From Halorubrum sodomense (lineage in GTDB: Archaea > Halobacteriota > Halobacteria > Halobacteriales > Haloferacaceae): DNA of 64,000 nucleotides. The translations under genes were made by a program, and so were the position numbers. Location of the stretch: positions 1 to 64,000 of the forward strand of contig NZ_FOYN01000002.1 of assembly GCF_900111935.1 (NCBI RefSeq), written 5' to 3'. The notes under the pieces are model-generated. The model had not been told where the DNA came from. It worked only from the letters and a program-made list of their open reading frames with translations, and made no database searches. This document shows, one piece after another, positions 1-64,000 of the stretch. Position 1 is the stretch's first letter. Every line of letters starts with the position of its first letter.

Positions 1-56
1 GGGGTGTACGCACCGAGGCAACGAGGTGTTAAGCCCACGAGAACTAACAGACCGAG
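1..56 (+). rRNA. 23S ribosomal RNA, 3' end (partial)
   Basis: The first bases match the conserved 3' terminal stretch of haloarchaeal 23S rRNA (TTAAGCCCACGAG followed by ACTAACAGACC). Only the tail is in the window; the gene enters from the left. The exact mature 3' end is uncertain by several bases. The 5S rRNA and tRNA-Cys that follow confirm the rRNA operon context. Confidence 0.8.
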
Positions 57-145
57 CCACATTCATTGGCGCTGACGCGCCACGACTCGCATGAGTTCAG
101 GCGGTACCTGGATCGCACGATATACACGGTTGGTATCGAACCAGA

Positions 146-211
146 CCGACACAGGCGTCCCTCGCTCGAGAGCGCGACGAGAGAGGGTTTCGGTTCGAGT
201 CCGAGAGTCGG
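146..211 (+). ncRNA. tRNA-like processing element in 23S-5S spacer
   Basis: The spacer just before 5S contains CCGAC (146-150) that can pair with GTCGG (207-211), and near its 3' side a T-arm-like stretch GGTTCGAGTCC. It ends immediately before the 5S 5' end. In Haloferax volcanii a tRNA-like element at this position directs tRNase Z cleavage to make the 5S 5' end; the same role is inferred here from position and fold. Confidence 0.5.
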
Positions 212-212
212 C

Positions 213-336
213 ATAAAGGCGGCCAAAGCGGTGGGGGAACACCCGTACCCATTCCGAACACGGAAGTTAAGCCCACCAGCGTATCGTGAAGTACTGGAGT
301 GAGCGATCCTCTGGGAACCACGAGTCGCCGCCTGCC
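213..336 (+). rRNA. 5S ribosomal RNA
   Basis: Typical haloarchaeal 5S: starts near TAAAGGCGGCC, contains CCGTACCCATTCCGAACACGG and AAGTTAAGCCC, and ends with GCCGCCTGCC, which pairs with the GGCGGCC 5' end. About 122 nt. Cotranscribed with 23S upstream; followed by a strong terminator hairpin. Confidence 0.93.
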
Positions 337-364
337 CACTCATACGGGAGTGATCTCCCACCCG

Positions 365-396
365 AGCCCACGGACCGCACGTCCGTGGGCTGTTTT
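365..396 (+). terminator. rRNA operon terminator hairpin
   Basis: Perfect 11-bp stem AGCCCACGGAC / GTCCGTGGGCT (365-375 with 381-391) with a 5-nt loop CGCAC, followed by GTTTT. It lies 29 nt after the 5S end and before tRNA-Cys, so it could end most rRNA transcripts or be a processing site. Confidence 0.75.
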
Positions 397-428
397 CATA
401 CACAGAGCAACCGCACCCGACCGCTAGG

Positions 429-435
429 CTTAAAC
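429..435 (+). promoter_or_regulatory. Candidate BoxA for tRNA-Cys
   Basis: CTTAAAC sits 27-33 nt before the tRNA 5' end, the correct spacing for an archaeal TATA element. It suggests the tRNA has its own promoter despite following the rRNA genes. Confidence 0.4.
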
Positions 436-461
436 GCTCGACAGCGGTAGGTGCGATTGGC

Positions 462-537
462 GCCAAGGTGGCAGAGTCCGGTCAGACGCAGCGGCCTGCA
501 GAGCCGCCCAACGCCGGTTCAAATCCGGCCCTTGGCT
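462..537 (+). tRNA. tRNA-Cys (GCA)
   Basis: Acceptor stem GCCAAGG / CCTTGGC with discriminator T; anticodon stem GCGGC / GCCGC closing loop CTGCAGA, anticodon GCA; T-arm GCCGGTTCAAATCCGGC. No encoded CCA, as usual in haloarchaea. tRNA-Cys after 5S is the standard haloarchaeal rRNA operon order. Confidence 0.95.
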
Positions 538-629
538 TTCAATTTTCTTCGGGACTCGGCAGTCGTGATCGGTCCCGTGAACTGACCCGCTTAGTAACCG
601 TTAAACACTGGGTGACCCATGCGTGAACC

Positions 630-1487
630 ATGCAACGACGCGCTGTGGCCGTGTTCGTCGCGCTGTTCCTCGCCATCGCGGGTGTGGCGGGCGCGCTGAC
701 CGCGACGGCCGATAGTCCGGAGATAGCGCTCGAGAACCCGGAGATCGATGTCTCTCAAGGAGATTCGATCGAAGTTGGGGGAGAGTCGTACACGGTAACC
801 GATATCTCGGAGACGCAGGAAGGCGGCGGCGGGCACGGCGGTGCGGCGACGACGGTGATTTCGGGGACACTCGAACGCGAGTACACCGCCGAGATGTCCG
901 AGACGTGGGCGAACGGGTCGACGGTCGCCGTGGGCGACCGCAACTGGCGCGTCGAGATCCCCGGGGGGAACGCCACCGAGTTCACCCTCGTTGAGGTGCT
1001 CGACCGGCAGGCGATCCTCGAAGCCGACGACGCGGCCGAGAATCAGACGGTGACCCTCGACGACGGCGAGTACGTCGCGGTGACTGACGGTTCCGGTGAG
1101 CGGACGCTGGTGCCCGTCGACGAGTACTTCCGCGAGCCCGAGGAACGCTCGTACGCGACGGGCGAGACGCTCGAATACAACGGACAGACGGTCACCGTCG
1201 ACGAGGTGACGGCCGACGGCGCCGTTCTCGTGTGGCAGGCGACCCAGACGGAGACGATCGACGTCGCTCAGGAGTCGGTCGTGACGCTCGGCGACACGGA
1301 CTACATCGCGCACTTCCCCGACGCGTCGACGCTTCGGATGTCGACGGACATCGAGGCGTACGAGGCGCAAGTCGCCGAGATGGATCGGTTCAACCAGTAC
1401 AACAGCGGTCTTTCACGCGTACTCGTCCTCTCGCTGCTGTCCTCGGTACTGCTCGCGGGGATGGCGTTTATCCCGTCGCGGTACTGA
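630..1487 (+). CDS. Predicted exported, C-terminally membrane-anchored protein
   Basis: 285 residues, no recognised enzyme family. It begins with a hydrophobic signal-like segment (residues 7-26) and ends with one transmembrane helix (about 259-277) plus a short Pro-Ser-Arg-Tyr tail, so most of the protein should face the outside. The middle is acidic and holds several short beta-type motifs of the pattern gly-x-val-asp/thr-val, suggesting a repeated small beta domain. TTAAAC at 601-606 is 24-29 nt upstream of the ATG, consistent with a leaderless transcript. Function unknown. Confidence 0.8.
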   Translation: MQRRAVAVFVALFLAIAGVAGALTATADSPEIALENPEIDVSQGDSIEVGGESYTVTDISETQEGGGGHGGAATTVISGTLEREYTAEMSETWANGSTVAVGDRNWRVEIPGGNATEFTLVEVLDRQAILEADDAAENQTVTLDDGEYVAVTDGSGERTLVPVDEYFREPEERSYATGETLEYNGQTVTVDEVTADGAVLVWQATQTETIDVAQESVVTLGDTDYIAHFPDASTLRMSTDIEAYEAQVAEMDRFNQYNSGLSRVLVLSLLSSVLLAGMAFIPSRY

Positions 1488-1680
1488 TTTCCGGTCGGCC
1501 CGGGTCGTTGTTCGGGTTAATTTCCTGAAATTTCACCGACTGCGACCGCTGGACGAGGACCGGAAGCGCACGATCCGGTGGTTCGTCGGCTGCTGGCGCG
1601 CGGGGCACGGCGACGAAGCGTGCCGAACGCTCGCGCCGATAACATCGGTGTCAGCCGGTCACGGTCCCGTCCCTCTCGAT

Positions 1681-1687
1681 TTTATAC
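1681..1687 (+). promoter_or_regulatory. BoxA for the VOC/hydrolase operon
   Basis: TTTATAC, 24-30 nt before the ATG at 1711. This supports the internal ATG as the true start over in-frame upstream codons, because transcription would begin at or next to it. Confidence 0.65.
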
Positions 1688-1710
1688 GGCTCGGTCGCCT
1701 TCGGATCGGT

Positions 1711-2325
1711 ATGAGCGACGAGAATCGGGCTCCGGTCACGTCGGAGCTTCCGGACGCACCGTTCCACACCAGCGGGACCGACCACATTACGGTTTGGGGG
1801 AGCAACGAGGAGGACACGCTCGCCTTTTACCGCGACCTGCTCGGGATGCCGCTCGTGTTGCGGCAGCCGAACCTCGACGACCCCTCGCAGACGCACCTCT
1901 TCTTCGACACCGGCGACGGCCGGATACTCACGGTGTTCGTGAGCGACGACCGGGCGTCCGCTCGCGGCCAGCGCGTCAACACGGGGGCGGTCCACCACCT
2001 GTGTTTCAGCGTCGAACCCGACGAGTACGAGGAGATCATGGCGGCCCTCGAGGAGGCCGGGAAGGGGTACAACGTGTTCGACCGGGGTATCTTCCACTCG
2101 ATTTACACCCAGGACAACAACGGGCTCGTCATCGAGCTGTCGGCCGACAAGTACGAGATTCCCGACGACCGTAAGGGCGAAGTGCTCGCGACCGCGCAGC
2201 GCCTCCGCGAGGAGGACGGCGCCGACTTCGCCCAGGACCGCCACATGGAGGGGGCCCTCGAGGAGCTCGGACTCCCCGTGAACAAACACGACCTGCCGGA
2301 CGCCGACGCCGGCGTGGGGGTCTGA
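1711..2325 (+). CDS. VOC superfamily (glyoxalase/ring-cleaving dioxygenase-like) protein
   Basis: 204 residues with one vicinal-oxygen-chelate pair of beta-alpha-beta-beta-beta modules. Candidate metal ligands are His in GTDHITVW (about residue 26), His in AVHHLCF and Glu in LVIELSAD. Ring-cleaving relatives such as Bacillus MhqO/MhqE are about 310 residues; this one is shorter and the last 50 residues are charged. Its stop is 1 nt before the start of a MhqD-like hydrolase, an arrangement seen with the hydroquinone/quinone detoxification genes of Firmicutes. Inferred role: opening or detoxifying quinone- or thiol-reactive electrophiles; substrate unknown. Confidence 0.8.
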   Translation: MSDENRAPVTSELPDAPFHTSGTDHITVWGSNEEDTLAFYRDLLGMPLVLRQPNLDDPSQTHLFFDTGDGRILTVFVSDDRASARGQRVNTGAVHHLCFSVEPDEYEEIMAALEEAGKGYNVFDRGIFHSIYTQDNNGLVIELSADKYEIPDDRKGEVLATAQRLREEDGADFAQDRHMEGALEELGLPVNKHDLPDADAGVGV

Positions 2326-2326
2326 G

Positions 2327-3043
2327 ATGGCCGACCGCTCTCCGGGACCGCACGCGGGGGACGACCCCCACGGCGACGAACCGCTGGTCACGGCCGGAAC
2401 GTCGCTCGACGACGCGGACGCGGCGCTCGTGCTCGTCCACGGCCGCGGCGCGACCGCTCGCAGCGTCGTCGACCTGGGCGAGCAGTTGGTCGGCGACCGT
2501 GAGGTCGGGATCCTCGCACCCGCGGCGGCCGGCAACACCTGGTACCCGAACTCTTTCCTCGCCCCGGTCGCGGACAACGAGCCCGGTCGGAGCTCCGGGC
2601 TCCGGGCGGTCGGATCGGCGGTCGATCGCGCGGTCGACGCCGGGATCGCCCGCGACGGCGTCCTCGTCGGCGGCTTCTCGCAGGGTGCGTGTCTCGCGAG
2701 CGAGTTCGTCGCCCGCAACCCGACCCGCTACGGCGGGCTCGCCGTCTTCAGCGGCGGCCTGATCGGTGAGACGGTCGACGTCGACGACTACCTCGCGGGC
2801 GCGGTCGAATCCGGCGAGGGCGGGCCGGCGGACGGCGACGAGGGCCCGCTCGCCGGCACGTCCGCGTTCGTCGGCTGTAGCGACGTCGACCCGCACATTC
2901 CCGAGGAGCGAGTCCACGAGACGACAGCGGTGTTGGAGGCGCTCGGCGCCGACGTGGACGAGCGGATCTACGAGGGGATGGGCCACGGGATCAACGAAGA
3001 CGAGGTCGCGGCGGTGTCGGAGCTGGTCGCGTCGCTGTCGTAG
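2327..3043 (+). CDS. Alpha/beta hydrolase, phospholipase/carboxylesterase family (MhqD-like)
   Basis: 238 residues, cytoplasmic. The oxyanion motif HGRG is near residue 32, the nucleophile lies in GFSQG (about 118), the acid in SDVDPHIP (about 186) and the catalytic His in GMGHGI near the C-terminus, a complete triad. The start codon follows the VOC gene's stop by one base, so translation is coupled. In bacteria MhqD-type esterases act with ring-cleaving dioxygenases in quinone resistance; the pair here suggests the same partnership but the substrate is not shown by the sequence. Confidence 0.85.
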   Translation: MADRSPGPHAGDDPHGDEPLVTAGTSLDDADAALVLVHGRGATARSVVDLGEQLVGDREVGILAPAAAGNTWYPNSFLAPVADNEPGRSSGLRAVGSAVDRAVDAGIARDGVLVGGFSQGACLASEFVARNPTRYGGLAVFSGGLIGETVDVDDYLAGAVESGEGGPADGDEGPLAGTSAFVGCSDVDPHIPEERVHETTAVLEALGADVDERIYEGMGHGINEDEVAAVSELVASLS

Positions 3044-3083
3044 GCTCTCCTTCCGCGGTTCGGCTGTCCGCCCACCGAGGCCG

Positions 3084-3797
3084 TCACGGCGCTACGGCGA
3101 TCGACAGGCCCAGCGCCGCCAGCGCCCCGACGAACAGCGCACCCCCGAGCGCCGTCAGCGCGGCCGAGATGCCCCCCGTCACCGTCGCGAGCGACGCCGG
3201 GAGGCCGACGGCGAGGACGAAAAGCGTCACCGCGACGATCCCCGTCGCCATCGGGTCGACGCGCCGGACACGAGACCGGAGCCCTGAGACGGTCTCTCGC
3301 CGGGCGGCGCCGCGAGCGGTGTCGCCGTCGCTTCGGCCTCGCTCCGTGCGGGTACTGCCCGCGTCCGCACCGTTGCCCTCGACCGGTCCCGGCCGTCGAC
3401 CGGTGACGATCCGCCAGCGGCCGTTCTCGCTGCGCGCGCGGGCGAACTCCCCGGCGACGAGGTCGGCAGCGGCCGGGGGATAGCCGAGCCCGCGGACCAG
3501 CGCGAGGAAGTCGCTCTCGTCGTATCGCCCCGCGGTCGGCCACCGGTACCGGTCGTGTCGCCGCTCGCCGGTCGGGAGGGCGTACGCGACCAGGACGACG
3601 TCGCCGTCGCGTTCCCAGTCGATCAGCTGAACCCGGACGGTGCCGTCCCCGACGGCGTGCCGGTCTAACAGGTACAGCTCCGTCGCGTCGTCGAGGGCCG
3701 CGGGGTCGCGGTCCGCGAAGGCGAGCGGCGTCCCTTCCGGGAGCGTCTCCGCGCGTTCGGTCTCGCGCTCGCCTCCCTCCGTCTCCGGAGCGTCCAT
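3084..3797 (-). CDS. Conserved membrane protein with N-terminal soluble domain
   Basis: 237 residues. Residues 1-130 form a soluble domain with Trp/Arg-rich strands; about 130-180 is a low-complexity charged linker; two transmembrane helices (about 183-204 and 208-234) close the protein. No family recognised. It converges on the hydrolase gene (40 bp apart) and is separated by 78 bp from the end of the SpoVR gene, so it may be read as the last member of that minus-strand unit or independently. Confidence 0.75.
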   Translation of the reverse strand: MDAPETEGGERETERAETLPEGTPLAFADRDPAALDDATELYLLDRHAVGDGTVRVQLIDWERDGDVVLVAYALPTGERRHDRYRWPTAGRYDESDFLALVRGLGYPPAAADLVAGEFARARSENGRWRIVTGRRPGPVEGNGADAGSTRTERGRSDGDTARGAARRETVSGLRSRVRRVDPMATGIVAVTLFVLAVGLPASLATVTGGISAALTALGGALFVGALAALGLSIAVAP

Positions 3798-3875
3798 GCC
3801 CGAGGTTGTCGCTCCACGGCTATAAGTGTCGGTCCGGACCGCCGAGGCGGCCGAATCCGTCGGCGGTTTCGCGCC

Positions 3876-5948
3876 TCACGCCAGCCAGTCGTCGGGCTTG
3901 GTGTCGTAGTCGACCTCGTCGGCGGCGATGCGCTCTTCGATCGCCTCGTTGAGGTCGTGTTCGGTCACCTCGCCGCCGTCGTACTGGAACCGCACGCCGA
4001 CCTCGGTGCCCTCGGGCTCCTCGCCGCGGCGCTTCGCGCGCCGGACGGCTCCGTCGTCGTACTCGACGCGAATCGTCGCCAGGTTCACCGGCCGGCCCCA
4101 CAGCTCGAAGACGCGCTTCAGCGTCGCCGTTGCGCGCTCTTCGTCGAGCGCGACCCCGTTGTACCGGTGGCCTAAGAGCAGCTCGCCCCGGTTCCGGAAG
4201 TTCCCGTCCAGCACGACGATCGTCGGCTTCCCGAAGTTCGTGAACCGGAGGAGCAGCTTCTTCCGCACGTCGTCGGCGTCGACGCTGGCGACGCGGTGCT
4301 CCTCGGCGGCTCGGCTGTACTCGTAGGTGAAGTAGTTCCCCTCCCGGACGAACTCGTCGGTGAGGAACGCGTCGACGAACGTCACGTCGTTGTGGCTCTC
4401 GCGCACCTCGAACATGCGCTCCCAGCCGGCCGCGCGGTCGACGTCGTCGATCGCCGCCGCGACCGTCTCGTACCGGTCGACGTCGAACAGGTACCGCGCC
4501 TGCTCTTCGAGCGCCTCCCGGGAGACGTTCCGGAGCGCGCCGCGGTGCTCCGGCCGCGAGAGGACGTAGTGGCGTTCGGCGAGCCCCTCGCGCGTGAGCA
4601 GCTTCCACGGGTACCGCTCGACGTCGATCTCGTCCCCACCGTCGCTCGGGGCGTCGCCGCCGGACTCGTTCCGGACGGACAGCGCCCGGTCAACCGCCTC
4701 GGCGTCGACGCGCGGATCGCCCGCGGCGGCGAGGTCGGCGAGCTCGTCGAGCGTCGCCGGCCCGGCGCCCGCGATCGCCGGGTCCGGTTCGAGCAGGTCC
4801 GCGACCTCGTCGAGGTCGACCCGCGAGTGGAAGTTCTCCGGCGTCACCCCCTCGACGCGGAGCAGCTTGTCGAGCACCTCCCGGCGCGCCGCCCGCAGCT
4901 CCACGTGCGTCCACAGCTCGAAGCCGAGCTTGTAGGGGTTGAGTCCGGACGAGCCGAGCACCCGCGACATGTGGTCGGCGTACGTGAGGAATTCGTCGGG
5001 GCCGGCGAACCCCTCGCCGCCCATCATGATCGACTCCCAGTAGGTCGCCCACCCCTCGTTCATCACCTTCGTCTGCTTCTGCCCGGCGAAGTAGTACGCC
5101 TCCTCGCGGATCGCGTCGATGACGGTCGTCTCCCACGGCTCGCGGTCGACCGCCTTCCCGCTCTCCGGGTCGTACCGCTTCCCGTGATCGCGTAGGAACG
5201 CGAGCACGTCCGGGCGCGGTTCCTCCGGCTCAATCCCCTCGCCCCTCGATTCGAGCCACTTGTCGTCGAACACGTCGCGGCGCACCTCCTCGGAGAGGTC
5301 GAGGTCGTCGATCCGCGCTTCGATCGCCGCGAGCGGGTCCTCGTCGCCGTCGCTCACGTCCGCGGCGACCCCCGGCTCCTCGACCGACCGGGCGGCGTCG
5401 ACCGGGCTGTGCTGGTCGATCGTGTCCTCTAACGCGGTCACGGCGTCGATCAGGCGCTCCACCTCGTCGCGATCGACCTCGGCCCGCCTCGCGATCGCCG
5501 CGATCCGGTCGGCGTTGCGCTCCAGTCGCGCCGCCGCGTTCGGGCCGTCCTCCCCGCGGTCGGCGTACAGCCCGAACCACTCGTTGTTCGCGAAGAAGTC
5601 CGCGTGCGCCTCGACGTGAGTGATGACGGCCTTCTGGTCGGCGGCCGAGTTCGACTCCTGGAGGAACGCGTGCGCCGGGTCGTCGTTGTTGACGATCTCG
5701 AACGCCTTCCCGAGCCCGTGGCGGTCCAACTTCGACTGCCGCTCGTAGTTCATCCCCCACCGCCAGTGCGGGTAGCGCCGCTGGAACCCGCCGTAGGCGA
5801 TCAGCTCGTTCATCTGGTCGTGGTCGACCACCCAGTACCGCACGGGGTACGGCTCCAGCCCGAGCCGCTCCGCGAGCTCGCGGGCCTCGCGGGCCGGCTC
5901 GTCGAGCGCCTCCGCCTCGCGTTTCGCCTCGATCCGGTCGTCCCTCAT
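3876..5948 (-). CDS. SpoVR family protein
   Basis: 690 residues, soluble. The N-terminal two thirds carry SpoVR hallmarks: [46 protein letters not shown] and YKLGFELW. The C-terminal region contains [11 protein letters not shown]. Bacterial members are about 500 residues; the extra length is acidic insertions near residues 180-235 and 395-455. The ATG overlaps the DUF444 stop (ATGA). A much longer same-frame reading upstream was rejected because it overprints DUF444. Biochemical function of the family is unknown; it is consistently linked to PrkA and DUF444 in stress responses. Confidence 0.92.
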
Positions 5949-7321
5949 CGGCTCCCACCTCCGTCGGTCCGGCGGGCGGCCCCGCCGGCGTCCGCCCCCT
6001 CGGCCGACTCGGTACTGAGTATCTCGTAGATGGCGTCCGTGACGTCGTCCGGCTCGGTGACGCGCGCGACCGCCACGTCGTCGGCGTCGCCGAACGCCTC
6101 CTCGACCTCGTCGGCGTGGCGGGCGTTCGCCGCGCCGTCGCCGGGCTGGGTCTCGACGTACGCCTGGAGGTTGGCGTCGATAGACTCCATCGTCGGGATC
6201 ACGTTGTTCGTCGTGTCGCTGCCGGCGTTCTCGGAGTCGCCCGCGGCGAACACGTACCGGTTCCACTCCGAGTACGGGTACTCCTCGAGGATCTCCTCGG
6301 CGAGGTCGTACGCGCTGGAGATACGGGTGCCCCCGCCCGACTGGACCCCGAAGAACTCCTCGCGGTCGACCTCCCACGCCTCCGCGTCGTGGACGACGTA
6401 CCGGAACTCGGCGGCGTCGTACTTCCCGGTCAGGTACCAGTCCATCGGGGTGAACACGCGCTCGACGAGCTCGCGTTTCGTCTCGCGCATCGAGCCGGAG
6501 GCGTCGCGGACGTTGATCACGACGACGTTGCGCTCGCGCTTCTCGATCACCTCCGGGTGGCGGAACCGCTCGTCCTCCCGGCGGAACGGGACGCTCTCGA
6601 GCCCCTCCCGGCGGATACGGTGGGTGACGGGCTCGCGGTCGAGTTCGGCGTCGAGCGCGTCGAAGCTCTCCCAGCGGTCGAGCGCCGCGACCGGCTCGCC
6701 CCGCTCGTCTTCGAGGGTCGCGGCCGCGTCGGCGATCCACGCCCGCGAGACGGGGATCCCCTTCCCGCGCGCCCACGCGAAGACGTCGTCGACGTCGGCG
6801 CCGTCGACGAACAGCCCCTCCCGGACGTACGCCTCGTCGAAGTCGGTCGCGAGGTGGCGCTTCAGCCCGCGCTTGAAGAACTCGTCGACGTCGAGGGTGC
6901 CCCGCGGCCCCGCGCGGGCGGTGTCGGTGAAGTCGCCCTCCACCTCCTCGACGACCCGCTTGCCCTTCGGTTCGAGGTCGAGCCCGAGCGCCTCGTCGAG
7001 CTCGCGGGCGAACTCCTCGGGGTCCATCTCGTAGTACTCGTGGTCGCCGCCCTCCTCGCCCGGGTCGCCCGCTTCGTCGCCGTCGTCCGGTTCGGGCTCG
7101 ACCGGCTGACCGGGCTGCGGCTGCCCGTCGCCGCCCTGCCCCACCCCGCCGGCGGCGCGCTGGTCGTACTCGAACGCGGGGAGGTCGACGACCTTGATCG
7201 GGATCCGGATCCGCTCGGCGTCGGAGCCGCCGAGGTCGCCGCGGCTGATGAACTCCGCGAGGTCCTCGCGGCGGCTCTCGCCCACCTCGCGGAACCGCTC
7301 GCGGTCCTCGGTCAGTCCCAC
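5945..7321 (-). CDS. DUF444 (YeaH/YhbH) family protein, VWA-like
   Basis: 458 residues. The C-terminal half is a von Willebrand A-like domain with a MIDAS motif DASGSM (273-278) and downstream [15 protein letters not shown]; the N-terminal 100 residues hold an acidic Gly/Pro-rich linker. The start lies 10 bp inside the upstream kinase gene and the stop overlaps the SpoVR start, so all three are translationally coupled. YeaH partners the PrkA-type kinase YeaG in enterobacteria; inferred here to act as the metal-dependent interaction partner of the two kinases. Confidence 0.92.
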
Positions 7322-9714
7322 GGGTCACCACCCCCGTTCCGGTCGGCGCCGCCGTTCGGTCCCTCGTCGCCGGCGCGGCCGGCGTCGACGTCGGGCCACT
7401 CCTCGCGTACGTCCTCCATCACGGCGCGGCTCGTCAGCTCCGCGGACGCGCGGCTGTACCCGCGCTCGCACAGGCGGGCTATCGTCTCCGCCTTCACCCG
7501 TTCCGTCTCGGTGTCGGCTGGCGGGTCGGGCCACGCGGCGGGGTCGAGGTCGGGGAACCGGCGCTTCACGTCGGCGAGGTCGTTCGCGTCGATCACCGCC
7601 TCCAGCTCGGGCACCTCCCCGAGGTCGACCTCGTCGACGCTGAACTCCTCGCCGCGGTTGCGCCACGCGTACCGCGTGAGCCCGCGGATCACCCGCTCGC
7701 GCCGGAAGCGCTCGACGTCGCGGGTCGGGTCGGTCCCGCGGTAGTCGCGCTCGTCGAACCGCCCGAGCGTCTCCGTCTCGAACACCTTCATCGCGAGCGG
7801 GTCCGGCGCCTCGTCTTCGCGGTCGCGCTCAGTCGGGTCGTCCTCGTCCCACGCGTACACGTGCTCGACGTACTCCGCGACCGTCTCCGTCGGGACGGTC
7901 TCCTCGGCCAGCACCGCGTCGATCACGTCCTCGCGCTGCCGCTCGCGGATCCGCTCCGCGACCGGTCCGCGCCGCCCCTCGAACTCCGCGGCCTCGGCCC
8001 GCGAGAAGAGGGGCGCGTCGGCCAGCCCGTCCGCCATCGCGTCGAGCACGTCGGTCGGGGTGACGACGCGCTCGACGGGGAGGTCGGGGTGGCTCCGGTC
8101 GGCGGTCGTCGCGAGCAGGTCGGCGACCGCGTCGCGGGCGTAGGTGACCGGGATCCCGTTGCGTCCGTCCCCCGCGGCGAGGTCGACGTCGTCGACGGTC
8201 ACCGCGTCGTCGCCGCGCCGGACCTCGCCGGTCTCGTACAGCTCCGCGGTCTCGACCAGGTCGAGGTCGCCGGGGAGGTCGTCCCCGTCGAGCCGCGTGA
8301 CGACCGCGTACAGCGCCGCGGCCCCGACCGCGTGCGGCGCGAGCTCGCGCTCGACGAGGCTCCCGTCGGACTCCCGGACCTCGATCGACAGCGGCGCGGC
8401 GCCCGGGCCCCGGGCGTCGTCGTCCGCGTCGCTCCCGCGGTCGCCGCCGGCTCCGTCGGCGTCCTCCTCGACCGCGGTGGCCCCGGCGATCTCCCGGCGG
8501 AGCAGCCGCGCCTCCAACCGGCGGTTCGTGAGGTAGCGGAACTCGTGTTTCGAGAGCCGGCGCTTCAGCGCCTTCAGCGGGTCGGCGTCGCCGCGCTCGG
8601 CGTGCCGGTCTAGCTCCGCGTCGAGGTCGGGGTTCGAGATGACGATCAGCTGGGTGTCCACGTCCATCCCGATCCCCTTGTCGAGCTTCACGCGCCGCTC
8701 GTCGGGGACGTTGAGCAGCCGCCGGAGCAGGTCGGCGTGTTGGCTCGCGTCCTCGACGACGGTGGCGACGCCGTTCCCCTGCGAGAGCACGCCGTCGTAG
8801 CTGAACGCCTGCGGGTTCTTCCGGCCGCGCGAGTCGAGCTCGCGGAGCATGCCGCCCATCCACGAGCCGACGAGCCGCTCCTTCGGCGTCCCGTCGTCCT
8901 CGGCGTGGAGGACGCCGATCCCCTGGCCGACGTCGACCACGTAACTCGTCACCCGGAGGTGGTCCCGGTCGGTGATCGCCGAGAAGAGGTCGCGGCGCCC
9001 GCGCTCGCGGTAGGCCGACTCCAGGTGGTCGTACGCCTCGCGGCTGAACGGGTCGAGCTCCACGTCGGCGGCGATCGGGTACGCGTCGCCGTCGACCGCG
9101 TCGGCGATCGACTCCCGGACCGCCTCGGGGAACACCGACAGCGGATGCGACTGGACCGGGCTGCGGTACCACTCTCCGGCGTCCCCGCCGTCGCCGTACG
9201 AGAGCGACGCCGGCGCGGCGCCGCCCCCGCCGACGCCGCCCCCGGCGCCCGCGACGTTCCACTCGACGGTGTACCGCCGGCCGGCGTCGGTCTTCGAGAA
9301 CGCCCGGAGGCCGTTGACCAGGCACCGCTTGAACTCCGACTTCCCGGTCGCGGTCGGCCCGTCGATCCACACTATCGTCTCGTCGCCGCCCCGCCCGGTC
9401 GCGGCCGCGCGCAGGTCGTCGACGAACGCGTTGAGCGCGCGGGTGTTGCCGAGGACGGCGTGTTCGCCGTCGTTCGCCGGGTCGTCGAAGAAGCGGTACC
9501 GGTCGAGCGTCTCGCCCCGCTCGCGGACCTCGCGGGTCCCGAACGACTCGACGGCGGCGAGGACGTACCCCGCGCCGGAGGCGGCCGCGGTCGGGTGCTC
9601 TAACACGCGATCGACGTAGGCGGCGAGGCTCATCGGCGGGTCGTACGCCCCCCTGAGCGCCTCGTCGGCCGCGTCGAGGAACCCCTCACCGTCGGATCGG
9701 GTGCGGTCGTTCAT
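7312..9714 (-). CDS. PrkA-type serine protein kinase, second paralogue
   Basis: 800 residues. N-terminal PrkA AAA domain with Walker A GPTATGKS (119-126), then a PrkA kinase C-terminal region. Longer than the usual about 640-690 residues, with acidic inserts near residues 415-450 ([17 protein letters not shown]) and a longer C-terminal tail ending in Gly/Asn/Asp repeats. The start codon is 1 nt beyond the stop of the first PrkA gene. It is only distantly similar to that neighbour, so the two likely have different substrates or form a hetero-complex. Confidence 0.9.
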
Positions 9715-9715
9715 C

Positions 9716-11791
9716 TCAGTCCTCGCCGTCCTCTATCTCCGAGCGCGCGACCGCCGCGCCCGCGTACTCCAACACCTCGGCGGCGCCGTCCTCGGAGTAG
9801 CCGCGGTCGACCAACGCCGAGACCCACGCGCTCCGGTCCTCGTCGTCGAGGTCGGTCGCGGACACCAGCGCCGAGAAGTTGATGTTGTGTTTCTTGTCCT
9901 CCCAGAGCTTTCGCTCCAGGGCGCGCCGGAGCCGGTCGTTCTCCTGGGGGTCGAAGCCGCGTCCCTCGCGGGCGCGCCGCGAGATCCAGTTCGACACCTC
10001 CTGTCGGAAGTCGTCCTTGCGGTCGGAGGGGATGTCGAGCTGCTCTTCGACCGCGCGCAGGAACGTCTCGTCCGGCTCGGTCTCTCTCCCGGTCAGCTCG
10101 TCGTCGACGGTGTCGTCGTCGATGTACGCCATCACGTGGTCCATGTACTTCTCGCCCTGTCGGCGGAGCTCGTCCACATCGTACGCCAACGCGTGGCGCA
10201 CGTCCTCGATGGCGCGCTCGCGGTACTCCTCGCGGACGCGGTCGAGGAGGCGCTCGTAGCGGTCGAGGTCCTCGGCGGCGATCGATCCGTGGCCTCCGAG
10301 GTTCGCCTCGAAGTGATCGAAGACGGACAACGGCGAGAGGTACCCCCGCTCGCGGTGGGTGGCGTCCATGATCGCCTCGGCTATCTCGTCGCCGACGAAC
10401 CGCGCGGAGATGCCGTCCATCCCCTCGCCGACGTCGGCGGACTCGGCGGCGTCCTCGCGGAGCTTCCGTCGGTCGATCTCCTCGTCTTCCAGCTCGCCGT
10501 TGTACGCCTTCGCCTTCTCCACGAGCGTCACCGTCTCGTCGGTCGGCTCCTCTAAGCGAGTGAGCACGCCGAAGAGGCCCGCCATCTCCAGGGCGTGCGG
10601 CTCGACGTGGACGTTCGGTACGTCCGCGTTCGCGAGCATCTTCTCGTAGATCTTCGCCTCCGCCTCGTACTCCAACACGTACGGGTAGTCGATCCGCTTG
10701 GTGCGGTCGTTGAACGCCTCCATCTTCTCGTCGCCGGTCTTCTCGCGATACTCCGGCATGTTCGTCCGCCCGACGATCACCTGGTCGATGTCGATCCGCG
10801 GGTTGTTCTTCGGCTTGATCGTCGACTCCTGGGAGGCGTGGAGGAAGTCGTAGAGGAACTCCCGCTGGAGCTTCAACAGCTCCTCGCCGGAGAAGAGGCC
10901 GCGGTTCGCGTTGCAGAACGCGCCGGCGTAGTCGAACGCCCGCGGGTCGGACTCGCCGTAGACGGCGAGCTTCGCGTAGTTGACGTCGCCGGTGAGCTCG
11001 GTCTCGTCCTGGTTCTTCTTGTCCTTCGGCTCGAACGTCTCGATGCACTCGCGGCGGTTCTCGTCTGCGATGAGCCGGACGACCTCGACGTGCTCGTCGA
11101 GCACGCGCTCCAAGTCGTCGTCGTAGTGCGCGAGCAGCTCGTTCAGGTAGAACTCCGATGCCGGGTCGGGGTGCTGGTCGTTCCGGAGCGTGTAGGGGGC
11201 GTCGAGCCGCTCGTTGAGGTCGTCGATCACCGCCTGCCGCTGCGGCTTCGGGAGGAGGACGAGCGGGTCCTGGCTCATCGGCGAGCGGACGGCGTCGTCG
11301 TCCGGGTCCTGGTCGTCGATCACCGAACAGAGGTCGACCCAGCGGAAGGTGTACATCCGGCCGGCGTCCTCGCGGGTGTACGCCTCGAAGTAGCGGCGCA
11401 CGAGCCAGTCGAAGTGTGACTTGCCGGAGCCGACCGGACCGAGCAGGAGCTTGATCCGCTTCTCGGGGCCGAGCCCGCGGGCCCCGGACTTCACCTTGTT
11501 GACGAACTCGTGGATCGCCTCGTGGACCTCGCGGCCGTAGAAGACGTTCTCGCCGTCGTGGAGCGGGTCCTCCGCGGCGAGCGCGTACTCGACGACGCCG
11601 CGCTCCTCGTCGTAGTGGGTCCCGTAGTGGTCGAACATGTCCGCGACGCGCTGGTGCGCGTTCCGCGCGATCTCGGGGTCGTCGTACAGCGCGTCGAGGT
11701 ACCAGTCGAACGAGCGCGCCGCTCTGAGGTCGTCGGGGACCGCCGTCCGGTACTCCTCGCTGAGCCGTTCGAGCGTGTGTCGGTCTGCCAT
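9716..11791 (-). CDS. PrkA-type serine protein kinase, first paralogue
   Basis: 691 residues, close to the usual family length. Walker A GPVGSGKSHF is at 118-127 within the AAA domain, followed by the C-terminal kinase-like domain. It is the first gene of the minus-strand operon prkA-prkA-DUF444-SpoVR. PrkA/YeaG proteins are ATP-dependent serine kinases active in starvation and sporulation in bacteria; in a non-sporulating haloarchaeon a starvation or osmotic stress role is inferred. Confidence 0.93.
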   Translation of the reverse strand: MADRHTLERLSEEYRTAVPDDLRAARSFDWYLDALYDDPEIARNAHQRVADMFDHYGTHYDEERGVVEYALAAEDPLHDGENVFYGREVHEAIHEFVNKVKSGARGLGPEKRIKLLLGPVGSGKSHFDWLVRRYFEAYTREDAGRMYTFRWVDLCSVIDDQDPDDDAVRSPMSQDPLVLLPKPQRQAVIDDLNERLDAPYTLRNDQHPDPASEFYLNELLAHYDDDLERVLDEHVEVVRLIADENRRECIETFEPKDKKNQDETELTGDVNYAKLAVYGESDPRAFDYAGAFCNANRGLFSGEELLKLQREFLYDFLHASQESTIKPKNNPRIDIDQVIVGRTNMPEYREKTGDEKMEAFNDRTKRIDYPYVLEYEAEAKIYEKMLANADVPNVHVEPHALEMAGLFGVLTRLEEPTDETVTLVEKAKAYNGELEDEEIDRRKLREDAAESADVGEGMDGISARFVGDEIAEAIMDATHRERGYLSPLSVFDHFEANLGGHGSIAAEDLDRYERLLDRVREEYRERAIEDVRHALAYDVDELRRQGEKYMDHVMAYIDDDTVDDELTGRETEPDETFLRAVEEQLDIPSDRKDDFRQEVSNWISRRAREGRGFDPQENDRLRRALERKLWEDKKHNINFSALVSATDLDDEDRSAWVSALVDRGYSEDGAAEVLEYAGAAVARSEIEDGED

Positions 11792-12265
11792 CGTATCACG
11801 TTCGCTCGGAGGGGGTGGCGACGTCGCCGGCGCCCGTCGCGACGGTCAGAGCCGCCGCTCTCCGTGCGCGTGTCAACAGCTCGTCGAGCCGCGAGCGGCG
11901 CATCGTCGGAGTGCGCGTCGGTGCCTGTGGTCGCCTCGCCCGTATCCGAGGCTATATATGTGCCGGGGATTGCCACGGATAAGCGTGTCGCCAGTTGACA
12001 CGCGTCACGGACGGGCGGCGCCGTCGCCCTCACCGGATCCGCCCGGTTCGCTGACGGTCCGTCGGCCGGTCTTATGACTGCCCCGTGAGATCCACGGCGC
12101 GGGGCGGCCCGCGACCCCCGCGGATCGCTCGCGCGCGCCGACCGCGGTGCGCGCCGTCGGGGCCATACATCGCCCGGACGGCGCGCCGTCCGGTCTCCCC
12201 GTCGGAGAACCGGAAAGCTCGCCCCCGGAACCCACCCTTTTGCCCGACGCCCGCCCAGTGCGCGT
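11792..12265. other. Divergent intergenic region before prkA and the DUF1028 gene
   Basis: 474 bp without a convincing gene. An AT-rich CTATATATG lies at 11952-11960 and could serve as BoxA for the prkA operon, which would give an untranslated leader of about 130 nt. The rest is GC-rich. No repeat, RNA gene or strong hairpin recognised. Confidence 0.5.
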
Positions 12266-13024
12266 GTGACGTTCAGCATCTGCGTTCGCGAGCGGTACAC
12301 CGACGAGGGCGGCGACGACCAGATCCGGTTCGGCGTTGCGGTGACCACTCGACTGCCGGGCGTCGGGACGCTCTGTCCGTTCGCCTCCTCGGACGGCGCG
12401 GTGGCGACCCAGTCGCTCGTCAACGTCGAGTTGGGGCGGAAGGGGATCGAGTATCTCGACGACGGCCTCGCGGTCGACGACGCGCTGGAGGCCCTCCTCA
12501 ACGCCGACGAGGGGAGCGCCCAGCGCCAGCTTCACGGCGTCGACGCCGACGGGACGTTCGCGTTCTCCGGCGACGAGTGTAACGACTGGTACGGCCACCG
12601 GGAGGGACAGAACTACACCGTCGCGGGCAACCTCCTGACGGGCGAGGACGTGATCGCAGACACCGCGGCCGCCTACGAGTCCGACGCCCACGGCGACGCG
12701 CCGCTCGCCGAGCGGCTGATCGACGCGCTCGCGGCCGGGCACGCGGCGGGCGGCGACAAGCGCGAGGACCTCGAGGTCCAGTCCGCGGCGCTGCTCGTGC
12801 GGAACACCGAGGAGGAGGCCGACGACCCGTACTATGACGACCTCCGGGTCGACGCGAGCGAGACGCCGGTGGCCGACCTCCGCGAGACGTACGAGACCGC
12901 GAAGCGCGGCTACGAGACGATTTTGGAGAAGTACGCGGAGGAGGAAGACGAGGCGGAGACCGACGACGAGGCGGACGACACCGACGCCGACGCCGGCGAC
13001 GCGGGAGCGAGCGACGGCGAGTAG
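12266..13024 (+). CDS. DUF1028 family protein (Ntn-hydrolase-like)
   Basis: 252 residues with a GTG start: MTFS then VRERYTDEGGDDQ and the DUF1028 signatures TRLPGVG and VATQSLVNVELG. The DUF1028 domain fills residues 1-220; a Glu/Asp-rich tail (about 225-252) follows. The family has an Ntn-hydrolase fold and unknown substrate, with links to amino-acid or acyl-homoserine-type hydrolysis in some genomes. Converges closely (10 bp) on the EEP-family gene. Confidence 0.85.
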   Translation: MTFSICVRERYTDEGGDDQIRFGVAVTTRLPGVGTLCPFASSDGAVATQSLVNVELGRKGIEYLDDGLAVDDALEALLNADEGSAQRQLHGVDADGTFAFSGDECNDWYGHREGQNYTVAGNLLTGEDVIADTAAAYESDAHGDAPLAERLIDALAAGHAAGGDKREDLEVQSAALLVRNTEEEADDPYYDDLRVDASETPVADLRETYETAKRGYETILEKYAEEEDEAETDDEADDTDADAGDAGASDGE

Positions 13025-13034
13025 CGTTCCCTCG

Positions 13035-13886
13035 CTACACCGACAGCCGCGCGAGGATCGGCAGGTGGTCGGACGGGTACCGGCCGCGGTCGTCCCGGTC
13101 CGCGAGGGTCGCGAACGCCTCGACCGACACCCCGGGCGAGACCAGGGCGTGATCGATCCGCCGGTCGTCGATGAGGCGGGCGAAGTCGGTGAGGCTCGTC
13201 CCCGGGCCGTGTCGGAGGTCGGCGGCGGCCGCGGCGTCGCGGAGCGAGAGGCCGTCGTCGGCAGTCGGGTTTCCGGGAGCGTCGTCGTCGTCGGCTCCGG
13301 AGTCGTCGCCGACGAGGATTCGGTGCGGATCCGACCCCGGCGTACAGTTGAGGTCGCCCACGAGGACGATCGGGGTCGACCCGTCGGCCTCGTCGTTTCC
13401 GGCGGTCGCCGCTCCCGGAATCCGATCGCGAAGCAGCCGGGCGGACTCGCGTCGCGCGCGGGCGCTCACGTGGTCGAAGTGCGTGTTGACGACGCGGAGC
13501 GCGGCGTCGCCGTCGACGGCGCGCACCCGGGCCCACGTCGCGATCCGGGGGTAGGCGGCGTCCCAGCCGGTCGAGGGCTCGTCGGGCGTCTCGGAGAGCC
13601 AGAACGTGTCGCCCTCGACGACCTCCCAGCGCTCGCTCCGGACCGCGATCGGGCACCCCTCGCCCTCGCCGCCGGCCTCGCGGCCGCGTCCGGCGAACTC
13701 GTACGCCGGGAGCCGCTCGCGGAGGTCCTCGCGCTGCTCGGGGAGCGGCTCCTGGAACGCGGCGACGTCGGGGCGGTGGAACCGGACGAGTCGCCCGACG
13801 GCGTCCCGGCGGTCGTGCCAGGCGTCGTGGTGGTCGCCGCGGTTGGCGTAGCGGACGTTGTAGCTTAACACCCGGATCCCGGTCAT
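13035..13886 (-). CDS. Endonuclease/exonuclease/phosphatase (EEP) family protein
   Basis: 283 residues, no signal peptide. EEP motifs in order: LSYNVRYAN (metal-binding Asn), AFQEP (Glu), NTHFDH (catalytic His region), VGDLNCTPGSDP (Asp/Asn), and C-terminal SDHLPI. All catalytic residues are present, so it should be an active Mg-dependent phosphodiesterase or phosphatase; substrate cannot be told from sequence. An intergenic repeat lies upstream (13971-14297). Confidence 0.88.
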   Translation of the reverse strand: MTGIRVLSYNVRYANRGDHHDAWHDRRDAVGRLVRFHRPDVAAFQEPLPEQREDLRERLPAYEFAGRGREAGGEGEGCPIAVRSERWEVVEGDTFWLSETPDEPSTGWDAAYPRIATWARVRAVDGDAALRVVNTHFDHVSARARRESARLLRDRIPGAATAGNDEADGSTPIVLVGDLNCTPGSDPHRILVGDDSGADDDDAPGNPTADDGLSLRDAAAAADLRHGPGTSLTDFARLIDDRRIDHALVSPGVSVEAFATLADRDDRGRYPSDHLPILARLSV

Positions 13887-13970
13887 TACGTCGGAAATCG
13901 CGGGCGAGGCGATTAAAAGACGCGGAGCGATCGCGCGTTCGCTCGCGTCGTGGTCGGTGGGTCTGATGCC

Positions 13971-14297
13971 GATTATTTATAAGCGGGTGCGTGCGGATCG
14001 GCAGCGAACACCGCCGAATCCCCAGTTGGGAGGCGATACGTGACCAATACCGTTCCCGAGAACCGCCCCTTCGAGTCCCGCCCCGCACGGCACCTCACGC
14101 CTCCCCAGCCTCGTTGGGCGCGTCCTTCGGGCTCCCTTCGGTCGCCCTCGTCGCGCCCGACTCCCTCGCGCGTGCTGTCTCGCGGCCTTCGCTTCGCTCC
14201 GGCCGCTCGCAGGCACGCAGGGAGGCGCGACGCGCCTCTTACAGCCGGCGGCAGAGCCGCCGGCGACGCCACCGCAGTTCTATTTACAAATAGCGTC
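13971..14297 (+). repeat. Dispersed intergenic repeat, copy 1
   Basis: About 325 bp in the gap between the PUA gene and the EEP gene. Left edge ATTATTTATAAGC, then the shared core GCGAACACCGCC...CCCCAG (from about 14003), the shared CCTCCCCAGCCTCG (from about 14100), the shared GACTCCCTCGCGCGTGC (14159-14175), a perfect 8-bp hairpin GCCGGCGG/CCGCCGGC (14244-14264), and right edge CTATTTACAAATAG. The same blocks in the same order occur at 32362-32672 and 40381-40745. No credible reading frame. Confidence 0.85.
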
Positions 14298-14317
14298 GTC
14301 GCCGGCACCGCTCGCGC

Positions 14318-14800
14318 TCACACCGAGAACTCGTAGAGGTCGTCGCCGACGTGGTGAATCGAATCGACGACCTTCCCGCTGTCGCCGGCCATCTCGTCGC
14401 CGTCGACCAGCGCGCGACCGACGGCCAGCACCTTGCCGTGCGTCTCCTCGGCGACGACGACCAGCTCGCCCTCGCGGATCTCCGGATCGGCCTCGACGAT
14501 ACCGGGACGCATCACGTCGGCCCCGTCCGAGACGAACGAGATTGCGCCCGCGTCGACGGTGACGACGCCCGCCTCCGGGTCGAAGTCGTTCGCGCCGCGG
14601 ACCGTGAGAAACGGCTCGTCGTCGTCGACGTAGAAGACGGCGGGGTCGCCGTCGACCAAGACGAGCTCGTAGCCGGCGTCGACGAACTCCACGAACTCGA
14701 AGGTGTCCCCGTCGATGTCGACCCCGAGGTGGTCGGCGACCGCCTCGCGGATCGCCGTGATCTCGTCGCTCCGGAGGTGGTGCCGGGATTTCACTTCCAT
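14318..14800 (-). CDS. PUA domain RNA-binding protein
   Basis: 160 residues, small acidic cytoplasmic protein. The C-terminal half is a PUA domain (VVTVDAGAISFVSDGADVMRPGI, then GELVVVAEETHGKVLAVGRALVDG), preceded by a pre-PUA helical domain. It resembles archaeal Tma20/MCT-1-like proteins associated with ribosomes, or stand-alone PUA proteins of tRNA modification systems. The internal ATG at 14800 was chosen because the protein then begins with the conserved KSRHHLR segment; upstream codons encode Gly/Arg noise. Confidence 0.85.
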   Translation of the reverse strand: MEVKSRHHLRSDEITAIREAVADHLGVDIDGDTFEFVEFVDAGYELVLVDGDPAVFYVDDDEPFLTVRGANDFDPEAGVVTVDAGAISFVSDGADVMRPGIVEADPEIREGELVVVAEETHGKVLAVGRALVDGDEMAGDSGKVVDSIHHVGDDLYEFSV

Positions 14801-14906
14801 GCCCGTCCCGTCGACCGCTCGGCCGATAAATGGACCGCTCCGCGGCGTCCCCCGTCCGCCGGCCCCCGCCGTCCGGGCTCCCACGCGGTTGGACCGATCA
14901 AAACGG

Positions 14907-14914
14907 CCTTATGC
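14907..14914 (+). promoter_or_regulatory. Candidate BoxA for the membrane ferredoxin
   Basis: CCTTATGC, 22-29 nt before the ATG at 14936, consistent with a leaderless transcript and supporting that start. Confidence 0.45.
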
Positions 14915-14935
14915 CACCTCTCCATATCGGTTCGT

Positions 14936-15544
14936 ATGCTCAACCCGCTCATTGCGAACGTCGCGAACCCGCCCGCGATCGTTCTCGGGGCGATTGCGAC
15001 GCTGCTCATCGTCCTCGTCACCTCGGTGAAGGGAACGGGCTGGGAACCCACGACCGACATTTCAGAGGACGTGCTCGAACACCGAGCGTCCGCCGTTCCG
15101 GAGACCGAGTTCCCCGAACCGGGCAACCGCGCGGTCGGCGGCGGCGGCGGGGGTGGCGGCGCCATCCCGGCCGGCGGTGCCGAGGGCGAGGAGGGCGAGC
15201 TCGAAGAGGGCGGCACCGCCGGCTCCGGCCCGGGCGACATCCCCGAAGACGAGGTGGAGTACTTCGAGGTCGAGTTCGTCAAGCAGGGCGAGACGGTCGA
15301 GCTCTCGAACGACCAGCCCATCCTCGAACAGGGCGAAGACGAGGGGTGGGACCTCCCGTACGCCTGCCGCCAGGGCCAGTGCGTCTCCTGTGCCGGTCAG
15401 ATCACGGACGGGCCGAGCGAGGACTTCGTCGAGCACGACAACCAGCAGATGCTCGAGGAGGCCGAGATCGACGACGGCTACACGCTCACCTGCGTCGCCT
15501 ACCCGCGCGACTCCTTCAGCATCGAGACCGGCGAGGCGCCGTAG
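14936..15544 (+). CDS. Membrane-anchored plant-type 2Fe-2S ferredoxin
   Basis: 202 residues. One transmembrane helix (about 13-30), then a Gly-rich and Glu-rich flexible linker (about 66-100), then a plant-type 2Fe-2S domain with cluster ligands C144, C149, C152 and C186 (C-x4-C-x2-C and LTCVAYP). The tether should hold the electron carrier at the inner face of the membrane (or, if exported, outside), probably serving a membrane redox partner. A NifU-like scaffold gene lies 560 bp downstream on the same strand. Confidence 0.9.
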   Translation: MLNPLIANVANPPAIVLGAIATLLIVLVTSVKGTGWEPTTDISEDVLEHRASAVPETEFPEPGNRAVGGGGGGGGAIPAGGAEGEEGELEEGGTAGSGPGDIPEDEVEYFEVEFVKQGETVELSNDQPILEQGEDEGWDLPYACRQGQCVSCAGQITDGPSEDFVEHDNQQMLEEAEIDDGYTLTCVAYPRDSFSIETGEAP

Positions 15545-15628
15545 TCCTCCCGCTTTCGCCGCCTCGTCTCGTTTTCCCGTCGCGTTCGCTCGCGACACCC
15601 TTTTTCGCGTCTCGCTCCAACCGCTCGT

Positions 15629-15967
15629 ATGTCCGTCACCACGGCGCTCGTCGCCGGCGGCGGGGGCGTCGCCGTCGCGCTGATCGCCGCGGCCGTCTAC
15701 CGCGACGCGGTCCGCGTCGGCGTCGACCTCGGCTCCCCGGCGACCTGGGCCGCGCTCGTCGTCCTCACCGGCGGCGCGAGCCTCGTCACGCTGGTCCTCG
15801 TCCCCGACGCGCCGCTGCCCGGCGTCCTCGTGTTGACCGCGCTCGGCCCGCTGCTGTACCTGCTCGAACGCGACGACTCGATGAACGGCGACGACGCGGC
15901 CGACCCGACCCGGCTCCCGAGCCAGTCCGGCGACTCCGCCGACCGGAGCGACGAGCCGGAGCGGTAG
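15629..15967 (+). CDS. Small membrane protein
   Basis: 112 residues with three hydrophobic segments (about 4-23, 35-55 and 62-78), a short loop and a charged hydrophilic C-terminus (80-112) rich in Asp and Arg. No family recognised. It lies between the membrane-anchored ferredoxin and the NifU-like gene on the same strand, so a shared role is possible but not demonstrated. Confidence 0.7.
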   Translation: MSVTTALVAGGGGVAVALIAAAVYRDAVRVGVDLGSPATWAALVVLTGGASLVTLVLVPDAPLPGVLVLTALGPLLYLLERDDSMNGDDAADPTRLPSQSGDSADRSDEPER

Positions 15968-16102
15968 TCGCTCGACGACGGCGACGGAGCCGCGGCCCTC
16001 GCGGGCTCGTTCCGTCTCATCGACGATGACACAGTTCCTTTCGATCTGTTTTACCGCTCCTAAACCGCAACTTTCCATACCGTCGGCGACGAAGGACGGG
16101 CA

Positions 16103-16438
16103 ATGAGCGACGAGAGCGACGAGAGCCTCGCGGACCGGGTCGAGCGGTGGATGGTCGGACAGATGCCGATCATCCAGATGCACGGCGGCACGAGCGTCGT
16201 GCGCGAGGCGGACCCCGAGACCGGCGAGGTCGTCGTCGAACTCGGCGGCACCTGCTCCGGGTGCGGCATCTCGAACATCACCGCCGACAACATCCGCCGC
16301 GACCTCATCATGGACTTCGAGGAGGTCGACAACGTCACCGTGCGAACCGCCTCCTCCGGTGACAACGGCGCCTCGACCGTCGAGGGCGGCCGCGGCGGCG
16401 AGCTGAAACACGAGACCGAGTCCGCGAACCACTTCTGA
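16103..16438 (+). CDS. NifU-like C-terminal domain protein (Fe-S scaffold)
   Basis: 111 residues. The NifU C-terminal domain spans about 10-88 with the cluster-binding C51-x2-C54 in [10 protein letters not shown]. Stand-alone NifU/Nfu domains carry and deliver Fe-S clusters to target proteins in the cytoplasm. The N-terminal [15 protein letters not shown] is unlike bacterial Nfu and typical of haloarchaeal members. The tail from about 90 is Gly/Glu-rich. Nearby 2Fe-2S ferredoxin gene is a plausible client. Confidence 0.85.
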
Positions 16439-16477
16439 ATCGGGCGGGCCGGAGGGCGTCCGTCGCTTCTCTTCTCT

Positions 16478-19400
16478 CTACAGCGGCGTGAACGGCAGCG
16501 ACGCGAGCGAGTTCGGCCCGTAGTCGAGCGCGTCGGACTGCGAGACGCCCTCGGGCGTGATCATGTCGATCACGCGTGGTGCGTTGTCGGCCGCGCCCTC
16601 CTTGGCGCCGCCGAAGACGAACGCACCCGCATCGATCTCGACCGGTCGTAAGTCCCCCACATCTTCCGAACCGACGATCGGGAGCACCTCCCACTCCGTG
16701 AGATCGTCGTTGCCGACCACCGACTTCGGTATCGAGATCACGGCCGTGTTTGACTCGAAACTGGTGAACAATTCCGGAGTCCCGACGTTCTGTCCGTTCG
16801 CGTCGGTGATCCCTTTACCGAACCCGCTCGCGTCGACCCGGTACTGCCACGGTTGTGCGAACTCCGCGGTGAGTTCAAGATCGTCGAGCGCGCTCGTTCG
16901 CCCGTCGCTTGCTTCGGGATCGCGCAGGTACACGAGGAAGTACTGCGGCGAGAACACGCCGCTACCGAACGCGTCGTAGAGGTTCTCCACTTCGAAGGCG
17001 AAGCGGTACGCCTCGTCGGTCTCGAACACGCGGAACGCCCGGAGGTCGAAGGCCCCGTCTTGGAACGCACTGTCCGTCGGCTCCGTGTACCCGCCCGGGC
17101 CGTCGTCGTCGCCGGCGGGGTCCGTCAGCTCGGCGACGAGGTCTCCGGGGACGATTTCGACGGTGTCGGACGCGAGTTCCTCCCCGCTGTCCGCATCGCG
17201 GACGACGATGTCGAAGGTGTCGAACTCCGAGATGCTGAAGCCGAGGTCGACCGTCTCGTCCGTCGCGTTCGGCGGCAGCCGCACGTTACCGGCCGCCTCG
17301 AACTCACCGTCGACGAAGATGTCGACCGTGGTCCCGCCGACGAACGCGGCGTCGTTGGAGCCGGTCGCCGAGATGAACGGTTCCCCGAACACTGCCTCCT
17401 CGGGGACCGTCACCGAGAACTCCTGCTCCGGCCGCTTGTACTCGGGCAGCCGGTTGATCTCGCGGCCCCGTGCAGGACGTAACCGGACCGCCGTCCCGCC
17501 GCTCGGCGCCGTCGACGCGAGAAGTGTGGTCGACGGGTCGACGACCGCCTCGTCGATGCGGACGCCGGTCGGGTCGCGGTCGACACCGGTGCCGACCGCG
17601 TCCGAGTAGATCTCAGCGACGTACTTCGGGCCGTTTCGGCCGTTGCCGCGGCCGTTTCCGTTTCCACGGCCGTTGCCGCGGCCCTTGCCCCGCCCCTTTC
17701 CGCGTCCGGGCGCGTCGCCGGAGTTCCCGGGTGCGTTCCCCGAGTTGCCGGGCGCGAGGAAGTCGAGCGGCACGTCGACCGCGCGGCCGTCGCCGTTCGT
17801 CATGGCGCCGACGTACCACTCGTCGCCGTGCCGACGGGCGATCGCGAGGTAGTCGCCGATCGCGGCGCCGACCACGCGCGTCTCGTCCCAGCCGGCCGCC
17901 GGGACCGACTCGATGAAGGCGAACTCGGGCTCGGCGTCGAAGTTCTCGCTGTCGGGCTCGTACCCCTCGTACTCGGCCGGGACCGGCGACGGCTCGCCGG
18001 ACTCGGTGACGGCGACGGTGTTGAGGTTGAAGCCGCCGACGTCGCCGGTGAAGCCGCTCTCGCCCTGCGCGTAGTCGAGCTCGATCGCGATTTCGTTGTC
18101 GCCCGCGTCGAGTTCGACCGGCGTCGTGAACACCTGCCAGTCGTCCCAGTAGTCGGTGAAGTCGGGCTCGATCGTTCCGGTCTCGTCGTTGACGCGCAGC
18201 GTCGCCCGCGGCGTGCCGGCGTTTTTCACCCGCTGTGCGTTCTCCTCCGCGTCGCTCGCGTATCGGAGGTGGAGGTCGTACGTCCCGGCGCTCGGCACGT
18301 CCTCGACCGTGAACGACACCGACGACCCGCTCGGCGCGCGGTTGGGATCGACCGCGACGTAGTTGGTCCCGAACGCGTCGCGCCAGCTGTCGCTGGTGAC
18401 CAGCCCGTCGAGTTCGCCGGCGGCGGCTTGGAGCGCCTCACCGACCGCGAACGTCTCGTCGACGTACCCCTCGATCCGGTCGGCCGCCATCTGGAGGCCG
18501 CTGAGGTACGTCGGGTACATCGCGAGCTGCTTCGCGCGCGTCGTCTGGATCTGGCCGCCGCGGTCGTCGTTGAAGGTGATGTCGAAGATCCCCGGCTGGA
18601 AGCTCACCGGGCCCGCGAGGTTTCGCGTGAACGGCAGCGTGACGTGGTGGTCGCGGCCGACGTTGGAGCCGAGCTGGCCGAACCCGTCGTACTCCTGCGC
18701 CTTCACCACCTCGCGGTTCGCCACGTTCGGGTAGGTGCGGATCTCGCCGGTCGGCTTGATCCCCTCGTGGATCTCTAAGAGCTGCCGGTCCGCCGCGGCG
18801 TTCCGGATCACCAGGCGATGGTGGTTCACCGCGAGTTGGTTGTGCTGGTTGTGGGTCGGCTCGGAGCCGTCACCGTCGATGCCGAGTCCCCGGTCGGAGA
18901 CGTACCCGTTCTTGATCGAGTTGATCCCCTCGGCCTCGTACCCCGCGAACACGTCCTCGTCGAGGATCGCGGACTCGTACTGCGGGAGGTTCCCCGCGGT
19001 CTCGTTGTGGATCGTCATCTCGACGGGGTCCGGCAGCGACGCGCCGAAGTCGGTCACCTCGGGCACGTCGAAGTCGGGGTAGGAGTCGTCGACGCCGAAC
19101 TCGAAGCCGGAGCCGTCCCCGGGATAGGTGCTCCAGCCCTGGTTCCACCCCTCGACGAGCACGCTGTCGAGCCCGTTCTCGCTCGCGAACCGCATGTACC
19201 GCTTCATCCGCTCGGTCCGAGCGCCGTGGATGTACGCGGCCGGGTTCCCGCCCCCGGCCGCCACCTCGTCGTCGGTCTTGTACTCCCAGTTCGCCTGGCC
19301 GGCGATCATCGTCCACCAGATGCCGACGTACTTGCGGGGCTCGATCCAGTCGGTGTCGGGCTCGCCACCGACCGTCGGCAGCGCGTCCTCGTCGAGCGAG

Positions 19401-20416
19401 TCGGAGAGCAGCGGCACGAGCTGCGACTCGATCAGTTCGCCCGGGCGCTCGACGACCTGGACCGTCCGCCACGGCGTCGCCGCCGGGAGTTCGAGGGAGG
19501 CCCTCGTGCCGTCCGGCAGCGGCGTGAGCTCGGTCGCGAACGCCGTCCCGCCGTCGTCGCTCCGCGGCGCCAGCGTCGCGGCCGCGTAGTCGTCGAGGTT
19601 CGCCTCGTGAACGCTCAGGTACGCGTCGCCCGCGTCCACGGTAAGCGGCGTGTGCGCCCCGCTGCGCATCTCGGTGCCGTTCGGCCGTCGCGGCTCGCTT
19701 CCGGCGGGAATCTCCGACAGCGGCGTCTCGGCGTACTCCTGTTCGAACCGCGGGTTCGTCACCGCGTTTCTGATCCACCAGGCGTCGTAGTCGTCCGCGA
19801 AGTCGACGCCGGTGTTCTCCGAGGCGACCACCGCCCGCTCCGAGTTGCTCGCGAACCCCTCTCCGAGGACCGTCCGGAACCCGATACCGTCGTCGAAGAC
19901 GCGGAGCTGAAGGGTCGCGCTCCGGGACCCGTCCGCGCTGTCCGCCCCGGAGCCGCCGGATCCGCTCTCCGCGGCGTCCGCGAGACCGACGCTCAGGGCG
20001 TTGTACTCCGCCGACACCGACTCGTAGGCGCCCCACACCGGGTCCCACTCCTCGGTCGTCGACTCGCGCTCGGTGCCCGTGACGGCCACCGGACCGGCCG
20101 ACCCCCCGGCGCTTGCGCCGAACGCCGCCTGATTTTTGAAGTCGAATCCGATCGTCGACGGCCCGACGTACGTCGTCCCGCCGCGCGCGACCTCGTAGGT
20201 CGGCACCCCGTCCCTGACGTCGACCGTGACCGCGATCGATCCGTCGGGCGACGCCACCGTCTGGACCGGGTCGTCCGCGTCGTTGGCTATTTGCGCGGCG
20301 TCGTCGGCCGCGACGCTCCCCGAGTACGCGGCCGCGGCCACCAGCGCCCCCACGCTTCCGAGGAACCCCCGTCGTGTCGTCTCATTGAACGTCTGCTGTG
20401 ATTGTTTCTCACGCAT
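16478..20416 (-). CDS. Secreted glycoside hydrolase family 97 protein, multidomain
   Basis: 1312 residues. Order: TAT signal (RRGFLG, residues 15-40); GH97 N-terminal sandwich (to about 300); catalytic barrel with YVGIWWTMI, VEGWNQGW (about 420), HNETAGN (about 470) and HEGIKPTG (about 550); an inserted CBM35/6-like module (about 685-810); the GH97 C-terminal domain (resuming at WDETRVV), itself interrupted by a basic Gly-Arg-Lys-Asn stretch (about 888-929); a CARDB-like module (about 985-1095); and a glucodextranase-C-like domain (about 1095-1312). GH97 enzymes are alpha-glucosidases or alpha-galactosidases; which one cannot be decided. An alternative reading begins upstream but has no signal. 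Confidence 0.88.
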   Translation of the reverse strand: MREKQSQQTFNETTRRGFLGSVGALVAAAAYSGSVAADDAAQIANDADDPVQTVASPDGSIAVTVDVRDGVPTYEVARGGTTYVGPSTIGFDFKNQAAFGASAGGSAGPVAVTGTERESTTEEWDPVWGAYESVSAEYNALSVGLADAAESGSGGSGADSADGSRSATLQLRVFDDGIGFRTVLGEGFASNSERAVVASENTGVDFADDYDAWWIRNAVTNPRFEQEYAETPLSEIPAGSEPRRPNGTEMRSGAHTPLTVDAGDAYLSVHEANLDDYAAATLAPRSDDGGTAFATELTPLPDGTRASLELPAATPWRTVQVVERPGELIESQLVPLLSDSLDEDALPTVGGEPDTDWIEPRKYVGIWWTMIAGQANWEYKTDDEVAAGGGNPAAYIHGARTERMKRYMRFASENGLDSVLVEGWNQGWSTYPGDGSGFEFGVDDSYPDFDVPEVTDFGASLPDPVEMTIHNETAGNLPQYESAILDEDVFAGYEAEGINSIKNGYVSDRGLGIDGDGSEPTHNQHNQLAVNHHRLVIRNAAADRQLLEIHEGIKPTGEIRTYPNVANREVVKAQEYDGFGQLGSNVGRDHHVTLPFTRNLAGPVSFQPGIFDITFNDDRGGQIQTTRAKQLAMYPTYLSGLQMAADRIEGYVDETFAVGEALQAAAGELDGLVTSDSWRDAFGTNYVAVDPNRAPSGSSVSFTVEDVPSAGTYDLHLRYASDAEENAQRVKNAGTPRATLRVNDETGTIEPDFTDYWDDWQVFTTPVELDAGDNEIAIELDYAQGESGFTGDVGGFNLNTVAVTESGEPSPVPAEYEGYEPDSENFDAEPEFAFIESVPAAGWDETRVVGAAIGDYLAIARRHGDEWYVGAMTNGDGRAVDVPLDFLAPGNSGNAPGNSGDAPGRGKGRGKGRGNGRGNGNGRGNGRNGPKYVAEIYSDAVGTGVDRDPTGVRIDEAVVDPSTTLLASTAPSGGTAVRLRPARGREINRLPEYKRPEQEFSVTVPEEAVFGEPFISATGSNDAAFVGGTTVDIFVDGEFEAAGNVRLPPNATDETVDLGFSISEFDTFDIVVRDADSGEELASDTVEIVPGDLVAELTDPAGDDDGPGGYTEPTDSAFQDGAFDLRAFRVFETDEAYRFAFEVENLYDAFGSGVFSPQYFLVYLRDPEASDGRTSALDDLELTAEFAQPWQYRVDASGFGKGITDANGQNVGTPELFTSFESNTAVISIPKSVVGNDDLTEWEVLPIVGSEDVGDLRPVEIDAGAFVFGGAKEGAADNAPRVIDMITPEGVSQSDALDYGPNSLASLPFTPL

Positions 20417-20440
20417 TCCGTCCCCACCGTGTCTCCCATG

Positions 20441-20449
20441 AATAATAAT
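20441..20449 (-). promoter_or_regulatory. Candidate BoxA for GH97 gene
   Basis: On the minus strand ATTATTATT lies 25-33 nt before the ATG at 20416, within an unusually AT-rich stretch (20440-20458). Supports the MREKQ start. Confidence 0.5.
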
Positions 20450-20541
20450 GTTATTGTAACGCAGCGAAGTGATCGGATTTCGAAACGACCGAGTCGACAC
20501 GTCGCCGTGCCCGGGCCGGGACCCTCTGTGCTCCGGCCGCC

Positions 20542-22062
20542 TTACAGCGCGTTTTCCAGCGCTGACGCGACGCTCCGGGCCTTTTCGGCGAGCGGCTCGG
20601 GAGTGTCTCCCCCCGCGACCGACTCGTCTAAGACGTCGTCGTCGACGCGTTCGACCGTGCCGTCCGGGCGTTTCACCACGTCGACGTGGAGGTCCACGTA
20701 CCGGGCCGCGTCGGGGAACACCTCCACCGGCGTACAGACGTTGACGTACGTCCCGCGGACGGTCCCGTCGCGTCCCCAGTACGTCGTCGGATACCACCAC
20801 CGGCCCTCCTTCAGGCTCGTCTCGGCGACGTCGCCGGCCTCGCGGGCGACGCCCAGTCCGTCGTAGGTCCCGCCGCCGGTCATCTCGCGCTCGACGGTGA
20901 CGGTCCCGTCGGGGTCGACCCCCGTCACCGTCCCCTCGCCGAGAGTGATAAGGCGACCGTCCGGCTTCCCGTGGTCGATCCGGAGCGCGTCGCCCTCCCG
21001 CGGACCGAACGCGTCGGTCACGACCGCGAAGGGGAACTCGGCCTCGGGGTCGGGGTCACAGAGGGCCTCCGCGAGGTCCACGCCCGCCGAGGCGTCCGCC
21101 GAACCGGCCTTCACGCGATGGTGGCCCGGCATCGTCGCGGTCGCGGTCCGGCGCGCGTCGTCGAGCCCGAACCGGCTCTCCCGCCCGAACCAGGCCCAGA
21201 CGCCGACGTTCGGCGCGGCGATCGGCGCGTCACGGAGGCGGCTTCGGTCGTCGAGGACGCCGAGTCCGCCCTCGCCGTCGGCCCCTCCGTCGCTCTCGCC
21301 GTCGGCCGGCCCGACCGTCGCGCACAGCTCCTCGGCGGCGTCGACCGCGGCGTCGAGGCCCGCGGTCAGCGCCGCCGTGTCGGCGTCGACGGACGGGGGT
21401 CGCCACACCGCCCGCCACCCCGCCGGCGGTTCGAGACCGAGCAGGTCGATCATCCCGGACAGCTCCCTCGCGGCCTCGTCGTCCCGGACGTCGACCCGCG
21501 TTCCGGATCCCGGTTCGAGGGCGACGAGGTCGCCGCCGACCCGCAGCTCCCCGGCGAGTTCGGGGCGGCGGTCGGTCCACGGCGCCGCCGACTCGCGGAC
21601 CTGAACGCGGACCGAATCCCCCGTCTCCACCCGGGCGTCGACGTCGCCGTACGGGAGGTACCCCTCGGCGCCCCACGGGGGCGTGCCCGCCGCGTCGCCG
21701 CCGTCGCCGTCGGCTCGGCCGTCGCCGGCTCGGAGGTCGACGACGGCGCCCCCGCCGAGCGTCTCGGTCACCTCCCCGTCGAGGACGGCGCCGGGCGGCG
21801 TGGGATCCGGCCACGCGAGCGCGTCGCGGCCCGCGTCGGTCAGGAGGGCCCGGACCGCGTCGACCGCGTCCGGGTCGCCGCTCGCCCCGACGCCCTGCCG
21901 GTCGCTGCTCGTCGCGATCCGCACGTCGGGCGGCTCCTTCGGGAACTCGGCGTCGAAGCGCCGGCGGATCGGCGGCGAGGCGTCGACGACCTCGTGGCCG
22001 GCGTCGAGGAGCCGCGCGGTGAGCGCCGTCGCGTAGATGCCGCGGACGCGAACCCGGGTCAT
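20542..22062 (-). CDS. fau1: Ribonuclease FAU-1 / AU-1 family (RNase E/G-like), DUF402 protein
   Basis: 506 residues. N-terminal VRVRGIYATALTARLLDAGHEVVDAS and RIATSSDRQGVGASGD match archaeal FAU-1, which binds AU-rich RNA and trims rRNA precursors. An S1-like segment lies near residues 110-160 and a DUF402 domain near 400-480 (RWWYPTTYWGRDG, YVNVCTPVEVFPD). ATG at 22062 follows the upstream gene's stop by 2 nt; a GTG at 22068 overlapping that stop is an alternative. Pairing with the 130-residue gene upstream suggests coupled expression. Confidence 0.88.
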   Translation of the reverse strand: MTRVRVRGIYATALTARLLDAGHEVVDASPPIRRRFDAEFPKEPPDVRIATSSDRQGVGASGDPDAVDAVRALLTDAGRDALAWPDPTPPGAVLDGEVTETLGGGAVVDLRAGDGRADGDGGDAAGTPPWGAEGYLPYGDVDARVETGDSVRVQVRESAAPWTDRRPELAGELRVGGDLVALEPGSGTRVDVRDDEAARELSGMIDLLGLEPPAGWRAVWRPPSVDADTAALTAGLDAAVDAAEELCATVGPADGESDGGADGEGGLGVLDDRSRLRDAPIAAPNVGVWAWFGRESRFGLDDARRTATATMPGHHRVKAGSADASAGVDLAEALCDPDPEAEFPFAVVTDAFGPREGDALRIDHGKPDGRLITLGEGTVTGVDPDGTVTVEREMTGGGTYDGLGVAREAGDVAETSLKEGRWWYPTTYWGRDGTVRGTYVNVCTPVEVFPDAARYVDLHVDVVKRPDGTVERVDDDVLDESVAGGDTPEPLAEKARSVASALENAL

Positions 22063-22064
22063 CG

Positions 22065-22457
22065 TCACAGGGCCTCGCGCTCGCGCGCGAACCGGACCCG
22101 GTCGTTCACCGTGTCACCGAGGGTGAGTTCGACGACGACCGGGTCGCCGCCGTCGTCCTCCCGGAGGATCCGCCCGCCCTCGACCGGGACGCCCCACCCG
22201 TCGAGCGAGAGGTAGCCGCGGAGGTCGCTCCCGTGGGTGAACAGGTCGACGTCGGCGGTCGCGTGCTCTTGGACCGACTCCGCGCTGTGGGCCATCTCCA
22301 TGTCCGAGTAGGCGGGTCCGTCCCCGTCGAAGAACGCCCGAAGCCGGTCGGCGTCGCGGGCGACGAGTTCGGCAACTCGGTCCGAGGCGTCGGTTATCGC
22401 GTCGGCGTCCAGCCCGGCCTCGCGGAGGGCTCGCTGGGTCCGTGCGTCGAAGTGCAT
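22065..22457 (-). CDS. Conserved haloarchaeal protein upstream of fau1
   Basis: 130 residues, acidic, no cysteines, no membrane segment. Begins MHFDARTQRALREAGLD; an N-terminal helical part (1-55) is followed by a beta-rich part with SDLRGYLSLDGWGVPV and VVVELTLGDTVNDRVRF. I do not recognise an enzyme family; it resembles a haloarchaea-only DUF. Its stop overlaps the alternative GTG of fau1, so the two form an operon and a role in RNA metabolism is possible. Confidence 0.75.
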   Translation of the reverse strand: MHFDARTQRALREAGLDADAITDASDRVAELVARDADRLRAFFDGDGPAYSDMEMAHSAESVQEHATADVDLFTHGSDLRGYLSLDGWGVPVEGGRILREDDGGDPVVVELTLGDTVNDRVRFAREREAL

Positions 22458-22579
22458 ACCCCGCCTTCGGCCGCCGCCGTTTCAACGCTGTCGGCCGCGC
22501 CGCGGCGCGGCCCGCTTTCCCCCGGTGAATCGCTCGCTTGCGCCAATTAGTTAAGTCACCGGGGAGGCAAACGATCCCT

Positions 22580-23587
22580 ATGCCATCCGACGAGGACCCG
22601 ATCGCGTCCCGGGCCGACGACCGCGACCTCTACGACGTCGCGACCTGGGAGGAGCGGACCTCCCTCGACGGGCTGTCGGTCGCGCTGTACTGGCTGCTCA
22701 CGCGCTCCGCGAAGGCCGGCGTCATCCTCGTCGCCTTCGTCGGGCTCCTCGCCATCCTCGGATCGTTCGGGCTGGGGCTGCTCTTCGATCCGGCCATCGC
22801 GATCCTCCTCGGCCTCTCCGTCGTCCCCGCGCTGGGTCTGGCCGCATACGTGTACGTCTCGGACGTCACGACGGCCGAACCGCTGTCGCTACTGGTGGCG
22901 ACGTTCCTGCTGTCGATCCTCACCGCGACGTTCGCAGCGATACTGAACAGCGTGCTCCAGCCGTACTTCCAGCCGTTCGGCTTCCTCGGGATCGTCGTGT
23001 TCTTCTTCGTCGTCGTCGGCCCGATAGAGGAGTCGGTGAAGCTGCTCGCGGTGCGACTGTACGCGTACAACGACGACCGGTTCGACGCCGTCATCGACGG
23101 TGCCATCTACGGCGCCATCGCGGGACTCGGATTCGTCGTCATCGAGAACTTCGTGTACATCGCTCAGAACGTCGACATGGCGGAACTGACGGTCGGGATC
23201 GCAGCGCTCGGCGCGGGCGACGGCATCGCGGCCCTCCGGGCGCTCGCGGGGCCCGGCCACGTCGTCTACTCCGCGTTCGCGGGCTACTACCTCGGGCTCG
23301 CGAAGTTCAACCCCGAGAACCGGGGCCCCATCATCGTCAAGGGACTCGTCATCGCGGCGGCGATCCACGCGCTGTACAACACGCTCGTCGGCCCGGTGAC
23401 GGGAATCGCCTCGCAGCTGTTCGGCCTCTCGCAAATCGTCGCGCTGTTCGGCTTCGTCCTCGCCTTTCAGGGGGCGTTCGGCTACGTCCTCCTCCGAAAG
23501 ATCTGGCGGTACCGGGACGCGTACCTCGACACGCGCGACGCGGTCGACCCCGACATGGAGCCCGACCTCGACGAGTTCGAGCCGTAG
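22580..23587 (+). CDS. PrsW family intramembrane metalloprotease
   Basis: 335 residues with about eight transmembrane helices. PrsW motifs: GPIEESVKL (Glu-Glu pair), GFVVIENFVY, GPGHVVYSAFAGYYLG and AAIHALYNTL, all with the expected His and Glu residues. Bacterial PrsW cleaves an anti-sigma factor in the membrane; haloarchaea lack sigma factors, so the substrate must differ. ATG at 22580 has GGAGG 12 nt upstream and TAGTTAAG about 25-32 nt upstream. Confidence 0.88.
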   Translation: MPSDEDPIASRADDRDLYDVATWEERTSLDGLSVALYWLLTRSAKAGVILVAFVGLLAILGSFGLGLLFDPAIAILLGLSVVPALGLAAYVYVSDVTTAEPLSLLVATFLLSILTATFAAILNSVLQPYFQPFGFLGIVVFFFVVVGPIEESVKLLAVRLYAYNDDRFDAVIDGAIYGAIAGLGFVVIENFVYIAQNVDMAELTVGIAALGAGDGIAALRALAGPGHVVYSAFAGYYLGLAKFNPENRGPIIVKGLVIAAAIHALYNTLVGPVTGIASQLFGLSQIVALFGFVLAFQGAFGYVLLRKIWRYRDAYLDTRDAVDPDMEPDLDEFEP

Positions 23588-23638
23588 TCCGCCGGTCCGG
23601 CTCGCGGTGCGGTCCCGACTCGGTCGGCCCGTCCGCCG

Positions 23639-24616
23639 TCAGGGGGCGGCCTCCACCCGCGAGCGGTCGCCGGTTCCGCCCGTCAACGCGCTCGCGAGGG
23701 CGCCCTTCACGACGACCTCGTCGCCGAGGTCGGTGAGCCGCACCTCCGGAACGTTGATGAACACCATCTCCGGCAGCTTCTTCCGGATCGGATCGAGGAC
23801 CCGCTCGGGGTTGTTGAGCGCGACCGCGCCGCCGACGCTCACGACCAGCGGGGCGTACGCGTGGATAATGTTCGCGATCCCCATCGCGTTCCAGTGGGCG
23901 AGCTGGTCGATCACGTGGTCGGCGAAGGTGTCCTCGCCCGCCGCCTCGAACACGTCGACCGCGGAGAATTCGGGGTCCTCGACCGGTAGACTCGTCTCGA
24001 TCGGGTCCTCGGCGTGGAGTTCGCGGGCGTAGCTCGGGATGTTGTTCCCCGAGCAGTACCCCTCCCAGTGCCCGTCGAGGCCGCAGCCGCAAGTCATGAA
24101 GCCGTGCGGGTCGACGGTCATGTGGCCGACCTCCCCGGCGTTGCCGTCCCACCCCGAGAGCACGTTGCCGTCGACGGCGACGCCCGCGCCGATTCCGGAG
24201 GAGATGGTGAGATACACCATGTCGTCGGGGTTGCGCTCGGAGTGGAACCGCTCGCCGATGACGCCCGCGATGGTGTCGTTGTGAAGGTACACCTCGTCGG
24301 TGTCGAGTAGCCGACCGACCGGGCCGACGAGCGGAATGCGCTCGACGGTATCGGGGAGGTTCGCCGGTCCGTTGACCACTCCCTCCGCCAGGTCGAGCGG
24401 GCCGATCGAGCCGACGCCGGCCGCGACCGCCTCGCTCGGCGCGATCCCCGCGTCGGTACAGGCCTTCCGGATCACCTCCAACACGGCCTCCGTGACGGCG
24501 ATGCCGTTCGGTCCCCGCGGAGTGTTTCTCGACGCGGAGCCGAGGATCGCAGCGGTCTCGTCGCCGACGACCGCCCGGACGTTCGTCGCCCCGAGATCGG
24601 CGCCCACGTAGTACAT
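23639..24616 (-). CDS. ROK family glucokinase
   Basis: 325 residues, cytoplasmic. ROK features: phosphate-binding GADLGATNVRAVV at the N-terminus, HNDTIAGVIGE (catalytic Asp), SSGIGAGVAVDG, GEVGHMTV, and the zinc motif CGCGLDGHWEGYCSG (about residues 170-184). Catalyses ATP-dependent phosphorylation of glucose or a related sugar. ATG at 24616 chosen because a BoxA lies 25-32 nt upstream and the ROK fold begins at residue 2. May feed sugar released by secreted glycosidases such as the GH97 protein, an inference. Confidence 0.9.
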   Translation of the reverse strand: MYYVGADLGATNVRAVVGDETAAILGSASRNTPRGPNGIAVTEAVLEVIRKACTDAGIAPSEAVAAGVGSIGPLDLAEGVVNGPANLPDTVERIPLVGPVGRLLDTDEVYLHNDTIAGVIGERFHSERNPDDMVYLTISSGIGAGVAVDGNVLSGWDGNAGEVGHMTVDPHGFMTCGCGLDGHWEGYCSGNNIPSYARELHAEDPIETSLPVEDPEFSAVDVFEAAGEDTFADHVIDQLAHWNAMGIANIIHAYAPLVVSVGGAVALNNPERVLDPIRKKLPEMVFINVPEVRLTDLGDEVVVKGALASALTGGTGDRSRVEAAP

Positions 24617-24640
24617 CGGGTGTAAGCGCGGACCCGTCTC

Positions 24641-24648
24641 ACTTAAGC
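24641..24648 (-). promoter_or_regulatory. BoxA for glucokinase
   Basis: Minus-strand GCTTAAGT, 25-32 nt before the start codon; leaderless promoter. Confidence 0.5.
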
Positions 24649-24792
24649 GGGACGCTTCAGGCGGTCCAGCAAGGGGAACAAACGGACCGGTTTCCCCCCG
24701 AATCGGGTCTCTGCGGTAGCGAGACAAAAGTTCCCTTCAGAGACGGGAGGACGACGGACCTTCGGACTTCCCCGTTTCGCCGTCGGAGGATG

Positions 24793-25251
24793 TCAGGAGG
24801 CGATTTCGCGCACGAACGTCACCGGGCACGGCGCCGAGAGCATGACTTCCTGTGCGACGCTACCGAACACGGCCTTCCCGGTCGGAGAGCGCCGCCGTCC
24901 GCCGACGACGACGCGGTCGGCCTTGACGCTGTCCGCGGTCTCGACGACCTCGTCCGCGAGGTCGCCGACCGCGCCCCGCACCGAGTGCCGCACGCCCGCC
25001 GCGGAGAGCGCCTTCGAGAGCGCTCGGGTGGTCTTGTGTCGCTCCGCCACCGCGTCGGGGGTCGCCCCTTCGCTCCCCTCGTCGAAGCCGAGGTTCGCGC
25101 GGGTCTCGTCGAACTCCTCTCTGTCGAACACGTGCGTCAAGACGATCTCCGCGTCCGCGGGTTCGGCGATCGCGATGGCCTCCCGTGCGAGCTGTTCGGT
25201 TCGCTTCTCGTCTTCCGTGCCGACCGCAAGCACTACTGTCTCGATGCTCAT
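24793..25251 (-). CDS. Universal stress protein, UspA family
   Basis: 152 residues, single Usp domain. ATP-binding signature GGRRRSPTGKAVFGSVAQEV near residues 115-134 (G-x2-G replaced by G-G-R-R, but the downstream G-x9-G-S/V and Gly-Lys are present), then CPVTFVRE at the C-terminus. Most resembles ATP-binding Usp proteins that dimerise through the C-terminal strand. Monocistronic with its own promoter. Confidence 0.9.
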   Translation of the reverse strand: MSIETVVLAVGTEDEKRTEQLAREAIAIAEPADAEIVLTHVFDREEFDETRANLGFDEGSEGATPDAVAERHKTTRALSKALSAAGVRHSVRGAVGDLADEVVETADSVKADRVVVGGRRRSPTGKAVFGSVAQEVMLSAPCPVTFVREIAS

Positions 25252-25272
25252 ACTTCCCTTTCGCTCCCGGCC

Positions 25273-25282
25273 GGCTTAAGCC
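25273..25282 (-). promoter_or_regulatory. Palindromic BoxA of the uspA gene
   Basis: GGCTTAAGCC is a perfect 10-bp palindrome whose centre is 22-31 nt upstream of the start codon, where BoxA should be. A palindromic TATA element may also be a regulator site or allow divergent initiation. Confidence 0.45.
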
Positions 25283-25453
25283 TACCGGAGTTTTAACTCA
25301 GATTTGAATAAACATTTTCTCGATCGATCCTGATACTCTCGGGGGCGGCGACGCGACGGTCTCCGACGACGTCCGTCGGACGAGCGGGACGCTGCCGGTG
25401 CTGTGCGTCGCTCTCGGTCGGACGGAGCCGGACGCGACCGCCGCAGAAATCGA

Positions 25454-25837
25454 TCAGTAATCGGGCGCGTCGTCTTCCACTTCGCGCTTCAGCGAGTCGC
25501 GACGCGACTTCGCGTCGCGGCCGGTCGCCTCCAGTAGAAACTCGTTCTTCGCGTCGACGGCGTCCGCGGCGGCGTCGGCGTTCCCCTCGGCGATGACGTC
25601 CTCGGCGGGCCGCTCCTCGAAGTGGACCGCCAGCTTGTCCTTCTTGCTTCCGTACTCGGCGGCGCCCGCGACGATTCGCTCGAACACCGGGTTGTCGGGG
25701 TCCTCGACGACGTACAGCTCGTGGCCCTCCCACTCCTCCGTGTCGGAGACCTCGCCGAAGTACTCCTCGACGGAGCCCTTCAGGTCGGGCATGCGGTCGT
25801 CCAGATGCTCGCCGCGACGCATCTTGTACTCTTTCAT
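25454..25837 (-). CDS. Small conserved haloarchaeal protein (DUF5611-like)
   Basis: 127 residues starting MKEYKMRRGEHLDDRMPDL, which I associate from memory with DUF5611; no biochemical function is known. Acidic, soluble, with KKDKLAVHFEERPAED in the middle and a helical C-terminus. ATG at 25837 is chosen over a GTG at 25879 because the conserved part begins at MKEYK. Located between uspA and a zinc-ribbon gene on the same strand. Confidence 0.78.
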   Translation of the reverse strand: MKEYKMRRGEHLDDRMPDLKGSVEEYFGEVSDTEEWEGHELYVVEDPDNPVFERIVAGAAEYGSKKDKLAVHFEERPAEDVIAEGNADAAADAVDAKNEFLLEATGRDAKSRRDSLKREVEDDAPDY

Positions 25838-25927
25838 GCCGCGACCGTTCGACAGGCCGGCGTAAACCAGTTTCGTCACGGCCGCTCGGCGGGTTCGACC
25901 GCCGACGCGGCGCTCTTTTCCGTCCGT

Positions 25928-27007
25928 CTACCGGGGCCGCTCGTCGACGTACCCGCGCTTACACTCCGGACAGATGTCGCCCGCGCGCATCGAGCTCCCG
26001 TCCGCGGCCCGGACCATCCCGCACTCGGGACAGTAGTACTCCGTCGGTCCGTCGTCGCCCATCGTCTCCAGCTCGGGGCTCTCGCCGCGGGTGATCCCCG
26101 TCTCGCCCTCCCCGCCAGTGTCGAACACCGCGGTCTCCCCGTCTTCGGGCGCCTCGACGTACTCCGTCTCCGCCTCCGTCTCCGTCTCGCCCTGCTCCGC
26201 GGCCTCCGGAGTGAGCCCGCCGCCGAACTCGACGCCGGCGTCGCCGCCCTCGCCGACCGCCGCGCTGAATCCCTCGTCTTCGCCGCCGTGATCGGGCCAG
26301 GCCGTCCGTTCGTCGCCGTCGGGGTCGTCCTCGTCGACCGCCGGCCACGCGCCCCGCTCCCGGTCGTCGGGCGCGTCGTCGTCCTCGTCGAGGATGACCC
26401 CGTCGTCGCTCTCCGCGTCGGGTTCCTCGCCGCCCGCCGCCGCGTCCCCGTCCCTCGGGCTCGACGCGCCGTCCGGCTCCGAGTCGCCCGCGGCGTTCGG
26501 CCGATCCGCCGGGGCCGCCGGCGAGTCGGCGTCTCCTGTCGCCGGTTCGGCGTCCGTCGCACCGGCCTCCGCGTCGGCCGCGGGCCCGTCGTCCAGGATC
26601 ACCGCGTCGTCGGTTCCGGCTCCCGGCTCCTCGTCGAGCGTCACGCCTTCGCCGCCGGTCGCGCCGTCGTCAGCGTCGCCCCGCCTCGGCGCCACGTCGG
26701 CGTCCGCGACCGCCTCCTCGCCGTCCGCGGCGGCGGCCTCGCCCGGAGTCCCGGCCGGTCCCGCGTCGGTCCCGCGGTCGGAACCGCCCGCCGAATCGAC
26801 TCCTTCGGCCTCGCTCGCGGCGGCCTCGTCGGCCAGTTGCTCCATCGTCGTCACCTCGGTATTCTCGCTGACGATCTGCGTCTCGCCGCAGCGAGCGCAG
26901 GTCTTCACCTCCTTGACGGTCGTGACGACCTCGTCGCCCTCCTCCTCGCGTTCCCGCTGGAGTTCGGGTTCGCCGAAGTCGTGTCCGAGCAGACACCTGA
27001 GTCCCAT
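25928..27007 (-). CDS. Acidic linker protein with terminal zinc ribbons
   Basis: 359 residues. The N-terminus holds GLRCLLGHDF and CARCGE (possible Cys/His zinc site, residues 5-40); the C-terminus holds a clear zinc ribbon CPECG...CPECK. Between them some 270 residues are low-complexity Asp/Glu/Ala/Gly with repeated VILDE/VILDD motifs. The architecture is that of haloarchaeal DUF7093-type proteins (number from memory). Function unknown; two small metal domains held apart by a charged tether suggest a scaffold or nucleic-acid contact protein. Confidence 0.78.
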   Translation of the reverse strand: MGLRCLLGHDFGEPELQREREEEGDEVVTTVKEVKTCARCGETQIVSENTEVTTMEQLADEAAASEAEGVDSAGGSDRGTDAGPAGTPGEAAAADGEEAVADADVAPRRGDADDGATGGEGVTLDEEPGAGTDDAVILDDGPAADAEAGATDAEPATGDADSPAAPADRPNAAGDSEPDGASSPRDGDAAAGGEEPDAESDDGVILDEDDDAPDDRERGAWPAVDEDDPDGDERTAWPDHGGEDEGFSAAVGEGGDAGVEFGGGLTPEAAEQGETETEAETEYVEAPEDGETAVFDTGGEGETGITRGESPELETMGDDGPTEYYCPECGMVRAADGSSMRAGDICPECKRGYVDERPR

Positions 27008-27167
27008 TGTGCCACCCTGCGGTGCCGAGGGTAAAAAACGCCCCGTCGGCGTCCGACGCTCGGCGCACGACCGGTATCGCGGGGCGACGCGCTCACCGCG
27101 TCCGACTTCGGTCGCGCGCCCCGATGACACAGACTCTTTGTGGATCGGTCGCGTACCGTACCTCACC

Positions 27168-27482
27168 ATGCCTACCGTATCCTACAAAGGCGAGGAAATC
27201 GAGTGCGAGAAGGGCGCCAACCTGCGCGACGTGCTCAGGGAGGCCGGCCTCTCCGTCTACAACGGCAAGATGGAGACGCTCAACTGCCGCGGCGCCGGGT
27301 CGTGCGGGTCCTGTGCGGTCCAGGTCGAGGGCGAGGTCAGCGAGCCGGGCAAGAAGGAGCGCGCCCGCCTCTGGCTCCCGCCGCACCACCCCAGCCACGA
27401 CGTCCGCCTCGCCTGCCAGACGAAAGTCGAGGGCGACGTCGAGGTGACGAAGGGCCGCGGGCTCTTCGGGCAGCACATCTGA
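27168..27482 (+). CDS. Soluble 2Fe-2S ferredoxin
   Basis: 104 residues. Ligands C40, C46, C49 and C83 in C-R-G-A-G-S-C-G-S-C and RLACQ (C-x5-C-x2-C spacing, one residue longer than plant-type). It lacks the acidic N-terminal insertion of the major 128-residue haloarchaeal ferredoxin, and has a short insert GKKERARLWLPPHHPSHD before the last Cys. Cytoplasmic electron carrier; partner unknown. Divergent from the zinc-ribbon gene with 160 bp between. Confidence 0.88.
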   Translation: MPTVSYKGEEIECEKGANLRDVLREAGLSVYNGKMETLNCRGAGSCGSCAVQVEGEVSEPGKKERARLWLPPHHPSHDVRLACQTKVEGDVEVTKGRGLFGQHI

Positions 27483-27488
27483 GCCCCG

Positions 27489-27542
27489 ACGCGCCACTTC
27501 CGTCGAACGCGCCACTTCCGTCGAACGCGCCGCTTCCGCCGG
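27489..27542 (+). repeat. 18-bp tandem repeat, three units
   Basis: ACGCGCCACTTCCGTCGA occurs twice exactly (27489-27506, 27507-27524) and once with three changes (27525-27542), 7 nt after the ferredoxin stop. No gene lies in 27483-27752 apart from this and related GCGGAACGCT-type fragments farther on (27595-27640). Confidence 0.8.
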
Positions 27543-27752
27543 GCGCACCGCTCCTACCGTTTCTCCCTCTCCGCGAGCGACGCCCGACCGACGAGCGGAA
27601 CGCTGGTCGAACGGAAGCGACGAGCGGAACGCTGATCGGGAGTAAAATACGACCGCGGCGGACGCGAGCCCGCGACGCGGACGAAAACGCTTGATACCGT
27701 GTGTCAGAGTCGCGTTCGGCGTCAGCCGGACCGACCCACTCTTCGGATTGGC

Positions 27753-27947
27753 TTACTGCCGAACGACGTTCGTCGCGCGGGGGCCCTTCTCGGAGGACTC
27801 GATGTCGAACTCGAGCTCCTGACCCTCTTCGAGGTCCGGGCCGCCGACGTCTTCCATGTGGAAGAACACGTCGTCGTCCGCGTCGTCAGTCTCGATAAAT
27901 CCGTAGCCGCCAGTGTCGTTGAAGAAATCAACCTTTCCGGTCGCCAT
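27753..27947 (-). CDS. cspA: Cold-shock domain protein
   Basis: 64 residues, full CSD: RNP1 GYGFIE and RNP2 VFFHM present, ending TNVVRQ. Single-stranded nucleic-acid chaperone of the CspA family. The ATG at 27947 gives the standard start MATGKVDFFND. AT-rich TATA-like sequences on the minus strand lie at about 27978-27986 (31-39 nt upstream) and 28007-28014, the latter giving a roughly 35-nt leader. Confidence 0.93.
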   Translation of the reverse strand: MATGKVDFFNDTGGYGFIETDDADDDVFFHMEDVGGPDLEEGQELEFDIESSEKGPRATNVVRQ

Positions 27948-28159
27948 TGCGTGTCGAGAGAGGCGCCGACCGTGGATAAGAATTGCGAGTGTACAGTTAC
28001 CACGTCTCTCTATAGACGTTCGTTTTCGAAGAACCCAGATTCGACAGCCACGCGCTGACCGCACGACGGATTCTCGGTACAGGATCGACCGATACGTCGG
28101 ATTCTCCGGTGCCCCGTCCGACGCCGACGTTTATGTCTCCGGCCGCGAAAACGGGACGT

Positions 28160-28735
28160 GTGTCTCACGCGCATCGGGCGAGCGGCCCCGGCCTGACGCT
28201 CCGCGAGAACGGTCCCGCCCTGCTGGTCCCGGCGGCGTGGGGCGTCGCCGGCGCGGCGGTCCTCGGCGTCGTCTCCGCGCACGCGCTGTTCGTCGCCCAC
28301 GTCGTCATGAGCGCCCTGCTCGTCGCCTTCGTCGTCGCCTCGTGGCGCGACATGGCGACGGGCGTCCTGCGCGCGTGGAAGCTGGCCATCCTCGCGGGCA
28401 CGCCGGTCACGCTCGCGGGCGTCGCCGGGTTCCTCGCGCGCGACGGGACCGTTCCGGCGCTCGCGGCCTCGCTTCCGCCCGACGCGCTCCTCGCCGTCGC
28501 CCTCTACGGCTGGATGCTGCTGCCCGCGCCCGCGTTCGTCTACACGGGCCTGCGCGACCCGGCGGTCCCGCGCTCGGTCGTCCACCACGTCGCCGCCGCG
28601 TGTTCGGTCGCGGGCGCCGTCGTCGCCGCGCTCGCGGGCTCACCGACCGGAACCGCCGCGGGAATCGCGCTCGTCGGCGCCGGGCAGACCGCGGGCATCC
28701 TCGCGGCGACCGCGCTGTACTCGCTCGGAGAATGA
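28160..28735 (+). CDS. Integral membrane protein (six-helix)
   Basis: 191 residues from a GTG start; about six transmembrane helices separated by short loops. GTTTATG at 28129-28135 is the likely BoxA, 25-31 nt before the GTG, which favours 28160 over in-frame codons at 28109 and 28133. No family recognised. The stop overlaps the start of a zinc-ribbon protein (ATGA), so the two are translationally coupled. Confidence 0.72.
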   Translation: MSHAHRASGPGLTLRENGPALLVPAAWGVAGAAVLGVVSAHALFVAHVVMSALLVAFVVASWRDMATGVLRAWKLAILAGTPVTLAGVAGFLARDGTVPALAASLPPDALLAVALYGWMLLPAPAFVYTGLRDPAVPRSVVHHVAAACSVAGAVVAALAGSPTGTAAGIALVGAGQTAGILAATALYSLGE

Positions 28736-28899
28736 CCGACGCGGACACCTACGACTGCGAGACGTGCGGCGCGAGCGTCGCCGTCGCGGACGCCCGCCGG
28801 TCGAAGCCGTTCGGCGACCTCGACCCCGACACGTGGCAGACGCTGAACTGCCCGCATTGCGGCGACCGCCTCGCGACCGTCTTCGTCGGCGACGAGTGA
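28732..28899 (+). CDS. Small zinc-ribbon protein
   Basis: 55 residues, overlapping the preceding gene by 4 nt. Two CxxC knuckles, C9-x2-C12 (DCETCG) and C40-x2-C43 (NCPHCG), should bind one zinc. Typical haloarchaeal micro-protein class; role unknown, but coupling to the membrane protein suggests joint function. Confidence 0.75.
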   Translation: MTDADTYDCETCGASVAVADARRSKPFGDLDPDTWQTLNCPHCGDRLATVFVGDE

Positions 28900-29008
28900 G
28901 CCGCGGTCGGCCGCCCAGGGCCGAGGCTCGTCCCCCGGGAGCCGCCCTCCGCTCGCGCCCCGTGTTGGCACCCCACAGTATCTACGTCTCCGGCGCGTAG
29001 TATTCCTC

Positions 29009-29314
29009 ATGCTCGGCGTCGGCACGGTCTACCTCGTCGCGACCGGCGCGCTGCTGCTCGTCGCGCTGGGGGTCGGAGCTCGGGCCCTCGTCGCGATATT
29101 CCGAGAGGGCCGCGAGCGCAGCCGTAAGCGGCGCGAGGGAAAGCTCGAGCGGTACACCGAGGACCCCGTCTACGATCGCGACCCGCCGGACCCGGACGCC
29201 GCCGGGGAGACGCCGTCGACCTGCCCGCAGTGCGGCGCGGAGAACGACGCGGCGTTCACCTTCTGTCGCGAGTGCGCGGCGCCGCTGGGGCCGGAACGGG
29301 TGACCAACGATTAA
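29009..29314 (+). CDS. Membrane-anchored zinc-ribbon protein
   Basis: 101 residues. N-terminal transmembrane helix (about 5-28), a strongly basic helix (EGRERSRKRREGKLERY), then a C-terminal zinc ribbon CPQCGAEND...CRECAAPLG. The basic helix would lie at the inner membrane face. Unknown function; several haloarchaeal DUFs share this plan. Confidence 0.75.
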   Translation: MLGVGTVYLVATGALLLVALGVGARALVAIFREGRERSRKRREGKLERYTEDPVYDRDPPDPDAAGETPSTCPQCGAENDAAFTFCRECAAPLGPERVTND

Positions 29315-29339
29315 GCCCCGTCGCGGGAAAGCCGGGTCC

Positions 29340-29846
29340 GTGACGCTCGTTTCCGCCGCGTTCCTCGCGACCGCGTTCGCGACACACGCCCTCGTCGGCG
29401 CCGCGCTCGGGGGGACCCTGTTCGACCGGCCGGGCGTCGGCGCGCTCGCGGGACTCGCCGCCGACGCCGATTTCCTCTTCCCGGCCGCGCTCGGTCCGCC
29501 GTTCGTCCACCGCGGGATCACGCACTCGCTGCCGGCGCTCCTCGCGCTCGCCGCGGCCGCGACCGCCGTCTGGTACGCGGTCGACGCCCGCGGGAGTCAC
29601 CGCGCCGCGGGCGCGACGGTCGCCGTCGCCTACTGCTCGCACCTCCTCATCGACGTCACCACGCCCGAGGGGATCCCGCCGCTGTCGCCGCTCTCGGACC
29701 GGGTCGTCGGCGTCGCGCTTCCGACGACGGGCCACTCACCGGTGCCGACCCTGCTCCTGTGGACGGGGTCGCTGTGGGCGCTCTGGCGGACGGACGCGCT
29801 CGATCCCCTCGCGCGGCGGGTCACCTCGTCGCGAGGCGACGATTGA
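29340..29846 (+). CDS. Membrane-bound metal-dependent hydrolase, YdjM/DUF457 family
   Basis: 168 residues, GTG start, about four transmembrane helices. Family motifs: ADADFLFP, HRGITHSL and CSHLLIDVTTPEG with His and Asp residues expected to bind metal. YdjM-type proteins are poorly characterised membrane hydrolases. Separated from the preceding gene by 25 bp, probably cotranscribed. Confidence 0.85.
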   Translation: MTLVSAAFLATAFATHALVGAALGGTLFDRPGVGALAGLAADADFLFPAALGPPFVHRGITHSLPALLALAAAATAVWYAVDARGSHRAAGATVAVAYCSHLLIDVTTPEGIPPLSPLSDRVVGVALPTTGHSPVPTLLLWTGSLWALWRTDALDPLARRVTSSRGDD

Positions 29847-29880
29847 ATCCGCCGCGGCGTCGACGGCCGTCGTTCGCGGG

Positions 29881-29904
29881 GACGGGGAACAGCTCGACCT
29901 TCAG
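29881..29904 (-). pseudogene. tRNA-Phe fragment (anticodon region)
   Basis: Matches 21 of 24 bases of the nearby tRNA-Phe gene (30091-30114), same orientation, covering the T-stem edge to the anticodon including CTTCAG. Identity fades after it and the acceptor half is missing. Confidence 0.7.
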
Positions 29905-29940
29905 CCAGGGCTCACGAATGCCGTTCGTGTGGAGAACAGA

Positions 29941-29961
29941 CGTCGCCTCCCCGACTTGAAC
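29941..29961 (-). other. tRNA-Phe 3'-end fragment, possible attachment-site scar
   Basis: Matches 18 of 21 bases of the 3' end of tRNA-Phe (30073-30093), same orientation, lying 111 bp beyond the tRNA's 3' end. A second copy of a tRNA 3' end downstream of the intact gene is what integrase-type integration leaves (attR-like). Confidence 0.55.
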
Positions 29962-30072
29962 TCGCCGAGACGCTCGCCCTCGCCCTCGCCCTGCTCGGGC
30001 TTACGACTCGTCTGCTCAAATCGGCTCGGCGTCGTTCTCTCGACGACTCGCGCCGCTCACCGTCTCGAAATA

Positions 30073-30146
30073 TGCCGCCTCCCCGATTTGAACGGGGGAC
30101 AGCTCGATCTTCAGTCGAGTGCTCTCCCAGTCTGAGCTAAGGCGGC
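30073..30146 (-). tRNA. tRNA-Phe (GAA)
   Basis: Minus strand: acceptor GCCGCCT / AGGCGGC with discriminator A, D-arm GCTCAGACTGGGAGAGC, anticodon stem CTCGA / TCGAG closing CTGAAGA (anticodon GAA), T-arm CCCCGTTCAAATCGGGG. No encoded CCA. The 3' side toward lower coordinates has two degenerate copies of pieces of this gene. Confidence 0.95.
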
Positions 30147-30353
30147 TCGCACTCGCACCAACGCCGATTCGAGACAAAAGGATTTCGAAAGGCCACGGGT
30201 AGACCCCTCTCGTCGCGCTCGCGTCACTCGGATCCGGGTTCCCTCGGTCCGGATTACCCCTCGATATCGGCGGATATCGCCGCCGATCCGAAGCCACGGC
30301 GCGGATCGTTGTTTCCGCAACCGCCCCGTTTCTCGCGGCCCTCCGATCCGTCG

Positions 30354-30980
30354 ATGCCATCGCACGACCACGACGGTAACGCCGATCACGCCGACCACGA
30401 CGCCCACCACGAGACGCTCGACGCCGCGGTCGACGCGCGCGACGACTGGGCGCGCCGCCGCCGGAAGGGTATTCCGACCGACGAGAACCTCCTCGTCGTC
30501 GCCTGTATGGACGAGCGCATCCCCGTAGAGGAGGCGCTCGGCATCGACCTCGGCGACGCGCAGGTGTTCCGCAACGCGGGCGGCAAGGTGACCGACGACG
30601 TGATCCGGTCGGCCGCGCTCACGACGAACTTCTTCGACACCGACGAGATCGTCGTGATCAACCACACCGACTGCGGCATGATGAGCGCCCCCGACGAGGC
30701 GATCCGCGACGGCCTCGCGGCGCAGGCCGGCGACCTCGACGCCGCCGACCTCGACCCGTCCCTCCCGGAGCTGACCATCGGCGACGCCGACCTCCTCGAT
30801 TGGGTGAAGATGACCGACGACATCGACGCGGCCTGCGCCGCGCAGGTCGAGTACCTCCGCGAGTCCGCGTTCATCCCCGACGACACGACCGTCTCCGGCT
30901 ACGTCTACGAGGTCGAGTCCGGCGAGCTCCGCCGCCCCGACGAGCGTATCGCCGAAGCGATCAGCGAGCGGCGGGCCTGA
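30354..30980 (+). CDS. Beta-class carbonic anhydrase
   Basis: 208 residues. Zinc ligands C51, H104 and C107 with the catalytic dyad D53-R55 (ACMDERI) and NHTDCGM; FRNAGG follows the first site. Interconverts CO2 and bicarbonate in the cytoplasm. The N-terminus has His/Asp-rich repeats (HDHDGNADHADHDAHH) that could bind metal, an unusual leader. Its own promoter is likely in the 207 bp between it and tRNA-Phe. Confidence 0.9.
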   Translation: MPSHDHDGNADHADHDAHHETLDAAVDARDDWARRRRKGIPTDENLLVVACMDERIPVEEALGIDLGDAQVFRNAGGKVTDDVIRSAALTTNFFDTDEIVVINHTDCGMMSAPDEAIRDGLAAQAGDLDAADLDPSLPELTIGDADLLDWVKMTDDIDAACAAQVEYLRESAFIPDDTTVSGYVYEVESGELRRPDERIAEAISERRA

Positions 30981-31028
30981 CCGCCGCCGGCTGACGGCGC
31001 GCGGGCGACGCGCCGCCCGAGGTGAGAC

Positions 31029-31037
31029 GTTTTTATG
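31029..31037 (+). promoter_or_regulatory. Candidate BoxA for the DNA methyltransferase
   Basis: GTTTTTATG in a GC-rich surrounding; transcription would start near 31060, giving a leader of about 45 nt before the ATG at 31105. Confidence 0.5.
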
Positions 31038-31104
31038 CGCCCGCGGCGAACCGAGTGGCAAATGGATCGAGCACGCGCGCCCCTCTTCGGACGAGGTGGT
31101 GCCG

Positions 31105-32301
31105 ATGGACGCTGACGGCGACGCCGTCTCCGAGTCGGACGCCGCGAGCGACGCGGACGGCGCGACCGCGTCCGGCGACGACGCCCCGGTCGTCGCCGGC
31201 TTCTTCTCCGGCTGCGGCGGCCTCGATTTAGGCTTCGAACGGGCCGGCTTCGACGTCGCGCTCGGGAGCGACCAGTGGGAGCCGGCCGCGCAGACGTACC
31301 GCCGCAACTTCCCCGACACCGAGTTCGTCGAGGAGGACGTCCGCGAGCTCGACGCCCCGGCGGTCCGCGCCGCGGTCGAACGGGCCGGCTACGACCACGA
31401 GGGGATCGACGTGGTGATCGGCGGGCCCCCCTGTCAGGGGTTCAGCCGGCTCAACAACGAGCAGATCGAGCTCGACGAGATGGAGAAGGACCGCCGGAAC
31501 ACGCTCTTCGAGGAGTTTCTCCGGGTCGTCTCCGTCCTCGAACCGCAGCTGGTGTTGATGGAGAACGTCCGCGACCTGATCAACCGCCAGACCAGCGACG
31601 ACCGGTACGTGAAGGACCTCATCGTCGAGGAGTTCGCGGCGCAGGGCTACAAGTGCGAGTACCGGGTGCTGGAGGCCGAGCAGTACGGCGTCCCCCAGAA
31701 GCGCCGCCGGATCTTCTTCATGGGCACCGACCGCGACGTGCCGATCCGCTTCCCGGAGCCGACGACGCCCGAGGGACAGTGGCGCACCGCCGGCGCGGCG
31801 CTCGCGGACGCGACCGATGACCTCCCGAACATGACGTACGCGGACACCGGCGAGAAGACGCTCGAACGCATCCGCCACGTCCCGCCGGGCGGCTACTACC
31901 GCGACCTCCCCGACCGCCTGAAGACGAAGAAGTACCAGTGCGACTGCGAGGACACCGACACCTGTCCCCACGAGCCGGAGATCGTCAAGCGCTACGGGAC
32001 GTACCTTCGCCGGCTCGACCCCGGCGAGCCCTCGTTGACGGTGAGCACGAACGTCTTCATCCACCCGACCGAGGACCGCTACCTCACGCCCCGCGAGATG
32101 GCGCGGCTCCAGACGTTCCCCGACGAGTTCGTCTTCGAGGGGACGAAGACCGACGTCATGAAACAGATCGGCAACGCGGTCCCGGTCCGGCTCGGCGAGG
32201 AGTTGGCGAATCAGCTCTTGGAGTACTTCCCCGAGGTCCGCGACGCGCCGCCCGCCGACCCCGACGTGTACGAGCAGCAGTCGCTGACTGACTTGGCCTG
32301 A
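31105..32301 (+). CDS. DNA (cytosine-5) methyltransferase, orphan
   Basis: 398 residues. C5-MTase motifs: FSGCGGLDLG (I), GGPPCQGFS with catalytic C110 (IV), LMENV (VI), PQKRRRIFF (VIII) and KQIGNAVPV (X). A small insertion CDCEDTDTCPHEPEI between VIII and X carries three Cys and could bind zinc. ATG at 31105 chosen; GTG codons just before it are possible. No restriction endonuclease or other R-M gene nearby, so it is likely solitary; a repeat element lies directly downstream. Confidence 0.9.
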   Translation: MDADGDAVSESDAASDADGATASGDDAPVVAGFFSGCGGLDLGFERAGFDVALGSDQWEPAAQTYRRNFPDTEFVEEDVRELDAPAVRAAVERAGYDHEGIDVVIGGPPCQGFSRLNNEQIELDEMEKDRRNTLFEEFLRVVSVLEPQLVLMENVRDLINRQTSDDRYVKDLIVEEFAAQGYKCEYRVLEAEQYGVPQKRRRIFFMGTDRDVPIRFPEPTTPEGQWRTAGAALADATDDLPNMTYADTGEKTLERIRHVPPGGYYRDLPDRLKTKKYQCDCEDTDTCPHEPEIVKRYGTYLRRLDPGEPSLTVSTNVFIHPTEDRYLTPREMARLQTFPDEFVFEGTKTDVMKQIGNAVPVRLGEELANQLLEYFPEVRDAPPADPDVYEQQSLTDLA

Positions 32302-32361
32302 GATCCTTTTTAAGTAGTGATTGGCGATGCGGCGAAGGATTCCACTGTTCCAGCAACTTGC

Positions 32362-32672
32362 TTATAAATAGTCGCTGGTAGATCGGTGGCGAACACCGCC
32401 AAAGCCCCAGCCGGGAGGCGGGCGCACGCTCGCTGTGCTCCTCAGTCGCTCGCGCTGCTCGCTCCTTGCGGTGCTTACGTCGCCTGCGCCCGCCTCCCGG
32501 CTGCCCCTTTGAGTCCCACCCCCACAGCAACCGCACCGCACCTCACACCTCCCCAGCCTCGTCGGCCTCCCTCCGCTTCGCTCCGGTCGGCCGACTCCCT
32601 CGCGCGTGCGACATCGCGCCCTCCGGGCGCTCGTCGGCACGCGCCGCCGCCTCTTTATTTATAAATAGTCGC
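32362..32672 (+). repeat. Dispersed intergenic repeat, copy 2, with 14-bp direct repeats
   Basis: About 310 bp filling most of the gap between the methyltransferase and tRNA-Pro. Bounded by exact 14-bp direct repeats TTATAAATAGTCGC at 32362-32375 and 32659-32672. Shares the core (GATCGGTGGCGAACACCGCC, GCCCCAGCC), CCCCTTTGAGTCCC, CACCTCACACCTCCCC and GACTCCCTCGCGCGTGC blocks with the other copies. No convincing ORF. Confidence 0.88.
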
Positions 32673-32703
32673 CGCTGCTCACGGACTGTTCGCAACAGCA
32701 GGA

Positions 32704-32774
32704 TGGGGCCGCTGAGAGTCGAACTCAGGTCCACTGCACCCAAGGCAGCGAGGATACCACTACCCCACGGCCCC
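32704..32774 (-). tRNA. tRNA-Pro (UGG)
   Basis: Minus strand: acceptor GGGGCCG / CGGCCCC, anticodon loop CTTGGGT closed by CTGC / GCAG giving anticodon TGG, T-arm CTGAGTTCGACTCTCAG. 71 nt with a short D-loop, no CCA. Converges on the repeat element that follows the methyltransferase. Confidence 0.93.
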
Positions 32775-32845
32775 GCACCCGTACGTACCCCGAAGAGCCG
32801 CTAAAGGGTTTCGTTGCGCTCCGCGCCGCGGTCGGCCGGGAGCGC

Positions 32846-34900
32846 TCACTCCTCGTCGTCGCGAAGTTCGAGGTCCGCGACGATGTCGTAGGGGTCGGTT
32901 CCCTTCCGGACCGCGTCGAGGATGAAAAACGCCTCGTCGGGCGCGAGGAAGTGCCTCGTGACGCCGCGGCCGAGCGGCGTGGGCTCGAAGCCGTCGATGA
33001 AGTTCCACTCCAGCAGCTTCCCGAGCGCGTGCTTGGTAGGGACCTCGCCGATCATGCGGTCGTTGAGGCGCTTCGCCTTCTTGCCGGCGACGACGACGTT
33101 CGCGAGCGTCTCCTCCGCGGCCGCGGTCTCGTCGTAGTGGGTCGCCACGTCCTCCATCTCGCCTTTTAAGAGGGTGAACGCCACCTCGTCCTCCGTGCGG
33201 TCCATCGAGCCGTGGTAGACGCCGTCGGGCTCGACGAGGAGGTAGACGCGGCCGCGGTCGTGGTAGTCCGGGCGCCCGGCCCGGCCGAGCATCTGCGAGA
33301 ACTCCTGGACCGAGAGCCACTCGATCCCCATTGCCAGCGAGTCGAAGATCACCTGCGAGGCGGGGAAGTCGACGCCGGCCGCCAGCGCCGCGGTGGTGAC
33401 GACCGCCGAGAGGTCCTGGTTCCCGAACATGCGCTCGACCTTCTTCCGGCGCCCGTAGTCGAGTCCGGCGTGGTACGGCGCGGAGTCGTACCGGAGCTTG
33501 CGGCTGATCTCGTGGCAGCGCCGCCGGGAGTTGGTGAAGATGATCGTCTGCCCGCGGTACCCCTTCGACGACTTCGTGTCGAACTCCCGCTTGACGAGCT
33601 TGTCGGCGATCTGCGCCTTCTCGCGCCCGTCAGCGAAGGTGACGTGGCGCTCGATCGGAACGGGGCGCTCCTCGTACTCGATCAGCGTCGCCCGGAGCTT
33701 CTCCGCGAGCCACTCGGGGTTCCCGACCGTCGCCGAGAGGTAGACGAACTGGGTGCCGTCGTACGCCTCGTGCGTCTCCATCCGGTTCTCGCTGTAGTAC
33801 TTCAGCCGGGAGATGAGCCCGTCGAGGCGGTGGCCGCGCTCGCCCTCCTTCAGCGTGTGGACCTCGTCGATGACGACGGTGCCGACGTCGCCGAGGTCCT
33901 TGCCGGTCCGGAGCGCGTGGTCGATCCCCTCGTAGGTGCCGACGATTACGTCGGCGTTCGGGTCGAAGCGGTTGCCGTCGTCGTTCACCCGCGAGGAGCC
34001 GACGCGGATGGAGACGTCGAGTACGTCGCCGTAGCGGTCCTCGAAGTCCTCGTGCTTCTGGTTGGCGAGGGCGACGAGCGGGACCAAGAAGAGCAGCTTC
34101 CCGTTCCCCTTCAGCGCGCGGTCGATCCCGGTCAGCTCGCCGACGAGCGTCTTCCCGGTCGCCGTGGCGCTCACGACCAGCTGGTCGTCGCCGTCGAGGA
34201 GCCCGTTCCGCACGGAGAGGCTCTGGACCGGGAGCAGCTCCTCGAACCGGCCTTGGAGGTGCGCGGACAGGTCCGGATGGAGATCCAAGTCCTCGGTCCG
34301 AACGGGCGAGACGTCGTCGACGTTCGCGGACACCTCGTCGTACTTCGTGAGGTCCGGGTCGAGCCCGCCCTGGAGGAGGCTCACGATCCGGTCCAAGTCG
34401 CCCGACTCGTACAGCAGCTCCTCTAAGCGCTCCTCGGCCGCGCCGGTGAAATCGCCCTTGTACGACAGTTCTCGTTCCAGTTCCCGGCGGGCGCAGTCCC
34501 GGCAGATCAGCTCGCCGTTGTGTTCGATCGCGTCCTCGCTCGTGATGGGGCCGTACCGCCCGTCGCTCGCGCAGCGCCGGCAGGTCCGGACCGCCGTCGC
34601 CTCCAGCTGATAGCCGTCGAGCATCTCCTTCAGCCGCGCCCGGTTCTCGGGAGCGGTCTGCTCGGAGATGCGGATCCGGCCGGCCGCACGGGCGAGGTCG
34701 ACGAACTCGTCCGGCTGGCGGGGGTGGTCCTCGCCGTCGCGGATCACCCGGAACTTCCCCGGCCGCGGACCCGCGGAGGTGTCCTTGAGTTCGAGCCGCC
34801 CGCGGAGCACGCGCTTGCCGTCGCGGTTCGCGACGACGGTGTAGTCGCTCCGCGACTCGTGGAGGAACAGCGTCTCGACCTCGGCCAACTGCTGTGACAC
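32846..34900 (-). CDS. Ski2-like DEAD/DEAH helicase with N-terminal zinc module
   Basis: 684 residues, GTG start. N-terminal 200 residues contain a nucleic-acid binding region and two CxxC knuckles (CRRCASDG ... CRDCARRE). The helicase core has Walker A SATATGKT (about 260), DEVH, SAT, and motif VI MLGRAGRP (about 545). Order and the C-terminal domain are as in haloarchaeal DUF5814-type helicases of superfamily 2. Likely RNA or DNA unwinding in repair or RNA decay; exact role unknown. Confidence 0.88.
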   Translation of the reverse strand: MSQQLAEVETLFLHESRSDYTVVANRDGKRVLRGRLELKDTSAGPRPGKFRVIRDGEDHPRQPDEFVDLARAAGRIRISEQTAPENRARLKEMLDGYQLEATAVRTCRRCASDGRYGPITSEDAIEHNGELICRDCARRELERELSYKGDFTGAAEERLEELLYESGDLDRIVSLLQGGLDPDLTKYDEVSANVDDVSPVRTEDLDLHPDLSAHLQGRFEELLPVQSLSVRNGLLDGDDQLVVSATATGKTLVGELTGIDRALKGNGKLLFLVPLVALANQKHEDFEDRYGDVLDVSIRVGSSRVNDDGNRFDPNADVIVGTYEGIDHALRTGKDLGDVGTVVIDEVHTLKEGERGHRLDGLISRLKYYSENRMETHEAYDGTQFVYLSATVGNPEWLAEKLRATLIEYEERPVPIERHVTFADGREKAQIADKLVKREFDTKSSKGYRGQTIIFTNSRRRCHEISRKLRYDSAPYHAGLDYGRRKKVERMFGNQDLSAVVTTAALAAGVDFPASQVIFDSLAMGIEWLSVQEFSQMLGRAGRPDYHDRGRVYLLVEPDGVYHGSMDRTEDEVAFTLLKGEMEDVATHYDETAAAEETLANVVVAGKKAKRLNDRMIGEVPTKHALGKLLEWNFIDGFEPTPLGRGVTRHFLAPDEAFFILDAVRKGTDPYDIVADLELRDDEE

Positions 34901-35033
34901 TGCCGTTCGGTACGCGAGCGAGGTATTTCAGGTGTTCGGCTCGGGGGCCGAGAGCGTGTCCCTCGTGCGCTCCGGCGGCTACCCGACGCGACCGCACGGA
35001 GAAGAACCGCCTTACGGACGGGGAAGTCGGTCG

Positions 35034-35564
35034 CTACGAGACGAGCAGCTTCTCGCCGCGGTCGACCGTGATCCGGCACGGCGGGGAGAGCTTGTTGTAC
35101 GCGCGGCGGAACGCCTCCTTCACGACGGACGCCTGCTCGACGTCGCAGTACGCCGTGAAGACGACGTCGTCCTTGTTGAGCCGCGCGGCGGTGCCGACCG
35201 GCTTGCCGAACGCCTGACGCATCCCGTCGGAGACGCGGTCCGCGCCGGCCCCGGTCGCCTGCTTGTTCTCTCGGATGACCTGGTGGGGGAACTTGCGGAG
35301 GGTCATCTTGTAGTTGCCCTCGCCGAGCTCCTTGATCAGGTGGCGGTTCGCCGAGAGGCGCGCGCTCTCCAGCGAGCCGTGTCGGACCTGGAGCTCCTCC
35401 TCGACGCGGAGGCTGATCTTGACGGGGTAGTCGTCCGGCTCCGCGGAGAGGTCGCCCATGTTGTGCTGGGCGATCTTCGAGCCGGGAATGCCCGTGATGT
35501 ACTCGCGGCGGGTGTACGACGGCTTGTCGATCGTCCGATACATAGAGGCGGGTTTGTCAGACAT
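35034..35564 (-). CDS. rpl10e: 50S ribosomal protein L10e (uL16)
   Basis: 176 residues beginning [13 protein letters not shown], full-length archaeal L10e with [20 protein letters not shown] and [15 protein letters not shown]. Binds 23S rRNA near the peptidyl-transferase centre and tRNA entry. A BoxA-like GGCTTTATC lies at about 35597-35605 on the minus strand, giving a leader of only a few nt. Single gene here, not part of a ribosomal protein operon. Confidence 0.95.
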
Positions 35565-35596
35565 GGCTACTTGTCCGATGTAGCCGGTGCTGCGGC

Positions 35597-35605
35597 GATA
35601 AAGCC
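35597..35605 (-). promoter_or_regulatory. BoxA for rpl10e
   Basis: Minus-strand GGCTTTATC, about 33-41 nt before the ATG, so transcription starts only about 7 nt upstream of the start codon. Confidence 0.5.
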
Positions 35606-35721
35606 TTCGATAGCGAGGCGCTTTCATCGGCTCCGCGGCCGTCAGCGTCGACGTCCGGTCGGATCGCGGCGTGCGTTGACACACCGTTCCGACCCCGGCG
35701 CGCGTTGACACGACGCTCGGT

Positions 35722-36504
35722 TCACTCCGCCGGCGTCGGGTCGAGCGCGACGTGGTCGAACCCGCGGTCCGCGAGCCGTTCCGCGGCCCGGTCGGTGACC
35801 GACGGCGCGACGAGAATCCCCCGGACGCCCGGCGCGTCGTCGGGGTCGCGGTCCCCGTCGCCCGTGCCGCCGTTATCGTCGGCGGCCTCCTCGATCCCCA
35901 GCTCCTCCTCGAGCGCTCGCACGTACCGAGCCAGCTGTCCGACCGCGTCCGGTCCGACTCGGCGCCGCTTCAGTTCGACGACGACCGGCGTCCCGTCGGC
36001 GTCGACGCCGAAGACGTCCATCGGCCCGGCGTTGGAGGGGCGTTCCGTCTCGCGGGGTTCGAACCCCGGCTCGACGAGGCCGGGTCGTTCCAGAATCCGG
36101 GTCCGGAGGTCCTCCTCGCTGCCGTGAAGGGTGAGGTCGCGCCCCCCCGTCACGGCCATCGCGGAGAGCTGGTGAACGTCCGAAAAGCGGACCGTCAGCG
36201 TCTCGTCGGGGTTGCTTCTGGTCGAGACAACGCGGAGCCGCCCGTCGCGTACCGCGGCGCGGTGCTGGGACCCCGGCGGCTGCCAGTTGACCGGCTGGCG
36301 CCCCTCGTCGGTGTGGACCAAGGCGGCGCCGTCGGGTTTCAACACGAGCAGCCGGTCGCCGGCGCCGAGGTCCGAGGCGGCGCGGCCCTCGTAGGAGACC
36401 GTACAGGTGCCGAAGACGCTGACGAGGTCGCCGCGCTCGAAGGCGTCCTCGAGCTCCCAGAGGGCCTCGCGGTGACTCGGGTCGTGGACGCTCGTGACTG
36501 TCAC
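35722..36504 (-). CDS. nucS: Endonuclease NucS (EndoMS), mismatch-specific
   Basis: 260 residues, GTG start. N-terminal DNA-binding domain ([19 protein letters not shown]) and C-terminal PD-(D/E)xK nuclease core with D163 (GPMDVFGVD) and E177-x-K179 (VVVELKRRR). NucS cleaves mismatched DNA and works with PCNA in archaea without MutS/MutL. An acidic Gly/Asp tail (about 210-228) interrupts the C-terminus. Confidence 0.93.
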
Positions 36505-36591
36505 TGCGGTTCGTAGGCGGTCGCGGCTGAAAAAGGGTGTGCGCCGGCGGCCGCAGCCGCTCGGTCCGGACCGGCGGCGCGTCCGCTCGGC

Positions 36592-36741
36592 TCAGTCGCC
36601 GCGCCGCGAGACGACGATACCGGCGACGAAGAGGACCGCCCCGAGCGCGAAGGCGGCGACGCGGAGCGTCGTGTCCGAGACGAGGATTCCGGCCAGGACC
36701 GAGACGGCGAATCCGGCGTGTAACACCGCGGTGAGGTTCAT
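36592..36741 (-). CDS. Tiny two-helix membrane protein
   Basis: 49 residues: two hydrophobic helices (about 4-20 and 25-44) and a basic SRRGD end. Upstream codons encode Arg/Pro-rich noise, so the ATG at 36741 is preferred. Unknown function; common type in haloarchaea. Confidence 0.55.
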   Translation of the reverse strand: MNLTAVLHAGFAVSVLAGILVSDTTLRVAAFALGAVLFVAGIVVSRRGD

Positions 36742-36882
36742 GAGACCGCTACGGCCGCGCGGCACAAAAGCGGGTCGAAGGCGGCGGGGCGGTCGGTTCA
36801 CTCTTGTCGTGAAAGGTCGCCGCGGTACTCTTTCGCTCTGGCAGCCGTCGAAATCGAAACGTAATCGCCGGCGAACTCGTGT

Positions 36883-37272
36883 TCAGTAGCGTTCGATCTC
36901 GACGTCTAGTCGCTCGAAGTCGTCGACGTTTCGGGTTAGGACCGGTTCGTCGACGACCTCGGCGGTGGCGGCGATGATCACGTCGCCGTCGCCCACAGGG
37001 GTCCCTTCGTTCTGTAGCTCACCTGCGAGTCGGCCGGCCTTCCGCATGACGGCGGTGTCGGCCGGATGGACCGGCTTCGAGGCGAGAATATTCTCGACCT
37101 TTTTACGTTCGTCCTCTGACTCGGTCGCTCGGGCGATACCGTAGTACAGTTCGAACAGCGTCATCGAGGAGATGCGCTGCTGGATCAGTTCCGTCTCCAG
37201 TTCCCGAGCCTTTTCCACGGCGTCCTCGTCACCATTCATCAAGTCGATGAGGAACGACGTGTCCGGCAGCAC
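36883..37272 (-). CDS. vapC: VapC family PIN-domain toxin
   Basis: 129 residues, GTG start. PIN acidic site: D4 in MLPDTSFLIDL, E41 in SSMTLFELYYG, and D95/D97 in GDGDVIIAATA. VapC toxins cleave RNA, usually initiator tRNA or rRNA. Starts 1 nt after the VapB stop. Lower GC and more Lys/Glu than its neighbours, fitting horizontal transfer. Confidence 0.92.
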   Translation of the reverse strand: MLPDTSFLIDLMNGDEDAVEKARELETELIQQRISSMTLFELYYGIARATESEDERKKVENILASKPVHPADTAVMRKAGRLAGELQNEGTPVGDGDVIIAATAEVVDEPVLTRNVDDFERLDVEIERY

Positions 37273-37273
37273 G

Positions 37274-37516
37274 CTACGCCTCTCGAAGCCGGTCGGCGGT
37301 GTCCTCTAGCTCGGCGGCGCGTCGATCGCGTCGCTCCTCGACAGCTTCACGGAGCGCGTCGGCTTCGTCGTCGCTCAGAACGCCCGCGAGCTCCAGCAGC
37401 GATCGCTCGCCGGCGAGCCAGAGAACGACGCCGGAGAACGTCTCGTCCTCCCGCTTGTGGGCGGCGAGCCGATCGTATGCCTCCTCGGAGAGGCGGATGC
37501 TTTTCGACGTATACAT
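37274..37516 (-). CDS. vapB: VapB-type antitoxin
   Basis: 80 residues. N-terminal ribbon-helix-helix-like segment TSKSIRLSEEAYDRLAAHK for DNA binding; C-terminal helical part rich in Glu and Arg that would wrap VapC. Overlaps a palindrome at its start codon (37514-37527) that may be its own operator. Forms the antitoxin gene of a complete vapBC pair. Confidence 0.9.
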   Translation of the reverse strand: MYTSKSIRLSEEAYDRLAAHKREDETFSGVVLWLAGERSLLELAGVLSDDEADALREAVEERRDRRAAELEDTADRLREA

Positions 37517-37527
37517 ACGGTTGTATG
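37514..37527. promoter_or_regulatory. Inverted repeat at vapB start, candidate autoregulatory operator
   Basis: CATAC-GGTT-GTATG overlaps the vapB start codon. VapB-VapC complexes usually repress their own operon by binding palindromes at the promoter; this is the only inverted repeat in the short upstream region. Confidence 0.45.
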
Positions 37528-37568
37528 CAGACTCACAAAGGCTTTTCTCAGGGATCGCCGCTGCCCGC

Positions 37569-38858
37569 CTACGTCCCGTGCTCCCAGCTCCCCATGTACT
37601 CGCGCTGCTCGTCGGTGAGCTCGTCGTACTCGACGCCCTCGGCGGCGAGCTTGATGTCCGCGACCTCGCGGTCGAGCTCGTCGGGCACGTCGTGGACGCC
37701 GGGCTCGTAGCTCTCGCCGTTCGCCGCGAGCTCGCGCACGACGACCGCCTGGACGCCGAAGCTCTGGTCCATCACCTCGACCGGGTGGCCGAGGGAGATG
37801 GGCGCCGCGAGGTTGACGAGCCGGCCCTCCGCGATGACGTTCAGCACGCGGCCGTCGGGCATCTCGAACCCCTCGACGCCGTCGCGGACCTCGTAGCGGT
37901 CGACGGCGAGGTCGTCGAGGTGGTCGAGGTTCACCTCCACGTCGAAGTGGCCGGCGTTCGCCAGGAGGACGCCGTCGTCCATCTCCTCGAAGTGCTCGCG
38001 GGTGATCACGTCGCGGTTGCCCGTCGTCGTGATGAACACGTCGCCCTTCTTCGCGGCCTCCGTCATGGGGAGGACCTCGTACCCCTCCATGTGCGCCTCG
38101 AGCGCCTTGCGGGGGTCGACCTCGCAGACGATGACGTTCGCGTTCTGGCCGGAGGCCTTCTTCGCGACGCCCTTGCCGCACTGGCCGTAGCCGCCGACGA
38201 CGACGTTCTTCCCGGCCCACGAGAGGTTCGTCGTCATCGCGATGGTCGCGAGCGACGACTCGCCCGTGCCGTGGACGTTGTCGAACAGCTGCTTCATCGG
38301 CGTGTCGTTGACGGCGAAGACGGGGTAGCCGAGCTCGCCGTCGGCGTCCATCGCGCGCAGGCGGTCGACGCCGGTCGTCGTCTCCTCGGCGCCGCCGACG
38401 ATGGAGTCGACGAGGTCGGGATACTCCTCGTGGACGAGCTTCACCATGTCCATCCCGTCGTCGACGGTGATGGTAGGCCCGTGGGCGATGCAGGCGTGCA
38501 TCGCGTCGTAGTACTCCTCGTCGTCGACGCCCCGCACGGCGTAGGAGGCGATCGACTCGTGGGCGTCGAGCGCGGCCGACACGTCGTCGTGCGTCGAGAG
38601 CGGGTTACAGCCGGTGATCGCGACCTCGGCGCCGCCCTCGGCCAACAGCTCGACGAGGTTCGCCGTCTTCGCCTCGACGTGCATCGCCATCGCGATCGTC
38701 TCGCCGGCGAGCGGCTGCTCGTCGACGAACTCCTCGCGGAGCGCGTTCAAGATCGGCATGTGCTGGAGCGCCCAGTCCATCTTCCGGCGCCCCTCCTCTC
38801 GGGCCGCCTCGACGTCCGAGAGGTGCTGTGACACCGGCGGATACGCGGTTTCGCTCAT
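37569..38858 (-). CDS. ahcY: Adenosylhomocysteinase
   Basis: 429 residues. Substrate site segments AMAMHVEAKTANL, GCNPLSTHDDV and NDTPMKQLFDN; NAD-binding VVGGYGQCGKGVAKK; DEAD-type conserved FITTTGNRDVI and NAGHFDVEV; all family hallmarks present. Reversibly hydrolyses S-adenosylhomocysteine to adenosine and homocysteine, removing the product of methyltransferases. ATG at 38858 chosen over an upstream GTG. A predicted MTA/SAH deaminase lies 2 kb away on the same strand, so inosyl-homocysteine may be the true substrate (inference). Confidence 0.95.
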   Translation of the reverse strand: MSETAYPPVSQHLSDVEAAREEGRRKMDWALQHMPILNALREEFVDEQPLAGETIAMAMHVEAKTANLVELLAEGGAEVAITGCNPLSTHDDVSAALDAHESIASYAVRGVDDEEYYDAMHACIAHGPTITVDDGMDMVKLVHEEYPDLVDSIVGGAEETTTGVDRLRAMDADGELGYPVFAVNDTPMKQLFDNVHGTGESSLATIAMTTNLSWAGKNVVVGGYGQCGKGVAKKASGQNANVIVCEVDPRKALEAHMEGYEVLPMTEAAKKGDVFITTTGNRDVITREHFEEMDDGVLLANAGHFDVEVNLDHLDDLAVDRYEVRDGVEGFEMPDGRVLNVIAEGRLVNLAAPISLGHPVEVMDQSFGVQAVVVRELAANGESYEPGVHDVPDELDREVADIKLAAEGVEYDELTDEQREYMGSWEHGT

Positions 38859-38948
38859 ACTACTCGGTTCGCTCACGGCGCACTAAACCCTGCCGACACC
38901 GGGCCGCGAAAAGAAATCCGCGTCGTTCGAGGGACGGCCGGTTCGGGC

Positions 38949-39006
38949 CGTCAGTTCGGAGCTCGGTTCGAGTCGTCAGTTCCCCGACCGATTCGAGTCG
39001 TCAGTT
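38949..39006 (-). repeat. 25-bp direct repeat spanning a stop codon
   Basis: AACTGACG (minus strand) recurs exactly every 25 bp (38999-39006, 38974-38981, 38949-38956); the first two share AACTGACGACTCGAA. The stop codon TGA of the acidic secreted protein is within the first copy, so two back-up out-of-context copies follow it. Confidence 0.7.
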
Positions 39007-40095
39007 ACCGCCGGGGCCGCCGGCGTGGTCCGGCGGGCCGCCGTCGTCGTCTTCGTCGTCGTCCTCATCGTCATCGTCGTCTTCCGCGTCGTCCGCTTCA
39101 GCTTCGTCCGCTTCCGCGTCGTCTGCCTCGGTTTCGTTCTCCTCCGCGTCGTCGTCCACGTCCGCGTCGTCCGCGTCGTCACCGCCCGGGCCGGCGTGGG
39201 CCGGCGGGCCGCGCTCGCCGTCCTCCTCGCCGTCGGGACCGGCGTGGTCGGGCGCGTTGCCGGGCGCGTCGGTCTCGTTTTCGGCGTCGTCGTCATCGTC
39301 GGCCTCGTCGGGGCCGCCGGGGCCGCCCGCGTGGTCCGGGGCGTTACCGGGGTTGTTCTCCGTCACGAAGTCGGAGACCGCGCTGCCGATGCCGCCCTCG
39401 CGGTCCTCGAGGCCCTCGATGAACTCCCGGACGAGCTGGCCGAACGGCGTTCCCGCTTCGGACTCGTCGTCCTCCTCTTCGACGGTCAGATCGACCGTCT
39501 CGGAGACGCTCTCGTTCTCGGACGCGGCGGTGATCTCGACCGTCACGTCCTCCTCGGCGGCGGGCAGCGTCACCGTGCCGTTGGCGTCCGTCTCGTACTC
39601 GCCCGTGCCCGCGTACGACGCGTTCTCGTCCGCGTCGCCGGCGAGCGCGACGACGACCGAGGCGTTCTCGACCGGCTCGTCGTCGTCCGTCACCGTGACG
39701 ACCGGTTCCTCGTCGGTGTCGTCGACCTCCAGTTCGAGGCCGTCGGGCGCCTCGAGTTCGACCGTCGTCGAGGCGGTGTCGTCACCGTCGGCGGCCGTGA
39801 CTGCGACCGTCACGTCCCCCTCGGGCGCGGGCAGGTCGACGGTGCCGTTGGCGTCCGTCTGGTACTCGCCCGCTCCCGCGTACGACGCGTTCTCATCGCC
39901 GTCTTCGTCGACGACGCTCACGACGACCGTGGCGTTCTCGACGGCGGTGTCGTTCTCGGTCACCGTGACCGTCGCTGTCCCGTCCGCGTCCTGCTCGACG
40001 CCCACTCCGAGGTGGCCGTCGGCGGCCGCGACGCCGGTCATCGCGCCCAGCGCGACGACCGCGATCAGTAGGATGGCTGTCGTGCGTTCACTCAT
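39001..40095 (-). CDS. Acidic secreted protein with Ig-like repeats and PGNAPDHAG motifs
   Basis: 364 residues. Sec-type signal (residues 1-25, cleaved after AAA). Two similar beta domains (about 26-120 and 121-205), each with 'ENASYAGxGEYxTDANGTVxLPA', are surface-type repeats. Then a helical segment and a 130-residue tail very rich in Asp/Glu/Ala with three NAPDHAG-type motifs (NAPDHAG, APDHAG, PPDHAGG). No cell-wall anchor seen. BoxA (40123-40131) supports this start. Unknown function; surface or extracellular. Confidence 0.72.
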   Translation of the reverse strand: MSERTTAILLIAVVALGAMTGVAAADGHLGVGVEQDADGTATVTVTENDTAVENATVVVSVVDEDGDENASYAGAGEYQTDANGTVDLPAPEGDVTVAVTAADGDDTASTTVELEAPDGLELEVDDTDEEPVVTVTDDDEPVENASVVVALAGDADENASYAGTGEYETDANGTVTLPAAEEDVTVEITAASENESVSETVDLTVEEEDDESEAGTPFGQLVREFIEGLEDREGGIGSAVSDFVTENNPGNAPDHAGGPGGPDEADDDDDAENETDAPGNAPDHAGPDGEEDGERGPPAHAGPGGDDADDADVDDDAEENETEADDAEADEAEADDAEDDDDDEDDDEDDDGGPPDHAGGPGGN

Positions 40096-40122
40096 GTCCA
40101 CTCGGGTCCACTCCCTGTTACC

Positions 40123-40131
40123 GTATAAAAA
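40123..40131 (-). promoter_or_regulatory. BoxA for the acidic secreted protein
   Basis: Minus-strand TTTTTATAC, 28-36 nt before the ATG at 40095; leaderless. Confidence 0.6.
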
Positions 40132-40324
40132 GCGGACTCGCTTAACGCGGTTTAATCCGGTTTGTATCCGGGTTAACGGCGCTGAGACGTTTGTTTTGGT
40201 TGATCGGGGTCTGGCGGCGGTTTCGCCCTCGATCGAACCCGGTTTCGACCCCGGACGCGGGTCGGTCATCGCTCGCGCGCGATACGTCTCTGGGAGTGTC
40301 GCGCTCGACCGAGTTGTGTTCTCT

Positions 40325-40380
40325 CGTTTATAGGCAGGCGACCGTTTCGCGGCGATGACCTCCAAAGCCCCAGCCGTTCG
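40325..40380 (+). repeat. Truncated copy of the intergenic repeat (left end only)
   Basis: CGTTTATAGGCAGG...GATGACCTCCAAAGCCCCAGCCG repeats the first 50 bp or so of copy 3, including the TATA-like start and the CTCCAAAGCCCCAGCCG core, then stops exactly where the full copy begins. Confidence 0.75.
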
Positions 40381-40745
40381 CTTATAAACGGTTGATAGCG
40401 GATCGACAGCGAACACCTCCAAAGCCCCAGCCGCGAGGACTCGCGCGGCTCGCTGCGCTCCTCAGTCGCTCGTTTCACTCGCTCCCTGCGGTGCTTGCGT
40501 CGCCGAGCTTCGTCCTCGCGACTGCCCCTTTGAGTCCCGCCCCGCACAGCACAGCGCCTCACACCTCCCCAGCCTCGCCGTTCGCTCCGGGCTCTCTTCG
40601 GTCGCCCGTCGCTCACGGCGTCCCTCGCGCGGTGCTGTCGCCGGCGCTTCGCGCCGGCTTCCAGAGGAACCTCCGGTCCCTCGCGGCTCGGCCGCGAGGC
40701 GGCCTCGCAGGCACGCACCACCGCGGTTCCTTTATAAAAAGTACG
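40381..40745 (+). repeat. Dispersed intergenic repeat, copy 3
   Basis: About 365 bp: left CTTATAAACGG, core GCGAACACCTCCAAAGCCCCAG, CCCCTTTGAGTCCCGCCCCGCACAGCA, CACCTCCCCAGCCTCG, and a hairpin GCCGGCGC/GCGCCGGC, ending TTTATAAAAAG. Same blocks and order as at 13971 and 32362. It lies between the promoter of the secreted-protein gene and the MTA/SAH deaminase. Confidence 0.88.
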
Positions 40746-40831
40746 TCAGACTCAGCTTCTCTATTTAAATACTGCCTACGTGGGTCGGCTTTGCGCGTCG
40801 CGTTCGATCGCGCTCGCGCTCGCGCTGCGCG

Positions 40832-42175
40832 CTACGCCGATCCGACGCGGTCGACGAGGTCGCTCGCGGCGGCCGCGGCGCGCTCCTGGACCGCCTCGGC
40901 GTCGAGCGTCAGCACCTCGCGGTCGCGCATCAGGACCTCGCCGTCGCAGACCGTGTGGCGCACGTCGCTCCCGCGGGCCGCGTACGCGAGGTGCGAGACC
41001 GGGTCGTGGACGGGCGTCAGATGCGGCGCGTCGAGGTCGACGACGGCGAGGTCGGCCGCCGCGCCAGCCTCGATCCGGCCGCCGGGGAGCCCGAGGGCGT
41101 CGGCGCCGGCTCTCGTCGCCATCTCCACGGCGGCCGCCGCGGGGACCGCGCTCGCGTCGTCCGCGGCCAGTTTCCCGAGCATCGCGGCGTCGCGCATCTC
41201 GTCGAACACGTCGAGGTCGTTGTTCGAGGCCGCCCCGTCGGTGCCGAGCGCGACCGTCACGCCCGCCTCGCGCAGGCGCCGGACCGGCGCCATCCCGCTG
41301 GCGAGCTTCATGTTCGAGGCCGGGCAGTGGACGACCGCTGTCCCGGCGTCCCCGAGCCGGTCGATCTCGGAGTCGTCGACGTGAACGCCGTGCGCGAAGA
41401 AATCGTCCGGGCCGAGCGCGTCGACCTCGGCGGCGTACGCGATCGGTCGCTCCCCGCGCTCGTCGACGATCGGGTCGACCTCGTCCGTCGTCTCGTTCGC
41501 GTGGAGGTGGATCGGGACGCCCGCCTCGCGCGCCTCCGCGACGCCCTCGCGCAGGTACTCCTCCTCGACCGTCGTCAGCGAGTGCGGCATGAACGCGGTA
41601 CGGATCCGGCCGTCCGCGGCGCCGTCGAGCTCGCGGGCGACCGCGAGGCTCTCCTCGACGTCCGCCCGAGCGTCGGCCTCGTCCTTCCCGACCGTGACGA
41701 CGCCGTGCCCGAGCCGCGCGCGCAGCCCCGCGCGGTCGACGACGTCGGCGACGCGGTCCATCGCGAAGTACATGTCCGCGAAGGCGGTCGTCCCCGATCG
41801 GATCATCTCCAGCGCGCCGAGTTCGGCGCCCGCCTCGACGTCGGCGGGCGTCAGTTCGGCCTCCGCCGGCCAGATGTCCTCCCGGAGCCACGGGTCGAGC
41901 GGCTTGTCGTCGGCGTACCCGCGGAGCAGCGTCATCGCGACGTGCGTGTGCGCGTTGACGAGGCCCGGGATCACGATCCCGCCGGCGGCGTCGAGCGTCT
42001 CGGCGGCCGCTCCGCCGACCGACTCGTCGACGTCCCCGCCGACCGCCTCGTCGACCTCGTCCGGCGACCCCACGGCCCGGATCGTTCCCTCGTGCCGGTC
42101 GACCGCGATGTCCGCCCGCTCGACGCGACCGCCGGGTCGGAGCACTCGACCGCCGGTGACGCGGAGGTGAGTCAT
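40832..42175 (-). CDS. 5-methylthioadenosine/S-adenosylhomocysteine deaminase
   Basis: 447 residues, amidohydrolase superfamily. Metal site H76-x-H78 (NAHTHVAM), then HLHANET, HCPASN and the essential Asp in GTDGAASNNDLD. Residue DMYFAMD and LLRGYADD match the MTA/SAH deaminase family (MtaD/DadD), which deaminates MTA and SAH to inosine forms. With adenosylhomocysteinase nearby, it fits a methyl-cycle branch where S-inosylhomocysteine is made before hydrolysis. Highly GC-rich coding, like neighbours. Confidence 0.88.
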   Translation of the reverse strand: MTHLRVTGGRVLRPGGRVERADIAVDRHEGTIRAVGSPDEVDEAVGGDVDESVGGAAAETLDAAGGIVIPGLVNAHTHVAMTLLRGYADDKPLDPWLREDIWPAEAELTPADVEAGAELGALEMIRSGTTAFADMYFAMDRVADVVDRAGLRARLGHGVVTVGKDEADARADVEESLAVARELDGAADGRIRTAFMPHSLTTVEEEYLREGVAEAREAGVPIHLHANETTDEVDPIVDERGERPIAYAAEVDALGPDDFFAHGVHVDDSEIDRLGDAGTAVVHCPASNMKLASGMAPVRRLREAGVTVALGTDGAASNNDLDVFDEMRDAAMLGKLAADDASAVPAAAAVEMATRAGADALGLPGGRIEAGAAADLAVVDLDAPHLTPVHDPVSHLAYAARGSDVRHTVCDGEVLMRDREVLTLDAEAVQERAAAAASDLVDRVGSA

Positions 42176-42280
42176 AGTTCACCGTGTCTCCCGCCGCACC
42201 AAACGCCTTCGGTTCGCCGTTGCTCCTCTCGCCCCGTCCGCCGTCCGAACCTTCTTGCCCGCCCGCGGCCGCGTTCCGCC

Positions 42281-42682
42281 ATGGCAACCGACGCCCAGCA
42301 GGCGTGTTTCGAGGCGGGGATCAAGTTCGGCTCGCTGTACCACCAGTTCGCCGGCACGCCCGTCAGCCCGGAGAGTGCGCGGAGCCTAGAGGCCGCGATG
42401 GCGGCGGCGATCGAGAACCAACCGTACTGCGAGGCGGTCGACGTGACGGTCCACGACGACCGCGTGGCCGACGCGGTCGACCACGAGAACGGCTACACCG
42501 AGCTCACCGGCTCGCTGATGGACGTTCGGATGCGGATCGAGTACGAGGGCGTCACGGTGCGCACGCGGATGGCGATGACTGAGGGATATCCCCTGATGGA
42601 ACTGGTCGAAGTGGTCGACGACGGGGAGCCGTCGCGTTCCGGCGGCGCCGACCCGTCGCCCGACGGCGACCCGAACGCTTAG
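42281..42682 (+). CDS. mptD: Archaeal dihydroneopterin aldolase (MptD type)
   Basis: 133 residues. FEAGIKFGSLYHQFAGTPVS at the N-terminus and ELTGSLMDVRMRIEYEGV match the archaeal MptD/PF04038 family, which cleaves 7,8-dihydroneopterin in folate or methanopterin-type biosynthesis. ATG at 42281; divergent from the deaminase gene with 105 bp between. Confidence 0.85.
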   Translation: MATDAQQACFEAGIKFGSLYHQFAGTPVSPESARSLEAAMAAAIENQPYCEAVDVTVHDDRVADAVDHENGYTELTGSLMDVRMRIEYEGVTVRTRMAMTEGYPLMELVEVVDDGEPSRSGGADPSPDGDPNA

Positions 42683-42751
42683 TACCGCGACACCCGTACT
42701 CCGAGCCGAACGGCGGCCGACACCACCGATTTCCCGCGTTCAGAGACGCAC

Positions 42752-43249
42752 ATGGTCGACAGACGCCACGACAGTCAGACGGACCGCACCGGCTTCGACG
42801 AGACGAAGAACTACCTCTCGAACGCCCTCGGTCGCGTGGTGCCGCGATCGGTTGCGCGGCGAGCGATAGCGGTGGCCGTCAGCACGGACGCCGCCGAGTA
42901 CGCGCCCGACGAGCCGGTCGAGATCACCGTCACGATCCGCAACCGCCTCCCGGTTCCCATCGAGGTCCCCACGTCGACGCGCCGCTCGTGGGGATGGGCG
43001 GTCGACGGCGTCTTGGAGGCCACCGACGAGCGGCTCTACGTGCGCCCCGAGGAGTCGGCGCTGTCGCTCCGAGCCGGCGAGACGAAGCGGGCGACCGCTA
43101 CGTGGAACGGTCGGTTCCGCCGCACCGACGGCGACGGGCTCGACCGGTCGGTCCGGGCCGATCCCGGGGAACACACGATTTCGGCGTTCGTGCCGGTTCC
43201 CGACGGCGACGAACGCTACGAGGCCGCCACGCAGATACGGATCCGGTAG
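42752..43249 (+). CDS. Conserved haloarchaeal beta-sandwich protein
   Basis: 165 residues, no signal. The core (about 40-165) has ITVTIRNRLPVPIEVPTSTRRSWGWAVDG and ATATWNGRFRR, a beta-sandwich of BsuPI/DUF7974 type (from memory). Probably an intracellular or membrane-peripheral domain; function unknown. It is separate from the peptide transporter operon that follows on the other strand. Confidence 0.72.
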   Translation: MVDRRHDSQTDRTGFDETKNYLSNALGRVVPRSVARRAIAVAVSTDAAEYAPDEPVEITVTIRNRLPVPIEVPTSTRRSWGWAVDGVLEATDERLYVRPEESALSLRAGETKRATATWNGRFRRTDGDGLDRSVRADPGEHTISAFVPVPDGDERYEAATQIRIR

Positions 43250-43315
43250 TCGCCGGAGCCCGACCCGTCGCGGTCGGGGGCCCGGCTCCGTCGAACTTCG
43301 AACGCGGTAGCGCGG

Positions 43316-44674
43316 TCAGTCGTCCGCTTCGGGTCGACCGGGACGCGCCGCGCCGTCCAACGCGGCCTCGTCGACGGCTGCCGCGATCGCCTCGTCGCGA
43401 CGCAAGTGGCACGCCGCGTAGTGGCGGCCGTCGCTCCGATCGGACTCCACCTCGTACGCGGGGTCCGTGGTCGCGCAGACGCTCTCGTCCGCGAACCGCT
43501 CGGTGAGGATCCCCTCCGCGTCGTCCCACTCGTCGCGCTCGATGTGACCGAGCGCCTCGTCGAGCAGGGTGCCCGCGTCGCCGCCCGGTACCGCGCCGTC
43601 GAAGTACCGGTTCCGAAGGGCGTCCGGATCGGTCTCCTCGAACGCCCGGCGCTTGACCGCGCGCTGGAACTTCACGACGTTCCGCCAGGTGTCCTCGGGC
43701 ATGTCGTACGACTCCGGCTGGATCAGCCTCGGGCACCGCGTCCGGAACCGACAGCCGGAGGGCGGATCGATCGGGGAGGGGACGTCGCCGGACAGCAGCT
43801 CCTTCCGTCCGCCGCTTCTCGGGTCCGGAACCGGAATGGCGTCGAGCAGCGCCTCCGTGTACGGGTGTTTCGGGTTCTCGAACAGCTCCTCTTTGTCGGC
43901 CAGTTCGACGAGGTTCCCGAGGTACATCACCGCCACCCGGTCGGAGATGTGGCGGATGACGCTCAGGTCGTGCGCGATGAACAGGTACGTCAGGTCGAAC
44001 TCCTCCTGGAGCTCCTCCATCGTGTTGAGCACCTGCGCCTGGATGGACACGTCGAGGGCGCTCACCGGCTCGTCGCAGACGATGAAGTCGGGGTTCACCG
44101 ACAGCGCCCGCGCGAGGTTCACCCGCTGGCGCTGCCCGCCGGAGAACGCGTGCGGGTATCGGTTGTAGTGTTGCGGGTCGAGTCCGACCTTCTCTAACAG
44201 CTCCTTCGCGCGCGCTTCCCGTCCCTCCTCGTCGAGCATCCCGTGAGCCTTCATCGGCTCTTCGACTATCGGCCCGACCTTCATCCGCGGGTCGAGCGAC
44301 GACTGCGGGTCCTGGAAGATCATCTGCATGTCCTTCCGCTTCCGCCGCAGCGGCTCGCCGGAGAGCGCCGCGAGGTCCTCGCCCTGGAAGTAGACGCTCC
44401 CGCTCGTCGGTTCGAGCAGCCGGAGGACGGTTCGCGCGAGCGTCGACTTCCCGCAGCCGGACTCGCCCACGAGCCCGAGGGTCTCGCCCTCCTTGATGTC
44501 GAAGCTCACGCCGTCGACGGCGCGGACGTCGGAGGCCGACCGCGAGACGTACGGGAACTCGTCGTCGAGCTGGACGCCGGCGAGCAGCCCGCTCTCGTTG
44601 TCGAAGTACTTGCAGAGGTCGCGGACCTGTAACAGCGCCTCGGAGTCCGACTCCGGCGGGCCGACCTCGCTCAT
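43316..44674 (-). CDS. dppF: Dipeptide/oligopeptide ABC transporter ATPase DppF-like
   Basis: 452 residues. Walker [10 protein letters not shown], signature SGGQRQR, Walker [14 protein letters not shown]; oligopeptide C-terminal motif starts [11 protein letters not shown]. Uncommon: an insertion of about 85 residues separates that motif's first Cys pair from the third Cys ([12 protein letters not shown]) and the final HYAACHL. Overlaps dppD by 4 nt (ATGA). Cytoplasmic ATPase powering the importer. Confidence 0.93.
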
Positions 44675-45792
44675 TCCGCCTCACCTCCGGTCTCGGTGAG
44701 GCCGGCGGAGAACCCGCCGGTGGCCTGCGTCTCGATCGACCGGCTCTCGTCGTACCCCACGTCGAACGCGTCGTGTTTCACGCACGCCGCCGTGTGTACG
44801 GGCTCGCCCTCCTCGCTCAGGTCCCGTAGCTCCGGGTGGACTTCGCGGCACACCTCCCGCGCCTCGGGACAGCGCGAGTGGAACCGACAGCCGGCGGGCG
44901 GATTGATCGCCTCCGGCATCACCCCCTGGATCGGCCTGAGCTCGTCGACCGTCCTGTCGGGCCGGGGCATCGAGTCGAGCAGCGCCGACGTGTACGGGTG
45001 TTTCGTGTCGTAGAACAGGTCGTCCACCTCGGCCTGCTCGATGATCTCGCCGAGGTACATCACGTTGACCCGGTCGCAGATCTCCGCGACGACGCTCATG
45101 TCGTGGGTGACCCAGATGAACGACGTGTCGTACTTCTCCTGGAGCTCAGTCACCATCTCGAGGATCTCGCCTTCGACGGTGACGTCGAGCGCGGTCGTCG
45201 GCTCGTCGGCGATGATCAGGTCCGGCTCGCAGGCGAGCGCCATCGCGATCAGCACGCGCTGTCGCATCCCGCCGGAGAACTGGTGCGGGTACTCGTCGTA
45301 CCGCGACTCGGGCGCCGGGATCCCGACCTCTCTGAGCATGTCGATCGCCTCCTCCTTCGCCTCGTCCGCGCCGAGGTCGCGGTTGATCTCGATGAACTCC
45401 CGGAGCTGCCCCCCGACGGTGAACACGGGGTTCAACGACTCCATCGGGTCCTGGAAGATGATCGCGATCTCCCGGCCGCGGATCCGCTCGCGCATCTCCG
45501 ACTCGGAGAGCATCTCGTCGCGGGGGCGCAACTCGCCGGCGTCGTCCTCCTCGAGCCCGAAGATCGTCTCTCCTTTGAACTCGATTTCGCCGCCGACAAT
45601 CTCGCCAGGGCTGTCGACGAGCCGGAGGATACTGGAGGTCGCGACGGACTTTCCGGCGCCCGACTCTCCGACGAGCCCGACGATCTCTCCCTCGTACACG
45701 TCGAAGGAAATCCCGTCGACCGCGCGGACCGTCCCGTCTTCGGTGAAGAACTGTGTCTTGAGATCGCGTACGCTGAGTAGTGGTTCAGTCAT
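44671..45792 (-). CDS. dppD: Dipeptide/oligopeptide ABC transporter ATPase DppD-like
   Basis: 373 residues. Walker [10 protein letters not shown], signature SGGMRQR, Walker [14 protein letters not shown], and the intact oligopeptide C-terminal motif [14 protein letters not shown]...AACVKHD (no insertion, unlike DppF). Second ATPase of the heterodimeric importer; follows dppC by 1 nt. Confidence 0.94.
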
Positions 45793-45793
45793 A

Positions 45794-46783
45794 TCAGTTG
45801 TTTATCCGCGGGTCGAGCGCGTCCTGTAGACCGTCGCCGAGAATGTTGAAGCCGATGACGGTGATCAGAATAGCGATTCCGGGGAAGATACTGAACGTCG
45901 GCGCGGGAAGCATGTACGCCCGCGAGGCCGACAGCATCTGTCCCCACGACGGCGTCGGCGGCTGTGCGCCGAACCCGAGGAACGAGAGGCCGGCCACGAT
46001 GAGGATGCTCACCCCGACCTGAAGCGTCGCCTGGACCAGCACCGGCGCGAAGCTGTTCGGGATGATATGCTGGAAGATGATGTTTCTGTCTTTCACCCCG
46101 GCGGCCCGCGCGGCCTCGATGTAGTCCTCCTCGCGGATGGAGACGACGCGAGACCGGATGAGTCGGTTGAACACGGGGACGGCCGTGATCCCGACGCCGA
46201 TCATCGCGAACGTGAGGTTCCGCCCGAACGCGGTCATGAACGCGATGACCAAGACGAGGAACGGAATCGCGTAGATCGTCTCCGTCACCCGCTGGAGCAC
46301 GTCGTCGATCCAGCCGCCGTAGTAGCCGGAGACCGCGCCGATGACGGTGCCGCCGCCGAGGCCGATCGCGGTTGCGAGGAACCCGACCGTCATCGCGATC
46401 CGCGTCCCGTAGATGGTCCGGGAGAGCAGGTCTCGACCCCGGTGGTCGGTGCCCAGCGGGTGTTCGATCACGCCCTCACCGAACTGGTTCTCCATGCCGA
46501 CAGGGGGGAGCAGCCGCCGGACCTGCTCCGGGTCGGCCTCGGGGTTGTACAGTACCGCTTCCGCGATCGCGTAATTGAGGACGTAGTAGTCGAACGCCGC
46601 GAAGATCGCGACCAGGGTCATGAACCCGACGATATATGACCCGACCCGCGCCGTCGTGTCCTGTCGAACCTGTTTCAGCGTGTATCGAAGCCCGACGCGG
46701 GCCTCGACCTCGTCGGGCCCGCCGCCGCTCTCGTCGCCGCCGTTCGGGGTGTCGTCGTCCGAAGTTGCGCTGTTGGTCGACAT
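45794..46783 (-). CDS. dppC: Dipeptide ABC transporter permease DppC-like
   Basis: 329 residues. N-terminal cytoplasmic arm, then six helices with the BPD_transp_1 EAA-like motif EAARAAGVKDRNIIFQHIIPN. Ends DALDPRINN, the classic DppC end. Overlaps dppB stop by 1 nt (TAATG). Inner-membrane pore half. Confidence 0.94.
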   Translation of the reverse strand: MSTNSATSDDDTPNGGDESGGGPDEVEARVGLRYTLKQVRQDTTARVGSYIVGFMTLVAIFAAFDYYVLNYAIAEAVLYNPEADPEQVRRLLPPVGMENQFGEGVIEHPLGTDHRGRDLLSRTIYGTRIAMTVGFLATAIGLGGGTVIGAVSGYYGGWIDDVLQRVTETIYAIPFLVLVIAFMTAFGRNLTFAMIGVGITAVPVFNRLIRSRVVSIREEDYIEAARAAGVKDRNIIFQHIIPNSFAPVLVQATLQVGVSILIVAGLSFLGFGAQPPTPSWGQMLSASRAYMLPAPTFSIFPGIAILITVIGFNILGDGLQDALDPRINN

Positions 46784-47778
46784 TACTCGTCACCGTAGGT
46801 AACTCGCGGATCGAGGTAGCCGTACATGATGTCCGTGATGATCACGCCGATCACGTAGACGAACCCGAACACGAGCGTCGTCCCCATGATCAGCTGGTAG
46901 TCCTGGTTTTGAATCGCCGTGATGATCAGTCTCCCCATCCCCTGGATTCCGAAGACGGTCTCCGTGAGGACGGCGCCGCCGAGCGCGGTCGACAGCCCGA
47001 GGCCGATGATGGTGATCACCGGGAGCTGCGCGACCTGGAACGCGTGCTTGCGGACGATCGTCGACTCGGGCACGCCGTACGCCCGGGCGAGCTTCACGTA
47101 CTCGCCCTGGAGCGAGTCGACCATCGACGAGCGCTCGATCCGCGTGATCTGTGCCATCTGGAGCGTCCCGAGCCCGATCATCGGCAAGAAGAGGTGGTGT
47201 GCCGACTGGCGGATCACCTCGATCTGCGTCGCCGCCCCGCGAACGTCCGTCGGATCCGCCCACGGCAGGACGAGTCCGCGTGCGGGGAACCACCCGAGGT
47301 AGAACGCGAAGACGATGATCAACACCAACCCGATCCAGAACGACGGGGTGGAGACGCCGATCAGCGAGATGATCCGGGAGATGTGGTCCGCCGGCTCGTT
47401 CCGCCGCTTGGCCGAGATGACGCCGAGCGGAATCGCGGTGACGATCGCGAACGCGAACGCGGACAGCATGAGCAGCAGCGTCACCGGCAGCCGGAGCATG
47501 ATCATCTCGAGGACGGGGCGGTCGTAGTAGATGCTGAGCCCGAGATCGCCCGTCGCGACGCTGGTGAGGTACGAGAGGTACCGCTGGTACAGCGGCCGGT
47601 CGAGGCCGTACTGGGCCCGGATCGCCTCCACCTGTTCCTGTCCCGGCGTCGGTCCCAGCATGATTTCGACCGGATCGCCGGGGATCTGGTTCGCCAGGAA
47701 AAACGTTATCGTCACGATACCTATCAGTACGGGTATCGCCTGTGCGAATCGTCTGAGTGTGTACCGAAGTAAACTCAC
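46783..47778 (-). CDS. dppB: Dipeptide ABC transporter permease DppB-like
   Basis: 331 residues, GTG start, six helices. N-terminal LRYTLRRFAQAIPVLIGIVTITFF and EAA motif YVKLARAYGVPESTIVRKHAF; ends YGYLDPRVTYGDE, the usual DppB end. First permease after a 249-bp gap behind dppA that contains a strong hairpin. Confidence 0.94.
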   Translation of the reverse strand: MSLLRYTLRRFAQAIPVLIGIVTITFFLANQIPGDPVEIMLGPTPGQEQVEAIRAQYGLDRPLYQRYLSYLTSVATGDLGLSIYYDRPVLEMIMLRLPVTLLLMLSAFAFAIVTAIPLGVISAKRRNEPADHISRIISLIGVSTPSFWIGLVLIIVFAFYLGWFPARGLVLPWADPTDVRGAATQIEVIRQSAHHLFLPMIGLGTLQMAQITRIERSSMVDSLQGEYVKLARAYGVPESTIVRKHAFQVAQLPVITIIGLGLSTALGGAVLTETVFGIQGMGRLIITAIQNQDYQLIMGTTLVFGFVYVIGVIITDIMYGYLDPRVTYGDE

Positions 47779-47987
47779 TGTCGTGGATTCCTCGTTGTTT
47801 CGGTTCGGTTTTTGCCGTCGCTTATCCGTTCCGTTCCCGCCGGCGCATCAAGACGGTGACCGCGGAGGGCCGCCGAACGCGTCGACCGGCTCCCGACGGG
47901 CTCGCGTTCGGAACGCGCGCGGCCGTCTCCGCGTCGCGGTCCGTCGTTTTCGAGCGTCGTTCCGTCGTTCTCGCGCCGCGACCGTTC

Positions 47988-48016
47988 GATAGAACGCGAG
48001 CCGACGGCGTTCTATC
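47988..48016 (-). terminator. Hairpin after dppA, intercistronic attenuator or stabiliser
   Basis: Perfect 10-bp inverted repeat GATAGAACGC / GCGTTCTATC with a 9-nt loop, lying 12 nt after the dppA stop and 210 nt before dppB. No U-run follows, so it fits an mRNA 3'-end stabiliser or partial terminator keeping dppA levels above the permeases, as known for bacterial binding-protein operons. Confidence 0.6.
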
Positions 48017-48027
48017 CCGTCGCCGGG

Positions 48028-49668
48028 TTATCGGGACACCGTGACGTCGGTCATCTGGAGCTCCGTCGAGATCGGGTGCGCTTCGAAGCCCTCCACGACG
48101 TTGCGGACGCCGTAGGAGTTGTTCAGGTTGTACGCCGGGAGGTGGACGCGACCTTCGAGCAGCGTCGTCGTCGCGTCGATGTAGAGCTGCCGACGCTCCT
48201 CGCGGTCGGCGGACTCGCGGGCCTGCGTCAGCTTCTGGGAGGCCTCGTCGTACTCGTGGAACGTCCCGTTGGTGACGCCGTTCGTCTCCTGGCTCAGCAG
48301 GTTGTACGCGAACGTGTCCGGGTCCGGGCTACCCGACCAACCGAGCGTGTACATGTTGTAGTCCTCCTCGTTGCCGGTGAGGTACGCGTCGAGGAACGTC
48401 CCCCAGTCGAGGCGCTGGACCTGGACGTTTTCGAAGCCGGCGTTCTGGAGCCCGTCGCCGATCGAGATACCGATCTGCTCGCGCTTGTTGTCCGGCGGCA
48501 CGATGATCCGCCAGTCGTAGTCCATCGGGACTCCGGCCTCCTCGAACAGCGCCTGCGCCTCCTCGAGGTTCTGATCGTGGGGGATACTCGACCACTCGTC
48601 GACGGGGAAGTTCCACTCCTCGCTGATCGAGGAGGGGTACGGGCTGTACTGCCGCACGCCGGCCGGCGTGACGAAGCTCTCGACCGCCTGGTCCATCGAG
48701 ACGCAGTAGTCGACCGCCTCCCGAACGAGCGGGTCGGACGTCGGCCCTTCGGCGCAGTTGAACGCGAGGTAGAAGTATCCGACGCCGGGCTCCTCGGTGA
48801 TGCTGGCGCTCTGGTTGCTCTGGACCGTCTCGTACAGCTGCGGGGGGATGCTCTCGATGATGTCGACGTTCCCCGTCTCCAGTTCGGTGACCCGCGTCGT
48901 CTGCTCCACGATCGGCTGGAACTCGATCCCGCCGAGCTCCGGGAGGCTCTCGCTGTCCCAGTAGTCGTCCCACCGCTCCAGCGTCGCGAAGTTCTCGGGC
49001 TCCCACTCGACGAGCTGGAACGGCCCCGAGGTGACCGGGTCCTGGTTGTACGCGTCGACGTCCTCCTGACGTACGGAGGCGTTGACGACGTTCCGCGCCA
49101 TGGCGATCGTGAACGCGCCGTACGGATACTTGAGATCGAACTGCGCGGTGGTCTCGTCGATCGCCTCCGCGGTGTCGATCATGTTCACCTCGGAGGCGTT
49201 CGCGGTCTCTTCTTCGATCGGCGCCATCATCGTGTGGACGACGTCTTCCGCGGTGACCGGATCGCCGTTCTGGAACTCGGCGTCCTCGCGGATCGGGACG
49301 ATGTACCGCGTCCCGTCGCGCTCGACCGTCGGCATGTCCGCGGCGATCTTCGGCTCCAGGTTGACGCCGTCGCCGTACTCGTAGAGGCCGTCGAATATCC
49401 GCCCGGCGATCTGCGCGGACGGCACGTCGTTCATGATGACCGGGTCCATGTCGAGCGGGCCCTTCGCTTGCGCGAAGTACAGCGTCGAGGGGGTTCCGCC
49501 GTCGCCGCCGCCGCCGTCGGAGCCGTTGCCGCCGCTGGAACCGTTGCCGCCGCCGGAGCCGTTGCCGTCCCCGCCGCCGGTACACCCGGCGAGCAGGAGG
49601 GAGGTGCCGGCCGCCCCGCCGGCGAGGACCTTTCGTCGCGAAATGCGTTGTGTGGGTTGTCGACGCAT
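48028..49668 (-). CDS. dppA: Dipeptide/oligopeptide ABC transporter substrate-binding lipoprotein
   Basis: 546 residues. TAT lipoprotein signal: RRKVLAGGAAG with lipobox Cys at residue 29 (LAGC), then a Gly/Ser/Asn linker to about 60. SBP_bac_5 domain: N-lobe GRIFDGLYEYGDG, middle FQNGDPVTAEDVVHT, GPFQLVEWE, and C-lobe LEEAQALFEEAGV in the canonical order. ATG at 49668 matches BoxA at 49690-49698. Binds peptides outside the membrane for DppBCDF. Confidence 0.93.
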   Translation of the reverse strand: MRRQPTQRISRRKVLAGGAAGTSLLLAGCTGGGDGNGSGGGNGSSGGNGSDGGGGDGGTPSTLYFAQAKGPLDMDPVIMNDVPSAQIAGRIFDGLYEYGDGVNLEPKIAADMPTVERDGTRYIVPIREDAEFQNGDPVTAEDVVHTMMAPIEEETANASEVNMIDTAEAIDETTAQFDLKYPYGAFTIAMARNVVNASVRQEDVDAYNQDPVTSGPFQLVEWEPENFATLERWDDYWDSESLPELGGIEFQPIVEQTTRVTELETGNVDIIESIPPQLYETVQSNQSASITEEPGVGYFYLAFNCAEGPTSDPLVREAVDYCVSMDQAVESFVTPAGVRQYSPYPSSISEEWNFPVDEWSSIPHDQNLEEAQALFEEAGVPMDYDWRIIVPPDNKREQIGISIGDGLQNAGFENVQVQRLDWGTFLDAYLTGNEEDYNMYTLGWSGSPDPDTFAYNLLSQETNGVTNGTFHEYDEASQKLTQARESADREERRQLYIDATTTLLEGRVHLPAYNLNNSYGVRNVVEGFEAHPISTELQMTDVTVSR

Positions 49669-49689
49669 ACAGGCAACTCTTGTTTTCAC

Positions 49690-49698
49690 TAGATAAGC
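49690..49698 (-). promoter_or_regulatory. BoxA for the dpp operon
   Basis: Minus-strand GCTTATCTA, 22-30 nt before the dppA ATG. Confidence 0.55.
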
Positions 49699-49851
49699 TT
49701 TTGGGTCGGCGTGTCCGTACGGTCGGATCTGTTCGCTGTGTGCCCTCTTCTCAGTACGAATCCGCGCTACTACCGCCGAATCGGCGGAAACACTCGAATA
49801 CGCCGGCGCTCGACGGTGGAACGGCATTCTCGCACGCGAGGGTGACAGCGA

Positions 49852-49916
49852 CGTCTCGCGTCTCTCCGGGGAACCGTCTCGCGTCTCTCCGGGGGACCGT
49901 CTCGCGTCTCCGTTCG
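49852..49916 (+). repeat. 23-bp tandem repeat upstream of dppA
   Basis: CGTCTCGCGTCTCTCCGGGGAAC and its near-identical copy CGTCTCGCGTCTCTCCGGGGGAC (49852-49874, 49875-49897) plus a partial third CGTCTCGCGTCTCCGTTCG. Sits in the 292-bp gap between the GTPase gene (ends 49961) and dppA promoter. Confidence 0.8.
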
Positions 49917-49960
49917 AGAGCTGCCACGGCGCGGTCGCCCCCGGCGTCACTCGACCGGAG

Positions 49961-51616
49961 CTAGCGATCGGCGGGCGACGCTCCGCCTCCGGCCTCTCCG
50001 ACGTCCGTCACGGTCCCGACCCCCTTGCTCGATCCCTCGCGGAAGACGAAGCGCTGCCCCGCTTCGATCAGGTACGGTCGGAACTTGAACCGGACGCGCG
50101 CGTCGCCCGTGTCCCCCGGGAGCAGCCGCCCGTCCTCCGGGAAGAACGCGGCCGCCTCGGAGACGGTCTCGAGGTGGACCACCGGTTCGTACCCCTCCTG
50201 GATCCGAGTCGGATGGTTGAGCACCATCACCTCGGCGTCGAACTCGCGGACCGGATTCGGCTCGCTGTCGCGGGGCACCAAGGCCATCCCCCGCTCGATC
50301 TCCGCCTCGTCGACGCCCTTCAGCGCGATGCCGACGATCCGCCCGGCGGTCGCCCTGTCCACCCGGTGGTAGTGCATCTCGATCGACCGGGCCTCCACCT
50401 CGCGGAAGGACCCGTCGGGCATGGGGCCGAGCAGGAGTTCGTCGCCCGTCTCGACGGTCCCCGAGTTCACCGTGCCGGACGCGACCGCGCCCACGCCCGT
50501 CACCTTGTAGCTGCGGTCGACGTACATCCGGAACGTCTCGCGGTCCGGCGTCGCGCGCTTCGGCAGGCGCTCGAACAGGCGGTCCAGCGTCTCGATCCCC
50601 GCCTTCGTCACCGCGCTGGTCCGCAACAGGGGGACGACGCCGTCCCCGACCTCCGCGACCGCGGTGTCGACGCCGTGCCGGTCGACCAGGAGCGGGGTCT
50701 GTCCGGCGTCGCGGAGCATCGACTCCACGTCGCGCTCGACCGCCGCGAGCCGGTCGTCGCTCACGGCGTCCGCCTTCGTGATCGCGACGATGGTCGGCAG
50801 CTCCGTCGCCAGGAGGATCCCGAGGTGTTCCCGGGTCGTCGTCGTCGGCCCGTCGTCGGCGGCGACGACGAGGAGCCCGTAGTCGAGCTTCTGCCCGACG
50901 AGCCCGCGGATCGTCGTCCGGAGCCACGGCTCGTGACCGACGGTGTCGACGAACGAGACGAGCCGGTCGGCCGTCTCGACGACCCCGGCGCGGTCGGACT
51001 TCCGGTGCGGGTTGTCCATCCGAACCGGTTCGTCCGCGTCGTCCGCGAATCCGTACACCGCGTACGAGAGGTCGGCCGAGAGGCCGCGCTCGACCTCGTG
51101 GGGCTGGACGTCGAGGAAGCCGCGCGTGCCGCCCTGCCCGTCGTCGGCGCGGCCGGTGACCAGCGTCCCCACCAGCGTCGACTTCCCGTGGTCGACGTGG
51201 CCCGCGGTGCCGACAACGAGGTGGTCCTCGTCGGCCTCGAACACGCCGCCGTCGCGGAGCGTCGCGAGCCCGACGAGCCCGGCCTCGTCGGCGTCGCCGC
51301 CGGAGCCGGCGCTCCACGTCTCGACGTCCGCGATGTGGGCGTCTGCCTCGTCTGCCAGCAGCGAGAGCACGTCCATCGTCTCGGAGAAGGCGTCGGGGGA
51401 GACGCCGGCCAACCCCCCGTCGTCGGTGACGCCGAGGACGTAGGTCGCCTCGCCGTCGCCGGAGAGGACGCGGTGGCGGAGCTGGGCCACGAGCGACTCC
51501 ATGCGCCCGTCGGCCAGGTGGACCTCGCGGGTCAGTCGCTCCTTGAACTCGATGGCGCCGCCGTCCCGCTCGCCGCGCTCGATGGCCCGCCGGAGGGCGG
51601 ACCGGTCCGCGCTCAT
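49961..51616 (-). CDS. GTPBP1-like translational GTPase
   Basis: 551 residues. G1 GHVDHGKST (139-147), G3 DTVGHE, G4 TKAD, and after the GTPase domain the elongation-factor-like beta barrels (ASGTVNSGTVETGDELLLGP, ...). An N-terminal 130-residue domain with FKERLTREVHLADGRMESLVAQLRHRV matches GTPBP1/2 family N-terminal extension. Mammalian GTPBP1 resolves stalled elongation and aids mRNA decay; archaeal roles are unknown. Confidence 0.9.
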   Translation of the reverse strand: MSADRSALRRAIERGERDGGAIEFKERLTREVHLADGRMESLVAQLRHRVLSGDGEATYVLGVTDDGGLAGVSPDAFSETMDVLSLLADEADAHIADVETWSAGSGGDADEAGLVGLATLRDGGVFEADEDHLVVGTAGHVDHGKSTLVGTLVTGRADDGQGGTRGFLDVQPHEVERGLSADLSYAVYGFADDADEPVRMDNPHRKSDRAGVVETADRLVSFVDTVGHEPWLRTTIRGLVGQKLDYGLLVVAADDGPTTTTREHLGILLATELPTIVAITKADAVSDDRLAAVERDVESMLRDAGQTPLLVDRHGVDTAVAEVGDGVVPLLRTSAVTKAGIETLDRLFERLPKRATPDRETFRMYVDRSYKVTGVGAVASGTVNSGTVETGDELLLGPMPDGSFREVEARSIEMHYHRVDRATAGRIVGIALKGVDEAEIERGMALVPRDSEPNPVREFDAEVMVLNHPTRIQEGYEPVVHLETVSEAAAFFPEDGRLLPGDTGDARVRFKFRPYLIEAGQRFVFREGSSKGVGTVTDVGEAGGGASPADR

Positions 51617-51712
51617 GTCCCTTCATAGGCGACAGCCGGGCTTAACGGTTTTCGTGGTACGTGACCCCACGACTCGTGATCGCTCGCGGCTCCTCGGGAG
51701 CGCTCCGGCGGA

Positions 51713-51720
51713 CTATTTAA
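51713..51720 (+). promoter_or_regulatory. BoxA for HFX_2341-type regulator
   Basis: CTATTTAA, 25-32 nt before the ATG at 51745. Confidence 0.6.
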
Positions 51721-51744
51721 TCGGGCGCCGCGAACAACGCCGGT

Positions 51745-52590
51745 ATGGACACCTCGGTCCCCAGCGTCGCCGAACGCCGCGTCCACGTGGTCCCGCTCGG
51801 CTACGAGCGCGACCGCATCGTCGAGCCCCTCCGTCGCCACGGCGCCGACGTCGCGTACCTGCTCGTCGACGCCCCCGACCGCGACGGGGCCCGCGGCGAC
51901 GTGGACTTCGAGGCGGCCGGCGCCGCCGACCCCGCAGACACCCGAATCGATCCCGGCGGGCTCACCGACTACCAGCGCGAGGCGTGGACGACCGCCGCCG
52001 AGTTCGCCGCGGTCCGACCGATCCCCGTCGCGCTCGCGGACGTGTACGACGTGCTCGGCGTGACGACCACGGTCGCCGCCCGTCACCGGGCGAGCGCCGA
52101 GGACGGCGACCGCCTCTTCGGGAACGTCTCGACCGGGCCGCGGATCGCCGCGGTCGGCGTCGCGCTGGCCTGTATGATCGTCGGCGCGCGCCCGTACAGC
52201 GTCGAGCCAGAGCGCCACCGCCACGACCGGCGCGAGGAACCGCTCACCGAGGGCGTCGAGCGCACCGTCGACCTGCCCATCTACCCGATGGACGCGCCCA
52301 CGACCGACCAGGTCGCCGTCCTCGGTCGGCTTCACGAACGCTCCGAGGAGAACCGCACCACCGACAAGTGGAACTTGATCGAGTGGGCGCGCGAGCGCGA
52401 CCTCTCTTTCCTCCGCGAGGCGGGCGAGAGCCGGACGGCGAAGTACCGCGCGCTGGAGACGCACGTGCTCTCGCCGCTGCGCGAGCGCGGCTACGTCGAA
52501 CTGGAGGACATCGGACGCTCCGACACCGTCCGGCTCACGGAGACCGGCCGCCGGGTCTTCTTCGCGTTCAAGCACAAGATTGCCGAGTAG
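51745..52590 (+). CDS. HFX_2341-type transcriptional regulator (DUF6293)
   Basis: 281 residues. N-terminal Rossmann-like domain: RRVHVVPLGYERDRIVEPLRRHGADVAYLLVDA resembles the sensor (CARF-like) domains that bind nucleotides. C-terminal winged helix: TTDQVAVLGRLHER, SRTAKYRALETHVLSPLRERGYVELED and the recognition-wing SDTVRLTETGRRVFFAFKH. Starts opposite the GTPase gene with 128 bp between them, so the two are divergent and may be coregulated. Confidence 0.85.
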   Translation: MDTSVPSVAERRVHVVPLGYERDRIVEPLRRHGADVAYLLVDAPDRDGARGDVDFEAAGAADPADTRIDPGGLTDYQREAWTTAAEFAAVRPIPVALADVYDVLGVTTTVAARHRASAEDGDRLFGNVSTGPRIAAVGVALACMIVGARPYSVEPERHRHDRREEPLTEGVERTVDLPIYPMDAPTTDQVAVLGRLHERSEENRTTDKWNLIEWARERDLSFLREAGESRTAKYRALETHVLSPLRERGYVELEDIGRSDTVRLTETGRRVFFAFKHKIAE

Positions 52591-52951
52591 GGGGCTTCGC
52601 TCGATCGCCGAGCGGTGAGCGGTCGACACGCAAATCGCGATCCGTCCGATTCGAACGTGTTGTTCGGTCCGTCCGTACTGTCGACGGCTAACGTAGAACT
52701 ATCCCCCGCACCTCGATTCAGGTGCGTGACGCCCGCCGGGCGGTCGGGGCGCCCTCCCTGCCCTCCACACCGCCTGTCCGCTATCAGATCCCGGTCGCCG
52801 CGGCCCCCTCTCGCGGCGATCGGTCCCCGCTGACGCCGCCGCGCCCGCCCGACGGATCGTCACGAAACGACGGGGCCGCCGTCGTTTTCTCCCCCTTCTG
52901 ACGCCGACCCACAGCCTTAGCACGTCGCCGGCGCAGTACCGAGACGAGGCG
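52591..52951. other. Intergenic region upstream of the SBF-like transporter
   Basis: 361 bp, GC-rich, no gene supported. CAGCCTTAGC near 52914-52923 is a weak BoxA for the transporter. Short overlapping reading frames here lack start context. No repeat or hairpin of note. Confidence 0.5.
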
Positions 52952-53941
52952 ATGAATCCCGTCGAGAAACACCAGTCGATGCTCGTCCTCACCGCCGTCG
53001 CGGTCGGCCTCGCCGCCGGCCAGATCGACCGCGTCGCCCCCGTCGCCGACCGGCTCATCGTCCCGTTCCTGATGGTGATGCTGTTCGCCGCGTTCGTCGG
53101 GATCCCCCTCTCTCGGCTGCGGGAAGCGTTCGGCAACCGCCGCGTCGTCGGGTCGAGCCTGCTGGTCAACTTCGTCTGGAGCCCTCTGCTCGCCGTGGGG
53201 CTCGGTGCCCTCTTCCTCCGGAACCAGCCCGCGCTCTGGGTCGGACTCATCATGCTCCTCGTGACGCCGTGTACGGACTGGTACCTCGTGTTCACCGACG
53301 TCGCCGACGGCGACGTACCGCTTGCCGCCTCCGTGTTGCCGTACAACCTCGTCCTCCAACTGGTGTTGCTGCCGGTGTACCTCTACGCGTTCGCCGGGAC
53401 GCTCGTCGACCTGCCGCTCGCGCTGCTCGCCGAGAGTGTCCTCCTCGTGCTGGTCGTTCCCCTCACCGTCGGCGCCTTCGCCCGGTGGGGACTCACCCGC
53501 ACGAAGGGCGAGACGTGGCTCCGAGACCGGTTCCTGCCCCGGATGGGCCCGGTCCAGGTCGGCTTCCTCGCGCTGGCCATCGGGGCGATGTTCGCGTCGC
53601 AGGGAGACGTGATCGTCGAGAACCCGCGGCTGCTTGCGCTGATGGCGATCCCCGTCGCGCTGTTCTACGCGATCAACCTCGCGGTCGGGTTCCTCGTCGG
53701 GCGCTCGCTCTCCTTCTCGTACGGCGAACTGGTCTGTTTCAATAACACGATCCTCTCGCGGAACTCCCCGACCGCGCTCGCAATCGCCGTCGTCGCGTTC
53801 CCGAACGAGCCGCTGATCCCGCTCGCGCTCGTCATCGGGCCGCTGCTGGAGCTCCCGCTGTTGGGGGTCATCGCACAGGGACACCTCGCGGTGAGAGAGC
53901 GGTGGACGGCTCGCCTCGACGAGCCGTCGACCGACCGGTAG
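52952..53941 (+). CDS. SBF/ACR3-like transporter (annotated class: arsenic resistance)
   Basis: 329 residues with about ten transmembrane helices in two repeats. TPCTDWYLVF (about 109) and CFNNTILSRNSPTALAI (about 264) match the conserved regions of arsenical-resistance-3 and related SBF transporters; the Cys in PCTDWY aligns with the essential ACR3 Cys. No arsR, arsC or arsM nearby, so arsenite as the substrate is a guess; another anion or organic anion is possible. Confidence 0.78.
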   Translation: MNPVEKHQSMLVLTAVAVGLAAGQIDRVAPVADRLIVPFLMVMLFAAFVGIPLSRLREAFGNRRVVGSSLLVNFVWSPLLAVGLGALFLRNQPALWVGLIMLLVTPCTDWYLVFTDVADGDVPLAASVLPYNLVLQLVLLPVYLYAFAGTLVDLPLALLAESVLLVLVVPLTVGAFARWGLTRTKGETWLRDRFLPRMGPVQVGFLALAIGAMFASQGDVIVENPRLLALMAIPVALFYAINLAVGFLVGRSLSFSYGELVCFNNTILSRNSPTALAIAVVAFPNEPLIPLALVIGPLLELPLLGVIAQGHLAVRERWTARLDEPSTDR

Positions 53942-53964
53942 CGCCGCGATTCCGCGCCGCCCGC

Positions 53965-54951
53965 TCACTCCTCCGTCAGGTCGACGTACGTCCGGCGGAC
54001 GGTCACCGGCGTCACGTCGGCGGCGTCGGCCGCCTCCTGTTGGGTACACTCGGCGCCCAGTTCGCGGGCCGCGGTGTAGAGGCAGGCGGCGGCGACGCCG
54101 ACCGGGTTGCGGCCGTTCGCGATCCCCTCCTCGACGGCGCGCTCGGCCAGCTCGCCCGCCCGGCGCTCGACGGCCGGGTCGCAGTCGAGGTCGCTGGCGA
54201 ACCGCGGGAGGTACTCCGCGGGGCCGCTCGGCGCGATCGGGAGGCCGAGCTCGCGGTTCATCGCGTCGAAGGCGGCCCGGTGTTCGGCCTCGGTCGCCTT
54301 CGCCTCGGCGCACACCTCGCCGACGGTGCGGGCCACGTCGGCGGTGCGGCAGGCGACGTAGACGCAGGCCGCGGCGAACCCCTCCAGCGAGCGCCCGCGG
54401 AGCAGGCTCTCGTCTTGCGCGGAGTCGAACAGCGCGCAGGCGGCGTCGCGGACGCTGTCGGGAAGCCCCATGACGCCGGTGAGCCGCCGGATCTCGGTGT
54501 ACGCGTACACCTTGTTTCGGTCGCGCTTCGTCGAGATCTGCGCGCGGTTGTGCTGGGTCCGCATCCGGGCGAGCCGCCGGCGCTTGCGCCCCTTCACCTT
54601 CGTCGAGCGGCCGATCTCCGTCGAGAGACCGCGGTCGTGCCGCGAGCGCGTCAGGGGCGCGCCGGTGCGCTTCGGGTCCGCGTCGTCGTCGTCGAACGAC
54701 CGCCACTCCGGGCCGTGGTCGATCCGGTCGGCGTCGACGACGAGGCCGCAGTCGGTACAGACGCGCTCCGAGCTATCGACCCGCGTGCGGCCGCCGCACT
54801 CCGGACACGTCTCGCGGTCGGCCTCGGCCCGACCGGCCTCGGTCGCGTCCGCGGCTGCGGCGCGGTCGGCGGTCGCGGCGCGGTCGGCGGTCGCGACGTC
54901 GTCGGTCTCGGTCCGGGGCGAACGGGTTCGGGTCGAACGTGCCTCACTCAT
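53965..54951 (-). CDS. tfb: Transcription initiation factor TFB
   Basis: 328 residues. N-terminal Ala/Asp-rich leader (to about 45), zinc ribbon C49-x2-C52...C65-x2-C68, B-finger/linker WRSFDDDD, then two cyclin repeats (NVYAYTEIRRLTGVMGLPD..., and second from about 235). Recruits RNA polymerase to BoxA with TBP. Haloarchaea carry several TFBs; which one this is cannot be told. ATG at 54951 chosen over a preceding GTG. Confidence 0.93.
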   Translation of the reverse strand: MSEARSTRTRSPRTETDDVATADRAATADRAAAADATEAGRAEADRETCPECGGRTRVDSSERVCTDCGLVVDADRIDHGPEWRSFDDDDADPKRTGAPLTRSRHDRGLSTEIGRSTKVKGRKRRRLARMRTQHNRAQISTKRDRNKVYAYTEIRRLTGVMGLPDSVRDAACALFDSAQDESLLRGRSLEGFAAACVYVACRTADVARTVGEVCAEAKATEAEHRAAFDAMNRELGLPIAPSGPAEYLPRFASDLDCDPAVERRAGELAERAVEEGIANGRNPVGVAAACLYTAARELGAECTQQEAADAADVTPVTVRRTYVDLTEE

Positions 54952-54977
54952 CACACGTCGAACTCCGGCCCGATGCC

Positions 54978-54986
54978 TTACTTAAA
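54978..54986 (-). promoter_or_regulatory. BoxA for tfb
   Basis: Minus-strand TTTAAGTAA, 27-35 nt before the tfb start codon. Confidence 0.55.
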
Positions 54987-55081
54987 CCCGGGTGAATCGG
55001 GGGTCGATCGCCCCGATCGCGGCGCTCGAACCGACCGATTATCGGTCGGTGATCCGGCGTTCGACCTCGCCGCAGTACGGT

Positions 55082-55090
55082 GGTTTTAAC
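55082..55090 (+). promoter_or_regulatory. BoxA for the HTH-like gene
   Basis: GGTTTTAAC, 25-33 nt before the ATG at 55115; leaderless. Confidence 0.55.
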
Positions 55091-55114
55091 CATCCGTGCG
55101 AACCACCGGATCGC

Positions 55115-55636
55115 ATGACGCTGTCGGAGATCGCGGCCGGGGTCGAGGTGACCTCGCGTCAGCGCGATCGCGGGGTCGCCCTCGCGGACGACACGGAGAC
55201 GCCGCTCGTCGATCGCCTGTCGGCCCACGCGGAGTCGCTCCCGTGTACGCCCGAAGCGACCGCCACCCTCGTCGACGCCTACACGGCCGGCCGGACCGTC
55301 GGCGACGCGGCGCGGGAGGCGGGCGTCACCCCGATGACGGCCGCGAAGACGCTCCACCGGTGCGGCGTCGCGGGGGTCTGCCCGCTCTCACCGACCGGTC
55401 GCGGCGTCGTCCGCGACTGGCTCGCGGGCCGGACCTCGCGCAGCGAGGCCGTCGAACTCACCGGCGGCGACGAGGCCGACTTCGCGCTGGCCACGTACGT
55501 CGAGACGCACGACCCCGTCGACCCCGTCGCGGAGGCGGTCGACGCGCAGGTCGCCGGGTCGGCACCGCTCGGGGACGGACCGGGAGACGGCGGCCCTCTC
55601 GGCGACGCGCTCGGCTCCACCGACGGGTTTCGTTGA
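55115..55636 (+). CDS. HTH-like haloarchaeal protein divergent from tfb
   Basis: 173 residues. Central GRTVGDAAREAGVTPMTAAKTLHRCGV looks like a helix-turn-helix of the resolvase/DUF7858 type, followed by RDWLAGRTSRSEAVELTG and an acidic tail with Pro/Gly. No membrane segment. Divergent from tfb, with both promoters inside the 163-bp gap. May bind DNA; target unknown. Confidence 0.75.
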   Translation: MTLSEIAAGVEVTSRQRDRGVALADDTETPLVDRLSAHAESLPCTPEATATLVDAYTAGRTVGDAAREAGVTPMTAAKTLHRCGVAGVCPLSPTGRGVVRDWLAGRTSRSEAVELTGGDEADFALATYVETHDPVDPVAEAVDAQVAGSAPLGDGPGDGGPLGDALGSTDGFR

Positions 55637-55683
55637 GTTCCGGTACCACTTCGGACGCGGCTCCCGAGCCGCGAGCCGCGCTC

Positions 55684-56529
55684 TCAGGGCGTGACCCGAT
55701 CGACGAGTCCCGGGTCCGGGAACTCCACGCCGAGCGACGTGTCGAACGCCGCCTCGTAGGCGGCCGCGATCGCCCGCGCGTACGCGTCGTCCCCCTTCGC
55801 CGCGGTCGGTGCGGCCGCCACCTCGGGATCGGTGGCCGGAACGCGGACGGCCCCGGAACCGCCGCCGTCCGTGTCGTCGCGGTCGACGGCGTCGCCCGAC
55901 CCCGCGGTTCCGGGTCGATCGACCGCGAGCGTCGAGTCGAGGCTCCCGCCCACGTCGGCGATCCGCCCCCGGAGCCGCTGGGCCGCGTCGCGTCCGTGGA
56001 CCGTGGCCGGTCGGACCGCGACCGCGCGGTCGACGCTCGTCGCGGCCGCGACCGCCTCGTTCGACCCGGCCGGCGCCGCGTCGACGACCACCGCGTCGTA
56101 CGTCGTCGCTGCCTCGTCGATCCGGCCCGCTAACTTCCGAGCGGCCTCCGCCGTCTTCGCCCGGGCGACGCGCTCGAAGGGCGCCCGAGCCGGCACTGCG
56201 TCGACGCGTCCCGGGAGGTCCGGGTCGCCGTTCACGTCCCGTTCGCCGCCCGCCCCGGCGGATCCGGAACGCCGGGCGGCGTCGCCCGCCCCGATGAGGG
56301 GGTACGCCGCCGCCGAGAGCGCCGCGTCCGGGTCGTCGGTGAGGAGCGCGGTGAGGTCCGGCTCGACCCGCCCGGCCACGTACTCGGAGAGCCCCTGCGT
56401 CGTGAACGCGGCGTCGACGACGGCGACGCGCCGCCCGTCGCGCGCGCCCATCGCCGCCAACTCGACCGCGGTCCGCGTCGTTCCCACGCCGCCGGCCGCT
56501 CCGATCAACGCGAGCGTCGTCGCCTGCAT
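55684..56529 (-). CDS. MinD/ParA-like ATPase with a degenerate P-loop
   Basis: 281 residues. Deviant Walker A reads GAAGGVGTTRT instead of KGGVGKTT, so both signature lysines are replaced; Walker B-like VVVDAAPAGS is present. The switch and the membrane-targeting tail of MinD are absent. A low-complexity Asp/Gly/Ala stretch lies near 225-250. Probably a SIMIBI-class protein that no longer hydrolyses ATP normally. Function unknown; haloarchaea carry many MinD paralogues. Confidence 0.78.
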   Translation of the reverse strand: MQATTLALIGAAGGVGTTRTAVELAAMGARDGRRVAVVDAAFTTQGLSEYVAGRVEPDLTALLTDDPDAALSAAAYPLIGAGDAARRSGSAGAGGERDVNGDPDLPGRVDAVPARAPFERVARAKTAEAARKLAGRIDEAATTYDAVVVDAAPAGSNEAVAAATSVDRAVAVRPATVHGRDAAQRLRGRIADVGGSLDSTLAVDRPGTAGSGDAVDRDDTDGGGSGAVRVPATDPEVAAAPTAAKGDDAYARAIAAAYEAAFDTSLGVEFPDPGLVDRVTP

Positions 56530-56606
56530 GTTCCCGCGTCGCCGGAGCCGGTTCTTAAAAAGACCGAAGCGGAACGGCGGGCGGGGTGCGCGGCTCCGTC
56601 GCGTTC

Positions 56607-57038
56607 CTACCCGTCTATCGCGGCCGCGACCTCGTCGGCGACGGCGTCGAGTTCGTCGTCGGAGAGGTCCGGCCGCTCGCCCGCCACCGCGTGGATCGGC
56701 GCGCCGCCGTCGCCCTCGAAACGCGGGACGACGTGGACGTGGACGTGCGGGACCTCCTGGCCGGCCGCCGCGCCGTCGTTGACGCCGACGTTGGCGCCGT
56801 CGGCGTCGACCGCCGCCTGAATCCGCGGCGTGAGCGACGCGACCGCGTCGAACAACTCGCTCGCGAGGTCGGCGTCGAGGTCGCCGACGTGCCGTGCGTG
56901 CGACTTCGGGATCATGAGCGTGTGCCCGCGCGCGAGCGGGTTCGCGTCCAGGAACGCCAGTACCGAGTCGGTCTCGTACACGGTCCGCGCCGGGATCTCG
57001 CCGGCGGCGATCGAACAGAAGACGCAGTCGTCGGACAT
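56607..57038 (-). CDS. HIT family hydrolase
   Basis: 143 residues. N-terminal C5-x2-C8 (CVFCSI) that binds zinc in Hint/HIT branch members, GHTLMIPKSHARH, and the catalytic triad HVHVHVV at 98-102. Nucleotide phosphoramidase or AMP-lysine hydrolase activity is expected. Single gene on the minus strand. Confidence 0.92.
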   Translation of the reverse strand: MSDDCVFCSIAAGEIPARTVYETDSVLAFLDANPLARGHTLMIPKSHARHVGDLDADLASELFDAVASLTPRIQAAVDADGANVGVNDGAAAGQEVPHVHVHVVPRFEGDGGAPIHAVAGERPDLSDDELDAVADEVAAAIDG

Positions 57039-57153
57039 ACCCGAGCGATCGCTCGGGCGTCCCATCAAGGTTTCCCGGGGTACGGTTCGGTCGCTCGTCG
57101 GAGCGCCGCCCGGAGCCCCGCGGCGATCGCCCCGATCCGCGCCGCCAACGGAC

Positions 57154-57160
57154 CTATATC
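57154..57160 (+). promoter_or_regulatory. Candidate BoxA before the DUF7091-like gene
   Basis: CTATATC, 22-28 nt before the ATG at 57182. Confidence 0.5.
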
Positions 57161-57181
57161 CGCCGCGCCGAAACGGGCGGT

Positions 57182-57478
57182 ATGGACGACCGGTTCGAGC
57201 GCGTCATCCGCCGGCAGCTCCGGAAGGCGGGCAAGCAGTTCGAGGAGGCCAGACGCGCCTACGCCGAGGGTCGCGACGACCCCGACGGCGACGCGGCCGC
57301 CCGGTTCGACCTCCCGACCGACGACTCCGGGGCGGCCCGCGTCGTCTGCCGACGCCACGCGGAGCGCCGGACCATTCCGGTCGACGCCGAGGGGCGCCCC
57401 GCCTGCTTCGAGTCGGGCCACCCCGACTGCGAGGGGTGCGCCGAGGACGTCCGCGACGGCGTCGTCGAGACGTGGTGA
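57182..57478 (+). CDS. Small Cys/His haloarchaeal protein (DUF7091-like)
   Basis: 98 residues. Helical N-terminus MDDRFERVIRRQLRKAGKQFEEARRAYAEG; C-terminal half holds C56-R-R-H, C75, C82, C85, C-x-x-C pattern suggesting one zinc site. Matches a haloarchaeal DUF from memory (DUF7091). Unknown function. Confidence 0.72.
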   Translation: MDDRFERVIRRQLRKAGKQFEEARRAYAEGRDDPDGDAAARFDLPTDDSGAARVVCRRHAERRTIPVDAEGRPACFESGHPDCEGCAEDVRDGVVETW

Positions 57479-57562
57479 CCGCCGGAACCCGCGGCGAGGG
57501 ACGCGCGCGATAGCCCCGGCCCTACCCGAACAGGTCTGTGCTCCGGGGCTCCGGTGAGGCGC

Positions 57563-57814
57563 ATGAAACGGGTCGCCGTCGTGCTCGCCCTCCTCGTCGT
57601 CGCCGGTCTCGGCCTCGCCCTCTCCGGCTTCCTCGCCGACTTCGCGGCGCTCGGGACGGCTGTCTCGCCCGCCCTCATCGTCCACCGCGTGGCGCTCCTC
57701 GCCGCGCTCGGCGTCGTCGCCACCGGGCGCGCGGCCGCGGATCGGCCGGTCGCCGTCGCCGGACTGCTGGCGTGGGCCGTCGGGCTCGCGCTCCCGCTGG
57801 CGGACGTGATCTGA
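57563..57814 (+). CDS. Small membrane protein
   Basis: 83 residues, two to three hydrophobic helices. ATG at 57563 favoured over GTG at 57554. It lies just before the permuted binding-protein gene on the same strand, 102 bp apart; no family recognised. Confidence 0.6.
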   Translation: MKRVAVVLALLVVAGLGLALSGFLADFAALGTAVSPALIVHRVALLAALGVVATGRAAADRPVAVAGLLAWAVGLALPLADVI

Positions 57815-57916
57815 GAGCTCCGGGGACGGCGCGCGTTCGCTCCGTCGAACCGCGGTTCGACGACCGTAGCACAGAAGAGATATACAGCGCGACTGAAAAC
57901 GGGGAGAAACGAGCGA

Positions 57917-59923
57917 ATGACCCGACCGATCAGTCGACGGACGGCGCTCGCCGGGCTCGGCCTCGCGGCCGCCAGCGCCGGCTGTCTCGGGCGGGCGGAG
58001 AACATCGCCGGCCGCGACCCCCACTCGCAGCTGACCCTCGAGATCAACACCACGCCCGCCGACGACGACCCGAGCGGGATCCGGATCGCGAGACAGCTCG
58101 AAGAACACCTGACCGCGGTCGGTATCGACGTCCAACTCAACGCCGTCGGACAGACCGAGCTCTGGCGCAAGGTGCTGATAAACCAGGACTTCGACATCTA
58201 CGTCGGGCAGTTCGTGGAGACTGAACCCTTCGACCCGGACGCGCTGTACGGCCTGACGCACTCGAAGTTCATCGCGGAGTCCGGCTGGCAGAACCCCTTC
58301 GGATTCACGGAGATATCGGTCGACGACCTCTTGGAACGACAGCGCCGGGTCACCGGCACCGAGCGATCGGACGTCGTCGGCTCGCTTCAGGAGACGCTGT
58401 GCCGGCTCCAGCCCTTCTCCGTCGTCGCGTTCCCCGACGCGCTCACCGCCGTCCGAGAGGACCGGTTCGACGGGTGGACGGAGGACCGCCAGCCGCTCTC
58501 CGTCGCCGGGCTCCTCGAACTCGACGCCGTCGCCTCTGACGACGACTCCGGGACCGTCGCCTCTGACGGCGACTCCGGGACCGTCTCCTCTGACGGCGAC
58601 TCCGGGACCGTCGCCTCTGACGGCGACTCCGGGACTGTCTCCTCCGACGACGACTCCGGGACCACCGGTTCGGCCGACGGCAGCGCGACGACGGCCGCCG
58701 CGGGCACCGGATCCGAGGGCGAAGACGTCCTCCGGCTCGTGACGACCGACGACCGCATCACGGAGAACTGGAACCCGATCGCCGCGGAGTACCGGAAGCA
58801 CGGGACGTTCACCGGACTGCTGTACGATCCCCTCGTCCGCGCGGACGGCGAGGCGGTCATCCCGTGGTTGGCGGCCGACTGGGAGCGGATCGACCACGAC
58901 ACCCTCGACGTCTCGCTCCGCGACGCCCGGTGGCACGACGGCGAGCCCGTGACGGCGAGCGACGTCGCGTTCACCTACCGGTTCCTCCGGGACACGTCGC
59001 TGGGAAACGTCGAGACCCCGGTGCCGACCCCTCGCTTCCGCGGCCGGAGTTCCATCGTCGAAGACGAGCGGGTCCTCGACGACGCGACGGTGCGGCTCAC
59101 CGTGGCCGACGTCAACGAGACGGTCGCCGCCCGCGCGCTCCAGGTACCGATCCTCCCGGAACACGTCTGGTCCGCCAGGACAGACGCGGCGACGATCGCC
59201 GGCTTCGAGCTCGACTTCGAGACGACCGAGGCGGTGGTCTCGAACAACCCCGACCCGGTCGGGAGCGGCCCGCTGCGCTTCGTCGCGGCGACCGCCGGGG
59301 AATCGGTCGTCTTCGAGCGGAACCCCGACCACTTCCTCGTGCGGCCGGCGCCCGAAACCGACCCGGAGGCGTCCGGAGAGACGGGATCCGGAGCGGCGAC
59401 GGACCCCAGGGCGGGGATCCCGTCCCAGTACCACGGCAAGCCCGCCTTCGATCGGCTCCGGATCGAGGTGTTGCCCTCGGACATCTCGGCCGTCGAGTCG
59501 GTCGCCGACGGCGTCGCGGACGCGACCGCAGCGAACCTCGGTCCGGCGTCGGTCCCTCGGATCGGACGCTCGCCGGACACCCGGCTCGTGAGCGGTCGGT
59601 CGGCGGCGTTCTATCACGTCGGCTACAACGTGCGACGGAGCCCGCTGTCGAACCCCCGATTCCGGGCGGTGATCGCGCGGCTGATCGACAAGTCCGCCGT
59701 CGTCGACGACGCCTTCGACGGGTACGCACGGGCGGCGGCGTCTCCGCTCGCGGCGACGCCGGACGCGGTCCCGGCGTCGCTGGCGTGGACCGACGGGACC
59801 GACCCCGTTTACCCGTTCTTCGACGACGAGGGCTCGCTCGACGTCGCGGCCGCCCGGGAGGCGTTTCGAGACGCCGGATACCGGTTCGACGACGAAGGCC
59901 GGCTGCTCTCGCGGGGACAATGA
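57917..59923 (+). CDS. Solute-binding lipoprotein (SBP_bac_5) with permuted lobes
   Basis: 668 residues. TAT lipoprotein signal with lipobox Cys at residue 23. Residues about 36-195 (QLTLEINTTPADDD, IRIARQLEEHLTAVGIDV, FDIYVGQF) correspond to the part that normally ends an SBP_bac_5 protein. Residues 205-249 are five 9-residue repeats (V-A/S-S-D-D/G-D-S-G-T). Residues about 265-668 begin LRLVTTDDRITENWNPI like a usual N-lobe and end EAFRDAGYRFDDEGRLLSRGQ, just where the canonical protein would enter the first block. No ABC permease nearby; its stop overlaps the PAP2 start (ATGA). Confidence 0.88.
   Translation: MTRPISRRTALAGLGLAAASAGCLGRAENIAGRDPHSQLTLEINTTPADDDPSGIRIARQLEEHLTAVGIDVQLNAVGQTELWRKVLINQDFDIYVGQFVETEPFDPDALYGLTHSKFIAESGWQNPFGFTEISVDDLLERQRRVTGTERSDVVGSLQETLCRLQPFSVVAFPDALTAVREDRFDGWTEDRQPLSVAGLLELDAVASDDDSGTVASDGDSGTVSSDGDSGTVASDGDSGTVSSDDDSGTTGSADGSATTAAAGTGSEGEDVLRLVTTDDRITENWNPIAAEYRKHGTFTGLLYDPLVRADGEAVIPWLAADWERIDHDTLDVSLRDARWHDGEPVTASDVAFTYRFLRDTSLGNVETPVPTPRFRGRSSIVEDERVLDDATVRLTVADVNETVAARALQVPILPEHVWSARTDAATIAGFELDFETTEAVVSNNPDPVGSGPLRFVAATAGESVVFERNPDHFLVRPAPETDPEASGETGSGAATDPRAGIPSQYHGKPAFDRLRIEVLPSDISAVESVADGVADATAANLGPASVPRIGRSPDTRLVSGRSAAFYHVGYNVRRSPLSNPRFRAVIARLIDKSAVVDDAFDGYARAAASPLAATPDAVPASLAWTDGTDPVYPFFDDEGSLDVAAAREAFRDAGYRFDDEGRLLSRGQ
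58529..58663 (+). repeat. 27-bp in-frame tandem repeat, five units, in binding protein linker
   Basis: Each unit encodes V-A/S-S-D-D/G-D-S-G-T. Codon choice is nearly identical between units, so the DNA repeat is recent and could change copy number. Confidence 0.9.
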
Positions 59924-60786
59924 CGCCGTTCCTGTCGCTGCTCGCGTCGATCGTGGCGTGGGTCGGGACGATGCTGGCGGTCGCGAGCGTCGCGGTGATC
60001 GGTCCGGCTCGGCTCCGAGACGCGTGGACCGGGCTCCGAGCGCGCCTGTGGGACGCCCGACGGGCCGCCGGGACCCTGGGTGCGGTGCTGCTCGCCAGCG
60101 CGATCGGTCGGAGCTCGCTACAGGCGGTCTCGGAGCTGTTCGGTCTCCAGGCGACGGCGCTCATCTACGGGCTGGAGGGCGGGTTCGTCGCGTGGGTCCA
60201 GTCGACGTTCGCTACCCCCGTGTTGACCGCGTACTTCTCGTGGGTGTACGTGTACGGCTACGCGTTCCTGCTCGCGTTCCCGGTGGTCGCGTACCTCGCG
60301 CTCCCGCGGACGACGACGCTCAGGCGCGTCCTCGTCGCGTACGCGCTCAACTACGCGATCGGACTGGCGCTGTACACGGCGGTGTTCGCCTACGGGCCGC
60401 GGAACGTGATGCCCGACATGGTGACGCCGCTGCTTTTCACCAACCGACCCGACGTGATGCTGCTCGCGAGCGAGGTGAACGTGAACACGAACGTCTTCCC
60501 GTCGCTCCACACTTCGCTTTCGGTCACCGTCGGGACGTTCGCGGTGCTGACCCGCGAGGAGTACCCGCGGTGGACGCCGGTCGCGGTGTGGCTCTCGCTG
60601 TCGGTCGTCGTCGCGACGATGTACCTCGGAATCCACTGGCTCACCGACGTCGTCGCCGGCTTCGCGCTCGCGTTCGGCTGCGTCGCGCTCGCGCACCGGT
60701 TCGTCGACCCGCGGAACGACGCCGTCGAACCGAGCGGCGACGCGAGCGGGGAGCGTCCCGGGTCCGAGGCCGCCGCGGACGCCTGA
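59920..60786 (+). CDS. PAP2 superfamily membrane phosphatase/transferase (AUR1/IPC-synthase-like)
   Basis: 288 residues, about six helices. Motifs: FTNRPD, PSLHTS (PSLH at 194-197) and GIHWLTDVV with H239 and D243, the C2/C3 catalytic pair of PAP2 enzymes. PSLH instead of PSGH and the long N-terminal helices resemble inositol-phosphorylceramide-synthase-type members acting on lipid head groups. Start ATGA-overlaps the permuted binding protein, so both are made together. Substrate unknown. Confidence 0.88.
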   Translation: MTPFLSLLASIVAWVGTMLAVASVAVIGPARLRDAWTGLRARLWDARRAAGTLGAVLLASAIGRSSLQAVSELFGLQATALIYGLEGGFVAWVQSTFATPVLTAYFSWVYVYGYAFLLAFPVVAYLALPRTTTLRRVLVAYALNYAIGLALYTAVFAYGPRNVMPDMVTPLLFTNRPDVMLLASEVNVNTNVFPSLHTSLSVTVGTFAVLTREEYPRWTPVAVWLSLSVVVATMYLGIHWLTDVVAGFALAFGCVALAHRFVDPRNDAVEPSGDASGERPGSEAAADA

Positions 60787-60810
60787 CCGAGCGTCCGCGT
60801 TCCGTCGCGA

Positions 60811-61470
60811 TCAGACGCCCTCGACGAGCCGTTCGAGCTGTTCCGGCGGGACCGCCCCCCGGGCGGCGTGGCCGTCGTACGCGAACGTCGGAACGCCGGT
60901 GACGCCCTGTCGCCGCGCGGCGTCGAACATGTCGGTCACGCGCTCCCGGAGGTCGTCGTCGCCGAGCGCGTCGTCGACGACCTCGGGGTCGAGCCCGTCG
61001 GTGTCGGCCGCGATGTCGGCGAGCACGTCGCGGTCGCCGATGTCGCGACCCTCCAGCCACAGCGCGTCGAAGACGGCCTCGTCGAACGCGAGCCACGCGT
61101 CCGGCGCGGTCTCGCGCACGCGGACCGACACGACCTGCGCGGGCAGCGAGTCCACGTCGGTCGCCAGCTCGAGCGCCATCTCGTCGGCGCCGTACTCCTC
61201 CTGGAGCCGGCGGACGTTCTCGCGGGCCTGCTCGTAGTACTCCTCGTCTTTCCCGGTGTCGGCATCGTGGTCGATCTCGCCGTCGGGGCCGCGCTGTCCG
61301 GCGCGGAGGTCGAACGGGTGCCAGTCGATCGCGAGCGGCTCCTCGCGCGTCTCCTGGTAGTTCGCGAGCGACCGCCGACCGAGGTAGCAGAACGGACAGA
61401 CGTAGTCGGAGTAGACGGTGATCGCCTCGGCCTCGTCGGCGCCGGTCGCGGCGTCGGAGTCGGTTGCCAT
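60811..61470 (-). CDS. DsbA family (FrnE-like) oxidoreductase
   Basis: 219 residues, no signal. Thioredoxin-fold active site C25-P-F-C28 (YVCPFCYLG), the helical insertion seen in FrnE/2-hydroxychromene-2-carboxylate isomerase-like proteins, and cis-Pro region GVTGVPTFAYDG. Cytoplasmic dithiol-disulfide protein. Converges on the PAP2 gene with 24 bp between. Confidence 0.9.
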   Translation of the reverse strand: MATDSDAATGADEAEAITVYSDYVCPFCYLGRRSLANYQETREEPLAIDWHPFDLRAGQRGPDGEIDHDADTGKDEEYYEQARENVRRLQEEYGADEMALELATDVDSLPAQVVSVRVRETAPDAWLAFDEAVFDALWLEGRDIGDRDVLADIAADTDGLDPEVVDDALGDDDLRERVTDMFDAARRQGVTGVPTFAYDGHAARGAVPPEQLERLVEGV

Positions 61471-61618
61471 GCCCCCGCTACGCCGCGGAGCCGAAAAGGT
61501 CGTTCGGCGGCGGCAGGCGGCCGGCGCCCGTGCGAGTCGCGGTCGACCGCTGTCGCGACGGGCGGGGCTCGCGACGGTCGCGCTCGCTCGAACAGCGACC
61601 CACCGCGAACCATTACCA

Positions 61619-61626
61619 ATTAATAC
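61619..61626 (+). promoter_or_regulatory. BoxA for thiD
   Basis: ATTAATAC, 22-29 nt before the ATG at 61648, in an AT-rich tract (61611-61644) quite unlike its GC-rich surroundings. No TPP riboswitch elements were seen. Confidence 0.5.
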
Positions 61627-61647
61627 TACTAGATTATATCATTCCGC

Positions 61648-62496
61648 ATGTCCGAGTACGACCCGGTCGATCCGCCGGTCGCGCTGACGATCGCCGGCAG
61701 CGACAGCGGCGGGGGAGCGGGGGTCCAGGCGGACCTGGCCGCGATGGCCGCGCACGGCGTCTTCGGCACGTCGGTCGTGACGGCGACGACCGCCCAGCAC
61801 ACTCGCGGCGTCGAGGACGTCCACCCGCTCCCGGCCGATCACGTCGCGACCCAGTACGCGGCGGTCAACGGCGACTTCGAGGTCGCGGCGATCAAGACGG
61901 GGATGTTGGCGACCGCGGACATCGTTGAGACGGTGACGGAGTCGGTCTCGGGCGCCGACGCGCCGCTCGTCGTCGACCCCGTGATGGTCGCGGCGACCGG
62001 CGACCGACTGCTCTCGCCGGCCGCCGAGGACGCCTACGAGGCCCTGATCGCGGCCGCGACGCTCGTCACGCCGAACGCCGACGAGGCGGCGGTGCTGACC
62101 GACGAGCCGGTCGAGACCCCGGCCGACGCCGAGGCCGCTGGGCGGGAGCTGGTCGCGCTCGGTGCGGACGCGGCGCTGGTGAAGGGCGGCCACCTCGACG
62201 GCGGATCGGTCGACGAGGGCGTCGTCGTCGACACGCTCGTTCGCGCAGGGGGTGCGGGAGGGGGCGAGACCGCCCCGACCGTCGACCGCTTCGAGACGCC
62301 CCGGATCGACACCGAGGCGACGCACGGCTCCGGCTGCGCGTTATCGAGCGCGATCGCGGCGCGGCTGGCGCGGGGCGAGCCGCTCCGCGAGGCGGTCGCC
62401 GCCGCGGTCGAGGGGATGACCGAGGCGGTCCGGCGCGGCTACGACGTGGGCGAGGGGCCGGGCGCGGTCAACCCGACGGCGTCTGGCGGGGAGTGA
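61648..62496 (+). CDS. thiD: Hydroxymethylpyrimidine/phosphomethylpyrimidine kinase
   Basis: 282 residues. N-terminal [53 protein letters not shown] and catalytic [12 protein letters not shown] are all as in ThiD. Phosphorylates HMP then HMP-P for thiamine synthesis. It stops right after the kinase core, with no ThiN domain fused, unlike many archaeal ThiD. Confidence 0.94.
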
Positions 62497-62686
62497 CGGA
62501 GACCGGTCGGGACGGCCGTCCGTCTCCGACCGCTATCGAGGCGGACGCCGCCCGAGTTCCGACGGCCCGTCTCGGTCAGTAGTTCGCGCCCGAATCGAGA
62601 GGTCCCGAGCGACCGGGACGAGACGGAGTTCGATCCGTGACGTTTCGATACGAAGACATTTCACGGACGACCCGAACAACGTTGCC

Positions 62687-63106
62687 ATGGAGAGACGACG
62701 ATTTCTGCGCGGAATCGGAGGCTGTCTCGCCGCCGTATCCCTCGCCGGCTGTACGGGCGCGTTCGCGGACGGTGATCGGTCTTCCGACTACCCGGGCGGA
62801 ACACTCGTGATAACGAATACGGGCGACGGCCCCATGCCGGTCTCGATACGTACGAAACTGGACGAGTACGACGCCTCGCTCGATACCGTCGTCGCCGGCG
62901 GAGAGACGGTCGTCCGTCGAGAGTTCGTCAGCGCCCGACGGGGCGACATCGTCTCCCTCGAAGCGCTCCTCGGTGAAACCGGGGAACGACTCAGCTTTCA
63001 GTTCCTTCCCGAAGGCAGCGGCGACAGCCCGCCCGAGGTCGCCGAGCTCACGTTCGAGAACGCCGTCGAGGCGAGCGCGAGTTGGACCGCCACGGGCGGG
63101 ACGTAG
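62687..63106 (+). CDS. Small TAT lipoprotein
   Basis: 139 residues. TAT motif RRRFLRG and lipobox LAGC (Cys about residue 22) anchor it outside the cell. The remaining 110 residues form a compact beta-sandwich-like domain with LVITNTGDGPMPVSI and regular charged strands. Unknown function. Lower GC than most of the window. Confidence 0.75.
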   Translation: MERRRFLRGIGGCLAAVSLAGCTGAFADGDRSSDYPGGTLVITNTGDGPMPVSIRTKLDEYDASLDTVVAGGETVVRREFVSARRGDIVSLEALLGETGERLSFQFLPEGSGDSPPEVAELTFENAVEASASWTATGGT

Positions 63107-63372
63107 CCGGGTCCGACTCAGTACGACCTCGTCGCTACTGCGACCATGCGCGGCATCGACTCACTCGACCCGTGATCTCGCGGAGGACTCGGCACTGCGA
63201 TCGTACGCCGCCCGAACGCTTCGTCGCCGAGTACGCGAAACGAGCGATATTCACTCACCGAACGCTCCCTCCCGCGTTCAGAGCCCAGCGGCTCTCTGTC
63301 TCTGCTCCCTTCCGAGCGTCTCGGGGTCCCACGGGCGAGCCGTCCGTCGAGCGTCTTGAACGCAAGACGCCG

Positions 63373-63380
63373 ATTATAAG
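63373..63380 (+). promoter_or_regulatory. BoxA for the last lipoprotein
   Basis: ATTATAAG, 24-31 nt before the ATG at 63404. Confidence 0.6.
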
Positions 63381-63403
63381 TCTCGACGAGCTCATCGGTG
63401 CGT

Positions 63404-63985
63404 ATGGCCCCCGAACTGTCACGACGGAAGACCCTCCACCTCTCCGGCGCAGCGGTTCTCACCGGACTCGCTGGTTGTAGCGCCCTCAGTTCCGGCGCCC
63501 GGCCACAGATCGCTTCGTCGCTCGGAACGACCGCCTATACGCCAATCATCGATCAGCAGCCAACGCCTGACGGAGGTGTCCCCGCGGTCTGGGGGATGAT
63601 CCTCGCGCATCCGGACGCCGCGCGCAAACTCATCGACTGGGGAGCGCTCACCCCGGCAGACGACGACAGCGCCCCCGGAACGGCGTTCCGAACGTTCGAC
63701 CCGGGTAAGCAGTTCATGTCGGTCATCGTCGGCGTCCTCCCGACGGGTGCGGGGCTCATGGACTACCACGAGAAGGGCGGGAATCCCGTCGAAGACATCG
63801 TTGACGACTTCACCGACCGGTCCGTCTATCAGAACAGGCGGCTCCGATACGACGTCACCTCGTACCAAGCCTTCCCGCCGGACCCGGACACCCCCGAGTA
63901 CCATTACGACTACTCGTTCACCCTCTGGCGTCTGAACGGTGCCGACCGACCGACCGAGATCACCGTTGATTATCACGACGCCTGA
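63404..63985 (+). CDS. TAT lipoprotein of unknown function
   Basis: 193 residues. TAT signal SRRKTLHLSG and lipobox LAGC (Cys at about 25). The mature part has YTPIIDQQPTPDGGVPAVWGMILAHPDAA and ends TVDYHDA; no known family. The 297 bp between it and the previous lipoprotein hold no other gene. Complete; its stop is 15 bp before the window edge. Confidence 0.75.
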   Translation: MAPELSRRKTLHLSGAAVLTGLAGCSALSSGARPQIASSLGTTAYTPIIDQQPTPDGGVPAVWGMILAHPDAARKLIDWGALTPADDDSAPGTAFRTFDPGKQFMSVIVGVLPTGAGLMDYHEKGGNPVEDIVDDFTDRSVYQNRRLRYDVTSYQAFPPDPDTPEYHYDYSFTLWRLNGADRPTEITVDYHDA

Positions 63986-64000
63986 GCCGATCCGGTCGTT

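Follow-up and report, generated by a model that had tools for sequence, protein, structure and literature searches.

The window, as the whole 64,000-nucleotide stretch of Halorubrum sodomense DNA analysed here is called, carries at positions 57917-59923 of the forward strand an open reading frame of 668 aa. Its segments and its downstream neighbour are as follows.

57917..59923 (+): circularly permuted SBP_bac_5 (cluster C type) lipoprotein, 668 aa, recognized by PF00496, profile alignment and the AlphaFold model
57917..58018 (+): twin-arginine-type lipoprotein signal ISRRTALAGLGLAAASAGC, with Cys23, plus a short tether (residues 1-34)
58019..58525 (+): residues 35-203, the usual C-terminal third of an SBP_5 protein (PF00496 positions 288-363)
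58526..58720 (+): acidic low-complexity linker, residues 204-268, leading from the natural C-terminus to the natural N-terminus
58721..59920 (+): residues 269-668, the usual N-terminal two thirds of an SBP_5 protein
59920..60786 (+): PAP2_3 (PF14378) membrane phosphatase/phosphotransferase-like gene, the conserved downstream neighbour

Segment order and gene neighbourhood

The encoded protein carries an RR motif together with SAGC, a lipobox-like sequence whose last residue is number 23, and RR plus a lipobox-like cysteine were present in all 50 family members checked. Its score against PF00496 is 161.5 bits (curated cut-off 32.4), the best stretch pairing residues 314-659 with profile positions about 2-283. 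A search of the genome to which the window belongs placed positions 288-363 on residues ~41-116 (58037-58264), upstream of the remaining profile match. Coverage of the profile is consecutive but swapped, with 288-363 first and about 2-283 second, rather than in the regular N-to-C order, making the protein a permuted variant and not a regular family member. The N-terminal segment by itself matches positions 289-363 (E 1.2e-5), and PF00496 is likewise matched by 52 of 54 family N-terminal segments taken on their own.

The first-pass annotation had proposed a circular permutation in which residues 36-195 are the displaced last segment, followed by a repeat linker, with the protein ending where that segment usually begins. 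This reading is borne out and the boundaries are refined to 35-203: aligned separately, both parts fall within PF00496/SBP_5, consecutive and swapped, and residues 269-668 stop at the usual start of the C-terminal segment. The protein at 48028-49950, which had been offered for comparison, does have the regular order, residues 198-556 covering profile positions 2-365. The anticipated repeat is also present in the 65-aa linker of the window protein, as a 27-bp tandem repeat of 5.1 copies (58527-58663, SDGDSGTV-type). The length of this tandem-repeat linker differs strongly from species to species. Across the family the linker measures 1-73 residues (median 5; 15 or fewer in 63 of 93 rows), and since it falls to a single residue in relatives, the natural ends must be near each other.

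The start of the PAP2_3 gene overlaps the stop of the SBP gene (ATGA at 59920). A same-strand PAP2 gene lies within 400 bases downstream of 84 of the 93 permuted family genes with enough downstream sequence, often with a 4-base overlap, and seven of the nine exceptions, as read from their coordinates, are second copies just 3' of a PAP2 gene. An SBP-PAP2-SBP arrangement, in which one PAP2 gene sits between two permuted SBP genes, was seen in L073, L084, L086, L087, L103, L107 and L110. Several Halobacteriales families retain the SBP-PAP2 pair; HIT, DUF7091, DsbA-like and ThiD genes, the remaining neighbours, are common mainly within and near Halorubrum. In the window a DUF7091 protein (PF23367, E 1e-39) is encoded at 57182-57478, upstream of the SBP gene, and this protein is conserved nearby in Halorubrum. 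No Dpp/Opp-type permease or ATPase genes adjoin the SBP gene in the window, and near the 78 family loci there was no permease gene and a single ATPase-like match (L085).

Predicted fold and conservation of the family

A non-redundant set drawn from the loci fetched by protein formed, together with the window protein, 54 rows, which were aligned over their full length (A1) or over the first segment alone (A2). The A2 profile corresponds to residues ~370-500 of solved SBP_5 chains (5u4o, E 1.1e-7; AppA 1xoc, 3e-6; DppA 1dpp, 1e-3; also 4qfk) and matched LpqW (2grv, E 1.5e-5) over part of the segment only. With A1, one chain, 5isu, was covered by two pieces of the profile: positions 228-550 lie on its residues 31-323, and positions 54-191 on its residues 348-480. 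Two swapped pieces on one PDB chain are the signature of a circular permutation and not of fusion to a foreign domain, in agreement with the swapped coverage of PF00496. The candidate assignment of residues 36-195 to another domain family is excluded by the matches of this segment to PF00496 and to SBP_5 chains.

AlphaFold2 run on A1 returned one full-length model (mean pLDDT 84.6, pTM 0.82), with pLDDT mostly 90-98 in both segments; it is low in the signal and linker, as well as in a stretch around 480-490. The first segment modelled alone reached pLDDT 76 and pTM 0.52, as expected of a part of one fold. When the full model was compared with known structures by Foldseek, every listed match was of the SBP_5 type (NikZ, AppA and others, E from 4.7e-14). 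The best of them aligned ~410-420 columns with a target TM near 0.5, coverage being limited because the method is sequential and cannot follow the displaced third of the fold. Owing to the poor quality of its isolated model, the first segment alone gave only weak matches, chiefly to SBP_5 proteins (best E 0.013). The assignment to the cluster C binding-protein fold rests on prediction, made without permutation-aware superposition. Residues 35-203 and 269-668 are predicted to pack on each other, in line with the earlier proposal of one binding protein built from both parts, and the permuted protein almost certainly forms a single fold.

The swapped order was found in about 90 genes across Halobacteriales. 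Orthologues of the same order, looked for in Halorubrum, occur in many other genomes of that genus and also in Halobellus, Halorussus, Natrinema, Natronomonas, Haloarcula and others; in 197 genomes sampled from the phylum, strong family matches (E up to 1e-60) appeared only within Halobacteriales, in four family groups. S116, G123 and Q125-N126-P127 are invariant in the family and D106-P107-D108 is near-invariant, a conservation pattern that looks like a retained pocket or interface. Between the permuted cousins of the window family and L152, the nearest protein of regular order, identity is only ~25-30%, the permutation being too old for a single-gene source of both segments to be seen. An assembly error or inversion is excluded, since the order is shared by genes in many separately assembled genomes. 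That two separate fused domains, or such an inversion, mimic a permutation is accordingly extremely improbable: the 65-aa low-complexity linker between the parts would suit a fusion, but relatives manage with one residue and ~90 genes keep the order, and both parts are consecutive stretches of one PDB chain, the first of which models poorly alone.

Recurrence of permutation among haloarchaeal SBP_5 proteins

Natural circular permutation is usually regarded as rare, a single event per family. Haloarchaeal SBP_5 proteins were sorted by segment order with a profile derived from 27 SBP_5 proteins of regular order. In the coordinates of this profile, cuts lie near 388/395 (the window family and several others), 360/367 (Halorubrum family B; L180/L181) and 497/491 (family D). 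Placed on the profile, the cuts fall into three zones, two of them neighbouring and one near the C-terminus.

The genome of the window holds a second permuted SBP_5 gene (L118:8663-10588 (-); G000:C8 ~748665-750587), which represents a separate permutation and heads a complete permease/permease/ATPase/ATPase operon of the Dpp/Opp type. This family B protein aligns in swapped order with L120, residues 311-640 pairing with 74-404 at 65.6% identity and residues 75-307 with 408-640 at 64.0%. Comparable pairs of proteins are the permuted L183 and the regular L182 (72.7% identity in both parts), L174 of family D and the regular L220 (60.5 and 55.9%), L131 and L133 (46 and 41%), and L180 and L170 (45 and 45%).

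Searches with tblastn pieces found family B permuted in 19 Halorubrum genomes and regular in a further set of the same genus. In a genome of the latter kind (L193), the permeases and ATPases of the operon share 86-91% identity with their counterparts in the permuted operon, and the cut is the chief difference between permuted and regular B proteins. The regular-order B orthologue at L193:6217-7290 (G013) appears broken, with an open frame of 357 aa and stops beyond it, and its operon partners match at length. In one genus, 10 out of 11 genomes carry family D in permuted form. In this family (L188:5577-7226 (+), L210-L219) only the last ~50 residues are shifted to the front, and the regular L220, from the same genus, is 60% identical. 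Outside the window family, nearly every permuted gene examined stands at the head of an intact ABC operon (L186 showed no ABC parts), indicating that permutation itself is compatible with transport.

For the phylogenetic analysis, permuted proteins were first restored to the regular order. On the resulting tree of 78 rows the order changes 8 times, and branches with good support require at least 7 of these changes; 9 changes were needed on a quick tree with 103 rows. A single origin of all permuted haloarchaeal SBP_5 proteins was rejected (one clade, p-AU 8e-52), the clade tested having been defined by the trait, permuted order, and not taken from the tree. At least six permuted groups can be told apart: the window clade (with L158/L169/L179 and L176-L178), B, C (L129-L132), D, E (L183, L193) and F (L180, L181). 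The regular L182:5614-7608 (-) is nested between the permuted L183:5068-7056 (+) and L193:2877-4859 (-), at 60-73% identity; its position inside group E may reflect a reversal of the permutation, a double event or an error in the tree. Group C is no clean clade. In view of both, six is a count of lineages and not of exact events. As judged from these trees, permutation is recurrent among haloarchaeal SBP_5 proteins, in at least six lineages.

In 12 haloarchaeal genomes at least 16 of 71 SBP_5 genes, counted by eye and spread over 10 of the genomes, are permuted. In a sister class, all 33 SBP_5 matches were single and in regular order (Fisher p 0.002 for 16/71 against 0/33, relatedness ignored). 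The same holds, less certainly, for the SBP_5 proteins among the matches listed from a second class. Export of folded proteins by the Tat route could explain why haloarchaea tolerate permutation; an RR/KR motif stands near the start of all 58 regular-order haloarchaeal SBP_5 proteins checked, so within haloarchaea Tat export does not set permuted members apart from regular ones. Seven junctions inspected by eye held no remnant of a signal peptide in the joining linker, which would be a trace of tandem duplication. Taken together, haloarchaea may be a hot spot of repeated SBP_5 permutation, perhaps allowed by folded Tat export, in which the window lineage left ABC transport for a two-component envelope module with PAP2_3; on this broader reading we are evenly divided.

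Proposed role and comparison with known systems

The linkage to the PAP2 gene is probably the best clue to function, and its conservation suggests that the window SBP works in partnership with the PAP2 protein. The sequence shows that the new ends of the chain lie immediately ahead of the opening strand of the C-terminal segment and that the natural ends are joined by the linker. In the mechanism that we propose, the folded protein would be exported by the Tat route and anchored to lipid at Cys23, leaving a two-lobed binding protein tethered from its old C-terminal segment instead of its natural N-terminus. It would no longer serve an ABC importer, and the co-translated PAP2_3 membrane enzyme would be its partner, as the conserved linkage suggests. 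The most likely role would be to bind and hand over, or to sense, a polar or phosphorylated headgroup or a glycan at the outer membrane face, an action that may tentatively be likened to the steering of lipoglycan synthesis by LpqW in mycobacteria. As a whole, the account of a permuted SBP_5 lipoprotein partnered with PAP2 appears to us somewhat more probable than its opposite.

The permuted SBP could instead be an orphan importer subunit that feeds peptides or similar solutes to a distant ABC permease, its PAP2 neighbour being incidental. Other permuted SBP_5 lineages of haloarchaea do head complete ABC operons, and its own genome has several SBP_5 proteins and Dpp-type permeases; against this, the PAP2 linkage extends over several Halobacteriales families, overlapping frames are common and a permease accompanies none of the 78 loci, which makes an orphan subunit unlikely. 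The absence of an ABC partner would suit a degenerate SBP that has become a structural or regulatory envelope protein without a small-molecule ligand, and the aspartate that binds the peptide amino end in DppA and OppA is not conserved at the corresponding position of the family sequences inspected. The strong conservation within the family, for example of S116, G123, Q125-N126-P127 and D106-P107-D108, speaks against degeneration, which we consider quite improbable. If the partnership with PAP2 is real, the PAP2-linked family is a binding protein recruited out of transport. Annotation that gives the PF00496 match alone conceals both the permutation and the PAP2 linkage.

In the open-licence literature we found neither a description of permuted SBP_5/cluster C proteins or of their recurrence nor anything relevant on PAP2 with Haloferax lipoproteins. 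A permuted binding lipoprotein is already known (Tp0684, below), and it is the cluster C permutation and its recurrence for which we found no earlier report. Permuted and regular relatives coexist, some at 60-73% identity, and the Halorubrum forms stand in matching operons, so that how permutation came about, where a cut is tolerated and what folded (Tat) export contributes can be tested directly.

The window protein shares its family profile, predicted fold and lipoprotein export with DppA, OppA, AppA and NikA/NikZ (SBP_bac_5/cluster C), and differs from them in being cut at the loop before the C-terminal segment and in having a PAP2 gene and no adjacent ABC genes. Tp0684 (TpMglB-2) of Treponema pallidum is a circularly permuted glucose-binding protein, and 'Type Ic / Cluster Bc' is the label suggested for it by the authors of that study (PMC4990184). 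Both are natural circular permutations of an ABC-type binding lipoprotein. Tp0684, however, has a Type I/cluster B fold and a sugar ligand, whereas all matches of the window protein are to SBP_5/cluster C and none place it in Type I/cluster B; its cut site is another one and its host an archaeon. LpqW of mycobacteria acts at the PIM/LM/LAM branch point of glycolipid synthesis (PMC10928101). As an SBP_5-related lipoprotein tied to envelope glycolipid synthesis, LpqW (2grv) may offer an analogy in function, although it was matched over part of the segment and the PAP2 linkage is a feature of the window family.
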